A DNA stretch of 42,353 nt from a virus. Of the stretch, positions 1 to 42,353 are shown one piece after another. The stretch is from positions 1-42,353 of the IMG/VR virus record IMGVR_UViG_3300006931_000017. One strand, given 5' to 3'. The notes under the pieces are model-generated. The model saw only the letters and a list, made by a program, of their open reading frames with translations. It was not told the DNA's origin and searched no databases. A program made the translations under genes and the position numbers. The first letter of the stretch is position 1; the number at the start of each line of letters is the position of its first letter.

Positions 1-90
1 CTTCCCCTTTTGGAGGGCCTCGCCCGGGCCCTCTCCGAAAAATAATTCCGCCCCCGTGAACCGAAAAAAGAAAATCCGTTCCAGCGAATG
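1..90. repeat. Terminal direct repeat, left copy
   Basis: The 90 bases are identical to the last 90 of the window. Joining the copies gives a circle of 42,263 bp and makes the primase 3' region continuous with the region before position 334. This can be an assembly overlap of a circular or circularly permuted molecule, or a real short direct terminal repeat. It includes a 7-bp hairpin (13-19 with 27-33, GAGGGCC/GGCCCTC) with no T-run on either side. Confidence 0.9.
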
Positions 91-333
91 GTCTTTTCCC
101 ATTTGAGGGCTTCGACGCCGGAACGATTCGTAGCGTACGCCATTATTTCAAGAGGACTATTCTCGAACTTGAGCATGAAAGAAATAGGGAATATGCAGAA
201 AAAATGAAATCTTGGGTCATCCGGGAAGAGCCGGATCAACGCTTTACTCCCCCTTGCGTCAGATGGCCAAAAACAGTTTCGGAAGAATAAAAAAACCTGT
301 ATAATACAAGCGATAATCCTTATCCCAACTCAC
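91..333. other. Gene-free region left of the first gene
   Basis: No convincing reading frame is seen. On the circle it continues the iteron region of 42,046-42,263, giving about 550 bp without a gene. It is A-rich between 160 and 300 and has one small dyad (ATCCGG 219-224 with CCGGAT 231-236). It ends in the TATAAT element before the gene at 334. Confidence 0.6.
300..305 (+). promoter_or_regulatory. Sigma70-like -10 element (TATAAT)
   Basis: A perfect TATAAT lies 28 bases before the ATG at 334. No good -35 hexamer is visible 16-18 bases upstream. It would drive the 77-aa gene and the structured RNA behind it up to the terminator near 932. Confidence 0.5.
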
Positions 334-567
334 ATGGATAAGCAGCTGCGACTTCGATGGAGCCGTGAGCGAAGGCAGATGAAAGAAGAGATCGACTACC
401 TCCGTGACCTCTGCTGGTCCCTTTCCCGAGGAGACGTCCAAGTTTTCGGTGGTGACTGCGAGGATGAGACTTGTGACTGTCCGGAAATCGAGGTTCGGGA
501 GGAGGAAACCGTCGAGAAGACGCCCATCGATTCATTTGTGCGGACAATGCTGAATGAGGTAGAATAG
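334..567 (+). CDS. Hypothetical acidic protein, 77 aa
   Basis: Function not recognised. The N-terminal half is basic and probably helical (residues 1-25 rich in Arg, Lys and Glu). The middle has a cysteine-containing acidic patch (C-E-D-E-T-C-D-C, about residues 43-50) and the C-terminus is strongly acidic. A metal-binding or nucleic-acid-mimic role cannot be judged. The ATG follows a TATAAT by 28 nt with no Shine-Dalgarno sequence. The stop codon TAG directly abuts the first strand of a 12-bp stem (568-579), so the gene is probably co-transcribed with the structured RNA that ends at the terminator near 932. It is isolated from the terminase operon by that RNA. Confidence 0.55.
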   Translation: MDKQLRLRWSRERRQMKEEIDYLRDLCWSLSRGDVQVFGGDCEDETCDCPEIEVREEETVEKTPIDSFVRTMLNEVE

Positions 568-935
568 ATGGGCGGAGCGATTCAAATCTTTTTGAATGGT
601 CCAAACCTCCTCCCGGCCCAACGCCCCGCCCATCCGGTCAAGCACTGGTGAGCAGGATCAGCTTCTGGGAAGTAAGGGACCCTACATCGCGTTCCGACGC
701 TCGGGTGACGCTGCACGTCATCCGATTGCGTTCAGGAGGTGAAAATCGCTATCAGCTGACTAAAGCCACTCCAGAGGCTCACACGGCCCTTTCAGCCCGC
801 CCTCACAACAAGCATGGCCCTGCTAAAGAGGACTATCCGGCTCAGGCTGGAGCCTCCTTGTCGGCTGGGTCTTGAGTGCGGACTGATGAGGCTGTGGACG
901 AATTATCAACAAAGCACAAAAAAGGGTGCTTTTTT
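568..935 (+). ncRNA. Candidate structured RNA between gene 334-567 and a terminator
   Basis: The stretch is dominated by stems. 568-579 pairs with 623-634 (11 of 12), enclosing hairpin 580-597 (ATTCAA/TTGAAT). ACGC 697-700 and 701-710 pair with 716-725 and 728-731, a 14-bp arm with one G-U and a 2-nt bulge. AGCC 764-767 pairs with 776-779. CTTTcAGC 789-796 pairs with 822-828. GGCTC 839-843 pairs with 850-854. An intrinsic terminator at 911-935 fixes the plus strand. Two overlapping frames (648-875, 814-1443) cross these stems and the terminator and do not look like proteins. Family not recognised. Confidence 0.5.
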
Positions 936-939
936 GCTT
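911..939 (+). terminator. Intrinsic terminator
   Basis: AAAGCAC (911-917) pairs with GTGCTTT (926-932) around an A-rich loop, followed by a T-rich tail (TTTGCTTTATT). It is preceded by the structured stretch 568-910 and separates it from the terminase operon. Confidence 0.75.
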
Positions 940-1363
940 TATTCAGCCAAATGGTTGGTGTCGCAAAATTATTTTGTGTTACCAGAACTTCACCCTTATC
1001 ATGGTAAGGAACATGAACTAGCCCGGCTGAAAGTCCGCAGCCGTGAACTGATGTGGCCGGTTACTTTCTTGGATCGCGGACTCGCAAACTCGACGACATC
1101 GGCTCCGTATACGGCGTGTTTCTTTTCTCCTTTCCTTCCTTTTCATCCAGTGAACTCGTTTTCTGACGGGTTGGGCTGGGGGTTTTCCTTCCTTTCCGGT
1201 TTTCTTTTCCGGGTGGTGGGGTGGAATGAAGCGGGGCCGCGAAACACACGCCGGGATGGTGGGATGGAGGAGAGGGCGCGATGGAGGGGGAACCCGATGG
1301 CTGGATGTCCGGTGGTACCGCTAGTGTCGCACATTGTTGCGTCTAGGAGAGTAAGGCTTGCCA
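940..1363. other. Structured gene-free region upstream of terS (possible packaging site)
   Basis: No supported gene. Visible structure: competing stems around 1023-1060 (GGCTG/CAGCC against CCGGC/GCCGG), a 10-bp palindrome CCGTATACGG (1105-1114), a pyrimidine tract of about 30 bases (1119-1148), a long-range pair GGCGTGTTTC (1113-1122) with 1241-1252, a purine/GGATGG-rich tract (1250-1290), and a hairpin 1321-1346 (CTAG, CGCA with TGCG, CTAG). Position directly before the small terminase gene is where many phages have pac or cos. That role is inference. Confidence 0.4.
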
Positions 1364-1372
1364 TGATAGAAT
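1364..1372 (+). promoter_or_regulatory. Extended -10 promoter of terS (TGATAGAAT)
   Basis: TG-A-TAGAAT is an extended -10 element. Counting from its last base puts the transcript start near 1379, next to the ATG at 1380, which predicts a leaderless or one-base-leader terS mRNA. An in-frame upstream ATG (1371) overlaps the -10 itself and is therefore less likely to be used. Confidence 0.55.
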
Positions 1373-1379
1373 GTCCTAT

Positions 1380-1799
1380 ATGGCAAACCTCGTCGGCCAC
1401 CCGTTCAACTTTGATTCGCCCAAAGAACTTGAGGCGGAAATGAATAAATATTTTGCTACTGAAAAACAGGAGAACTGGACGATCACCGGTTTGGCACTTG
1501 CGTTGAACTGCGATCGCGACACTTTGCTGAATTACGAAAAGCATGGTCAGCGGCGAATTGAACGAGGAGTTGACCCTGAGATAGTTCGGCTCATAAAAAG
1601 AGCGAAGCTGATGGTTCACAACGCCTACGAACAGGATTTAAGAAAAAAAGGTCGCTCCGGCGACATCTTCGCTCTCAAGAACTTCGGTTGGACAGACCAA
1701 CAGCAAATCGATCACACGACGCAAGGCGAAAAGCTCACTGGATTCAACTACATTCGCCCCGATGACTCCAACGATAAGGCCGACGATCAAGCAGGATAA
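1380..1799 (+). CDS. terS: Terminase small subunit
   Basis: This is probably the DNA-recognition subunit of the packaging motor, binding the phage packaging site and handing DNA to the large subunit. The protein is about 139 aa, with a helix-turn-helix-like stretch (W-T-I-T-G-L-A-L-A-L-N-C-D-R-D-T-L) near residues 33-49, a helical middle, and a K-N-F-G-W-T-D segment near the C-terminus that is typical of phage small terminases. It overlaps the large terminase gene by 38 nt, as is common for the pair. I chose ATG 1380 because the extended -10 element lies directly before it. ATG 1371 would add three residues. The family call rests on pattern and on position before terL, without an alignment. 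Confidence 0.8.
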   Translation: MANLVGHPFNFDSPKELEAEMNKYFATEKQENWTITGLALALNCDRDTLLNYEKHGQRRIERGVDPEIVRLIKRAKLMVHNAYEQDLRKKGRSGDIFALKNFGWTDQQQIDHTTQGEKLTGFNYIRPDDSNDKADDQAG

Positions 1800-3117
1800 G
1801 TTCTGGCAACTTTGGCAGGACGACCGCACCCGCTACCCGCTTTTCGGAGGCGGAGCCGGAGGAGGAAAGACTTGGTGCATCTGTGAAATCAGCCTGACGC
1901 AGTGCTATCAGTATCCTGGCATCAAGTCTTTCATCGCCAGGAAAGAATTGAAGCGACTGATGCAGTCGGCCTTCATCACCTTCAGCAAAGTCTGTGCTCA
2001 CCACAAAATCCCTCAGGGCGACTGGCACCTGGACGGCAAGTACAACGTCATCGTCTTCAACAACGGAAGCAAGATAGACCTCTTGGACTGTGACTTCCTC
2101 CCGTCCGACCCCCTCTTTGAACGCTTCGGCTCTCTCGAATACACCAACGGTTTCGTGGAAGAAGCTGGAGAGATACAAGCCCTGGCCTTCGATGTCCTCA
2201 AGACCCGCGTGGGACGCCACAGGAACGAAGAATTCAACCTTTTGGGAAAAATCGGTCTTACAGCCAACCCCACAAAAAACTTTCTTTACAGGACATTCTA
2301 TAAGCCCTGGAAGGCAGGAGAATTGCCGCCTGACTATGCGTTCATCCAAGCGCTCTATTCTGATAATCCCCACACGGCTGACATCTATGGTCAGCAGCTT
2401 TCGAGCATCAGTGATAGAGCCACAAGAGAACGTCTGATGATCGGTAACTGGGATTATGATGATGACCCGGCGACGCTGATTCCATTCGAGGCCATTACCG
2501 ACCTGGAAAGCAATACGGTCCAAACCGGCTCTCCTGCCCTGATAGTGGACGTGGCTCGCTTCGGGCAGGACCGCACCGTATTTACCAGATGGGATGGCCG
2601 AGAGGCCGTGAACATCACCGTGCGACAGAAACAATCCACGGAAGCGACAGAACAGGAAATCAAGAAGATGGCCTCCGAAAACCGCATTCCTTACTCGCGC
2701 ATCGTGGTAGACGAGGATGGAGTAGGCGGCGGCATCGTTGATCACTTGCCGGGAGTGAAGGGCTTCGTGGCCAACAGTCGCGCCATCAATGACGCGAACT
2801 TCGCTAACCTAAAGAGCCAATGCGCCTTCACCTTGGCCGAGGAGATGAAGAAGCGTGCCCTGCGGGCCAAGCTGGTGGACGTCAGCATCAAGGACTCGCT
2901 GCATGAGGAACTGTCTCAGCTGCGCGCCAAGAACCCTGACAAGGACGCCAAGCTGCGCGTTGAGCCGAAAGACGAAATGAAAGAACGCCTCGGACGCTCA
3001 CCCGACCTGCTGGATACGTTCATCATGCGGATGTACCTAGATCTCCTGCCGCAACAAGGCGCTCCCGTCCAATCTCGTCCCGCGTTCAAACCTTATGGCA
3101 TCAGAAGACCAGCCTGA
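1762..3117 (+). CDS. terL: Terminase large subunit
   Basis: ATP-driven packaging motor and nuclease, 451 aa. Residues 30-37 form a Walker A loop (GGAGGGKT). An acidic Walker B-like F-V-E-E-A-G-E is near 129-135 and a G-L-T-A-N-P motif (motif III/coupling) near 166. The C-terminal RNase H-like nuclease shows I-V-D-V-A-R-F-G near 260, V-V-D-E-D-G-V-G-G near 314 and S-P-D-L-L-D-T near 413, which supply the expected metal-binding aspartates. Length is normal for the family. The start overlaps terS by 38 nt, suggesting coupled translation. Portal follows after a 70-nt gap containing its own promoter. Confidence 0.95.
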   Translation: MTPTIRPTIKQDKFWQLWQDDRTRYPLFGGGAGGGKTWCICEISLTQCYQYPGIKSFIARKELKRLMQSAFITFSKVCAHHKIPQGDWHLDGKYNVIVFNNGSKIDLLDCDFLPSDPLFERFGSLEYTNGFVEEAGEIQALAFDVLKTRVGRHRNEEFNLLGKIGLTANPTKNFLYRTFYKPWKAGELPPDYAFIQALYSDNPHTADIYGQQLSSISDRATRERLMIGNWDYDDDPATLIPFEAITDLESNTVQTGSPALIVDVARFGQDRTVFTRWDGREAVNITVRQKQSTEATEQEIKKMASENRIPYSRIVVDEDGVGGGIVDHLPGVKGFVANSRAINDANFANLKSQCAFTLAEEMKKRALRAKLVDVSIKDSLHEELSQLRAKNPDKDAKLRVEPKDEMKERLGRSPDLLDTFIMRMYLDLLPQQGAPVQSRPAFKPYGIRRPA

Positions 3118-3119
3118 TT

Positions 3120-3147
3120 TTGTCCCTCATCGGAAAAGGAGTATACT
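3120..3147 (+). promoter_or_regulatory. Sigma70-like promoter before portal gene
   Basis: TTGTCC (3120-3125) and TATACT (3142-3147) are 16 bases apart, a fair -35/-10 pair. The predicted transcript start is about 3154, leaving a leader of some 34 nt before the portal ATG. Confidence 0.5.
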
Positions 3148-3187
3148 TGTAGGGATTTTTACTGCCCAAAGGCCATAACGAACGCGC

Positions 3188-5218
3188 ATGGATTACTCAG
3201 GCAAAACCCCCCAAGGGCTTCTCGACCCCATCCTGACCGCTGCCGTGGCTCACGCCCTGGGCTATACGGACCCGAAAGATACGACTGCTTATCCCGAGGT
3301 GGAAGCGACTGACTACCAGCCCACCGAAGACGAGAAGAACACTCGTGCCAAGATCGTGAAGTGCATGGCGTCCGGCTACACGACCCAGTATCGCCCCCGC
3401 GTGGAGTTCAACGACCTTTCCCTCGTCGATGAATCCACCGCGAGCCTCATGGCTTTCAACACTTATCAGCCCGCAGACGGAGCTTGGGCTGAAGGTGACG
3501 TCGCCAACAACTGGAGGAGTAATGCGCTTCGTCCCGTCGAGCGTAACAAGGTCATGTCCATGGCCGGCCATGTCGCGGGACGTCTGGGCTTCCTGAAGCT
3601 TGTCGCCACCGACGAAGGTTCCAATCTCCAAGAGGACGCCGCTGACGTCATCAATTCCCTCATGGAGTATGTCAGGGTGACGTACTTCACCCCCGAGCAA
3701 CTCCTGGGGATGGTGCTTGCGAGCCTCTATCATCCGAAGTGCTTCGTCCATGAGGAGTTTTCTGAAGTCTATCGTCCGAGGAAGAAAGCCAAGGTGAACG
3801 GCAAGTGGGAGTTCGACTGGCGTCTCGACGAGACGGCTTCAGGTTTCATCACCACTGTCGTTCCCCCTGACCAGCTTTTCCTCGAAAACGTCTTCGAGCG
3901 CGACATCCAGAAGCAAGGCTGGCTCATCTGGCGCAGGGTTCAGTCCTTTGACACTCTCCAAGCCAAGTACGCTAACTGGAAGAACTGGGACAAGGTAAGG
4001 CCGGGGATGCACCTGGTCTATAACGATCCAAACGCCAGTTTCTATTACGTCTACGACCCGCATCTTTGGGGAGAGATGGGAGAAGAGATCGTCTACTGGG
4101 ACAAGTCTTATGGAGGCTGTAAGGTGACGATGGTGAATGGTGTCATCATCGGGGAATGGGACGCTCCCAATCCGAGAGAGGATGGCCTGTATCCCTTCGC
4201 GGCATGGGGCTACCAGATGATTCGCACCAACTTCCTCTACGACAAATCCCTGGTCAGCAGCGTGAAGCAGGACGCGAGGGTGCTGAACACGCTCTACCCC
4301 CTCATCATCGACGGAGCCGTTCTGGCCACGATTCCCCCGACAGTCGCTACTGGGTCTGAAATCATCGGTTCAGACGTCATCATCCCCGGCCTCACGACCA
4401 CTCTGAGAGACAAGGACGCGGTCTTGAAACCGATCATGCAGCCGCCGGACATCGGAAAGTCGATGCTCGCCCTGAACGAAGTCGAGAAGTCCCTCGACCA
4501 GACCGCAAACGTCCAGCCTTTCAGCCCCGACAAGACAGGCAACATCACCGCTTATCAGATCAGCGTGATGGAGCAGCAGAAAGAAGAAGCCATCGGACCT
4601 TTCCGAGACTCCCTCCTCTCAGCTTCAGCCCAGCTGACCAAGCTGGTCATGGGCGACGTTCTTCAGCACTTCACGGCGATTGACGCTGACAAGATCACCG
4701 ACAACACATCGCTGGTTTATCGCACCTTCCTGGCTCCCCACGGTCAGTCCAAGAAGCGCATCAAGTTCGAGGACATGAGCAAGTCCGGGGACAAGATGAA
4801 GGAAAGTTATAAGACCCTTGAGGAGCAAGGAGGCAAGGATGCCATTCCGCTCTACCGCGTTGATCCGGTGAAGTTCCGTGACCTCAAGTTCCAGATGATG
4901 TTGTCTGATGACGTCTTGAAGCCTAAGAGCGAGAATGTGCGTTACCAAAGGGACTTGGAGATTTTCGACAAGGGCATCGTAGCCAAACAGGCAGGAGCGA
5001 ACGTCGATTTGGACGGCATGTTCAAGGACTTCGTCCTCGTGACCAGCGAACGTGCAAGTCGCAATCCTGACAAGTACGTTCAGGCCCAAAGTCAGAACCC
5101 GCTTCAAGCTCTCGGTCTCCAGCCCAGCGCCACTTCCCAAGCTCTCCCACAGCCTCCAGGAGCCTCTCAGATGCCTTCGAACGCTCCTCCGAAGCCTCGC
5201 GTGCCTCAACTTGCCTAA
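3188..5218 (+). CDS. Portal protein
   Basis: Predicted dodecameric portal at the capsid vertex through which DNA enters and leaves, 676 aa. Position directly after terL, the size, and a body of mixed alpha/beta sequence with a long helical region (about residues 430-500, including T-A-Y-Q-I-S-V-M-E-Q-Q-K-E-E-A) fit podovirus-type portals. The C-terminal 60 residues are rich in Gln, Pro and Ser, probably disordered. No Shine-Dalgarno sequence precedes the ATG. The next gene begins 18 nt after the stop. Assignment is by synteny and sequence character. A tail-adaptor role is unlikely at this size. Confidence 0.85.
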   Translation: MDYSGKTPQGLLDPILTAAVAHALGYTDPKDTTAYPEVEATDYQPTEDEKNTRAKIVKCMASGYTTQYRPRVEFNDLSLVDESTASLMAFNTYQPADGAWAEGDVANNWRSNALRPVERNKVMSMAGHVAGRLGFLKLVATDEGSNLQEDAADVINSLMEYVRVTYFTPEQLLGMVLASLYHPKCFVHEEFSEVYRPRKKAKVNGKWEFDWRLDETASGFITTVVPPDQLFLENVFERDIQKQGWLIWRRVQSFDTLQAKYANWKNWDKVRPGMHLVYNDPNASFYYVYDPHLWGEMGEEIVYWDKSYGGCKVTMVNGVIIGEWDAPNPREDGLYPFAAWGYQMIRTNFLYDKSLVSSVKQDARVLNTLYPLIIDGAVLATIPPTVATGSEIIGSDVIIPGLTTTLRDKDAVLKPIMQPPDIGKSMLALNEVEKSLDQTANVQPFSPDKTGNITAYQISVMEQQKEEAIGPFRDSLLSASAQLTKLVMGDVLQHFTAIDADKITDNTSLVYRTFLAPHGQSKKRIKFEDMSKSGDKMKESYKTLEEQGGKDAIPLYRVDPVKFRDLKFQMMLSDDVLKPKSENVRYQRDLEIFDKGIVAKQAGANVDLDGMFKDFVLVTSERASRNPDKYVQAQSQNPLQALGLQPSATSQALPQPPGASQMPSNAPPKPRVPQLA

Positions 5219-5236
5219 TGACTAACCGAAAGGCCC

Positions 5237-5638
5237 ATGCCCCCGCTCCCGCAGCTGACATTCACGGAATGGCTGATGCTCCCGATGGAGATCCGTCAGA
5301 AGCTACGCGTAGTTTTTCACATCCCGAAGACCGGTCAGATGCGTTCCGTTCAGTACAACGGTCAGATGAAGGTGGAATCCGACGGAACGACCCATCAAGA
5401 CCTCTCAGCTATCACGCTTGAGAAGATTGCTGTCGTCCTCGGAGAACCCAAAGGGACGTCTTTCCACGACGAGTTCGACAAGGTCCTTGCGAGACTTTCC
5501 GCCAAGGTCGAAACGATGACAGACCTCAATGAGAATCCTGTTGCTCCTGACGCTCCTCCTTCTGGCGATCCTGACGTGGTGGCTCCTAAGCGAAAAGGAC
5601 GACCGCCGAAAGTTGCTCCGACTACTAAGGCTGAATAG
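5237..5638 (+). CDS. Hypothetical protein with AT-hook-like tail, 133 aa
   Basis: Not recognised. Residues 1-95 look globular. The C-terminal part is Pro/Ala/Asp-rich and ends in a basic K-R-K-G-R-P-P-K segment (118-125) that resembles an AT-hook, a minor-groove DNA-binding motif. It sits between portal and another small head-region gene, so it may be a minor virion or packaging accessory protein. The ATG was chosen because it follows the portal stop by 18 nt and gives a frame running to 5638. An overlapping frame starting 19 nt earlier is in a different phase and much shorter. Confidence 0.7.
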   Translation: MPPLPQLTFTEWLMLPMEIRQKLRVVFHIPKTGQMRSVQYNGQMKVESDGTTHQDLSAITLEKIAVVLGEPKGTSFHDEFDKVLARLSAKVETMTDLNENPVAPDAPPSGDPDVVAPKRKGRPPKVAPTTKAE

Positions 5639-5642
5639 AAAC

Positions 5643-6125
5643 ATGAAAAAATTCGTACTGAAGGCAGACTTGCTCGCTGGCATGACGCATACGCTGAACC
5701 TCCTCACTCCCGAACAGAAAGGGAAAGCAGGAAACGACGCCGTGGAAGGGAACCGCCTCATCCTCAAGGCAATCTCAGACTGCGAGGAAGCCAACTCAGT
5801 GTTCATGGAGGCGACCAAGGAGACTGGAGACAAGCTGAAGACCCTGTTCGAGACCAAGAAGGCCGAAGCTGACAAGGAGGCGGGAGGGAAGACTCCTGAG
5901 GAGACCCAGAAGATCTTGGCTCTCAAGACGAACGAGTACCGCAAGGAAGCCGATGTCATCCAGAAGGAGTCCAAAGCCCAACCCGAGACGATGGTGGACG
6001 TCCAACTGTCCGACGACAAGTTCCAGGCGGTCAGCAAGGTCTTTTCTTCCACCGTAGGCTCTTGGCAGGATTCGGTCGCTTTCGTCTCCGTGGCCGATGC
6101 GTTGGAAGCCGCTCAAGAAGCGTGA
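5643..6125 (+). CDS. Hypothetical helical protein, 160 aa
   Basis: Function unknown. The product is rich in Lys, Glu, Ala and Asp, with a long predicted helix or coiled coil (about residues 55-115), compatible with a head-assembly or chaperone-like protein, but nothing diagnostic is present. The frame is open upstream to 5529, which would give a false leucine-rich 'signal'. I start at ATG 5643 because the previous gene stops at 5638 and the residues before it overlap that gene in another frame. The TGA stop of this gene provides the TGA of the extended -10 promoter for the next gene. Confidence 0.7.
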   Translation: MKKFVLKADLLAGMTHTLNLLTPEQKGKAGNDAVEGNRLILKAISDCEEANSVFMEATKETGDKLKTLFETKKAEADKEAGGKTPEETQKILALKTNEYRKEADVIQKESKAQPETMVDVQLSDDKFQAVSKVFSSTVGSWQDSVAFVSVADALEAAQEA

Positions 6126-6131
6126 TATAAT
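6123..6131 (+). promoter_or_regulatory. Extended -10 promoter, leaderless (TGATATAAT)
   Basis: TG-A-TATAAT is a perfect extended -10. Only five bases separate it from the ATG at 6137, so the predicted transcript begins at the start codon. The TG-A is also the stop codon of the upstream gene. Confidence 0.65.
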
Positions 6132-6136
6132 CGGGC

Positions 6137-6481
6137 ATGAAGGCAAAGAAAAAGCTCGTCCGTGATGTCCAACCCTGGCTCCAGACCGCCTACGACATCA
6201 CCAAAGTCCTGTCAGTCAAGGAGAATGTCCTGTATCTCGGGAATGAACCTATCACTGATAACCAGCTGACACAGCTGAAGAGCGAGGCAGGCCTCATGGC
6301 CCGCTTCACCCTCTGGCCCATCCTCACGGAAACGGCCAGGAAGGAAGCCGTCACCATAGGCATCGTGAAGAGTACCGAGTGGGACCACGTCCTGTCCGCC
6401 AAATCCATGCTGGTCCTCCTTGACTGGATGACCTCTTGGACCGAGACCATCAGGAAAGTGCAGCAACCGAAGAAAACTTAG
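6137..6481 (+). CDS. Hypothetical protein, 114 aa, leaderless start
   Basis: Not recognised. A basic N-terminus (M-K-A-K-K-K) is followed by a mostly helical sequence with several tryptophans. It sits alone between a strong extended -10 promoter and a structured leader with an intrinsic terminator, so it may be expressed separately from the head genes and perhaps earlier. No membrane segment or known catalytic motif is visible. Confidence 0.7.
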   Translation: MKAKKKLVRDVQPWLQTAYDITKVLSVKENVLYLGNEPITDNQLTQLKSEAGLMARFTLWPILTETARKEAVTIGIVKSTEWDHVLSAKSMLVLLDWMTSWTETIRKVQQPKKT

Positions 6482-6484
6482 GTA

Positions 6485-6601
6485 CGAAAGGCCAACGACA
6501 CCTCAAGGGTGCGGTCTCCCTCTCGCAACGGGACCGTTATCGGCCTTTCGGTCCCATGCGGGACGGAGACGGCATCCTTGAACCGGATGCGGTCTCTTTT
6601 T
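6485..6601 (+). promoter_or_regulatory. Switch-like structured leader of the scaffold/capsid operon
   Basis: A closing stem CGAAAGGCC (6485-6493) with GGCCTTTCG (6542-6550) encloses two hairpins (CACC 6499-6502 with 6508-6511, and CGGTC 6512-6516 with GACCG 6532-6536), a three-way junction. It is followed by hairpin GTCCC-ATGC-GGGAC (6551-6564) and an intrinsic terminator (6566-6601). A 7-bp alternative pair GGGACCG (6530-6536) with CGGTCCC (6549-6555) would break both the junction and the GTCCC hairpin. This layout resembles a riboswitch or attenuator. Ligand or factor unknown. Confidence 0.5.
6566..6601 (+). terminator. Intrinsic terminator/attenuator before scaffold gene
   Basis: GAGAC-G-GCATCC (6566-6577) pairs with GGATGC-G-GTCTC (6585-6596), one G-G mismatch, loop TTGAACC, then five T. 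It lies 45 nt before the scaffold ATG, so head-gene transcription must read through it or start after it. Confidence 0.8.
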
Positions 6602-6645
6602 CTGAGACGACCTAGCGGGAGGTTTACCCCGTGTAACGAACTCTC

Positions 6646-7179
6646 ATGGACGATCCGAACGCAGTTCAACCGGGTGAGACCGCTGCATCCACCACAGGCG
6701 AAGAGACCAAGAGCGAACCCACCGTGGAGGAACTCAAAGCCGGTCTCGAAGCCGAACGCGCCCTGCGCCTTTCAGCGGAGGAAGGAGAACGCAACGCGAG
6801 GAAGGACATCATCGCCATCAAGAAAGGAAAGAAGAGGGATGAGGTGTCTTCCGAAGAACTCAAGCCTAATGAACCGGCCCCCCAGGCTCAACCCACGGAC
6901 TACGCAGCCATCGCGGCTGAGCAGACCCGGGTGATGGCCGAGATGGCCCGCGCCCTCTCCGCGAAAGGAATGTCCACGCCCACCGGCGGTGCAGGACAGG
7001 CTGAATCTCCAGCACCCAAGCCCAAAGGCTACTGGAGCGACGAGCAGAAAGCCTTCCTCAAGGAGAAGCGCGGCATGTCGGACGCGATGATCGCCAAAGC
7101 CGAACGTCTCGCGCAGACGAACGGCGCACAGCGTGAAATCGAGATGTCTAACGCCAAAAATCCGGCCCGTAAGTACTGA
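6646..7179 (+). CDS. Scaffolding protein
   Basis: Probable internal scaffold that shapes the procapsid and leaves before maturation. The 177-aa protein is highly charged and helical (Glu/Lys/Ala-rich, about residues 25-75), with a Pro/Gly-rich linker near 110-125 and a C-terminal basic helical segment, the usual build of tailed-phage scaffolds. It lies directly before the decoration and major capsid genes, the standard position. No protease motif is visible, so it is a scaffold alone and not a protease-scaffold fusion. The ATG follows the leader/terminator by 45 nt without a Shine-Dalgarno sequence. Confidence 0.8.
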   Translation: MDDPNAVQPGETAASTTGEETKSEPTVEELKAGLEAERALRLSAEEGERNARKDIIAIKKGKKRDEVSSEELKPNEPAPQAQPTDYAAIAAEQTRVMAEMARALSAKGMSTPTGGAGQAESPAPKPKGYWSDEQKAFLKEKRGMSDAMIAKAERLAQTNGAQREIEMSNAKNPARKY

Positions 7180-7209
7180 GCCAGAAGGGAGCCGTACTAA
7201 AAACCCCAC

Positions 7210-7707
7210 ATGGCAGCTCCCGCCATCACATTCCTGACCATCAACAATGGTACGGGTACGAAGGGAACCCAGCGCTTCGCGGTCGCGGCCTCCGCAACCA
7301 CGATCAAGTCTGGTGACCCCGTCATCCGCACTCTCGGCAACACCACGGGTAACGTCGTTGCGCCCGCCGCTACGAACGGTCCCGTCGTCGGAACCGATTA
7401 TATCGTCGGCATCGCTGCCGGTGACAGCACCAACACCGCCAGTGCGGCGGGCACGGTCGATGTGTATCCCGTCAACCCCTCTGATGTCCTCCTGATCGCT
7501 CCGAAAGTCGCGGCGACGTGGGACACCACTGCGGAATATAACGCCTTGGTCGGCGCTCGCGTCCTCCTGGATCTTACGAGCGGCGTCTACACCATTCTCG
7601 CTACTGACGGCGCGACCTCAGGTTGCGTCGTGCAGCCCCTCGACATCTCGCTGTATCCGGGCAAAGTCGCCTTCAGCTTCCGAGCGGGCGTTAATCCTCT
7701 CGCCTAA
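7210..7707 (+). CDS. Head decoration/stabilisation protein (putative)
   Basis: The 165-aa protein is small, rich in Ala, Gly, Thr and Val, probably all beta, and sits between scaffold and major capsid gene, where head decoration proteins (lambda gpD-like or parvulin-like barrel folds) usually lie. It would trim the outer capsid surface. No sequence motif proves this. The next start codon (exon 1 of the capsid gene) is 11 nt after the stop, so they share a transcript. Confidence 0.6.
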   Translation: MAAPAITFLTINNGTGTKGTQRFAVAASATTIKSGDPVIRTLGNTTGNVVAPAATNGPVVGTDYIVGIAAGDSTNTASAAGTVDVYPVNPSDVLLIAPKVAATWDTTAEYNALVGARVLLDLTSGVYTILATDGATSGCVVQPLDISLYPGKVAFSFRAGVNPLA

Positions 7708-7718
7708 ACGTCTAGCAT

Positions 7719-7761
7719 ATGATTCTCGAAGCAGACATGCTGGCCGTGGTCCGTACTGAGT
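7719..7761 (+). CDS. Major capsid protein, exon 1 (14 codons plus one base)
   Basis: ATG 7719 opens a frame of 14 codons (M-I-L-E-A-D-M-L-A-V-V-R-T-E) that would stop at TAA 7761-7763 if unspliced. The T at 7761 is the last exon base. It forms the U-G wobble of intron helix P1 (CTGAGT with GCTCcAG at 7769-7775). Joining it to TG at 8675 gives a Leu codon and continues ...R-T-E-L-D-E-V-F-Y-E-N in frame. The joined gene is 930 nt, 309 aa. Confidence 0.8.
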
Positions 7762-8674
7762 AAATCCTGCTCCAGCAGTTTGACCAATCACTAGGGTTGC
7801 CATTAAATAGGGGTCTATGTGGACCCCTGACAAACTCAAGGTGAAAGTCATAACGGAGTACCTTACAAAGGAAGTATCCATGAATACGTTGGCGGCCAAA
7901 TATGGCGTCTCCAGCGTCACAATCGGCATCTGGCTGAATAAAAGAGGAATCGTAAACAAGTACTACAAGCGCGACTCCTTCGATCAGCTAGAAGCCATTC
8001 GTCTCTACGTCAAAGAACGTATGCGGGTAGAAGACATCGCCGCATCGCTCAAAGTCGGTATACATCCTATCAACACCATTCTCCGAAAAGCAGGAGTCAA
8101 AAGGACTCAAGCGGATTCGATGATGGGACGTTACCTTGGCGAGAGAAACCCGAACTGGAAAGGAGGACGGATGAATCGAGATGACCTTAGAAGCAGGGTG
8201 GAACATTACGCGAAGAAGATGTCCATCTTCAGCCTCTCAGTGAAACTCCGCGACGGATACGCTTGCATGATGTGCAAGAGCAAAGAAAAGCTCGAAGCCA
8301 ACCACATCAAGCCGGTGCGTTACATCACGGAAGAAAAGGAGCTGTTCGACATCAACAACGGCATCACGTTGTGTCGAAAGTGCCATATCAAGATTCATCA
8401 TCGGGAACACGAATTCGAGGATACTTTCCGCAAACTGCTGAAAAAATCGCATGAACTCAGGGAAACCCCCCACCGCCTCTGAACATGGGCGAGGGCAATC
8501 CTGATCCAAGTCAGCTAGGAATAGCTGGAAGGAGCAACGACTAGGTGCATACCACGAGACCCGTGATGAAGCACCCACGAGCGTGCGACAGCCGAGGTAC
8601 GGCTGATGATATAGTCTGACCCCGTAAGAAATTACGGGAAACGAAGGATAAAGAGCCTTCGTGATAACATTGTG
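7762..8674 (+). mobile_element. Group I self-splicing intron in the major capsid gene
   Basis: The 913-nt intron interrupts the capsid gene after codon 14. Core elements on the plus strand: P1 with splice-site U-G (above); the conserved P4-P5 region G-G-C-A-A-T-C-C-T-G-A-T-C-C-A-A-G (8494-8510); hairpin CAGCTA-GGAA-TAGCTG (8512-8527); P7 GACTA (8539-8543) with TAGTC (8612-8616) in the typical context GATATAGTCTGA; P8 CAGCCG/CGGCTG (8589-8605); P9 CCCGTAA-GAAA-TTACGGG (8621-8638); and a further 7-bp hairpin (8641-8662). The last intron base is G (8674), as required. A homing endonuclease gene fills the 5' half. The exact ends are inferred from P1, frame and the terminal G. Confidence 0.9.
7817..8482 (+). 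CDS. HNH homing endonuclease inside the intron
   Basis: Nuclease that would cut intronless alleles of the capsid gene and so spread the intron, 221 aa. The N-terminus has two helix-turn-helix-like repeats (about 18-42 and 55-80) for DNA reading. G-E-R-N-P-N-W-K-G-G (about 109-118) is a NUMOD3-type linker motif. The C-terminus has a zinc-type HNH module with C-M-M-C (about 151-154), E-A-N-H-I-K-P and L-C-R-K-C-H. The ATG has T before it, and a TTAAAT element (7803-7808) sits 8 nt upstream, so it may have its own near-leaderless promoter. The frame lies wholly within the intron and ends just before its conserved 3' core. Confidence 0.9.
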   Translation: MWTPDKLKVKVITEYLTKEVSMNTLAAKYGVSSVTIGIWLNKRGIVNKYYKRDSFDQLEAIRLYVKERMRVEDIAASLKVGIHPINTILRKAGVKRTQADSMMGRYLGERNPNWKGGRMNRDDLRSRVEHYAKKMSIFSLSVKLRDGYACMMCKSKEKLEANHIKPVRYITEEKELFDINNGITLCRKCHIKIHHREHEFEDTFRKLLKKSHELRETPHRL

Positions 8675-9561
8675 TGGACGAAGTGTTCTACGAGAACCTT
8701 TCTCAGCGCGGCAACTTCCCCGGCACCGCTACCGCCGAAAACGGCAAGCTCTTCAAAGTCACGAACACCACTCACGCCGCGTATATCGGTGAAGTCGGCG
8801 CAGGCACCGGCCTCTGGTCGGCCATCGGTGAAGTGACCGTGATTCCTGAAGCGACTCCGCGTGTCGCCAACAAGTACACTATCGCCGTGCAGGACTTCGC
8901 TCAGGGTATTTCCATGAGCAAGGACTGGTTCGACGACCAGATGCATGACGTCTGGCAGGAGTCCGTCGCCCGCTTCGCCATCATGGCGAACATCACCCGC
9001 GACACCAACGCCTTCGGCCTGTTCCGTGGTGCTTTCACCACGACGCTCACGGCTGACGGCGTCGCGGCGATCAGCGCTTCGCACGTCACCCTCTCCGGTG
9101 CGACGGTCTCGAACCTTGTTACCGGTGGTCTTTCGACCACGACGCTCAACACCGCCATCGTCAAGCTTGGCGAGATGAAGTCGCAGGAAGGCGTCATCGT
9201 CGGCGCGGTCGGCGCGGAGATGATGCTGCTCGTCCCGATGGCACTCTTCAAGCTGGCCACCGAGATCACGGACTCCGTCCTCATCTCCGACGCTTCGACC
9301 AACGCGGTCAACGTCTACCGTTCGATGTTGGGTATCGAGGTGATGACCTCGCCGTATCTCGGCGCTGCCGCTGGCGGTTCCGACACGGCCTGGTTCCTCC
9401 TCTCTCCGATGCACTCCGTCCGGCGTCTCGTGCGTCAGGGTGTCACGACCGCCCTGCGCGACTGGATGTACTCCAACAACCGGACGTACTACTACCAGGG
9501 CAACTACCGCGAGAGCTACTTCATCAGCGACTTCTTCGGCCTCGTCGGGTCCGCTGGTTGA
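8675..9561 (+). CDS. Major capsid protein, exon 2
   Basis: Encodes the shell protein. The sequence has the character of HK97-fold capsid proteins of the Mu gpT-like kind: an E-V-G-A-G-T-G-L-W-S-A-I-G-E loop region near the N-terminus, A-N-K-Y-T-I-A-V-Q-D-F-A-Q-G-I-S-M-S-K-D-W-F-D-D (spine-helix entry), a Ser/Thr-rich middle, and S-A-S-H-V-T-L. A GTG at 8674-8676 could seem to start a 295-aa frame, but then the first 15 residues of the protein would be missing and the intron core would be unexplained. Spliced product 309 aa. A 20-bp class hairpin follows the stop. Confidence 0.85.
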
Positions 9562-9566
9562 ACCTC

Positions 9567-9621
9567 GTAGGACCGTTCACTTGCTCCAGAGGACGCTCTG
9601 GGGCAGCGTGAACCGCCCTAC
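9567..9621 (+). promoter_or_regulatory. Long imperfect hairpin after the capsid gene
   Basis: Three stacked stems: GTAGG (9567-9571) with CCTAC (9617-9621), GTTCAC (9575-9580) with GTGAAC (9608-9613), and GCTCCAGAG (9583-9591) with CTCTGGGGC (9596-9604), loop GACG. No T-run follows, so it is not a plain terminator. An mRNA-stabilising or processing role for the abundant capsid message is plausible. Confidence 0.55.
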
Positions 9622-9668
9622 CGTCGAATAGCGCGGGTCACAGGTCGCAGCTCCTTGGGACGCTTCCC

Positions 9669-9698
9669 CTCCCCCGGTTAAGACCTTTTCTGGGGGAG
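9669..9698 (+). promoter_or_regulatory. G/C stem 16 nt before the adaptor gene start
   Basis: CTCCCCC (9669-9675) pairs with GGGGGAG (9692-9698) around a 16-nt loop. It lies between the capsid-gene hairpin and ATG 9715 and holds the only G-rich purine run near that start, so it may tune translation of the following gene. Confidence 0.35.
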
Positions 9699-9714
9699 AG
9701 ATAACCGCCTCAAA

Positions 9715-10908
9715 ATGGCCTACAACATCGTTCAGGTGAAAGCGGACATGAGCGCGGCGTTGCATGGATCCACAGTGAACCAGATCACGAACATCTACGG
9801 CCTTTTTAATCGCGCCGCCCGCGTGCTGCTGGCGGACTGCGACCCCAACGAGACCATGCGTACAGCGCCGCCTGCCCCTGTATACCCCGGCGTGTACTCG
9901 TACGTGGCTCCCACTGACCTCAAAGGCAACCGCCTCTTTGACATCAAGCCTCAGGTGAACCGGCAGGACTTCATCGACGTTCTCCAGACCGACGAAAAGA
10001 CCTTCGACCGTGCGAAGGCAGATATTGCCCAAGGCGTGCTGGTGACGACCGTGTTCAACAGCGGTGTCAAGACGCTGAACCTCGCCGTCCCTAAGCTGCT
10101 AAGCATCGTCCTCAACGCCGCCAACGGGGTGACGACCAACGGGACGTGGGCCGGGACGGTGACGGGGGTGACGAATAACAACCTGTACTACGTCGACCCC
10201 TCCGGCTCCTCGGTGCAATTTACGGCCACCACGGGCCAGTACGTCGAGAACTCGACGATGGCTCCGGTGGACCTTACGACCGTGAAGCCTTCCGGCGAGG
10301 AGTTCGCATGGGTCTGGTTCGACGGCGTCCCTACCAGCGCCAGCGTGAACATGCACATTGGCACCAGCGCCACCGATTACTGGTCCGCCTCCGCCAGCAG
10401 CAACTACGACGGCACCGCCTTCCACTACGGCTGGAACCTGCTGGGCTTCCCCTGGGCAACCCTCTCGGCTTCGCAGTCGGGTTCCCCGAACATCGCGGCG
10501 GTTAACTACCTCCGCTTCACCTTTACCAACCCCCCAGCAGGCGTTACACGTATCAACAACATCACAGGCTCCCTCGGCTCGGTCTTCGAGGTCGCCTACT
10601 ACTCCAAGTACCTCTTCCGAGATGCCACCACAGGTGCCTTCAAGGAAGTCGTCACCTCCGACAGCGACATCGTGAACTTGGACACCGACTCCTATCAGCT
10701 CTTCTTGGACCAAGTCATGATCCTCGCTTCGCAGCAGAAGCAGGGCGTGGACGGCCTCCAGTCGGACCTGCCGTTTTTCCAAAAGTCGTACGACGATGGC
10801 GTGAAGAAGTACCAGGCCAAGTACCCCAGCCAGGCTCTTAAAACCACTGCCGCCTACTACCCGTTCAAGAAGCGGAACTACTCCGGCTTCATGAGCCGTA
10901 GGGTGTAA
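9715..10908 (+). CDS. Head-tail connector or structural protein, 397 aa
   Basis: Not matched to a named family from sequence alone. It follows the major capsid gene and precedes large tail genes, where podoviruses have the adaptor/tubular protein. The middle (about 110-290) is Thr/Ser/Gly-rich and beta-like, with residues 180-270 reminiscent of a beta-sandwich. The N-terminal 100 and C-terminal 80 residues are more helical, and the tail ends basic (K-K-R-N-Y-S-G-F-M-S-R-R-V). The next gene starts 2 nt after the stop, so they are cotranscribed. An adaptor with an inserted sandwich domain is the best guess. Confidence 0.6.
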   Translation: MAYNIVQVKADMSAALHGSTVNQITNIYGLFNRAARVLLADCDPNETMRTAPPAPVYPGVYSYVAPTDLKGNRLFDIKPQVNRQDFIDVLQTDEKTFDRAKADIAQGVLVTTVFNSGVKTLNLAVPKLLSIVLNAANGVTTNGTWAGTVTGVTNNNLYYVDPSGSSVQFTATTGQYVENSTMAPVDLTTVKPSGEEFAWVWFDGVPTSASVNMHIGTSATDYWSASASSNYDGTAFHYGWNLLGFPWATLSASQSGSPNIAAVNYLRFTFTNPPAGVTRINNITGSLGSVFEVAYYSKYLFRDATTGAFKEVVTSDSDIVNLDTDSYQLFLDQVMILASQQKQGVDGLQSDLPFFQKSYDDGVKKYQAKYPSQALKTTAAYYPFKKRNYSGFMSRRV

Positions 10909-10910
10909 CC

Positions 10911-13733
10911 ATGGCTAAACGCACCACCAACACCACAGGGCACGCGGGCGAGTTCCCCCTCGTCCAGGGCTTTAAGTCCGGCTACCGCAACAGGGAGGAC
11001 GTGACGACGCTGCCGCCTGACGTCATGGTCGTCGGCTCGCAAAACGTCCTCACCAACACCTTCCAGCGCATCAGCATCCGTAAGGGCTACACGCTGGACG
11101 GCCAGCGCTCCCTAAGCCAGGTGTCGGCTACGGGCCTGTTCACGGTCACGGACTACACCGCTGCCCAAAGCGGCGTGGACGTGGGGAAGACGATTACGAT
11201 TAGCGGCATCAGCCTCACCTTCGGCACGGACATCGTCGTGGCAGGCGTGGCGAACAACTCCGAGCTGGCCGCCAACATCGTCACGGCCATCAATGCCAGC
11301 GCCATCAACGTCTCCACGGTCACAGGAGCGCACGCCGAACAGGGCGCGTTGCCCGGCCACAACCCCGAGGACGTCATCATCATCGCCAACCTGCCTGGTG
11401 CGGCAGGCAACGCCATCACCACGTCGTCTACGGCCACGGCTACGCTTACGGTGGGCGACACGCACCTTGGCGGCGGTTCCGACTCGGCCCAAGCCTTTCC
11501 CATCCGTTCGGCCTATGACTGGCTGCGGCACACGGGCGATGAGCGCCACCTGCGCTCCGGCTTCGATGAGAACGGCGCTCAGGGCAAGGTGCAGTTCCGC
11601 TATGTAGCCAACGCGGGGGACTACCACAACGGCACCACCTTTACGGCGGGGCAGGTCTATTGGGTGGACCTGTTTACCAACCTCACCAGCTCGCTTTTCA
11701 ACTGGGCGGACTTCTGGTGGCCCACCTCCTTCCAAAGCCTGCTCCTGGGGGTGAACGGCACCAACGCCATCTACATCTGGGGCGGCGGGGTCGGCACCGT
11801 TGCCTCTACATCCAACGCCTTCGGTCAGGTCATGACGTACACGATCCCAGTCACGCCTGCGGATGGTGGCAGCGGCTACCATGTCAACGACATCATCACG
11901 CTCACGGGGGGCGGTAACGACGCGACCTTCCGCGTCACCGACACTGGGACCACCACTGGCATCATCACGGGCATCACCTTCAGCGCCAGCGGTAGCGGCT
12001 ACGCCGTAAACGACACCTTCACCATCAACACTGGTAACTCCAACGCCACCGGAAAGGTGACGTCGGTGTCCTTGGGAAACGTCACGGGTGTAGTCCTGCT
12101 TACGGGCGGATCGGGCTACAGCACGGGTACGGGGAAGCCCACCACGGCCATCACCGGTTCCGGCACTGGGCTTACCGTGAACGTGACGGGCACCACCGTA
12201 GCCCCCCATTCCATCCGCACCGTCACGCTCCTTACGCGCGGCTCAGGCTATGCCGCCGCTACCGTGTACCCCACGACGACCAGCGGGGCTGGCACGGGCG
12301 CTACCATGCGCGTGGATACGGTCGCGGATCGTTCCATTACCCTCACGGGTACCAAAACGGCAGCCGAGCTTGGCTTCCTCTTGGGCGGCACCTTTTCGCA
12401 GCAACTCCGCATCAACGGCAACCTGTACAGCTACGACTCTGCCGTCGATAAGACCTTCTACGGCATTTCAGCGGACCCCACGGGCGAGCCTGCCAACTCG
12501 GTTCTGCACCAAGAGGGCAACGTGCAGACCAACGACACCATCCCCAGCCTCCCGGCTAACTACCGACAGCGGCTCATCACCGTCCAAAGCAACCAGGTGT
12601 ACTTGGGCGGTACGGACAACCGCGAGGTCTATGTCTCGCACGCAGATGATTTTCGTAACTACACCTTCAGCGCCCCGCGCCTCATCGGTGAGGGTGCCAT
12701 CCTGACGTTGGATGCGGTGCCTGAGGCCCTCATCCCTGAACAGGACGCCGTCTGGATTTCCGCAGGCAAGGACTTCTGGTACCGCGTCGTCCGCACGCTG
12801 GCCTCGGACAACGTCCACGAGGACATGGACGTGGCCCGCGTTAAAAGCACCAGCCATCAGGCTTCGCGCTCGCAGGGCCTCACGACCAAGATCAAGAACA
12901 ACATCGCCTACGTCTCGTTCGAACCCATCGTCAACATCCTTGGTACCGCCGCCAACTACCTTAATGACCCCCAGGCGACGGACCTCAGCTTCTCCATCGT
13001 GGAGGACATGAACACCTATACGGACTTCACGAACGCGCACACGTTCTACTTCAAGAAGTACCTGTATTTCTCGCTGCCCAGCCTGGGCATCGTCCGCATC
13101 TACAACATGACCGATGACGGTGCCGTGGATAGGACGGGGGTACTGACGGCCAACCATTACTGGGAAGCGCCGCTCACCATGCCCATCTCGTGCTTCTCCG
13201 TCATCGACGGGGAGCTGTATGGCCACAGCGGGGCCACCAGCAACACCTACAAGCTCTTCAGCGGCTACTCCGACGACGGCCACCCCTACAAGGCCGTGGC
13301 CCAGTTCGCCTTCGACACGCACGGCCTCCGCAATGAGCGGAAGTCGTCCAACTCCTGCTACGTCGAGGGCTACATCACCAGCAACACCAAGCTCACCCTC
13401 AGCATGTTGCGTGACGTCCACGGCTCGACGGCGGACTTCACGATCGACGGGGCCGACACCAACATCGTGACGGCGGTGGGTGATGACGCCAGCTTTGGCA
13501 AGTCCTCCTTCGGCAAGGTGCCGTTCGGCGGATCTAACCTCCTCGCCGATCAGTTCAGCGGCACCAACACCCTCCTGCCCAAGTTCCGCGTCTACAAGAC
13601 GTACCCACGGACGCCGTACTTCGAGGAGCAGATTTCATTCAGCTCGCAGGGCGTGGATCAGGTCTGGGAACTTTTGGCCCTCGGTACTAATGCCGCCGCG
13701 ACGACGGAGAACCCATCTGACATAACCGAATAG
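10911..13733 (+). CDS. Large tail/nozzle structural protein, 940 aa
   Basis: Probably the main tail tube or nozzle protein of a short tail. The first ~100 residues (V-Q-G-F-K-S-G-Y-R-N-R-E-D-V-T-T-L-P) look like the conserved N-terminus of phage tail/stabilisation proteins. Residues about 300-470 contain at least three beta repeats with the signature G-S-G-Y followed by T-rich strands (near 322, 362, 402 and 444). The C-terminal half resembles beta-propeller-like nozzle proteins (Q-V-Y-L-G-G-T-D-N-R-E-V-Y-V-S and similar blades). GC-rich with strong C/G third positions, like its neighbours. The next gene follows after 3 nt. Confidence 0.65.
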   Translation: MAKRTTNTTGHAGEFPLVQGFKSGYRNREDVTTLPPDVMVVGSQNVLTNTFQRISIRKGYTLDGQRSLSQVSATGLFTVTDYTAAQSGVDVGKTITISGISLTFGTDIVVAGVANNSELAANIVTAINASAINVSTVTGAHAEQGALPGHNPEDVIIIANLPGAAGNAITTSSTATATLTVGDTHLGGGSDSAQAFPIRSAYDWLRHTGDERHLRSGFDENGAQGKVQFRYVANAGDYHNGTTFTAGQVYWVDLFTNLTSSLFNWADFWWPTSFQSLLLGVNGTNAIYIWGGGVGTVASTSNAFGQVMTYTIPVTPADGGSGYHVNDIITLTGGGNDATFRVTDTGTTTGIITGITFSASGSGYAVNDTFTINTGNSNATGKVTSVSLGNVTGVVLLTGGSGYSTGTGKPTTAITGSGTGLTVNVTGTTVAPHSIRTVTLLTRGSGYAAATVYPTTTSGAGTGATMRVDTVADRSITLTGTKTAAELGFLLGGTFSQQLRINGNLYSYDSAVDKTFYGISADPTGEPANSVLHQEGNVQTNDTIPSLPANYRQRLITVQSNQVYLGGTDNREVYVSHADDFRNYTFSAPRLIGEGAILTLDAVPEALIPEQDAVWISAGKDFWYRVVRTLASDNVHEDMDVARVKSTSHQASRSQGLTTKIKNNIAYVSFEPIVNILGTAANYLNDPQATDLSFSIVEDMNTYTDFTNAHTFYFKKYLYFSLPSLGIVRIYNMTDDGAVDRTGVLTANHYWEAPLTMPISCFSVIDGELYGHSGATSNTYKLFSGYSDDGHPYKAVAQFAFDTHGLRNERKSSNSCYVEGYITSNTKLTLSMLRDVHGSTADFTIDGADTNIVTAVGDDASFGKSSFGKVPFGGSNLLADQFSGTNTLLPKFRVYKTYPRTPYFEEQISFSSQGVDQVWELLALGTNAAATTENPSDITE

Positions 13734-13736
13734 CCT

Positions 13737-15200
13737 ATGAGCCTCCCCGCTCAGCTCCAAGCATTTTCCCTCTACGGCGCTGGTGCCACCCTAGGCGACC
13801 AGGACATTACGCTTACGACATTCACGGGCATCGACGGCGAAGCCATGAACATGTCGTTCTTCGGTTCAAAGGGCTATGGAACCCTAGAGCCTGGCAGCGG
13901 CACCCAAGAGGAACAAATTAGCTTCACAGGCATCACCAACAACGCCAACGGGACCACCACCCTGAACGGCGTGAAGACGGTCCTCTTCCTGTCACCCTTC
14001 ACCGAGACTGCGGGCCTGGCCAAGAGCCACGCGGGCGGCGTCCGTTTCGTCATCAGCAACACCGCCGGGTTCGAGGCCCAGTACGCCACCCTGAACGACG
14101 TCAGCACCTTCACGGTCTCTCCCATCGTCCCCACGCCCACGACGAACTTCCAGGCAGCCAACAAGGTCTACGCTGACTCCATTGCTCTTGCGGGCGCACC
14201 GGACGCCTCAACCAGCACCAAGGGCGTCACCAAGCTTACGACGGCCCCCACGTCGCCTACGGACCCCATCGCCATCGGAGCGACAGACGCCTCGACGACC
14301 CCGACCGCCAACCTCATCCCGCGTTCCAATAGCAGCAACAAAATTGCCCAAGGCTGGCTGGACCTTGCGGCCACGTGGGTCTTTACGGGCATTACGGACA
14401 CCACCGCTGCCCTCTGGAAGCTAGGTGGTGTGGCCTTTACGGGCACGATGGCGCTGCTTAACGAGGCCGCGACCTTCTTCAACGCCACCAACATCACGGG
14501 CGCAGAAGCGGAGACGTTGTCGGACGGCAGCGACGCAAATACCCTCCACGTCCACCCAATCTACAGCCAAGTCACCTCGGACCTCACGGCCAGCCAGCGG
14601 ACGTTCCTTGGGAACGTGAACGACGGCATGACGGCTGTGGTGGCCACGGGAACGCTTAGCCGTGCCCAAACAAGCACGCTATTCTCCGCCTCCGCTACCG
14701 GCGGTTCCGCCGTCCTTCAGGGTCAGGAAATCCGCTACTCGCCTTCTACGGGCGTAGGGTTGGACTGGAACGACAACCCGAACCTGAAGCTGGTCTTCCG
14801 TGGCACCTTCTCCAGTGCCGTCACGCAAGACTGGTTCGCGGGCTTCGTGGCTACGAACCTTACGGCCGCCTTCGTGGATGCCACGACCGTGGTTCGCCAC
14901 ATCGGTTGGATGGTGCAGGACGGCACGCTGTACGCCAGCTGTGCCGATGGATCGAACCAGAACCGCAGCTCGGCCATTACCGCTACGCTCACCAACGCCA
15001 ACGTCTACGAAATCATCTGGACGGGCGGTACCAACATCGTCTTTAAGCTCAACGGCACCACCGTGGCCACGCTGACGACGAACATGCCCACCGGAACCAG
15101 CGGTAGCGTGACCCTGAACTTCGCCTACACGGACCAAGCCTCGTCCTTCCGCAGCTTCGCTGTCAGCCACCCCTTCGCCCTCACCCTGACGAACCTCTAA
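13737..15200 (+). CDS. Tail fibre-like protein with C-terminal lectin-like domain, 487 aa
   Basis: Likely a receptor-binding or fibre-base protein. The N-terminal 130 residues form a beta domain. Then come K-V-Y-A-D-S and T-K-G-V-T-K-L-T (about 140-165), the collar-type linkers common in phage fibres. The C-terminal ~160 residues (from Q-G-Q-E-I-R-Y-S-P onward) look like a jelly-roll/concanavalin-like sandwich, with W-M-V-Q-D-G-T-L-Y-A-S and I-V-F-K-L-N-G-T-T-V-A-T-L strands. CTATG start context, 3-nt gap from the previous gene and 4 nt to the next. Receptor-binding is inferred from domain character only. Confidence 0.6.
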   Translation: MSLPAQLQAFSLYGAGATLGDQDITLTTFTGIDGEAMNMSFFGSKGYGTLEPGSGTQEEQISFTGITNNANGTTTLNGVKTVLFLSPFTETAGLAKSHAGGVRFVISNTAGFEAQYATLNDVSTFTVSPIVPTPTTNFQAANKVYADSIALAGAPDASTSTKGVTKLTTAPTSPTDPIAIGATDASTTPTANLIPRSNSSNKIAQGWLDLAATWVFTGITDTTAALWKLGGVAFTGTMALLNEAATFFNATNITGAEAETLSDGSDANTLHVHPIYSQVTSDLTASQRTFLGNVNDGMTAVVATGTLSRAQTSTLFSASATGGSAVLQGQEIRYSPSTGVGLDWNDNPNLKLVFRGTFSSAVTQDWFAGFVATNLTAAFVDATTVVRHIGWMVQDGTLYASCADGSNQNRSSAITATLTNANVYEIIWTGGTNIVFKLNGTTVATLTTNMPTGTSGSVTLNFAYTDQASSFRSFAVSHPFALTLTNL

Positions 15201-15204
15201 GGCT

Positions 15205-17559
15205 ATGCCGAACGCTGACGTCACGAACTTCCGGAACTCCCTCGCGGCAGCGAACAGCTTTTCGCCTACGTTGGAAAAGATGCCGATTATCACGCCATCA
15301 CCACCCCCGGTGACGTCACTCGCTGCCCCCATCGTCTCGACCGCCAAGCCTGCCTTGAAGCAGGTGAACGCCCAAGCGGCCAAGGTAGACCAGGTCCAGC
15401 AGGCTATGGCCGCCCAAGCTGCGGCCCGTAACGGGCTGGCACAGTCCACGCTGCCCACCCAGCAGCAAATTAGTCCCGCCACCAACGCGCAGGGTCAGAC
15501 CATGGCCCAGATGGTCGGTCAGGGAAACTACGCCGCCGACCGTCAGGCTATCCTCGCTAAGATGCAGGGTGGCGTACCTGCCGCGTCCCAGACCGGTGCT
15601 GTCCGAAGCCCTGCCGATCTCGCGCTCGCAAAAGGAGGCGCTGGCGGCGTTGGGGAGCTTGGTGGCCCTAACCCGCCCACGGCTGGCACCGCCCCCACGC
15701 AGCCTGGTGGTACGGCACCAGCCGGAACGGAGACCGCACAGCAGCAGGCCGCAGCCGACTTTGACCGTGACAGCAACCGCATCCTGACCGAGAAGCAGAC
15801 GGCCCTTCAGGACTTCCTCACCAAGTCGGACCAGATTCGGAACGGCACCTACCCGCTGTCGCCCTCCGAGCAGGCCCAAATCGACGGCATCACGCAGCAG
15901 TTCCAGTCCCTCATCCAAGAGCAGATGCAGGAGAACCAGAACTATGTGAACTCGGTGAAGATGGTCGGCATCATGTCAGGCCGCTCCATGTACACCCCCG
16001 ACGCCCAGCTGGGGAACATCAAGTCCGCCATGAACGAAGGCGCGAAGCTGATTGGCAACCTGAACCTCCAGATGAGCCAAGCAGTTACGGCAGCTAAGAA
16101 GGCCATTGCTGATGAGGACTACAAGGTCCTGAACGACCAGTACGACAAGATTCAGCAGGTGGAAACGGACCGCCAGAAGGCGGTGGAAGACACCTACACC
16201 AAGGCCAAGGACGCCATCGACGCCGCCCAGAAGGACCACGATACGCAGATGGCGGACGCGAAGTTCCAGTTCGAGGTTGAGCAGGAGAAGAACAAGCAGC
16301 TTACGGAAGCCTCAAAGCCGATGAAGGACCTCGCACATGACCTCATCCTCCAGTTCCCCGATGCAGGCATCCTCTTCACCGACACGGCCCAGCAGATGAC
16401 GGATAAAGTCCACGCGTCCCCCACCTACAAGGCCAAGCTCGCCAAGGACATCGCTTCCGCTTCCACGTCAGGCGGACAGCTCACCCCCAACCAAATCTTC
16501 GATAACGCCATGAAGCTGGTGAGTACCTATCCCCAGAAGTATGGCGGCGACTTGGCGCAGGCCATCTCCGACGCCACCTCATTGGCGAACGGTGGCAAGG
16601 TCGAGGGCATCGGCAATACCCTCCCCCAGCCCCTCATCCAGCAGGCGACGGCGGAAGCCGAGAAGTTCGGCAACGACGTCGTCGTGAAGAACTTCACGCA
16701 GATTTCTGACGCCAAGAAGTTTGTGGACTCGATGGACTCCAAATCTGGCAACCCCGCCGACGACCAGGGCCTCATCTATGCCTTCGCCAAAGCCATGGAC
16801 CCCAGCTCCGCCGTGAAGGGCGAGGAGTACAACACGATTCAGAACTACGCCCAGTCGTGGGCCGAGACGTACGGCTTCAAGGCGAACCGCGTCTTCTCAA
16901 ACGGCCCCTTCCTCACCGAAAAAGCCCGCGAGCAGATTAAGAAGACCATCCTCTCGAAGTACGAAGCCTCCAAGTCCGGCTACGACAACCTTTACGGCGA
17001 GTACAGCCGCAAGGTCGAGAACATTACGGGGCAGCCCGGCACCGGCTCAGACTTCCTCGCGGACTACTCGCCCTACAAGGCCCTCTATACGCAGGCCGAC
17101 ACGGTCGGGTACCCAAAAGCCGACATCGACGCGGCCATCAAGGCGGGCAAGACGGAGGCGCAAATCAAAGCCTACCTCGACTCAAAAAAAGCCCCTGAGG
17201 GGAGCGCCTCCACCAACGCTCAAAAGATTGAGAAGGTTTCCATCGGAGGTAAGAGCGTACAGGTGGCCGATACCATGGCGACTAAGCTGGAGCAGGCCGA
17301 TGCCGACTTCTTCAAAGCGACGGGCAAGCACCTGGCCATTGCGGAAGGCTACCGGACGAATGAAAGACAGACGCAGCTTTACAACGACCTGAGCAAGAAG
17401 GGCGCACGCGTCGCCAAGCCCGGTACGAGCTTCCATGAGAAGGGCCTCGCGGTAGACGTGACCAATTGGAAGGAGGCTGAACCCTACTTGAGGAAATACG
17501 GCCTGAAGAACGACCTCGCGGACGACAAGAACCACTTCAGTTACGGTGAATTCGCTTGA
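15205..17559 (+). CDS. Virion protein with C-terminal M15 (VanY-like) peptidase domain
   Basis: The 784-aa protein probably opens peptidoglycan during DNA entry. Residues 1-180 are Ala/Gln/Pro-rich and low complexity. About 190-400 is a long coiled coil (Gln, Lys, Asp-rich), then a helical body. The last ~100 residues carry the M15 zinc-peptidase signature: S-F-H-E-K-G-L-A-V-D with His744 and Asp751, and the second zinc histidine H777 in N-H-F-S-Y-G. It would cleave D-Ala-D-Ala or L-Ala-D-Glu cross-bridges. It sits with the ejection protein and tail genes, not with the lysis cassette, so a virion role is more likely than lysis. Confidence 0.8.
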   Translation: MPNADVTNFRNSLAAANSFSPTLEKMPIITPSPPPVTSLAAPIVSTAKPALKQVNAQAAKVDQVQQAMAAQAAARNGLAQSTLPTQQQISPATNAQGQTMAQMVGQGNYAADRQAILAKMQGGVPAASQTGAVRSPADLALAKGGAGGVGELGGPNPPTAGTAPTQPGGTAPAGTETAQQQAAADFDRDSNRILTEKQTALQDFLTKSDQIRNGTYPLSPSEQAQIDGITQQFQSLIQEQMQENQNYVNSVKMVGIMSGRSMYTPDAQLGNIKSAMNEGAKLIGNLNLQMSQAVTAAKKAIADEDYKVLNDQYDKIQQVETDRQKAVEDTYTKAKDAIDAAQKDHDTQMADAKFQFEVEQEKNKQLTEASKPMKDLAHDLILQFPDAGILFTDTAQQMTDKVHASPTYKAKLAKDIASASTSGGQLTPNQIFDNAMKLVSTYPQKYGGDLAQAISDATSLANGGKVEGIGNTLPQPLIQQATAEAEKFGNDVVVKNFTQISDAKKFVDSMDSKSGNPADDQGLIYAFAKAMDPSSAVKGEEYNTIQNYAQSWAETYGFKANRVFSNGPFLTEKAREQIKKTILSKYEASKSGYDNLYGEYSRKVENITGQPGTGSDFLADYSPYKALYTQADTVGYPKADIDAAIKAGKTEAQIKAYLDSKKAPEGSASTNAQKIEKVSIGGKSVQVADTMATKLEQADADFFKATGKHLAIAEGYRTNERQTQLYNDLSKKGARVAKPGTSFHEKGLAVDVTNWKEAEPYLRKYGLKNDLADDKNHFSYGEFA

Positions 17560-17561
17560 CT

Positions 17562-19154
17562 ATGAGCCTCCTTGATGACATGAACGCGGCTCCGGCCACA
17601 AAAACCGGTCAACCTACGGCCCAAAAGAGCGGCCTGCTTAGCGATATGAATGCGGCTGATCCGGGCCAGGCAGCAGCCGACAACCTGAGGCAGGAGATTG
17701 AGAAGCCCAGCCAATCCTTCTTCGAGAAGGCCGCAGGCCTCTTCAAGCAGGGCCACCAAGCCGTTCTGGACACCCAAATCGGAGGTCTTAAAGGTGCCGG
17801 GTCCACCGTCGCAGGCATCGCCAGCCTCGGTGAAAAGGGTCTTGAGGCTGCTACCAAGCCTTTGGCGCACGCGCTTGGAGGCAAGACGCTGGGAGAGGCT
17901 ACGGGCGGCACAACGACGAGTGAAGACCTTAAAAAGACAGGGGTACTGGAGCCGCACGGCCTCGCCCAGAAGGTTGGATTCGGAGCGGAGCAGACGGCAG
18001 AACTGTTCACGCCTGTCGGCGCTGAAGGGAAAGCGGCGTCCTTGGCTGAGAAGGCGACCGCGAACGCTCCGAAGATTGCCCAAACCGCCGCCAAAGTGGG
18101 TGCCAAGGCACTGGCTGGCGCTGCCGAGTTTGGAGGCAAGACCGCTCTCCAGACTGAAGGTGATGCTGAAAAGACCAAGGAAGCGGCACTCCTTGGAGGA
18201 GCCACTGCCCCGGTCGCAGAAGCCGCAGCTCCCGTCGCAAAATACCTCACGGAGAAGCTGCCGCCGCGCATCGTGAACAGTCTGCTCAAGCCCCTTTCCA
18301 AGGAGTTCGAGTTCGGACGCAATCCAGGTAAAGGTGTCCTAGAAGAGGGCATTAAGGCGAACACGGCCCAGAGTCTCCTAGAAAATATTGCTGCCAAGAA
18401 ACAGGAGGTTGGCGGGCAAATCGACTCCATCCTTTCCAAGCCGGAAAACGCCAAGAAGGCCATCGACATTCCGCCCCTGCTGAAGCCCATCGACGAGGCG
18501 ATGGCGAAGGCCGTGAAGGACGGAGAGCAGGGCCTCTATACACGCCTCCAAAGCCTCAAGGATGGCCTCACGCGCGAGTTTACGGCTGTGGACGGCAACC
18601 TCATCGCCACTGGTGAAAAGCCCACCCAGCTTTCGCCTCTGGACGCTCGTAAACTCAAGACTGAGATTGGTGATGCGACTCGCTGGACGGGGCAGGCGTT
18701 CGACAACGACGTGAACCAAGTGCGGGTGAAGGTCTATCGCGCCCTGAACGACGCTATCGACGAGACCGTAGGCGGTGTGAAGGACCTGAACGCGAGGTAC
18801 GCCAACATGCTCAGCGCTGAAAAGTCCTTGGAGCGCACCATGTCCATCAAGGAGCGTCAGGCGCTCATGGGCCTCAAGTCCGTTGGCATCGGAGCAGCGC
18901 TGGGTGTCGAGGAAAAGCTGCGCGGTAAAAGCGATCCTGAGGCGTTGATGACGGGACTCATCGGAGCTTTCTCCGAGAAAGCCCTTGAATCCACCGCCGC
19001 CAAAACCAATATCGCAAACGCCCTCCACAAGCTTTCACCTGAGGAGAGCGTGATTCTGGAGCAGGCCATTCCGCTCCTGCGGAACTTATTCCTTGGTTCG
19101 AAGAACGTCCCAAAGGGCGAACAAGGTGCCGCCGATAATGCCGATAATGGCTGA
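17562..19154 (+). CDS. Internal virion/DNA-ejection-type protein, 530 aa
   Basis: An Ala/Gly/Lys-rich helical protein lacking membrane-spanning stretches of normal length but with several amphipathic, glycine-rich segments (about 50-220: A-G-L-F-K-Q-G-H, V-G-A-K-A-L-A-G-A-A), the usual look of ejection or pilot proteins stored in the head. Two near-repeats at the N-terminus, S-L-L-D-D-M-N-A-A and G-L-L-S-D-M-N-A-A (residues 2-10 and 26-34), may be packaging or docking peptides. ATG 17562 is preferred to the TTG at 17556 because of the CTATG context and because TTG would overlap the upstream stop. Confidence 0.65.
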   Translation: MSLLDDMNAAPATKTGQPTAQKSGLLSDMNAADPGQAAADNLRQEIEKPSQSFFEKAAGLFKQGHQAVLDTQIGGLKGAGSTVAGIASLGEKGLEAATKPLAHALGGKTLGEATGGTTTSEDLKKTGVLEPHGLAQKVGFGAEQTAELFTPVGAEGKAASLAEKATANAPKIAQTAAKVGAKALAGAAEFGGKTALQTEGDAEKTKEAALLGGATAPVAEAAAPVAKYLTEKLPPRIVNSLLKPLSKEFEFGRNPGKGVLEEGIKANTAQSLLENIAAKKQEVGGQIDSILSKPENAKKAIDIPPLLKPIDEAMAKAVKDGEQGLYTRLQSLKDGLTREFTAVDGNLIATGEKPTQLSPLDARKLKTEIGDATRWTGQAFDNDVNQVRVKVYRALNDAIDETVGGVKDLNARYANMLSAEKSLERTMSIKERQALMGLKSVGIGAALGVEEKLRGKSDPEALMTGLIGAFSEKALESTAAKTNIANALHKLSPEESVILEQAIPLLRNLFLGSKNVPKGEQGAADNADNG

Positions 19155-19227
19155 AGTAAGCATAAGTGTTTCTGGAATAATTAACGGAACACCTTACCAC
19201 AACGAGCCGCTCCTGTCAAGAACGTAG

Positions 19228-19233
19228 TATAAT
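19228..19233 (+). promoter_or_regulatory. Sigma70-like -10 element (TATAAT)
   Basis: Perfect TATAAT in the 94-nt gap after the ejection-protein gene, 15 nt before ATG 19249 and 24 nt before the in-frame ATG 19258. No clear -35. It would allow separate expression of the small structural gene, endonuclease and fibres. Confidence 0.5.
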
Positions 19234-19248
19234 GAACCCAGATAACGC

Positions 19249-19509
19249 ATGACGACTATGTCTGCCTACGCCGACCCCGGTAATCCGTACATCGTGACGC
19301 CGTCCGATACGGCGGACCTTCCTATTCCGGCCAAGTTCATCCTCGTCGCCAACACGACCACTGGAACGGCCTGCACCTTCAAGGTGAACACGCCCGGTGG
19401 CGCTGGTCAGACCTTCACGCTTCCTGCTGGCCAGTACTTCTGGGCACCTGTTACGCGCGTGTGGTCCACGGGCCTTACAGCGGGCACCACGATTACTGCA
19501 TTTTATTGA
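19249..19509 (+). CDS. Small beta-rich structural protein, 86 aa (or 83)
   Basis: Unknown function. The short Thr/Pro/Gly-rich, all-beta sequence with repeated strand-turn pattern (S-A-Y-A-D-P-G-N-P-Y-I-V, then F-I-L-V-A-N-T-T-T-G-T) is like small spike or head-fibre proteins in phage structural clusters. A second in-frame ATG at 19258 has the CTATG context favoured in this genome and may be the true start. The HNH gene begins 3 nt after its stop. Confidence 0.65.
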   Translation: MTTMSAYADPGNPYIVTPSDTADLPIPAKFILVANTTTGTACTFKVNTPGGAGQTFTLPAGQYFWAPVTRVWSTGLTAGTTITAFY

Positions 19510-19512
19510 AAG

Positions 19513-20016
19513 ATGCCCACCATTAAGCTCACCCAAGGCAAGGAAGCGACCATCGACGAGGCTGACCAAGGGCTTGCGTCCTACTTCAAGTGGCACTATG
19601 CCCGTGTCAGTAAGAAGTGCTATTCCGAGGTCGGCTACGCCGCTACAGCTATCCGTAAGGAGGGTAAGACTACCCGGCTCTACCTCCACCATCTCGTCCT
19701 CCCTCTCCGGGGTAAGAAGATGGTGGATCACATCAACGGGGATACCCTGGACTGCCGCCGAGCCAACCTTCGCTTAGTTACCAAGGGACAGAACCAGATG
19801 AACAGCAAGAAACGTAGGCACAGCCGACAGCCTTTCAAAGGTGTCTACCTCAACGAGAGAGCAACGCGGACCCCATCCTGGGTAGCACGGATTACCGCCA
19901 AAGGGCGAAAACGCCATATCGGTACTTACCTAACGGCTAGATCAGCAGCGCTGGCCTATGACGACGCTGCGCGTAAGCTCCATGGAGAGTTCGCACGACT
20001 TAACTTCCCTAGCTAG
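19513..20016 (+). CDS. HNH endonuclease with AP2 domain, 167 aa
   Basis: Free-standing homing-type endonuclease. An HNH core is at about residues 58-97 (H-H-L-V-L-P, D-H-I-N-G-D-T-L-D-C-R-R-A-N-L-R-L-V-T), followed by an AP2/ERF-like DNA-binding domain at about 105-165 (G-V-Y-L-N-E-R, W-V-A-R-I, H-I-G-T-Y, A-A-L-A-Y-D-D-A-A). Such enzymes insert between structural genes without disrupting them. Here it splits the small beta protein from the 43-aa gene with 3-nt gaps on both sides. No intron core is visible around it. Confidence 0.9.
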   Translation: MPTIKLTQGKEATIDEADQGLASYFKWHYARVSKKCYSEVGYAATAIRKEGKTTRLYLHHLVLPLRGKKMVDHINGDTLDCRRANLRLVTKGQNQMNSKKRRHSRQPFKGVYLNERATRTPSWVARITAKGRKRHIGTYLTARSAALAYDDAARKLHGEFARLNFPS

Positions 20017-20019
20017 CCT

Positions 20020-20151
20020 ATGCTCCCCATCGTTCCGGGGCTTCCGCCCCAAGGCGCTGCTGGCCCGCCTCCGACTCCGTTCTTCCTTCAGATGGCCGGG
20101 GGTGCGGGCTACGTTCTTCAGACGGACGGAGCGAGCAAGATCACCATTTGA
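20020..20151 (+). CDS. Small Pro-rich protein, 43 aa
   Basis: A short frame with CTATG start, a run of prolines (P-P-T-P-F-F) and a C-terminal G-Y-V-L-Q-T-D-G-A-S-K-I-T-I ending in TGA. It fits exactly between the HNH gene stop and the fibre gene with 3- and 13-nt gaps and matches neighbours in codon bias, so it is probably translated. It may be a virion peptide. Its C-terminus resembles strands seen in fibres. Family not recognised. Confidence 0.6.
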   Translation: MLPIVPGLPPQGAAGPPPTPFFLQMAGGAGYVLQTDGASKITI

Positions 20152-20164
20152 ACCTTGAACCCCT

Positions 20165-23107
20165 ATGGCTGACAACCCAGTCGCATCCTTCCCGAATAAG
20201 GTCACGCCGGACGCAACGGACCTCTTCTACCTCGTCCAGTCGCCGTTCACTGCAGGGAACGACTTTAACGTCGCCTTTTCCCAGTTCGAGGCCGCGCTCA
20301 ACATCGCCAACCAGGTAGGCGGTGCTGCTACTGGCACTGGCAACCTCGTCCGCGCCACCAGCCCCACGCTGGTTACGCCTGCGCTTGGTACCCCCTCAGC
20401 CGCCGTCCTCACCAACGCGACGGGCCTGCCTGTCTCCACAGGCATCACCGGCCTTGGCACCGGCGTGGCGACTTTCCTCGCCACCCCCTCCAGCGCGAAC
20501 CTGGCTGCCGCTGTCACTGGCGAGACGGGAACTGGTGCGCTTGTGTTCGGTACATCCCCCTCGCTGGTGACGCCTGACCTCGGTACGCCTTCCGCGCTCG
20601 TGGGTACGAACATCACTGGAACGGCTGCTGGACTTACTGCCGGTCTGGCTACGGCCTTGGCTACCGCACGCAACATCAACGGCGTGGCCTTTGATGGCAC
20701 CGCCAACATCACCGTCCCCGCTGCCGCCGGGTCCCTCACTGGAGCGACCCTCGCTGCTGGTGTGACCGTTTCGAGCCTCACTTCGGTGGGTACTCTCGTC
20801 AACCTCACCGTCACCAACCCCATCGTTGGCTCCATCACAGGCAACGCGGCCACGGTCACGACCAACGCCAACCTCACGGGTGACGTGACGAGCGTTGGAA
20901 ACGCCACCACCATTGGTGCTGCCAAGGTCACGAACGCCATGCTCGCAGGCTCCATCGCCGCCTCCAAGCTGGTGGGAACGGACATCGATACGGTCGGCAC
21001 CCTCACGGCAGGTGCTACGGGAGCAGGCTTCACCGTGGCCCTCGGTACCTCCACCCTCACGGGCAACCTCCCCGTCGCTAACCTCAACAGCGGCACGGGA
21101 GCTTCTTCCAGCACCTTCTGGCGAGGTGACGGCACCTGGGCCACGCCTGCGGGCGGAGGCGGAGGCGACATGCTCGCGTCCATCTACGACCCCGCCAACA
21201 TCGCACAGCAGCTCGTGGGCACGACGGCGACCCAGACCCTCACCAACAAGACGCTGACGACGCCATCCATCGCCGTCATCAACGACGTCGCCTCCATCAA
21301 CGCCCCGTTCACTGGCAACTCCACGTTGTTCATCGACGGCAGCACCTCCGGTGCGGGCTTGGCCGGACGCTCCATCGAGATTGACGCCTCGAACGCTGAC
21401 CAGTCCTCCGGCTCCAACTTGGACGGCGGCAGCGTGACCCTTCAGGTGGGCAAGAAGCGCAACGCGGGTACCAACGGTCGTGTTGCCTTCAAGCTGGCCT
21501 CAACCGCCAGCGCCCTCTTCTCCCTCGATTCCCTTACCACGGACCGGACCATCACGATCCCCGATGCGACGGGTACGATGACCCTCCTAGGGAACGCCTC
21601 CACTGGCTCCGGCTCCGTCGTCCTCGCAACGTCACCCACGCTCGTCACGCCCGCCCTCGGTACGCCTTCCGCTCTCGTGGGTACGAACATCACGGGTACT
21701 GCCGCAGGTCTCACCGCTGGTGCCGCCACGGTCCTCGCCACCGCCCGCACCATCAACGGCACCTCCTTCGACGGATCAGCCAACATCACGGTCACCGCAG
21801 CGGCAGGCACCCTCACGGGTACGACCCTGAACGCCAGCGTCGTCACCTCCTCCCTCACCTCGGTGGGCACCCTCGCTTCACTCACGGTCTCCGGTGCCAC
21901 CACCCACGGCGTCGCCTCGACGACCACTGGAACCTCGGTGTTCCTCAACTCCACCAACGCCAACACCGTCACCCTCCAAGCGGGTGCGACTTCTGGTTCC
22001 TACACCCTCACCCTTCCTACCGCTGTCGCCTCTGCCGGGCAGGTGCTGACGGATGCGGCAGGTAACGGCGTCCTCTCCTGGACGACGGCAGGTGGCCTCT
22101 CCTGGGGTTCCTCCATCAGCGGCACCACGGCTGACGGCTTGACGCTGACGGCCAGCAACTCGACGGCTGATGGTGCGAGTGCCTTGAAGCTCATCGCAGG
22201 GAACACGCAGGCGAACCAAGTGACGCTGGCCAACCTCCAGCTGGGCACGTCAGCGAACGTGATGGGGCTGCTCATTCAGGGTACTGGCGCGACGACTGGC
22301 GGTGCGGCTGGTACAGGCAAGACCCACATGACCTTGTGGGGCGATACCTCGAACAATAACAACACGGTCATCAGTATCGGCAACGGGACATCGTACACTG
22401 AGAGGGCAATCCTCAGGGCCGATGGCAGCGCGTCTTTTACGGGTACGTCAACGAATGCCGCGCTCACCATCAACATCGGTTCTGGTATCGTCAACGGCAT
22501 TGTCATCGCCAACGGCAGTAACTCGACCAACAACGTCGATCTCGACATCCAGAATGGCGGCGACGAGGGGAGCAACCCCACCAAGCGCAACTTCCGTATC
22601 AGTTACGCCTCGTCTTCCGGTGCCTTGTCCAACAAGACCACCCCTGTTGTTGACTGGACCCCTACGCGAACTTCAACTAGGACGAGCGGCACGACAGCGG
22701 AAAACTACGACTTCTTCAACTGCGTCCGCACTTCTGTCCAAAATGGAGCAGGCGGTACGTTCACGGCTGCTGGTACGGTCATCAACGTCAAGAACGTAGC
22801 GACGCAGACTGCGGGTACTTTGACCGATACGGTCGTCGTCGCCAAGTTCACCCAGGCTTCTACTTCGACGGGGGACATTCTCCAACTCATCAACGGGTCC
22901 ACGACTGTCATGGCTGTGAACGGCGCGGGGACAGTGGACATCTCTGGGATTGCCGCAGGCACCGCCAACTTCAAGATTACGGCCACCAGCGATACACCCG
23001 GCACGACTTGGAACGTCGTCGGCACGAACAACCCCTCGGCTGCGCCGTCTGGGTACCTTGAACTGAACGTCGGTGGTAACGCACGTTACGTCCCTTTCTA
23101 TGCCTAA
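20165..23107 (+). CDS. Tail fibre protein with repeated modules, 980 aa
   Basis: Trimeric fibre-like protein, Thr/Gly/Ala/Ser-rich. The N-terminus (residues 1-45: [13 protein letters not shown]) is a typical virion-docking start. Shared modules L-V-T-P-x-L-G-T-P-S-A begin near residues 62, 133 and 492, and two of them continue with [15 protein letters not shown], ...I-N-G-x-x-F-D-G and S-S-L-T-S-V-G-T-L. The C-terminal third is a different, Asn-rich beta domain. Its stop codon overlaps the start of the next fibre gene by 8 nt. Host binding is the expected role. Confidence 0.85.
20561..21893 (+). repeat. Duplicated module in the fibre gene (20561-20816 and 21638-21893)
   Basis: Two about 256-bp segments align without gaps at a distance of 1,077 bp and encode the same protein module. 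A shorter copy of the first part lies near 20351-20400. These are in-frame fibre repeats that could recombine and vary fibre length. Confidence 0.7.
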
Positions 23108-24776
23108 TCCGAAGTCCACCCTCTTCCCACGGAGGAAAGCGGACGACTCCGGTGATGAACTGGTGGAGATTGCGGCACCCGCAACGAGTACCAGCGGACT
23201 CATCGGTCAGACGACGGATAGCGGGGGGACGACAACCCCCGTGAGCTTCACGATGGGACCGAACATGGCCGTCGTGGGTTCCACCCTACGTTCGTACATG
23301 ATGGAGTGCACGGTATCTCCTACTGGAGGGGACTACACCACCCTCGGCGCGGCTCTCGCGGCAGGTAAACGGCACATCTTCATCAGGAACGGGACGTACA
23401 CGGAAACAGGGGAGAACACCATCACGAACTGCTCTATTGTCGGAGAGAGTAGGGATGGTGTCATCATCGACGTGGACAGCACGACGAGCGACCGTTTCCT
23501 GTTGGGTGCCGGGCCTATTGAAATCAGGAACGTGACGTTTAGGGGGCCGTCTGGAGGCACGGATTATCTGATCGAATCCACGAGCACAGTTTCCATCGCC
23601 TATCTCGTGATGAATAACGTCACGTTCAAGTGGGGTGGTTTTACCGCCTTTACGGACGCCGCAACGTGCTACGTCAACGTGACGGACTGCGCTTTCGACA
23701 TCGGAACCAACACATCGTCTGGATTTTATTTTGACAGTAGCGGGAGCGTCCCAGCGGGCAACTTCCAGAAGATTGCATTCGTAAACAACGTTGTTAAGAA
23801 ACCGTTCACTCTCGCCACGACGGGTACTGCGTCGTATGTGAAGATACAATCTTTCGGCACTGAAATCTGGGTCATTGGGAACAAGATGCTCGACCTTGGC
23901 GGAGGTGGTGATGTGCCTTACGGCATCAAACTTACCGGGTCCGGGTCGATCACTAGGATGCTCGTGTGCAACAATTCGGTCGGATTTACCGGTCTGACGT
24001 ACGGTGTCCACATGACGAACCCGCTCAATTCGACGGTAGCTAATAACGAAATTGATGTTCACGGAGGAACAACGGGCATATATCTGATTAGCGGAGCATC
24101 TCAGGCGGATTCACCCTGTCATGTGATTAGTGGAAACAATCTTGAGAATGGACAGGCAAACGGTATTGAAATTGGCAACAACACCACCTTCGTGAACATC
24201 GTCGGTAACGCGTTCCGTAGGAACAACACCTGTCTTATCCTTTTTGGTGGCACCGGGGTCAACCACGTCAACGTAGCGGGGAACGCTAATTTCACGAATC
24301 CAGGAGACGTCGTAGCCCCGGTGTTCGTCTTCGGCTCCCGTGGGGCTATCGTCAATATCGCGGAAGATAACCATGGTCTCCGCCCTACTGAGGTAAGCGT
24401 TCTGAGACGTTTCAAGAACACATCCGGTGGGTCTCTGGCCATTGGCACGTTGGTCGTCCTGAAGTCCGTTGCGGCGGGCGATGAGATGACGACGACGACA
24501 ACGGTAGGCGATCCAAAGGTTGTCGGAGTGCTCGTCGAGACCACCGCCAATAACTCGACGGGGCACGTCTTGACCAAGGGTAAAACGACGGTCCTAAAGG
24601 TCGATGGGACAACTGACATCGCCGTAGGTGATTATCTCTCCACCTTCTCGACAGCAGGCCTAGCGGCTAAGGCGTCATCCGGTGATACCGCCTTCGCAAT
24701 CGCCCTGGAGGCGTATACTGCGGATGACGGGAACGGTGTCATCGACGCGCTGCTCATTAGCCCACAGAAGATTTAA
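23100..24776 (+). CDS. Tail spike/fibre with right-handed beta-helix, 558 aa
   Basis: Residues about 70-430 show repeated N-N-x-V/I-x-x-x-x and I-x-N-N strand patterns ([41 protein letters not shown]) of pectate-lyase-like parallel beta-helices, found in phage depolymerases and receptor spikes. The last ~110 residues form another beta domain ([16 protein letters not shown]) like phage beta-barrel caps. ATG 23100 (CTATG context) overlaps the fibre gene by 8 nt. An upstream in-frame start at 23073 lies deeper inside that gene. Catalytic residues cannot be assigned. Confidence 0.75.
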
Positions 24777-24800
24777 CTCGCTATTCACTAAGCTAGAAAC

Positions 24801-25079
24801 ATGAAGTCTCTCGCTCTCAAGACGTTCAAGATCGGCGACCAAGACGTGAAGTACTCTGACCTTCTCAAGAACTGCCTCAACTTCTCCGGCAAGGAGGGGC
24901 TTCAGGCCGAAGAGATGCGGAAGCGCATCAAGGTCTTGGATAAGCTCGACGCTGCCACCGACACCTTGGAGCTTGAGGACGCTGAGGCAGATACCTTGAA
25001 GCAGGTCGTGGCGGCTATGCCGTGGGCCGTGCTGAACAAGGACCTGCTCACGATGCTCGATGAAGTGAAGGCCCTGTAA
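24801..25079 (+). CDS. Hypothetical helical protein, 92 aa
   Basis: Not recognised. A basic N-terminus is followed by a Leu/Glu/Asp-rich alpha-helical sequence with no transmembrane segment. It follows the spike gene by 24 nt and precedes a lipoprotein gene, at the border between virion and lysis/membrane genes. It might be a fibre chaperone by position. That is a guess. Confidence 0.65.
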   Translation: MKSLALKTFKIGDQDVKYSDLLKNCLNFSGKEGLQAEEMRKRIKVLDKLDAATDTLELEDAEADTLKQVVAAMPWAVLNKDLLTMLDEVKAL

Positions 25080-25098
25080 GTCACCTAACCCTTCCGTC

Positions 25099-25299
25099 AT
25101 GAAGACGATCCCCTACGTCGTCGCCATCACCACGCTCCTCCTCGTAGGCGTCGGCTGCGGTAAGTCTACGGAGCTGAAGGCGACCGACTCCGCGACGACC
25201 ACGAGCGCTACCTCGACCGTGACCGTCCCGCCTAACACGCTCATCGTCCCTAACGTTAACCAACCTCAGGGGGATGAGATGCCTGACGGGAAGGGCTAA
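25099..25299 (+). CDS. Small predicted lipoprotein, 66 aa
   Basis: Residues 1-20 form a lipoprotein signal (K-T then hydrophobic core, lipobox L-V-G-V-G-C with Cys20). The mature part is 47 residues, Thr/Ser/Pro-rich and without structure. Small phage lipoproteins serve as spanins (Rz1-like) or in superinfection exclusion. Placement just ahead of membrane proteins and a peptidase favours a lysis role, but the partner i-spanin is not identified. The protein would be anchored to a cell membrane, implying a host with the usual Lgt/LspA pathway. Confidence 0.75.
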   Translation: MKTIPYVVAITTLLLVGVGCGKSTELKATDSATTTSATSTVTVPPNTLIVPNVNQPQGDEMPDGKG

Positions 25300-25307
25300 C
25301 CAACACC

Positions 25308-25580
25308 ATGACTCCTCTCATCAAAGACCTAAAGAACGTAAAGGATGAAGACATCACCCTCTTGGACGTGAAGAGGGCTGAGGAAATCATCGAGCGAGCG
25401 AACAAGCTCCTTGGCAGGAAGACAGAGTGCCACCACTGGCACGGGTGGAACCACCTCCAAACCATCGTGCCGCATCTCGCTCACATTACACCGTTCTGTA
25501 ACGACAAAGTTTGGTCCGTAACTACTAGTGATACTGTGGGCCTCAACGTCTCGCTCATCTCGGCTGTTAACTCCCTCTAA
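25308..25580 (+). CDS. Hypothetical protein, 90 aa
   Basis: Not recognised. The first half is charged and helical (D-V-K-R-A-E-E-I-I-E-R-A-N-K-L). The middle has a His/Trp cluster C-H-H-W-H-G-W-N-H (residues 41-49) that could bind metal. The rest looks beta-like. It lies between a lipoprotein and a one-pass membrane peptide with 8- and 10-nt gaps. Confidence 0.6.
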   Translation: MTPLIKDLKNVKDEDITLLDVKRAEEIIERANKLLGRKTECHHWHGWNHLQTIVPHLAHITPFCNDKVWSVTTSDTVGLNVSLISAVNSL

Positions 25581-25590
25581 ACGCCTAGGC

Positions 25591-25746
25591 ATGACGACGC
25601 ATAAAGAAGGAGGCGAGCTGAGCCAACACGCCGTGAAAGCGCTGGACTTCCTCACCGATCATCTCGGCATCCTCATCGTGAGCGCGGTGGGTCTGGTGGT
25701 CATCTTCTCCCTCATCGCCGCTCTGGGGAGCTGCAAGGCCGTGTGA
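25591..25746 (+). CDS. One-pass membrane peptide, 51 aa (holin candidate)
   Basis: A charged N-terminus, then a single hydrophobic helix of about 22 residues (about 24-47: L-G-I-L-I-V-S-A-V-G-L-V-V-I-F-S-L) ending near a Cys and a short tail. Small single-pass proteins of this kind can be pinholins or spanin partners. Start ATG 25591 follows the upstream stop by 10 nt. A longer in-frame frame overlaps the previous gene and is rejected. Confidence 0.65.
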   Translation: MTTHKEGGELSQHAVKALDFLTDHLGILIVSAVGLVVIFSLIAALGSCKAV

Positions 25747-25767
25747 CGAAGGACACCTTGGAACGGG

Positions 25768-25773
25768 TATAAT
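25768..25773 (+). promoter_or_regulatory. Sigma70-like -10 element (TATAAT) before HNH gene
   Basis: Perfect TATAAT with TGACGA (25744-25749) 18 bases upstream as a weak -35. The predicted transcript starts near 25780 and would begin with the inverted repeat 25785-25832. Confidence 0.55.
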
Positions 25774-25784
25774 AGGTCCATAAA

Positions 25785-25832
25785 AAACTTTGCACCCGAC
25801 GTTCTGTTCGCCCCTGTTTACCTGCAAAGTTT
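25785..25832 (+). repeat. 10-bp perfect inverted repeat in the HNH leader
   Basis: AAACTTTGCA (25785-25794) and TGCAAAGTTT (25823-25832) flank 28 bases. It lies between the TATAAT and the HNH start at 25862, so it is either a leader stem or an operator. A TTG inside the left arm opens the frame 24 codons early. Confidence 0.65.
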
Positions 25833-25861
25833 CAGGGACGGGCGGAATGTCGGGAAATCCT

Positions 25862-26530
25862 ATGGGGCAGTGTCTCGAATTGATAAATCGCAGGTTCGGC
25901 AAGCTGACGGTCCTTTCAAGAGATGAAGATAACGAAAAACCAGGTTCCTACTGGAACTGCCTGTGTGATTGCGGAGAGACCAGAACGATAAAAGGCGCGT
26001 ATCTCACTGATGGTCAATATATGTCGTGCGGATGCGACAAGAATAGGCTCATCTCTCTAGCCAAGACTAAACATGGCGCGTGCTACACCCGCTTCTACAG
26101 GATTTGGAGGGGTATGCTCACTCGCTGCAAGCGCAGAGGGACGCGCAGGACTAAAAATTACGGAGATCGCGGGATACGGGTAGCTGAGAGATGGGAGGAC
26201 TTCGAGAGATTTCGGGCCGATATGCACGAGTCGTACATTCGCCACGTCAAGCAATTCGGCGAACAAAATACGTCCATCGAGCGGCTGAACGTAAATGGCG
26301 ACTATACTCCTGATAACACGCGCTGGGCGACATATCAGGAACAAAACAGGAACCGTAGGGACAACCTCAGGATTACTTATGAGGGAGTGACGAAAAATCT
26401 GTCTGAATGGGCTGAAGTCCTGAAGATAGACAGCTACGTTCTACAGATGCGCCTCGGAAGATTGAAATGGACTGTCGAGGATGCTTTCACCAGACCCCTA
26501 CGAGCCATTAAGAAAAAGCATGAGTCGTGA
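25862..26530 (+). CDS. HNH-type mobile endonuclease-like protein, 222 aa
   Basis: Resembles phage homing-endonuclease-like proteins: R-R-F-G-K-L-T-V-L-S-R near the start, a cysteine cluster C-L-C-D-C-G-E and S-C-G-C-D (about residues 38-65) suggesting zinc binding, Y-R-I-W-R-G-M-L-T-R-C (about 82-92), N-Y-G-D-R-G-I-R-V-A-E-R-W, and D-N-T-R-W-A-T-Y-Q-E-Q-N-R-N-R-R-D-N near 155-172, a motif shared with AP2/HNH enzymes. It has a distinct promoter and lower GC than its neighbours, as expected for an insertion in the lysis cassette. Start 25862 has CTATG context. ATG 25847 and TTG 25790 are in frame upstream. The end overlaps the next gene by 11 nt. Confidence 0.75.
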   Translation: MGQCLELINRRFGKLTVLSRDEDNEKPGSYWNCLCDCGETRTIKGAYLTDGQYMSCGCDKNRLISLAKTKHGACYTRFYRIWRGMLTRCKRRGTRRTKNYGDRGIRVAERWEDFERFRADMHESYIRHVKQFGEQNTSIERLNVNGDYTPDNTRWATYQEQNRNRRDNLRITYEGVTKNLSEWAEVLKIDSYVLQMRLGRLKWTVEDAFTRPLRAIKKKHES

Positions 26531-26753
26531 CCCACTAGAGGAAATCTGGCACGAATACGTTGACGACAATCCCGAAATGACCGTTAAGGAGCTGGAGTCT
26601 CCCGTGCGGTTCGTCCGTTACCTCCTGCGGAAACGGCACGTCGTCCCCGGTTGGCTCATCTGGTTCCCCATCGCTCAGCTCATCTACGACGTAATCTCCT
26701 CTGGACTCCTGGCCTACCTCTGGTGGCTCCTCATTACGAGAACCCACGCATGA
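26520..26753 (+). CDS. Membrane protein, 77 aa
   Basis: The first ~45 residues are charged and cytoplasm-like. Then a long hydrophobic Trp-rich stretch (about 46-73: G-W-L-I-W-F-P-I-A-Q-L-I-Y then G-L-L-A-Y-L-W-W-L-L) forms one long or two short membrane segments. It overlaps the end of the HNH gene by 11 nt and abuts the next gene (stop TGA, then T-ATG). Holin candidate by size and context. Confidence 0.65.
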   Translation: MSRDPLEEIWHEYVDDNPEMTVKELESPVRFVRYLLRKRHVVPGWLIWFPIAQLIYDVISSGLLAYLWWLLITRTHA

Positions 26754-26754
26754 T

Positions 26755-27087
26755 ATGCCCCGAGACATCGAGGATCGCCTGCTGGACGTGGAGAAGCTGA
26801 TGGAACGGGTCCAGACGCAGCTCAGTGAGATCATTAAGCAGCAGACCGACTCCAAGGTGGACTTGAAGGAGGCGTTCAAGGAAATCGTGGACAACTTCAA
26901 CAAGCGCGTGGAGGGACTGCTCGGGAACATCGACAACCTGACGAAGAAGGTGGAGAACCTCGGTGACCGTGTAAAGGAGAGCGACAAGGACTCATGGGTC
27001 GTAAGCTGGGGAAAGGACCTCATCAAGCTCGTCGTGTTCACAGTAGCAGCGGCGGCCATCGGCTACATCATTGTCACGAAGAAATGA
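26755..27087 (+). CDS. Coiled-coil protein with C-terminal membrane anchor (XhlA-like)
   Basis: Residues 1-80 form a heptad-like coiled coil (V-E-K-L-M-E-R-V-Q-T-Q-L-S-E-I, L-T-K-K-V-E-N-L-G-D-R-V). Residues about 88-107 form one membrane helix (L-V-V-F-T-V-A-A-A-A-I-G-Y-I-I-V) with a short K-K tail. This is the build of haemolysin XhlA-type phage lysis proteins, which act with holins on the inner membrane. At 110 aa it is slightly longer than XhlA. The stop overlaps the next start (ATGA). Confidence 0.7.
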   Translation: MPRDIEDRLLDVEKLMERVQTQLSEIIKQQTDSKVDLKEAFKEIVDNFNKRVEGLLGNIDNLTKKVENLGDRVKESDKDSWVVSWGKDLIKLVVFTVAAAAIGYIIVTKK

Positions 27088-27443
27088 CTACCAAGAGCAA
27101 ACTGCGTATCGGAGCTTCCATCGTCGCCTTCGGCATCGTGGGCGGCTTCATCACGGCTGACGCCAAGCGGGACGGTGACACGGGCATCCTCGTGAACACC
27201 CAAATCCGTCAGCGGATGCTGAAGCACGGCTGGCAGGGCGGACGATCCGCCTCGCTGGATGTCATCTTGGGCCAGCTGGACAGCAACGTGGTGCTGATGA
27301 AGGACAACGACTGGTACATCGCGGCTGAGATTGACGCCACCCACTGCGCCACAGGAACGCAGGTCTACTCCGACAACCCCTCCGACGCCCTCGGGGAGTA
27401 CTGGGTCCAGACCAAGGGCACGCGGGACTCGGGACCGTTCTAA
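27084..27443 (+). CDS. Hypothetical exported or membrane-anchored protein, 119 aa
   Basis: Begins M-T-T-K-S-K-L-R then a hydrophobic segment (I-G-A-S-I-V-A-F-G-I-V-G-G-F-I-T-A) that could be a signal peptide or anchor. The rest is soluble with two Trp and one Cys and no recognised motif. Starts by ATGA overlap with the coiled-coil gene, so it is translationally coupled. A periplasmic lysis accessory is possible. Confidence 0.6.
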   Translation: MTTKSKLRIGASIVAFGIVGGFITADAKRDGDTGILVNTQIRQRMLKHGWQGGRSASLDVILGQLDSNVVLMKDNDWYIAAEIDATHCATGTQVYSDNPSDALGEYWVQTKGTRDSGPF

Positions 27444-27461
27444 GTCAACTAGCCAAAGCTT

Positions 27462-27674
27462 ATGAACTGGGGAAACTTCATCCTACGACTCGTCTTCGTC
27501 GCCATCGTCTGTCTCGTCCTCTTCTGGGTCATCCCCGCCATCGTCGCACTCATCGTGGCCATCATTCCTCCCGCAGGCCAGATTTCCGGTGCCATTATCA
27601 TCTTGCTGCGCGCCGCCGTTATGCTCTGGGGCGTCTACACGCTCTTCTGGGGCGGCTGGCCTAAGCTTCCGTAG
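27462..27674 (+). CDS. Two-pass membrane protein, 70 aa (holin candidate)
   Basis: Very hydrophobic: helix 1 at about 6-36 (L-R-L-V-F-V-A-I-V-C-L-V-L-F-W-V-I-P-A-I-V) and helix 2 at about 40-62 (G-A-I-I-I-L-L-R-A-A-V-M-L-W-G-V-Y). The short basic ends and the location 6 nt before the papain-like peptidase gene make it the best canonical holin candidate in the cassette. Confidence 0.7.
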   Translation: MNWGNFILRLVFVAIVCLVLFWVIPAIVALIVAIIPPAGQISGAIIILLRAAVMLWGVYTLFWGGWPKLP

Positions 27675-27680
27675 CACTCC

Positions 27681-28640
27681 ATGCCCGACATCGACCTCGA
27701 CAACGACACGACACAACGGGGCGTCATCAAGTCCGGCCTCATCACGGGGTCGCACATGGTTGCGGGCCTGAACCAGATGCCCGCCTTGCGTCCTTCGGCA
27801 GACTGGGAGGAGCTGCTTCCTGTCTTTGAACCTCAGAGGCAATACGGCTTCGAGTCGGACAACTGCGTACAGTTCTCGTTTCTTAGTACAGCCGAGACCC
27901 TGAGCAACTATCATAGGAAGCCGTTCAACCTCTCAGACCGCTTCCTCTACTGGGCCTCTGGCTGCACCGAGGACGGCAACACCTTCGAGAACTGCTACCT
28001 CGGATTCAAGCGCAACGGTGCGCCACCTGAAGAGCGGTGGCCGTGGCCTGTAGGCCTCACTGACCGCAAGGAGTACGGCAAGACCCCGCCGGATGACGTG
28101 AGGAACGAAGCCTACAAGCTCTTCGATGAGTGGACCGTGAAGACGCCGCAGTATGTCGGCAACGACTTGGACGACATGAAGCTGGCTCTGACCAAAGGCC
28201 CTCTCTGGATCGCCAACTCCTACCACGCCACGATGGTCTACCGCATCGACGACCGCATCCGGGTCTTCGACACCTACTTGGACGAGGGTGATGGTCGTGG
28301 GTCCTACTCGCTGGGCTACGCACCCAATCTCGACGTGTACCTTCTGAACCTAACGCCTAAGGCAGTTCCCATGCCCGATAACAAGCTCCCCATACCGCAG
28401 TTCGCCCGTGTCACCGTTGTCTTCCCCCACGGTCTTCACCGTTTCTTCTTCAAGGACGGCAAGATGATGTACGACGGTGAAGCCTCCAACGAAGTGAACG
28501 ACGCTTGGTTGGACAACAACGTGAATCCCATCACGCACGTCTTCCAAGGTGGCCCCGCGCTCACTATCAGCAAGGACGACTGGGAGAAGTTCGAGACCGT
28601 CAACTTCAAAGGCGAACCGTATCCATACCCCATCGTATGA
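27681..28640 (+). CDS. Papain-like cysteine peptidase, putative endolysin, 319 aa
   Basis: Catalytic pattern of clan CA peptidases: Gln54 ahead of Cys62 in E-S-D-N-C-V-Q-F-S-F-L-S-T, then N-S-Y-H-A-T-M-V-Y with His182, and D197 in V-F-D-T-Y, in the usual order Cys-His-Asp/Asn. The C-terminal 110 residues (P-Q-F-A-R-V-T-V-V-F-P-H-G) may be a substrate- or wall-binding module. No signal peptide. Sitting between holin-like genes, it is a plausible cell-wall peptide-cleaving lysin. It could instead be a host-targeting protease. No classical lysozyme or amidase gene is present elsewhere in the cassette. Confidence 0.65.
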   Translation: MPDIDLDNDTTQRGVIKSGLITGSHMVAGLNQMPALRPSADWEELLPVFEPQRQYGFESDNCVQFSFLSTAETLSNYHRKPFNLSDRFLYWASGCTEDGNTFENCYLGFKRNGAPPEERWPWPVGLTDRKEYGKTPPDDVRNEAYKLFDEWTVKTPQYVGNDLDDMKLALTKGPLWIANSYHATMVYRIDDRIRVFDTYLDEGDGRGSYSLGYAPNLDVYLLNLTPKAVPMPDNKLPIPQFARVTVVFPHGLHRFFFKDGKMMYDGEASNEVNDAWLDNNVNPITHVFQGGPALTISKDDWEKFETVNFKGEPYPYPIV

Positions 28641-28921
28641 ACCCCGACCTTCAGGAACGTCTCCTTGGCCTCTTGTCACGAAAGTTCCTCGCGTCCCTTG
28701 TGGCGATGTTCCTCGTGACCTTCGCCCTCCATGTGGAGGACGAAAAGAAACTCGCCTTCATCGGCGGCATCCTCGTCGCGTTCCAGGCAGCGAACACCAG
28801 CCAGAAGATTTGGGCACCCAATAAGGCCGAGACGAAGACGACCACCACGACGACCCCAGAGACGACGACTACAACCAGAGAGACCAAGGTGCCTGTCGCG
28901 GAGCCGTCCCCCGTGGGCTGA
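28637..28921 (+). CDS. Membrane protein with Thr-rich tail, 94 aa
   Basis: Two hydrophobic segments (about 17-33 F-L-A-S-L-V-A-M-F-L-V-T-F-A-L and 40-54 L-A-F-I-G-G-I-L-V-A-F) followed by a Thr/Glu/Pro-rich disordered tail with a run of threonines. ATGA overlap with the peptidase stop couples the two. It resembles small phage holin-like or spanin-like proteins. The helices are short, so topology is uncertain. Confidence 0.65.
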   Translation: MNPDLQERLLGLLSRKFLASLVAMFLVTFALHVEDEKKLAFIGGILVAFQAANTSQKIWAPNKAETKTTTTTTPETTTTTRETKVPVAEPSPVG

Positions 28922-28922
28922 T

Positions 28923-29213
28923 ATGGACCCCCAGAATGACCGTCCACTACCGTCAACGACGACCTCAGAGCAGAACACTGTGACTGCTGGCCAACGGCGT
29001 ATCAACCTCATCTGGGAGGCGACTCAGGGCGTTACGGCGGTCGCCATCACCGCCGGTGTCATCTACTGCTCCGTCCTCCGCATCGACGCGCCGGTGCTGA
29101 ATAACGCCTTCTTCCTCATCGTCTCCATGTACTTCGTACGCACTAACCACACCCTCACGGGAGGAGTGGGCGCGAGGGAACCGCAGGTCGTGCTTGAGCC
29201 ACCCACCCGCTAG
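28923..29213 (+). CDS. Membrane protein, 96 aa
   Basis: N-terminal 30 residues are polar, then hydrophobic segments at about 36-55 (G-V-T-A-V-A-I-T-A-G-V-I-Y-C-S-V-L) and about 60-72 (A-F-F-L-I-V-S-M-Y-F-V), with a polar tail. It is the last of the membrane proteins in the cassette. Stop of the previous gene and this ATG form TGA-T-ATG. Confidence 0.65.
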   Translation: MDPQNDRPLPSTTTSEQNTVTAGQRRINLIWEATQGVTAVAITAGVIYCSVLRIDAPVLNNAFFLIVSMYFVRTNHTLTGGVGAREPQVVLEPPTR

Positions 29214-29215
29214 GT

Positions 29216-29317
29216 ATGCCCCGCTGCTCTCTTTGCGGAAGGAAGCTCAACATGGAGACGCTTCAGTGTGACCGCTGCGACGATCCCGATGAAAATGCTA
29301 GAATAGAGACAGAATAA
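29216..29317 (+). CDS. Zinc-ribbon micro-protein, 33 aa
   Basis: M-P-R-C-S-L-C-G-R then L-Q-C-D-R-C-D-D: two CxxC knuckles 12 residues apart form a complete small zinc ribbon, followed by an acidic tail. It begins 2 nt after the previous stop and contains the extended -10 promoter of the next gene near its 3' end. Small phage zinc ribbons can bind nucleic acid or partner proteins. The role here is unknown. Confidence 0.7.
   Translation: MPRCSLCGRKLNMETLQCDRCDDPDENARIETE
29296..29304 (+). promoter_or_regulatory. Extended -10 promoter (TGCTAGAAT)
   Basis: TG-C-TAGAAT inside the end of the zinc-ribbon gene, 29 nt before ATG 29334. It would drive the last four small genes of the late region up to the terminator at 30027. 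Confidence 0.5.
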
Positions 29318-29333
29318 TCACTAAGCCAACACT

Positions 29334-29642
29334 ATGGCTAAGAAAGAAGAGGACAAGCGCACCGTGGCCGCTCAGGACCAGAAGGACTACGCTGACCTGC
29401 TTACCGCTGCGGCCAAGCGTCGCACGGACGCCGCTCTCACGCCGCAGGAGGTGGTGCTCGCCATCGAGGACACCAAGGCCGCGAAGGTAGCCACCGAACG
29501 CGCTGAAGCCGCCCTGAAGGCCGCCACGGACGTTATCACCGCCGAGGAGGCCGATGCCAAGGCGAAGCAGGCCGCTGCCGAGGCTGAAGCGAAGGCCGCT
29601 GAGGACGCTGCGAAGATTGTGGAGCCGGAACCCGCTCCGTAA
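29334..29642 (+). CDS. Ala/Glu/Lys-rich helical protein, 102 aa
   Basis: Nearly all alpha-helical, with long runs built from A, E, K, D and T (residues 45-98). No domain recognised. Low complexity and small size suggest a coiled-coil or nucleoid-like accessory. It is encoded from its own promoter ahead of three tiny basic proteins. Confidence 0.65.
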   Translation: MAKKEEDKRTVAAQDQKDYADLLTAAAKRRTDAALTPQEVVLAIEDTKAAKVATERAEAALKAATDVITAEEADAKAKQAAAEAEAKAAEDAAKIVEPEPAP

Positions 29643-29645
29643 CCT

Positions 29646-29771
29646 ATGGCCAAGAAGCTGAGCGCCAAGAAAGCGAAGGTGATGCTTAAAGAGGGCAAGG
29701 GCAAACCGCTATCCAAGAAGCAGAAGGGTTTCTTTGGCCTCGTGGCCTCCGGCAAGAAGAAGCGGAAGTAG
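29646..29771 (+). CDS. Small basic protein, 41 aa
   Basis: M-A-K-K-L-S-A-K-K-A-K-V-M then G-K-P-L-S-K-K-Q-K-G-F-F-G and a K-K-K-R-K tail. The middle motif G-x-P-L-T/S-x-K-Q-x-x-F-F-G is one I recognise from many short phage proteins of unknown function encoded near structural genes. CTATG start, 3-nt gap from the previous gene. Probably a DNA- or capsid-associated virion peptide. Confidence 0.75.
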   Translation: MAKKLSAKKAKVMLKEGKGKPLSKKQKGFFGLVASGKKKRK

Positions 29772-29774
29772 GCT

Positions 29775-29876
29775 ATGGCCTCGACGCCTAAACGCAAGCT
29801 GGCGGCTCTTAAACGCCGCAAGAAGCCCAGCTACCCCGGTGAGCTTATTAACAAGATGAACGACCTAAAGAAGTAA
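29775..29876 (+). CDS. Small basic protein, 33 aa
   Basis: Arg/Lys-rich N-terminal half (T-P-K-R-K-L-A-A-L-K-R-R-K-K-P-S) and a short helical C-terminus. CTATG start, 3-nt gap after the previous gene. Likely nucleic-acid binding from charge alone. Confidence 0.6.
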   Translation: MASTPKRKLAALKRRKKPSYPGELINKMNDLKK

Positions 29877-29886
29877 CCCGCACACT

Positions 29887-30018
29887 ATGAGTGGCGTGAA
29901 CAGACTGGCGGTGGCCGCGACGCAGGCCGGACGGGGTACGCTGAAGGCCAACTACGCCGACAAGAACATCGAGGCGAAGTACCCAACAAAAGGTTTCTCA
30001 AAGAAGTCTAAAAAGTAG
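29887..30018 (+). CDS. Small basic protein, 43 aa, last late gene
   Basis: Begins M-S-G-V-N-R-L-A-V-A-A-T-Q-A-G-R-G and ends K-K-S-K-K. CTATG start after a 10-nt gap. Its 3' end overlaps the convergent HNH gene on the other strand by 11 nt, and a terminator hairpin starts 8 nt after its stop, so it closes the rightward region. Confidence 0.6.
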   Translation: MSGVNRLAVAATQAGRGTLKANYADKNIEAKYPTKGFSKKSKK

Positions 30019-30511
30019 ATTCATGGAGCCGCCCCTTATTGGCGGCTTTCTTTTTGTAAATAGACAAAACCTTCCTGGCTTTTTCGATTGTCTTGGCACT
30101 ACCAAGATATGTGGTTTGTTTATTCTCTTTTATCTGAATAATCCAATATTTACCAGAACGGTGACGGTGAATGTGACGGAAACCACTCGTGTTATTACTA
30201 TTTAATCTAACACGGTTCCTGTCGTTTTCAGATTTAGTTACATTCCTTAAATTAATTTTTCTGTTATCCAAACCGTTCCCATTTATATGATCAACAACAA
30301 GATGTTCTGGGGTGTTCATTATCAAGCGGTGCATTTTTATTCTGATTATTTTTTGTCCTTTCCTTTTAATCATCCGCTTGGCATAAAATGACGTGCCATC
30401 CTTGGAGGCACTCCAGCGCCACTGATTCAACCGATCGAAGTCTTCATTATCGACGAAAGCGAAAAGACGTTGTTTAGCATTTTTATTATGGAAAAGAGGA
30501 ATTCTTTTCAT
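30008..30511 (-). CDS. HNH endonuclease with AP2-like tail, 167 aa
   Basis: Free-standing mobile endonuclease: HNH core M-H-R-L-I-M-N-T-P then V-D-H-I-N-G-N-G-L-D-N-R-K-I-N-L-R (about 72-100) and an AP2-like C-terminus (G-F-R-H-I-H-R-H, Y-W-I-I-Q-I, T-Y-L-G-S-A-K-T). It is clearly AT-richer and richer in Asn, Lys and Ile codons than its neighbours, a sign of recent transfer. I start at ATG 30511, 11 codons inside a frame opened by TTG 30544, because the extra codons lie in the terminator stem of the upstream operon. Its stop lies inside the converging late gene. Confidence 0.88.
   Translation of the reverse strand: MKRIPLFHNKNAKQRLFAFVDNEDFDRLNQWRWSASKDGTSFYAKRMIKRKGQKIIRIKMHRLIMNTPEHLVVDHINGNGLDNRKINLRNVTKSENDRNRVRLNSNNTSGFRHIHRHRSGKYWIIQIKENKQTTYLGSAKTIEKARKVLSIYKKKAANKGRLHESTF
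30027..30056 (+). terminator. Intrinsic terminator of the late region
   Basis: AGCCGCC (30027-30033) pairs with GGCGGCT (30041-30047), loop CCCTTATT-like, then TTCTTTTT. It ends rightward transcription against the leftward operon. Confidence 0.9.
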
Positions 30512-30552
30512 GTCAAAAGTCAAAATCCCCCTAGGTGCAGCCAAGGGGGATT
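30509..30552 (-). terminator. Intrinsic terminator of the leftward operon
   Basis: On the minus strand AATCCCCC (30552-30545) pairs with GGGGGATT (30531-30524), followed by the T-rich TTGACTTTTGA. The HNH start codon (30511-30509) sits in this T-rich tail, so the gene appears to have landed just past the old operon end. Confidence 0.8.
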
Positions 30553-30558
30553 CATTGT

Positions 30559-30720
30559 TTACGCCTTCGGCTCCGTCGGCTCTTCCGGCTTCGGCTCCTC
30601 GGTCGGTTCCGGCTTCTTCGCTTCGTCTTCAGACATACGCTGATGATTATGGGTTAGTACTATCTCCAGAATAACGGCTAGCACGCAAAGAAGGAAGAGG
30701 ATGGCAATGAGGTAGTCCAT
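30559..30720 (-). CDS. Single-pass membrane peptide, 53 aa
   Basis: One N-terminal helix (D-Y-L-I-A-I-L-F-L-L-C-V-L-A-V-I-L-E-I-V-L) then a Pro/Glu/Lys tail with P-E-P-T-E repeats. The ATG follows the upstream stop by 1 nt. A further upstream start lies inside that gene. Last gene before the operon terminator. Function unknown. Confidence 0.65.
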   Translation of the reverse strand: MDYLIAILFLLCVLAVILEIVLTHNHQRMSEDEAKKPEPTEEPKPEEPTEPKA

Positions 30721-30721
30721 G

Positions 30722-31453
30722 CTATCTGATGCTGATGTCGTCGATCTCGAAGGAACAGAAGTCACCTCGGATGCCCATCTTCCCAGGTACGGCCAGCGCG
30801 GGGTAGTTGTCGCTCACGGCCACAGCTTGATGGAAGTTCTTGGTCCCAGGATCAGAAACGTAGAGCGTGATGCCGGTCCCTCCACTCAGAGTCTTCACGG
30901 CCACTTTGAGGGAAAAGGTGACGCCCACAGGCAGGAGCGTTGGGTGCGCCTTCGCATCGAAGTAACCTGGGAACCACGGGATGAGCGCAAGCGTGGTGTA
31001 GATGCCGTTTGTTTTTCGCTTAATGGCCAACTGGCCGTCATGCCGCGCCGAGGCGTATAGGGCGTTGTTCCCATCGATGTAGTGGAACATGAGGCTCACG
31101 CCCTTATCTGCGGTCCTGTTGGGTGAGTCGGTGGTCGAGATGCGGGTGAGCTTGAAACTTACCGAGTAGGTGAAGTCTCGGAGGGTTGCGTCCCGGCTCA
31201 CCATCCTGAAGATATTTTCAGGCCTCTTGCCACCCTCGCAGTCCACGTTGTCCTTATACGCTTCGAACCAACGGTGTCCGGGTTGGAGGTCAACGCTGTT
31301 GGTCCGCGCAGCCCCTTTTGAAATGTTCAGGTAGCCGCCCGACGTGACGTTCCACGCCCCACTCTCACTGTTATCTGGGTTCGAGGTCTCATTAATGGTA
31401 TCGGCAAAGTTCTCTACGAACGGAAGTATTATCGGTCTAATGGGGACTCCCAT
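30722..31453 (-). CDS. Lectin/LamG-like jelly-roll protein, 243 aa
   Basis: A beta-sandwich pattern of the concanavalin A-like superfamily: F-A-D-T-I-N-E-T then W-N-V-T-S-G-G-Y-L-N-I at the start, F-T-Y-S-V-S-F-K-L-T, L-M-F-H-Y-I-D-G-N-N-A-L-Y-A-S-A-R in the middle, and G-K-M-G-I-R-G-D-F-C-S-F-E-I-D-D-I-S-I-R at the end, the classic last strand. Likely carbohydrate- or surface-binding. No signal peptide. Unusual in being encoded on the strand opposite to all other structural genes. Could be a virion appendage or a secreted decoy. Confidence 0.65.
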   Translation of the reverse strand: MGVPIRPIILPFVENFADTINETSNPDNSESGAWNVTSGGYLNISKGAARTNSVDLQPGHRWFEAYKDNVDCEGGKRPENIFRMVSRDATLRDFTYSVSFKLTRISTTDSPNRTADKGVSLMFHYIDGNNALYASARHDGQLAIKRKTNGIYTTLALIPWFPGYFDAKAHPTLLPVGVTFSLKVAVKTLSGGTGITLYVSDPGTKNFHQAVAVSDNYPALAVPGKMGIRGDFCSFEIDDISIR

Positions 31454-31454
31454 A

Positions 31455-31598
31455 CTACGGTCTGTTTACTTCGAGCATTAAACGATTCAGGTACCACCCC
31501 ACCGTCCTCTCCATCAACGGCCCTGCCAGCAGCACCGTGAGGATGAAGGCCGCACCACCGAGGAAGAGCAGCCAGTCACGTTTTTCTTGAGGAGTCAT
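31455..31598 (-). CDS. Membrane peptide, 47 aa
   Basis: One hydrophobic helix (W-L-L-F-L-G-G-A-A-F-I-L-T-V-L-L-A-G-P) after a short charged start, then a soluble tail. Its ATG overlaps the stop of the upstream gene (ATGA) and the next gene starts 1 nt after its stop, so it is part of a coupled string. Confidence 0.65.
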   Translation of the reverse strand: MTPQEKRDWLLFLGGAAFILTVLLAGPLMERTVGWYLNRLMLEVNRP

Positions 31599-31840
31599 CG
31601 CTTCGTCGCACTCTTCATGCTCTCCAAGTCCTTGGCCCCCTGTTCCATGTCCTTCACCAGCGTTTCGTGCTCAAGGTCCGAGACTTCTTCCTCTTCGCCC
31701 TTCGCTGCGTTGGACAAGGCGCGGACGATGCCGATGGCCTCCGAGAGGAGCTTGATCGCCTCATGTTCAGTGTCCACGTCCCTAGCGTCTTCCATCAGCT
31801 TCAGCGCCGCGTCGAGGTTGAGTTCAAGGGATGAGGTCAT
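31595..31840 (-). CDS. Hypothetical acidic helical protein, 81 aa
   Basis: Glu/Leu/Ala-rich, all alpha-helical (L-N-L-D-A-A-L-K-L-M-E-D-A-R-D-V-D, then E-E-E-E-V-S-D-L-E). Linked by ATGA overlaps on both sides. No family recognised. Confidence 0.65.
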   Translation of the reverse strand: MTSSLELNLDAALKLMEDARDVDTEHEAIKLLSEAIGIVRALSNAAKGEEEEVSDLEHETLVKDMEQGAKDLESMKSATKR

Positions 31841-31971
31841 AGGTGGATACCAAAGTGTTTCTCAACAAGTCTCCAGCCGACGATAGTGGCGATAATAACG
31901 TTAAAGACGATGATGCCACCAAACACGAGAATGGCTAGACCTTTGAGGAAGTCTTTATCAAGTTCGTCCAT
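31837..31971 (-). CDS. Membrane peptide, 44 aa
   Basis: A single helix (L-A-I-L-V-F-G-G-I-I-V-F-N-V-I-I-A-T-I-V-G-W) within a 44-residue protein with an acidic start and basic end. ATGA overlap with the next gene. Start follows the HAD gene stop by 1 nt. Similar in size and pattern to the 47- and 60-aa membrane peptides of this operon. Confidence 0.65.
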   Translation of the reverse strand: MDELDKDFLKGLAILVFGGIIVFNVIIATIVGWRLVEKHFGIHL

Positions 31972-31972
31972 A

Positions 31973-32284
31973 TCATTTCATTCGTACGATGATGTTCTTG
32001 TCTCCTAGCTCCACCCCGTGCTGATCGTCGAAGTGGATGTCAGGCTTCCAACTGCCTCCTTTCACATGGAAACCGTCGATGTGCTTGGAGATGCCGATGC
32101 GGTTGGCTATCTCCTGCTGTTGGTGGATAGGCCGAGCTGACAGGAAGTGAACGCTCACGTTCTTCATGTTCTTAGCGAACATGATGATGAGATTGAAGAC
32201 GACCGGGTTGAGACACCTACCGTCGGGGTCGGTGTTGTCGAGCAGCGTCCCATCGAGGTCGAAACTGATGTCGAGGCTTTTCAT
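31973..32284 (-). CDS. Small HAD-superfamily phosphatase-like protein, 103 aa
   Basis: HAD motif I F-D-L-D-G-T-L-L-D (Asp9 nucleophile, Asp11 acid/base), motif II-like F-L-S-A-R-P near residue 50, and motif IV-like H-F-D-D-Q-H near 85. At 103 aa there is no cap domain, as in phage-encoded minimal HAD nucleotidases or polynucleotide 3'-phosphatases. The motif III lysine may be one of those near K67-K75. Acts in the cytoplasm. Substrate unknown. Confidence 0.8.
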   Translation of the reverse strand: MKSLDISFDLDGTLLDNTDPDGRCLNPVVFNLIIMFAKNMKNVSVHFLSARPIHQQQEIANRIGISKHIDGFHVKGGSWKPDIHFDDQHGVELGDKNIIVRMK

Positions 32285-32388
32285 CTTGATAGGTTCGTGA
32301 GCCAGATGGCCTTGAAGAGAGGCGAGCGCAGGTCACGCTTTAGCTTGTAGACCCAGAAATTGAAGGGGTTCAATCTCCATGTTGGCAT
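32281..32388 (-). CDS. Small protein, 35 aa
   Basis: M-P-T-W-R-L-N-P-F-N-F-W-V-Y-K-L-K-R-D-L-R then S-P-L-F-K-A-I-W: aromatic and basic, possibly membrane-surface associated. ATGA overlap with the HAD gene and the TGATATG junction with the upstream gene support translation despite the small size. Confidence 0.55.
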   Translation of the reverse strand: MPTWRLNPFNFWVYKLKRDLRSPLFKAIWLTNLSR

Positions 32389-32389
32389 A

Positions 32390-32701
32390 TCACTTCCTAA
32401 GGCTGAGCAGCAGCTCTTGTACCTTCTTAGCGGCTTCGTTAGCCTCCTCCTCCGTTGGGAACATGTTGCCAAAGCGGAACATCCGGCTGTGAAACTCCAT
32501 AGTCTCATCAAAAATAGTATGACTGACGAAACCATCCGCCGAGATGTACCACACCGACGCTCCATCACGGATATCAGGCTCATCAGCCTTCTCGTTCAGG
32601 GCAGCGATAACCTCGTTGAGCTTGTCGCAGATAAAAGCTCTGGGGTCCGTTTTCTTCCAAAGCTCACTCGTGGTCAGAGGTTCAATCTTTCGCATAGTCA
32701 T
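32390..32701 (-). CDS. Hypothetical phage protein, 103 aa
   Basis: Helical N-terminal half, then V-W-Y-I-S-A-D-G-F-V and R-M-F-R-F-G-N-M-F-P-T-E-E-E-A-N-E-A-A-K-K-V-Q-E. The last segment (F-x-T-E-E-E-A) is a motif I know from small phage and plasmid proteins of unknown function that contain a beta-hairpin and a final helix. An in-frame ATG two codons in has CTATG context. Confidence 0.65.
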   Translation of the reverse strand: MTMRKIEPLTTSELWKKTDPRAFICDKLNEVIAALNEKADEPDIRDGASVWYISADGFVSHTIFDETMEFHSRMFRFGNMFPTEEEANEAAKKVQELLLSLRK

Positions 32702-32702
32702 A

Positions 32703-32885
32703 TCAGTGACGGATGATGAGATAAGCGATGGTCCCGACGACGCTGAGAACGAAGAACGCCGTCACCGTGTAGATGATGATGTCGTCCGATCGCTTGTGCT
32801 GCATCCTGTTCTTCCACTTGGCCCAGGTGCGACGGAACTTTGGGTCTTTTAGGTCCTCTTTCAGCTCTTGGTTGAAGTCCATCAT
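32703..32885 (-). CDS. Membrane peptide, 60 aa
   Basis: Charged N-terminal 35 residues, then one helix (I-I-I-Y-T-V-T-A-F-F-V-L-S-V-V-G-T-I-A-Y-L-I-I). Starts with two consecutive ATG codons. An AGGAGG sits upstream but falls in the coding end of the previous gene, so it may be chance. Confidence 0.65.
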   Translation of the reverse strand: MMDFNQELKEDLKDPKFRRTWAKWKNRMQHKRSDDIIIYTVTAFFVLSVVGTIAYLIIRH

Positions 32886-33058
32886 GCTGATGTTTCCTCC
32901 TTAGGGCTGTTCACCGCGAGATACAGTTCCTTCATCCGCTGCTGAAGCTCCACGACCTCTTGGGCGAGGAAATAAACATAGTTATCTGTCTTGTCCCAGA
33001 ATAGGCCACTGACGTTACGTTTCTTGTTCAGAAGTTCGATGATGTCCTTAGCTTCCAT
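32882..33058 (-). CDS. Hypothetical protein, 58 aa
   Basis: M-E-A-K-D-I-I-E-L-L-N-K-K-R then a short strand (Y-V-Y-F-L-A-Q-E-V-V-E-L-Q-Q-R-M). Starts at ATG 33058 in TGA-T-ATG context 1 nt after the Cys-rich gene. A longer frame runs into that gene and is rejected. Unknown function. Confidence 0.6.
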   Translation of the reverse strand: MEAKDIIELLNKKRNVSGLFWDKTDNYVYFLAQEVVELQQRMKELYLAVNSPKEETSA

Positions 33059-33059
33059 A

Positions 33060-33650
33060 TCAGCTCTCCTGTTGGATGAGTCGGTCGATGGCGGATACCG
33101 CCTCTTTGAATCCATCCCACGGGTAATCGCCCTCTTCACCCACATAATCCTCTTGCGCTTTCTCTACCACTCCCAATGCTTCCTTCAACGCCGCGAGTCT
33201 GGCAGAGGCGAGTTCGCGCTCAATGAAGTCCTTGATACAGTCGAAACTCTTACAGGTATGGGCCATGTCGAGGTCTTTCACTCCAAACTCCTTGAGCAGA
33301 AAGCGGCCCTCGAACCTCTCGCGCCACCCCTCCTTCTCCGCCTCGGCGGTCGTGTCGGGCTTCCCCGTCGAGCAGTAATAGCAAGGCAGAGTAATCTTGT
33401 GGGGTACGCATTTGTCCAAATGAAGGCCGAAGAACTTGTCGTACCCATACTTGATGCCGTGTTCCCGCCACTGGCTGACGCCCATCGGCGCGTCGTCCTC
33501 CTTTTCCGCCTCGACCGCTTCGGGCTTCTTGGGGGAGTGACCTCCGTGACAGACCGAAGGCCAAGCGCAGGAGCCATGCTCACCAGGCTTGTTCCAGGTC
33601 ATACATTTTTCTTTCTCACAGGTGTCGCAGATGTCGTTGGGGGTCGTCAT
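33060..33650 (-). CDS. Cys/His-rich protein, 196 aa (paralogue of the next)
   Basis: The N-terminus has I-C-D-T-C-E-K-E-K-C and further Cys/His (S-C-A-W, V-C-H-G-G-H). Mid-protein C-Y-Y-C adds another knuckle, so two zinc sites are likely. The C-terminal half is helical. The C-x-x-C-E-K-E-K-C start is shared with the 204-aa neighbour, implying duplication. Overlaps that gene by 4 nt. Zinc-binding adaptor or nucleic-acid-binding role possible. Confidence 0.65.
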   Translation of the reverse strand: MTTPNDICDTCEKEKCMTWNKPGEHGSCAWPSVCHGGHSPKKPEAVEAEKEDDAPMGVSQWREHGIKYGYDKFFGLHLDKCVPHKITLPCYYCSTGKPDTTAEAEKEGWRERFEGRFLLKEFGVKDLDMAHTCKSFDCIKDFIERELASARLAALKEALGVVEKAQEDYVGEEGDYPWDGFKEAVSAIDRLIQQES

Positions 33651-34261
33651 AGCATTTCATCCTTCTTAGCTTTCATCGCGGCCACGCAGGCGTTCCAGCC
33701 ACCAGCGCGTAGTCCATCTTCGCAGTCTGAAACAGGTTCGCATGTTGCTCCCGAACATTCGTGTTGGTCGAGTTCCATCATCACCGCCTCCGCTCCTTCC
33801 ACCCGAGCAGCGCGGAGGGCTTCGGCTATTCCGATGAGCAAATTGTGATACGGGATTCTCCCAAGCACGTCGTACATCTTGGGGTAGAGGAAGTTGGCAC
33901 CGACGGCATCCTTAACGATTTCCTTCGCCTGCCTCACGTCGATTTCCTTGTCCCTATCAATGCGCATCGTGTCGGGAGCTTCCGCAGTCGGACTCTTGGT
34001 GGGGGAGTAGTGGCATCCAAGCTGGTGCTTCTCGCCACGGCTAGGCCAAACGTGACAGGCGCGGCATCGGTCGTTCGGATAAGGCGGTTCCTTCTCCTCC
34101 TCCTCCTGATGGCCGTGGCAGTGCAGGTGGTCTTGGTCTTTACACTCAGACGTAGCGTGGTAGCAGGGGGCGTCAGGCTTACAGCGTTCACATTTCTCCT
34201 TCTCGCAGATATCGCAGTTAGGCATAGCGGATGGCCTATCGATTTTCTTCTCTTTGGTCAT
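33647..34261 (-). CDS. Cys/His-rich protein, 204 aa
   Basis: After a basic start comes C-D-I-C-E-K-E-K-C-E-R-C and a dense His/Cys region (S-E-C-K-D-Q-D-H-L-H-C-H-G-H, C-R-A-C-H), about 16 Cys and His in the first 85 residues, then a helical C-terminal domain with more Cys. Likely binds several zinc ions. Predicted to start exactly at the ATG by a TAAAAT element 6 nt upstream (leaderless). It lies directly downstream of the large structured RNA. Confidence 0.65.
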   Translation of the reverse strand: MTKEKKIDRPSAMPNCDICEKEKCERCKPDAPCYHATSECKDQDHLHCHGHQEEEEKEPPYPNDRCRACHVWPSRGEKHQLGCHYSPTKSPTAEAPDTMRIDRDKEIDVRQAKEIVKDAVGANFLYPKMYDVLGRIPYHNLLIGIAEALRAARVEGAEAVMMELDQHECSGATCEPVSDCEDGLRAGGWNACVAAMKAKKDEML

Positions 34262-34266
34262 ATCCC

Positions 34267-34312
34267 TATTTTAGTCCCTCCTTACAAGGCATGGTTTTAT
34301 TTTAGTCCCTCC
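34267..34312 (-). promoter_or_regulatory. Twin 15-bp repeats with -10-like TAAAAT
   Basis: TATTTTAGTCCCTCC occurs at 34267-34281 and 34298-34312, 31 bp apart (three helical turns). On the minus strand each reads GGAGGGACTAAAATA. The copy nearer the Cys-rich gene places TAAAAT six bases before its ATG. They may be paired operators or tandem promoters. Confidence 0.5.
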
Positions 34313-34344
34313 CATCCTGGAAGATGAGAAGGTGGTTGAGCTAA

Positions 34345-34915
34345 CGCCAACACTTGTGACCCAGAAGATTATCTTTCAGGTACCTATCCACTAGGAATTA
34401 CACAGGTGTTGGCGGCAGCTCTCGAACCTCCCCGAAGCCATGCGTGTGACTCCAGTGAGGTTCGAGGTGCCTGCTGCAAGGGCCTGCGGTTTTACCCGCC
34501 TCGGTCCGTCAGATTTGGGTCAGCTGCGGTGAAGCTTCCGACTCTGTAGCTAACGGACCGAGGCGACCCACCGATGATGTGGCGGAATGATGCCCACCAT
34601 CAGCGTGCCGCCGGAGAGGGAGAAGAAGGTCGGTTGCCCTGTTGACTGGCTTGTACCTCCGCCGTCACTTAGGACTGTCTTCTCTTATTCCTCTCCGGCG
34701 ACAGCGGTATCAGAGACACCGCAGGTCGCTGGTCATGCTGGCTTGGCTAACATCGTTCCTCCGAAGAGGACCGTGGTGACTACCTCACGGTAGCCACGAC
34801 CGCACGACCGTTGGGCTTGCGCCCATGGAGAGTAATGAATATATGCCTGGAAAGATGCACCTTTCCATTCTAGGCTTGGGGAATCGCACCCCGATATCCT
34901 CATTACTCCCCATGG
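34345..34915 (-). ncRNA. Large ornate structured RNA (candidate)
   Basis: About 570 nt, gene-free, nearly all in stems. Read on the minus strand from 34915: a 16-bp arm (34915-34900 with 34838-34823, one mismatch) enclosing hairpins GGAAAG/CTTTCC within GCCT/AGGC and GGGG/CCCC; GGGC-GCAA-GCCC (34824-34813); CGTGG-CTACC-GTGA-GGTAG-CCACG (34798-34772); TCCTC-TTCG-GAGGA (34770-34757); GCGAC-GCGGT hairpin (34729-34698); an 11+7-bp arm (34700-34690 and 34684-34678 with 34626-34609); a 13-bp perfect arm (34565-34553 with 34509-34497); a 10-bp arm with outer GCAGC (34477-34415); a 14-bp arm with one G-U (34414-34401 with 34358-34345). GNRA and UUCG loops appear only on this strand. Size and style resemble ROOL/GOLLD RNAs, but the family is not established. 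Confidence 0.8.
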
Positions 34916-34917
34916 AC

Positions 34918-34931
34918 GGCCCACGTGGGCC
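34918..34931. other. 14-bp perfect palindrome next to the RNA
   Basis: GGCCCACGTGGGCC reads the same on both strands. It starts inside the stop codon of the lipoprotein gene and ends 2 nt from the outer arm of the structured RNA. It could be a processing stem, a protein site, or the first helix of the RNA. Confidence 0.6.
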
Positions 34932-35308
34932 TACTCCAAGTCAATGTCAGGAATGATGACGGACGGTTTGAAGATGACCCGGTAGAAGTGATCGTTGGCC
35001 TTCTTGGGTTCGACCTGTTCGACGAAATAGGTCACGTTGTCGGATAGTCCGAGGAAATGCTTCTTGTAGGCGTCAGGTCCTGTTTTGCACGTCACGGAGA
35101 GCTCTCCAGAAGGGTCGTTATTGCCGAGCGAGCACCGACCTTCTATCTCAAGCATGTAGTCCCCAGTGATACCGTTGTAGAACACGATTCGACGGTCAAC
35201 CTCGAATTGGTCTGCGGCCTGTGAGATGTTGTAGGACACGGTACCCGCGTCAGAGCAGCCTGCTCCGATGAGAAGCAATAGTCCTGTGAGAGTGAGTAAC
35301 TTTTTCAT
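34931..35308 (-). CDS. Beta-sandwich lipoprotein, 125 aa
   Basis: A lipoprotein signal M-K-K-L-L-T-L-T-G-L-L-L-L-I-G-A-G-C (lipid Cys18) precedes a beta-rich domain with V-S-Y-N-I-S-Q-A-A-D-Q-F, R-R-I-V-F-Y-N-G-I-T-G-D-Y, C-S-L-G-N-N-D and H-F-L-G-L-S-D-N-V-T-Y-F-V. I recognise this as the beta-sandwich protein widespread in phages, usually without a signal peptide or with a short one. It would sit on the outer face of a membrane. Superinfection exclusion is an attractive but unproven role. A longer frame with 15 extra N-terminal residues overlaps the upstream gene's stop and is not used. Confidence 0.8.
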   Translation of the reverse strand: MKKLLTLTGLLLLIGAGCSDAGTVSYNISQAADQFEVDRRIVFYNGITGDYMLEIEGRCSLGNNDPSGELSVTCKTGPDAYKKHFLGLSDNVTYFVEQVEPKKANDHFYRVIFKPSVIIPDIDLE

Positions 35309-35319
35309 AATGTCTATGA

Positions 35320-35412
35320 TTATTTCCTCTTCGGCCTGTTCTTCTGTCCCCACTTCCTCATGTTCTCGGTCTTGCGCTTGTACCTCTCGATGGGACTGAG
35401 CTTGGAGCGCAT
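35320..35412 (-). CDS. Small basic protein, 30 aa
   Basis: M-R-S-K-L-S-P-I-E-R-Y-K-R-K-T-E-N then M-R-K-W-G-Q-K-N-R-P-K-R-K: about half Lys/Arg. It lies between two well supported genes and has a purine-rich AAGGTGA 1 nt before its ATG, too close for a normal Shine-Dalgarno. Probably nucleic-acid binding if expressed. Confidence 0.5.
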   Translation of the reverse strand: MRSKLSPIERYKRKTENMRKWGQKNRPKRK

Positions 35413-35419
35413 GTCACCT

Positions 35420-35653
35420 TCATTCGACTTTATACTTATGATCCAACTTCATCTTCAAGGCGTCGCAGGCTTCTTCGATGGTCAGGCCACGACCTACGAC
35501 AACGTAGGTATCCACGAGTGCCCTGACATCATAGCCGTATTCCACATCAGGGAATCCCATCTGGGTCGGATAGATAAAATCCGGCGAGATGGTGAAACGT
35601 CCCGTGGCCTTAGGCACCTTCTGGAGATGGGCGATGAGATCGGTAGGGGACAT
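35420..35653 (-). CDS. Hypothetical protein, 77 aa
   Basis: M-S-P-T-D-L-I-A-H-L-Q-K-V then F-T-I-S-P-D-F-I-Y-P, D-V-R-A-L-V-D-T-Y-V-V-V-G-R-G-L-T-I-E-E-A: mixed alpha/beta, with a final helix after T-I-E-E-A. Starts at ATG 35653 (the frame is open further upstream into the next gene). Unknown. Confidence 0.6.
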   Translation of the reverse strand: MSPTDLIAHLQKVPKATGRFTISPDFIYPTQMGFPDVEYGYDVRALVDTYVVVGRGLTIEEACDALKMKLDHKYKVE

Positions 35654-35655
35654 AT

Positions 35656-35784
35656 TCACCCCCTCATCTCCTCCATCCTCTCGATGAGTTCCGCACACGC
35701 CTCTTGCGCCAGTTCTGAATTGTCCACTTTCCGCAGGGCGTGGAGGATGTTCTGAGCTTGGTCGATGAGTCCGTCGAGGAGCAT
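35656..35784 (-). CDS. Small helical protein, 42 aa
   Basis: M-L-L-D-G-L-I-D-Q-A-Q-N-I-L then an acidic helix ending R-M-E-E-M-R-G. The stop is 2 nt before the next start. Fits the packed operon and its codon use, no family seen. Confidence 0.55.
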   Translation of the reverse strand: MLLDGLIDQAQNILHALRKVDNSELAQEACAELIERMEEMRG

Positions 35785-35787
35785 AGT

Positions 35788-35964
35788 TTATTTCAAGAAC
35801 ATCTTAGCAGCAGCCACCACATCATCAGTGAAAGCCTTTGCGCACATCTTCATGATTTCTTCTGCTGACTTTTTCCTATCTTCTTCTGAAAGTTGAGACA
35901 TGAAAACCTCCATCCAAACGGCGGTAAGGACTTGGCGTTGTTCGATGTTAAGTTTGAGAAACAT
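35788..35964 (-). CDS. Hypothetical helical protein, 58 aa
   Basis: M-F-L-K-L-N-I-E-Q-R-Q-V-L then E-E-D-R-K-K-S-A-E-E-I-M. ATG 35964 is preferred to an upstream TTG at 35991 that would overlap the next gene. Gap of 3 nt to the downstream gene. Confidence 0.6.
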   Translation of the reverse strand: MFLKLNIEQRQVLTAVWMEVFMSQLSEEDRKKSAEEIMKMCAKAFTDDVVAAAKMFLK

Positions 35965-35987
35965 ATCGATTTTTCTTCTTGATTCGA

Positions 35988-36317
35988 TCAAGTCACTTTA
36001 GCAAGTTCATGTGCCTTCAGGATTTCTTGGAGACGTTGGATGGTGCCGGGTCCGAATTTCTCTTCTACCGCGTTCATCAGGCATCCCAACATGGCGAGGA
36101 GAGCGGAACCTTTGCCGATTAGCGCAAGCTGACCTCCGACAGCGACAATGCCACCTTTCCCAGTGAAGGTGTGGGGTTTATCGGAAGCGTATTCGATGGT
36201 GATTTTAACATCGGGAAGGTTCTCCTCTCCTTTGTTGGCAAGTTCCTCAAGTACCTTGGGGTCCATCGATTGTAACTTCTTAGCGAGTTCGAGTTCGCTC
36301 ATGTCTGCGAAGTCCAT
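35988..36317 (-). CDS. Hypothetical protein, 109 aa
   Basis: Helical acidic start (M-S-E-L-E-L-A-K-K-L-Q-S-M), a beta segment (D-V-K-I-T-I-E-Y-A-S-D-K-P-H-T-F) and a Gly/Ala-rich hydrophobic stretch (G-K-G-G-I-V-A-V-G-G-Q-L-A-L-I-G) near 53-68, then a final helix. The hydrophobic stretch is too Gly-rich for a typical membrane span. Unknown function. Confidence 0.6.
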   Translation of the reverse strand: MDFADMSELELAKKLQSMDPKVLEELANKGEENLPDVKITIEYASDKPHTFTGKGGIVAVGGQLALIGKGSALLAMLGCLMNAVEEKFGPGTIQRLQEILKAHELAKVT

Positions 36318-36319
36318 AT

Positions 36320-36556
36320 TTACGCTTTCTTCAATCCGCTTTTTATTAGCTGGCTTCGTATGTTCTTGAGGGCACGCCTGTTGCTCACCGTATTGCCGAA
36401 GAAGACGATAGGTCGCGTGGGGTCAGGAGGCGTGGCACGCCAGTGTGATTTGCCTGTCTTGCGTATCTGCCAGCCTATCGAGGCGAGATGACGGACGATA
36501 CTCTTTATCTCAGATTTGCCGTCCACAGTCAGGACCAATAGCCTAGTTTCTCGCAC
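36320..36556 (-). CDS. HicA-like small protein, 78 aa
   Basis: I-V-R-H-L-A-S-I-G-W-Q-I-R-K-T-G-K-S-H-W-R-A (about 20-41) has the double-stranded RNA-binding-like alpha-beta pattern of HicA toxins, where a conserved G-S-H-x-x-(Y/F) holds the catalytic His. Here it is K-S-H-W, with His38 retained. No HicB antitoxin gene is adjacent, so this may be an orphan or RNA-binding derivative, a pattern seen in phages. GTG start at 36556 overlaps the upstream gene by 28 nt. Confidence 0.55.
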   Translation of the reverse strand: MRETRLLVLTVDGKSEIKSIVRHLASIGWQIRKTGKSHWRATPPDPTRPIVFFGNTVSNRRALKNIRSQLIKSGLKKA

Positions 36557-36681
36557 AGCTCATCGAGGATGGCGAGGTTCTTCACATCACCGTCACGTTC
36601 GGCTTCGTTGCGCTGGGCGGTGACTGATTCCATGATGATGTCGATCTCGTTCTCGGTGAATTCTCGCTCAAACCTTGGCAT
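36529..36681 (-). CDS. Small acidic helical protein, 50 aa
   Basis: M-P-R-F-E-R-E-F-T-E-N-E-I-D-I-I then E-S-V-T-A-Q-R-N-E-A-E-R, ending C-E-K-L-G-Y-W-S. It overlaps both neighbours (14 and 28 nt), consistent with coupled translation in this operon. Unknown. Confidence 0.5.
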   Translation of the reverse strand: MPRFEREFTENEIDIIMESVTAQRNEAERDGDVKNLAILDELCEKLGYWS

Positions 36682-37051
36682 ATTTTTCCAATGCTTTATC
36701 GAGTTTAGAGAAGTCCTGCTCTCCTTCAAGCCAAGGGCCGTAAGTGATGTTTGTCGCTGCCTTCGTGATCGCGTCAGCAATCGAATAGGTCTTGAGATTC
36801 GTGACCTCGATTTGAGCCATCTCGTAGTACGTCGTCTTATCGAAAATCTTAGGCCACTCGAAGTGGTCAGACGGGTCGATGACGACGTTACCCATTTCAA
36901 TCCAGGCGTGTCCGATGGGCTTGTTATACGTCTCGGTTCCTGGCTTGTTGCCGATTACCTCGCCATGAACAAGACGGAGTTCTCTGTTCGATACATTGTG
37001 GAACAATGTCTTGAAAGCGGCCTCGTAGCAGTTGCCGAATTTCTTTTTCAT
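36668..37051 (-). CDS. Transglutaminase/NlpC-like cysteine protein, 127 aa
   Basis: A Cys-His-Asp pattern: Cys8 in F-G-N-C-Y-E-A-A, His48 in G-H-A-W-I-E, Asp59 in V-V-I-D-P-S, in the order found in papain-like/transglutaminase folds. Phages carry many such small proteins of unknown substrate. No signal peptide, so it acts in the cytoplasm, perhaps on a host protein. Distinct from the longer papain-like peptidase in the lysis cassette. Confidence 0.65.
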   Translation of the reverse strand: MKKKFGNCYEAAFKTLFHNVSNRELRLVHGEVIGNKPGTETYNKPIGHAWIEMGNVVIDPSDHFEWPKIFDKTTYYEMAQIEVTNLKTYSIADAITKAATNITYGPWLEGEQDFSKLDKALEKYAKV

Positions 37052-37053
37052 AT

Positions 37054-37119
37054 TCAGTCCCTCGAATCCAACAGCAACACTCCCTCTTTGCCCACGGCTG
37101 ACCGATTGAGTTGGAACAT
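37054..37119 (-). CDS. Possible leader peptide, 21 aa
   Basis: M-F-Q-L-N-R-S-A-V-G-K-E-G-V-L-L-L-D-S-R-D then TGA, 2 nt before the next ATG, with CTATG context and an A-rich CTAAAAATAAAA upstream. It could be a leader controlling the transglutaminase-like gene, or merely untranslated spacer. Confidence 0.3.
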   Translation of the reverse strand: MFQLNRSAVGKEGVLLLDSRD

Positions 37120-37130
37120 AGGTTTTATTT

Positions 37131-37670
37131 TTAGGGATTTGAAAGACGTTCGAGCTTGGCGGTGAGTTCCACGTGAATCTTTTTCAGGTCTTCCAAGGAA
37201 TATCCAGGGTGCTGAGCCGCGTCCCGTTCCAGCTGTTCGTACCAAGATAATCCGTTCTCTTGGATCAGTTTCCTCGCGTAGACATTGAGCATCCCGCCTC
37301 GGTAGGTGTTGCAGGCGGGATCCTGAGGCTTCAGGTTCCGTTCGTCGAAGTCCAGCTTGCCGTGGAAGTGATGACCTGCGTGAACCTCTCTCCATGGGAA
37401 TTTCTTGGAACAGGTGTAGCAAGAGACGTAGCCGAAGAAGTCGGCGTCCTTCCTGCGGATCCACTCTGACATGAGCTTCCAGCACTTGGCGTGCAATGTC
37501 TTGAGTTGGGACTTTTGATAGGTCTTGCTCGCCAACTTCCTTTCAAGACGCTTCGTGTTCTTCTCTTCCTTCCGCAGCCTGAGCTTCTCCCGATAATGGA
37601 AGAAGCACAGGCGCATCAGGCCGTAGCGTTTCTTGTCGCAGCCGTCCAGCTTACAGAGGGTCTTTCGCAT
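37131..37670 (-). CDS. ninG: NinG-like recombination protein, 179 aa
   Basis: Probable Holliday-junction/recombination nuclease related to lambda NinG (Rap). An N-terminal zinc knuckle (C-K-L-D-G-C then C-F-F-H) precedes a basic coiled region, then C-Y-T-C-S-K-K-F-P-W-R-E-V-H-A-G-H-H-F (about 86-104) and D-F-D-E-R-N-L-K-P-Q and C-N-T-Y-R-G-G, the HNH-like core of NinG. ATG 37670 overlaps the stop of the upstream gene. Lies next to the ssDNA-binding-like gene, forming a small recombination module. Confidence 0.85.
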   Translation of the reverse strand: MRKTLCKLDGCDKKRYGLMRLCFFHYREKLRLRKEEKNTKRLERKLASKTYQKSQLKTLHAKCWKLMSEWIRRKDADFFGYVSCYTCSKKFPWREVHAGHHFHGKLDFDERNLKPQDPACNTYRGGMLNVYARKLIQENGLSWYEQLERDAAQHPGYSLEDLKKIHVELTAKLERLSNP

Positions 37671-37831
37671 CACTCCGTCTCCACCGTGACGTGCAGGAGC
37701 TTGTTCACGGCCCCCTCAGAGAGCTTGGCGATGGTCGAGAGGTCTTCCAAGGGGACGGAGAGCTGGACGACGCTTTCTCCGTCTGCATCCGTGCTGACAC
37801 GCTTCAGGGCGGCGTTGAAAGTGAGTTGCAT
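37670..37831 (-). CDS. Hypothetical protein, 53 aa
   Basis: M-Q-L-T-F-N-A-A-L-K-R-V-S-T then V-Q-L-S-V-P-L-E-D-L-S-T-I-A, ending V-T-V-E-T-E: a small beta-alpha-beta protein. Its TGA overlaps the ninG start. Function unknown. Confidence 0.6.
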   Translation of the reverse strand: MQLTFNAALKRVSTDADGESVVQLSVPLEDLSTIAKLSEGAVNKLLHVTVETE

Positions 37832-37840
37832 AGGTTCAGG

Positions 37841-38302
37841 TTAGAAGGAGATACCGTCCCCCGTCGGTTTCATCTTGCTCGGCAGGACACTGACCACGTT
37901 GTTATAAACCTTGCCGGAGCCGGAGGTCTTCTGGCTCAACACGACCCGAAGGTTCTTGCCGATGAGCGCGTTCAGCTCCTTGGCTCCGAAGTTGGCGCAC
38001 TCCTCCTTGGTCAGCTCACGGCCCATGACGGCTGCGATGATGGTGTAGAGCGTCGAAGCCTTCTTCTCGCCGCCGGGCTTGACGTACGGAGCCGCCTCCT
38101 TCCACACCAGACGCCCCTTGTGCGGCTCGTCCTCGATTTGGAAGGTGAAGTCGAACACCTGCTTATCCGTGCCGTCCTCATTCTTGAAATAGCTCGTCTT
38201 GTCCTGGATATCCTTGATGGTCACTTCGTAAGCGTCACTCGGAAGGACATCGAAAGTCTTGGTCTCGGACTTCGGGAAGCTGAACTCGTTGGAGATGGGC
38301 AT
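37841..38302 (-). CDS. Single-stranded DNA-binding-like protein (OB fold), 153 aa
   Basis: F-D-V-L-P-S-D-A-Y-E-V-T-I-K-D-I-Q-D (17-34), V-F-D-F-T-F-Q-I-E-D-E-P (49-60), K-G-R-L-V-W-K, a helical insert, and N-L-R-V-V-L-S-Q-K, V-Y-N-N-V-V-S-V-L: a strand order like phage OB-fold ssDNA-binding proteins (DUF669-type). It would coat single-stranded DNA in replication or recombination, matching the neighbouring ninG and the primase on the other arm. Assigned by fold pattern only. Confidence 0.6.
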   Translation of the reverse strand: MPISNEFSFPKSETKTFDVLPSDAYEVTIKDIQDKTSYFKNEDGTDKQVFDFTFQIEDEPHKGRLVWKEAAPYVKPGGEKKASTLYTIIAAVMGRELTKEECANFGAKELNALIGKNLRVVLSQKTSGSGKVYNNVVSVLPSKMKPTGDGISF

Positions 38303-38310
38303 TGGGATGA

Positions 38311-38574
38311 TTAGTGCGGCGCATTGGCCTTAATGGATTCGATGAGTGCCTGTGTCCTGATTTCGATCCGCTCTTCGACCCTCCGACGAAGCTCCGTCCA
38401 GACCTCCAGAACTTCCTCCGTATCAAGGGACGTCGGTACTTCCTCGCTCTCGCTCTCAAAGAGGGTCGTCGAGGTGAATCTGGCCCCTCCGTATGTCTCA
38501 TGCTGGATGGTCTTCGTCAGAGCTACGGAAACCCCCTTGGTCCTCTCCGTCTTCTTCGGCCTTCTTTTTGCCAT
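38311..38574 (-). CDS. Hypothetical phage protein, 87 aa
   Basis: Basic N-terminus (M-A-K-R-R-P-K-K-T-E), then I-Q-H-E-T-Y-G-G-A-R-F-T-S-T-T-L-F-E-S-E and a charged helix V-W-T-E-L-R-R-R-V-E-E-R. The Y-G-G-x-x-F-T-S-T-T-L/F pattern is familiar from early phage genes next to SSB-like genes, function unknown. Start at ATG 38574. A longer frame overlaps the upstream gene. Confidence 0.6.
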   Translation of the reverse strand: MAKRRPKKTERTKGVSVALTKTIQHETYGGARFTSTTLFESESEEVPTSLDTEEVLEVWTELRRRVEERIEIRTQALIESIKANAPH

Positions 38575-38576
38575 AC

Positions 38577-38813
38577 CTATGTCAATCGGATTATCAGCCA
38601 CGCCTTCTTATCTTTCGTCATCATCACTGAGAATTGACCGGCTCCCATAAGTTCATGCACCAGAGTGCGAGGGGGTGATTTATATTTCCAATCCTCTTTA
38701 GGAATGAGAAGTGCCGCGCCTTTTTCCAAGGTGCTGAGCTTTGGTTTGAGTTCCGATCCACCGAAAAAAGTTTCGATGCCGGATACTTGGTCAGGAGTAA
38801 GTCGCATTTCCAT
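38577..38813 (-). CDS. Hypothetical protein, 78 aa, first gene of the leftward operon
   Basis: M-E-M-R-L-T-P-D-Q-V-S-G-I-E-T-F-F then a region with L-L-I-P-K-E-D-W-K and W-L-I-I-R-L-T. The predicted transcript from the strong promoter upstream begins 0-2 nt before ATG 38813, so this gene has a leaderless or near-leaderless message. Unknown function. Confidence 0.65.
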   Translation of the reverse strand: MEMRLTPDQVSGIETFFGGSELKPKLSTLEKGAALLIPKEDWKYKSPPRTLVHELMGAGQFSVMMTKDKKAWLIIRLT

Positions 38814-38821
38814 ATGGGGAC

Positions 38822-38850
38822 AAGATACTGCCTTTAGCAAAGCCTGTCAA
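38822..38850 (-). promoter_or_regulatory. Leftward early promoter (TTGACA-17-TATCTT)
   Basis: On the minus strand a perfect TTGACA (38850-38845) and TATCTT (38827-38822) are spaced 17 bases. The start site falls about 38815, 2 nt before the first ATG. This is the best sigma70-like promoter in the genome and serves the ~8.8-kb leftward operon. Confidence 0.85.
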
Positions 38851-38926
38851 GTCATGGTCAAAATAGGTATTTAAGTATAAATATGGTCTTTTTACTATAA
38901 TATATCCACATAGGCTTGGCAGGTAC

Positions 38927-38955
38927 TTGACAAGATTTAGCAGCTGTGGTAGCCT
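38927..38955 (+). promoter_or_regulatory. Rightward early promoter (TTGACA-17-TAGCCT)
   Basis: TTGACA (38927-38932) and TAGCCT (38950-38955) are 17 apart. The -10 is weak, so an activator or repressor may act here. The leader to ATG 39004 is about 42 nt and contains the dyad 38952-38974. Confidence 0.6.
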
Positions 38956-38974
38956 ACCTGCATAGCAGGAAGGC
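38952..38974. promoter_or_regulatory. Operator-like dyad over the rightward -10
   Basis: GCCT-A-CCTG (38952-38960) pairs with CAGG-A-AGGC (38966-38974), two 4-bp arms with an A-A step around a CATAG loop. It overlaps the -10 region, so it can be a repressor site or an early-leader hairpin. Confidence 0.5.
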
Positions 38975-39003
38975 ACCCACTAGGGAGCCTCCAAAACAAA
39001 CCT

Positions 39004-39357
39004 ATGACCACTAAGGTCAAAAACGTCGTTAAGTTGCATATTGGTACCATCGAGGTCGAGTACGAATCCATCCTGGCCCAAGAGAAGGCCCTCTCCGACC
39101 GCAAAACGGCTCTCCAAGAGGTCATTCGTAGCCAGATGGACAGGACTGGCTCCGAGACCTTCGGACGCTTCCAGAGGCAAATCAGGAAGAGCTACAGCTG
39201 GAAGACCGATGACATCAAAGCGCTGTTCCCGAAGAAATGGATCGCATTCGTGAAGCCCGACGCCGCGCTCCTGAAAATCGAGATGACCGACGTGCCGGAA
39301 CTCCTGACGTTGGCCCAGGTCAAGCAGACGGAGGCCATCGTCCTCACCAAAGCCTAA
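39004..39357 (+). CDS. Hypothetical early protein, 117 aa
   Basis: A helical N-terminal half with heptads (E-Y-E-S-I-L-A-Q-E-K-A-L-S-D-R-K-T-A-L-Q) and a mixed C-terminal half (W-K-T-D-D-I-K-A-L-F-P-K-K-W). The first gene of the rightward early transcript, CTATG start. Not recognised. A host-takeover or DNA-metabolism role would fit its timing. Confidence 0.65.
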   Translation: MTTKVKNVVKLHIGTIEVEYESILAQEKALSDRKTALQEVIRSQMDRTGSETFGRFQRQIRKSYSWKTDDIKALFPKKWIAFVKPDAALLKIEMTDVPELLTLAQVKQTEAIVLTKA

Positions 39358-39360
39358 AAC

Positions 39361-39651
39361 ATGACCATGAAAAAGCGAAAAGACCGGAAGATGATAAGCG
39401 TCACGGTGAGTTTCTGGACGAACGGCGTCACGGACGCGACGAAGAAAATCCTGAAGGATTGGAAGGTGGCACATGCATCGGGAGTCATCTACGTCACGAA
39501 GGGTCCGGACTGGAAGCGTGTCGCTCCCGTCCACTTCCACCGCGAGTCCGAAATCCCCTCGGTCATCGAGGACGTCCTGACCGAGGCTGGCGTCATCCTT
39601 ATCGAGAAGAAGATGATGCTGATGGATTCGCGGAGGGAGGAGACCGTATGA
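39361..39651 (+). CDS. Hypothetical early protein, 96 aa
   Basis: Basic N-terminus (M-K-K-R-K-D-R-K), then I-S-V-T-V-S-F-W-T-N, a charged body and C-terminal helix. Starts 3 nt after the previous stop. An in-frame ATG two codons in is an alternative start. Function unknown. Confidence 0.6.
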   Translation: MTMKKRKDRKMISVTVSFWTNGVTDATKKILKDWKVAHASGVIYVTKGPDWKRVAPVHFHRESEIPSVIEDVLTEAGVILIEKKMMLMDSRREETV

Positions 39652-39863
39652 GAAAAATGACCAACGCCGAGGCCGTCGCCCATTTCGACCTCAAGGAAAT
39701 CCTCCAGATGTGCGCCGATAAGATCCGTGCAGGCGAGGCAACTCCGTGGATTCACGGCTTCTACCTCCAGAACCGTAAGCGCGTCTATGGTATGCCGAAG
39801 ATCTCTGAGTTGCTGATCGAAGGTAGGGCTGCGAACGCGAAGAAGAAAAAGACCGCCTCCTAA
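39648..39863 (+). CDS. Hypothetical early protein, 71 aa
   Basis: M-R-K-M-T-N-A-E-A-V-A-H-F-D-L-K-E-I-L then G-F-Y-L-Q-N-R-K-R-V-Y-G-M, with a basic A-K-K-K-K tail. ATGA overlap with the upstream gene. Possibly DNA- or RNA-binding by charge. Confidence 0.6.
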   Translation: MRKMTNAEAVAHFDLKEILQMCADKIRAGEATPWIHGFYLQNRKRVYGMPKISELLIEGRAANAKKKKTAS

Positions 39864-39870
39864 GGGCGGT
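39852..39870 (+). terminator. Weak hairpin at the end of the early genes
   Basis: ACCGCC (39852-39857) with GGCGGT (39865-39870) spans the stop codon. Only a T-poor tail follows, so it is at best a weak terminator. Confidence 0.3.
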
Positions 39871-39876
39871 TCCGCG

Positions 39877-40038
39877 TTATCCACATTTCCTTCACAGCTT
39901 GTCCCCAGAAATCAAAGCCACGACCCTGTGGCGAGTCGTGGTAGGCTTTGATGCGTAGTCAGGTTGTACCCAAAGGATATAGCAATCCTCTCGGGGCGTC
40001 AACTTTGATGCGCCGATTTTTATTCATCGAAATTCGAT
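39877..40038. promoter_or_regulatory. Origin-like region before the primase gene
   Basis: Perfect DnaA-type box TTATCCACA (39877-39885). A strong hairpin: ATCAAAGCC (39911-39919) with GGCTTTGAT (39944-39952), inner ACGAC (39920-39924) with GTCGT (39935-39939). A 10-bp direct repeat CTTTGATGCG at 39946-39955 and 40003-40012. A 13-bp palindrome ATCGAA-A-TTCGAT (40026-40038) touching the primase ATG. Together they suggest an initiation or control region. No gene lies here. Confidence 0.5.
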
Positions 40039-42045
40039 ATGAACGAAAAGCTGGAGGCAGCTAAATTTTACTTGGAGGGAGGATTCAGCGTGATTCCCTG
40101 CCAAGTCAGTGGGTCATCTGACGGCAAAAAAGAACTGCATTTTTACGTTGACTGGAAGGAATACCAGAACAAGAAACCGACGGTAGCGGAACTGGATTCG
40201 TGGTGGAAGAGCTGGCCCGGAGCTGACGTCGCTATCGTGACAGGCAAGATTTCTGGAATCACCGTCGTCGATACGGAAAAAGGGGCCGATCTCAACTTGT
40301 TCGGTCTCAAGGACTGTAAGACCGTCAGCGCTCAATCCGGCGGCGGCGGAAAGCATTTCTATTTCGCGTATACAGAAAAAGTCAAGAACCGTGTCAGGTT
40401 CGCGCCGCTGCATGATATTCGCAACGATGGCGGAGTCATCATCGCGCCCCCCTCAGACCATCCGAGCGGCGGCAAGTATGCATGGCTCACCCCATTCGGC
40501 CTTGCTCCTTTGCTGCCCTTCCCACTGGAGATCATCAAGGCTTTCGACCAGACGTCTGGTCTTGAAGTCATAGATTGGAGCAAAAAACTGTCCGAAGTCG
40601 TGGATGAAGGTTCACGCAATGACACCGTCACCAGCGTCGCCGGAAAACTATTCCTCCGTTTTCCAGAGCATGAATGGAATACGCATGTATGGCCTTTTCT
40701 CGTTTCATGGAATGCGGAGCATGCTTCTCCCCCGCTTTCCGAACGAGACCTCCGCACGATCTTCCAATCCATCGGTGGAGCGGAGTCCAGACGCAGGAAA
40801 ACCGGGAGCAAGGTGGGGGAAGCTACGTTGAACCGCGAAAACGGGGTCTTCGTGGTCCGAATTCCGATTGATGACGGATTCGTGGTCTTTTCCTTTGACG
40901 AGCCGCTCTACAGCCGTGGTGATTTGGAGGCCATCGTGAAATGCCATGTCGAGATTCCTGGCCATGCCAAGAGGGTCTTCGAGTCCAGACTGAACGTCCT
41001 GTCCGGCTCTTCCTGTGAGTCCTATGCCCGCCAGCTCACCGCTTCCTTCGGCAAGGAAATCAAGTGGCCCCTCATCCTCTCAGAAGCCGCGGCTCAATTC
41101 AAGCAAGCGTTCAAGGACGCGGCGACAGATGACATCTTCAATGCGGCTGAAATTTTCCCTGAACGACCACAGCATCTTCTGGCCCCATTCATCGAGGAAA
41201 ATGCCGCGAACATGTTGTTTGCGAAAGGTGGGGTAGGCAAGACTTACATTTCCCTGAGATGGGCGCTGTCGCTTGCTTCAGGATGCGATTTCCTCGGATC
41301 TCAGCCCGCAAAGCAAGTCAAAACGCTCTTCATTGACTATGAGAATTCCCCCGGCACCTTCAAGCACCGCATCCTTACGCTCGGTCCGTTCTGTCCTGGG
41401 TTCGATGAAGAAGCCGAAAAGAGGCTGTTCTACAAGAACTCCGGCGGAATTCCTCTGTTTGAGATGAAAGAAGTGTTGCGGAAATTCGTTCTTGAGAACG
41501 GTATCGGTCTTCTGATCGTAGATTCAGCCGCTCCCGCTTGCGGAGGCCCGCCTGAAGACGCCGCAATCGCCACGCGATACTTCGGAGCGCTGCGACACAT
41601 CGGAATCACGAGCTTGACCATCGGGCATGAGGCCAAAGCAGATGACGGTAACTGGACATTCGGTTCGGTCTTCTTCACGAACTTGGCCAGGAACATCTGG
41701 AATCTTCATCCCGAAGGAAAGTCGTCAGAAGGTACGAAACATCTCAGTCTTATCCATAAGAAGTTCAACAACGGACCACTCATGTCAACGATTCCTGTCA
41801 AAATGAAGGATCAAGGGGTGGGGCTCGAATATTCGCTGGAGGACGAACCGAAGTTCTTGCCGAAGGCGTCAGAGCAGAAAGTCTGGGAAGCCATCCAGGA
41901 GGGGGCGACGCGCCCGAAGGAGATTTCCGACGCCACGGGAGTGGCGTACCAGACCGTCAGGAACGCGCTCCAGGATCTTGAAACTGCCGGTAAGGTAGAA
42001 AAGGAGAAATATGGCGTTTATCGGCTGAAGTTAGCCAAGATGTAG
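40039..42045 (+). CDS. Primase-polymerase/AAA ATPase replication protein, 668 aa
   Basis: N-terminal primase-polymerase (archaeo-eukaryotic primase) domain: G-G-F-S-V-I-P-C (14-21), D-V-A-I-V-T-G-K and V-V-D-T-E (Asp78, Glu80 metal site) and S-G-G-G-G-K-H (His106). The middle domain is a RepA/AAA_25-type ATPase with Walker A G-G-V-G-K-T (397-402) and Walker B L-L-I-V-D-S (Asp495). The C-terminal ~55 residues look like a winged helix (R-P-K-E-I-S-D-A-T-G-V-A-Y-Q-T-V-R-N). It likely binds the adjacent repeats, opens DNA and makes primers. No other replicative enzyme is seen, so host polymerase is needed. Confidence 0.88.
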   Translation: MNEKLEAAKFYLEGGFSVIPCQVSGSSDGKKELHFYVDWKEYQNKKPTVAELDSWWKSWPGADVAIVTGKISGITVVDTEKGADLNLFGLKDCKTVSAQSGGGGKHFYFAYTEKVKNRVRFAPLHDIRNDGGVIIAPPSDHPSGGKYAWLTPFGLAPLLPFPLEIIKAFDQTSGLEVIDWSKKLSEVVDEGSRNDTVTSVAGKLFLRFPEHEWNTHVWPFLVSWNAEHASPPLSERDLRTIFQSIGGAESRRRKTGSKVGEATLNRENGVFVVRIPIDDGFVVFSFDEPLYSRGDLEAIVKCHVEIPGHAKRVFESRLNVLSGSSCESYARQLTASFGKEIKWPLILSEAAAQFKQAFKDAATDDIFNAAEIFPERPQHLLAPFIEENAANMLFAKGGVGKTYISLRWALSLASGCDFLGSQPAKQVKTLFIDYENSPGTFKHRILTLGPFCPGFDEEAEKRLFYKNSGGIPLFEMKEVLRKFVLENGIGLLIVDSAAPACGGPPEDAAIATRYFGALRHIGITSLTIGHEAKADDGNWTFGSVFFTNLARNIWNLHPEGKSSEGTKHLSLIHKKFNNGPLMSTIPVKMKDQGVGLEYSLEDEPKFLPKASEQKVWEAIQEGATRPKEISDATGVAYQTVRNALQDLETAGKVEKEKYGVYRLKLAKM

Positions 42046-42049
42046 CCAA

Positions 42050-42266
42050 AGTACACTTTTCGACCAACTGTACTCCAATAAAAAGGGGGGGTAGAGTACA
42101 GTTGGCCCAAAGTACACTTCAGAGTACAGTTCAAAGTACACTTGAATTTTTAGGCCAATCTTAGTTAAAAATATGGCCAAAGGTAAAGTACAGTTGGTTG
42201 AAATCGTAAATGAGTGGGGGAACTGTACTTTCAGTTCCCCTCTCTTATAGAGAGTACAGTACACTT
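42050..42266. repeat. Iteron-like array AGTACA(C/G)TT, ten copies
   Basis: Copies begin at 42050, 42066 (reverse), 42095, 42111, 42123, 42135, 42187, 42221 (reverse), 42253 and 42258 (overlapping; the 42253 copy ends TA). Both variants share the GTAC core. The C and G forms alternate in the cluster 42095-42143 with steps of 16, 12 and 12 bp. The array follows the primase gene directly and reaches into the circle junction. It fits an initiator-binding origin or an autoregulatory site. No gene lies here. Confidence 0.75.
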
Positions 42267-42353
42267 CCCCTTTTGGAGGGCCTCGCCCGGGCCCTCTCCG
42301 AAAAATAATTCCGCCCCCGTGAACCGAAAAAAGAAAATCCGTTCCAGCGAATG
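42264..42353. repeat. Terminal direct repeat, right copy
   Basis: Exact copy of bases 1-90. The last iteron runs into its first three bases, so the repeat belongs with the array on the circle. Confidence 0.9.

Follow-up and report, generated by a model that had tools for sequence, protein, structure and literature searches.

A candidate large structured RNA in the leftward gene operon of a phage, probably of a new class

Known large RNAs and the phage locus

To our knowledge, only a handful of large, ornate RNAs have been described from bacteria and phages. Among those closest to the RNA considered here, ROOL and GOLLD form cages without protein; ROOL frequently, but not obligatorily, lies near tRNA islands, and GOLLD combines a conserved 3' region with a variable 5' region (PMC12286853). 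ORF-less group II introns are likewise known in phages (PMC12350094). Here, we analyzed IMG/VR virus record IMGVR_UViG_3300006931_000017 (42,353 bases; the whole stretch is referred to as the window), in which an earlier note, made from the sequence alone, had pointed to a gene-free block of intricate stems resembling ROOL and GOLLD.

The window encodes a terminase, a podovirus-type portal, NinG, a DUF669 protein, HNH endonucleases, a primase-helicase, and a Phage_capsid_4 / Mu gpT-type capsid protein. Because the closest terminases among named phages belong to Bacteroides, Cellulophaga, Polaribacter, and Flavobacterium phages (36-41% identity), and because Shine-Dalgarno motifs are absent from most genes of the phage, a Bacteroidota host is plausible. 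The folded block sits among leftward genes that span 30.0 to 38.8 kb. At 8386-8638 (+), directly 5' of a capsid-like ORF (8674-9561), Rfam identifies a group I intron (RF00028; 71.8 bits, E 2e-16).

A cmscan of the whole window against Rfam 15 returned nothing in the block, either at E<=1 or at the gathering threshold, and a search of the region alone at E<=10 yielded chance matches only, such as miRNA models far under their gathering scores. The recovery of the group I intron in the same window indicates that the search works. None of the families named in the earlier note (ROOL, GOLLD, HEARO, OLE, and raiA) matched in the block. Membership in ROOL or GOLLD is therefore unsupported, as no covariance model matched, including that of the conserved 3' half of GOLLD.

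The block resembles ROOL in its length of about 600 nt, its phage origin, its ornate multi-domain fold, and in having no known protein partner. It differs in lacking an Rfam match, in its position within a leftward gene operon, and in the absence of any tRNA from the window as searched with ARAGORN. Like GOLLD, it is a large, ornate phage RNA that possibly consists of a conserved domain plus variable domains, but it is shorter and has neither an Rfam match nor a tRNA neighbor. HEARO and other IscB-type RNAs come to mind because the corresponding RNA of a relative, described below, adjoins an HNH gene. However, HEARO does not match, the window RNA has no adjoining HNH gene, and the HNH protein of the relative is short (158 aa), like phage HNH homing endonucleases and not like IscB/IsrB. 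With ORF-less group II introns, the block shares a length of about 600 nt and a large multi-helix architecture, but it contains no D1-D4 or D5/D6 Rfam match, no domain-V-like pattern, and no interrupted gene. The group I model likewise matches 8386-8638 but not the block, where no gene is interrupted. The block probably belongs to no catalogued family and represents a new class of large, structured RNA from phages, comparable to ROOL and GOLLD in kind but part of neither.

A strongly folded block and its predicted domains

The earlier note placed the block at 34345-34915, about 570 nt. The block is real, but its boundaries need slight widening, to about 34338-34931 (Table 1). It also lacks a convincing gene: the interval that separates the upstream gene's stop codon from the downstream gene's start contains just short, unsupported ORFs of 63 aa (minus strand) and 68 aa (plus strand), and the latter had no match in a PHROGs search.

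Compared with shuffled sequence of the same composition, a comparison on which the earlier note had staked its reading, the minus strand folds far more stably (-314.9 kcal/mol versus a shuffle mean of -229.7; z -9.9; 0 of 20 shuffles as low), and the reading is not refuted. The plus strand reaches -283.6 kcal/mol (z -8.9). No other stretch of its length in the phage has so low a folding energy; the best of 84 equal-length windows across the genome reaches -287. At least nine stems, several of 10-18 bp, had been proposed, and the predicted structure has over 20 helices measuring 4 bp or longer, with top lengths of 20, 14, 13, and 11 bp. The block is real, strongly folded, and RNA-like. Elsewhere in the window, strong folding of both strands is also seen at positions 42001-42250 (z about -3.5 and -3.2), close to the right end of the record.

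Table 1. Features of the putative RNA (RNA-A) and its surroundings, in window coordinates
Feature	Position	Strand	Basis or remark
Upstream gene	34931..35353	-	Phage_VG64 / PHROG 478 family
Putative large ornate noncoding RNA (RNA-A), seven domains	34338..34931	-	fold z-score, domain map; ends inferred from structure
Perfect 14-nt palindrome GGCCCACGUGGGCC	34918..34931	-	at stop codon of upstream gene; RNA 5' end; from sequence
D1, 20-bp rod closing over heptaloop hairpin and GGAAAG hairpin	34812..34918	-	fold
D1 hairpin with T-loop-like heptaloop UGCGAUU	34878-34892	-	fold
Alternative GCAA hairpin in D1	34812-34824	-	fold
D2, stem bearing GUGA (34776-34797) and UUCG (34757-34770) hairpins	34731..34809	-	fold
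D3, four-way junction with one unpaired base	34562..34731	-	fold and covariance model; domain common to relative
D3 arms P3a; P3b; P3c	34704-34722; 34606-34703; 34569-34605	-	fold
D4, 13-bp rod abutting D3	34500..34562	-	fold
D5, small hairpin GCGG-GUAAAA-CCGC	34486..34499	-	fold
D6, two stacked 9-bp helices	34422..34465	-	fold
D7, long rod abutting D6; apical-loop palindrome AGGUACCU	34338..34421	-	fold
11-bp hairpin enclosing first GGGAGGG motif, no U run after	34307..34332	-	fold
Duplicated GGAGGGACTAAAATA, copies 34298-34312 and 34267-34281	34266..34312	-	sequence
8-codon ORF MPCKEGLK	34266-34292	-	begins just past first GGAGGGACTAAAATA copy, spans second
Downstream gene, 204 aa, no known family	33647..34261	-	C-terminal homologue downstream of RNA in relative
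Second downstream gene, 196 aa	33060..33650	-	homologue downstream of RNA in relative

The predicted fold comprises seven domains in succession with few linkers between them. The minimum-energy structure contains a longer pairing that competes with the GCAA hairpin of D1. In D7, the loop sequence GUACCU is complementary to the D3 apical loop AGGUAC, and the D7 loop AGGUACCU is also self-complementary; together, these complementarities exceed those of shuffled loops (P 0.02). The scarce linkers, abutting helices, and loop complementarities suggest a particle that is compact and whose loops contact one another, either inside a single copy or from copy to copy, a reading made by analogy to the ROOL and GOLLD cages. 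The junction topology alone is insufficient as evidence, since compact four-way junctions are not rare in this phage (11 of 994 windows contain one).

The four-way junction domain in a relative

The primase of the window (40039-42045) has one close relative in IMG/VR (locus L118, 75% identical), on contig IMGVR_UViG_3300009285_001880 (G014). On this contig, a block at L120:8650-9400 (-) contains no gene, is rich in GC, and folds strongly, with z-scores of -6.3 (minus) and -3.8 (plus). On its 3' side, an HNH endonuclease comes first on the same strand, and farther along lie homologues of both genes that are downstream of the window RNA (C-terminal part of 33647-34261, E 2e-5; 33060-33650, E 7e-10). 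The contig also encodes a GroEL-like chaperonin at L118 6534-8075 (-) that shares about 42% identity with its Flavobacterium phage counterparts.

No sequence similarity stands out when the two blocks are compared directly. R3, a single-sequence covariance model of the window's D3, matches L120:9216-9390(-) over all 170 positions with 31.4 bits (E 1.6e-4 in 95 kb, filters off). With filters likewise off, 95 kb of phage DNA, among which were other structured blocks, gave a next-best score of 15.4 bits. The best scores were 13.5 bits among capsid and terminase relatives (88 kb), 14.3 bits among other phages (88 kb), and 17.7 bits in 88 kb of GC-rich bacterial DNA that served as a null, selected for chance core letters (120 chance matches to a gapped core pattern in genome contigs). 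The last is the best match outside G014 in about 360 kb of unfiltered sequence. Part of the R3 score, though not all of it, is earned by shape alone, since the antisense of D3 from the window, identical in geometry, scores 23.9 bits.

Folded alone, the G014 domain forms three arms in the same order that close into a four-way junction, and RNAalifold, run on the pair alignment, recovers the junction with 17 pairs in which both bases differ. Sequence is kept in five of the six P1 pairs and at the base of P3b, where a U-G pair is among those retained. Among cells lettered in both columns, 96% are standard pairs, compared with 35-55% when the columns are slid by 1-3, in an alignment that was fitted to the structure and hence leans towards it. 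By this modeling, the same secondary structure is kept through compensatory changes in the G014 RNA, in the D3 domain only. The metagenome search and covariation test proposed in the earlier note thus bore fruit in part: one relative was found, with paired changes in one of seven domains.

Models of D1 and D7 gave no significant match in G014, and a 20-nt similarity between D7 and G014 was dropped because the D7 model gives it no support. A tandem (ACGACC)n array at L120 9397-9517 marks the 5' edge of the G014 RNA, and GC content falls there from about 60% to 33%. The contig is possibly chimeric at the array, and with the array and the GC drop at the edge of the block, the 5' half of the G014 RNA may have been lost through misassembly or exchange.

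Searches elsewhere gave no further copy. Blastn found no similar DNA in phages and only chance matches of about 30 bases in plasmids, and three exact-pattern scans of IMG/VR returned chance matches only, all of which were checked for folding and for similarity of the flanks. Blastn also gave a weak match of 38 nt in L079/L080, dismissed because it lies inside a coding frame. No primase relatives were found in bacterial genomes. Because default filters miss the R3 match to G014, negative filtered searches mean little. The RNA was not found in relatives by capsid, terminase, or portal (L070, L076-L078). Three relatives with a 58% identical capsid protein lack a match as far as searched, so the RNA may move along with the early region instead of the virion genes.

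Among 68 contigs with a homologue of the upstream gene, structured blocks in L034, L068, L011, and L028 proved unrelated to the window RNA. The L034 block (1952-2450, +) folds strongly (z -6.4) with little coding sequence and no Rfam match at the locus, and is possibly another unnamed RNA. L068 contains a very long inverted repeat at 1700-2050, with a 22-bp hairpin around GCGAGGGCAGCCCUCGC, a strong minus-strand fold, and no Rfam match.

Direction, alternative readings, and proposed role

The earlier note regarded three tetraloop hairpins as an independent vote for the direction of the RNA. The GCAA, GUGA, and UUCG hairpins are indeed present on the minus strand and none occurs on the plus strand, against 0.55 on average in shuffles (P about 0.02). 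As strand evidence, however, this 3:0 tally is weak by itself, as is the energy asymmetry of 31 kcal/mol, because the whole minus strand of the phage is biased in loops (58 GNRA/UNCG hairpins versus 29 on the plus strand) and in folding energy (mean difference -16, SD 22). The best evidence of direction is the strand-specific match of the D3 model to the relative, with 31.4 bits on the operon strand and 9.9 bits on the opposite strand. Together with the fold z-score and the lack of a meaningful Rfam match, this strand-specific match at a syntenic locus gives good support to a large ornate RNA, outside the known families, that runs with the operon. The same match argues against a DNA-level structure, that is, a replication origin or recombination site of inverted repeats that makes no RNA product. 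The strong folding of both strands (z -9.9 and -8.9) would fit such a site, but the U-G pair of P3b is kept between window and relative, it is only on the minus strand that further pairs change to G-U, and the minus-strand helices contain 21 G-U pairs and 1 A-C mismatch, versus 6 A-C mismatches in the antisense fold. We consider a DNA-level structure very improbable.

The main rival is a cis-acting leader, in which the structure would regulate translation or stability of the 33647 and 33060 gene pair; the hairpin at 34307-34332 would hide the first GGGAGGG, and the 8-codon ORF would sense translation. In both phages the block lies upstream of both genes (in G014, with the HNH gene and others intervening), and in the window the 11-bp hairpin covers a ribosome-site-like motif that is duplicated, with the GGAGGGACTAAAATA copies 31 bases apart and no further copy in the window when up to 3 mismatches are allowed. 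Still, the block is far bigger than known leaders, and no switch-like alternative pairing between its body and the hairpin was seen. Hiding a Shine-Dalgarno motif may mean little in a phage most of whose genes have none, and the G014 RNA is followed by an HNH gene instead. A leader is accordingly an unlikely reading, and less likely again is a self-splicing or mobile RNA element, either degenerate or of an unknown kind, with the HNH endonuclease of G014 as its mobility gene. That gene lies directly downstream of the G014 RNA, the size of the block resembles that of an ORF-less group II intron, and a true group I intron occurs elsewhere in the window. Against these stand the lack of any group I or II match or domain-V-like pattern in the block, the absence of an adjoining HNH gene in the window, and the flanking sequence, in which no split gene lies on either side and the upstream gene stops right at the RNA start.

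On balance, we think it fairly likely that the block encodes a large noncoding RNA that folds by itself, belongs to a phage class not yet described, derives from the operon, and serves as a structural scaffold. As neither a sigma-70-type promoter better than chance, nor a Bacteroidota-type promoter, nor a terminator was recognized at the block, the RNA is probably cut from, left over from, or protected within the leftward operon transcript. It would fold into rods and a compact four-way junction, and, by analogy with ROOL and GOLLD, its loops may make tertiary or intermolecular contacts. We infer its processing, stability, assembly, and any role in infection, and a function as an RNA scaffold that is possibly self-assembling. 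A more ambitious proposal seems doubtful to us, namely that it forms a third independent class of phage RNA-only self-assembling particles beside ROOL and GOLLD, with a four-way-junction core, the symmetric D7 kissing loop (AGGUACCU) and the 5' palindrome as subunit contacts, and expression from a gene operon, not a tRNA island. The class assignment rests on one D3 domain in one homologue, and two sequences make no family; the remainder of the RNA beyond D3 is represented by a single sequence.

If true, the preferred reading of a large noncoding scaffold RNA would add another class, from an unrelated phage lineage and another kind of genomic location, and would shed light on whether large RNA scaffolds have evolved repeatedly in phages and for what purpose. 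The compact four-way junction of the new RNA can be probed at once. That the shape of D3 is kept with paired changes in a distant phage suggests a real, unstudied kind of viral RNA.
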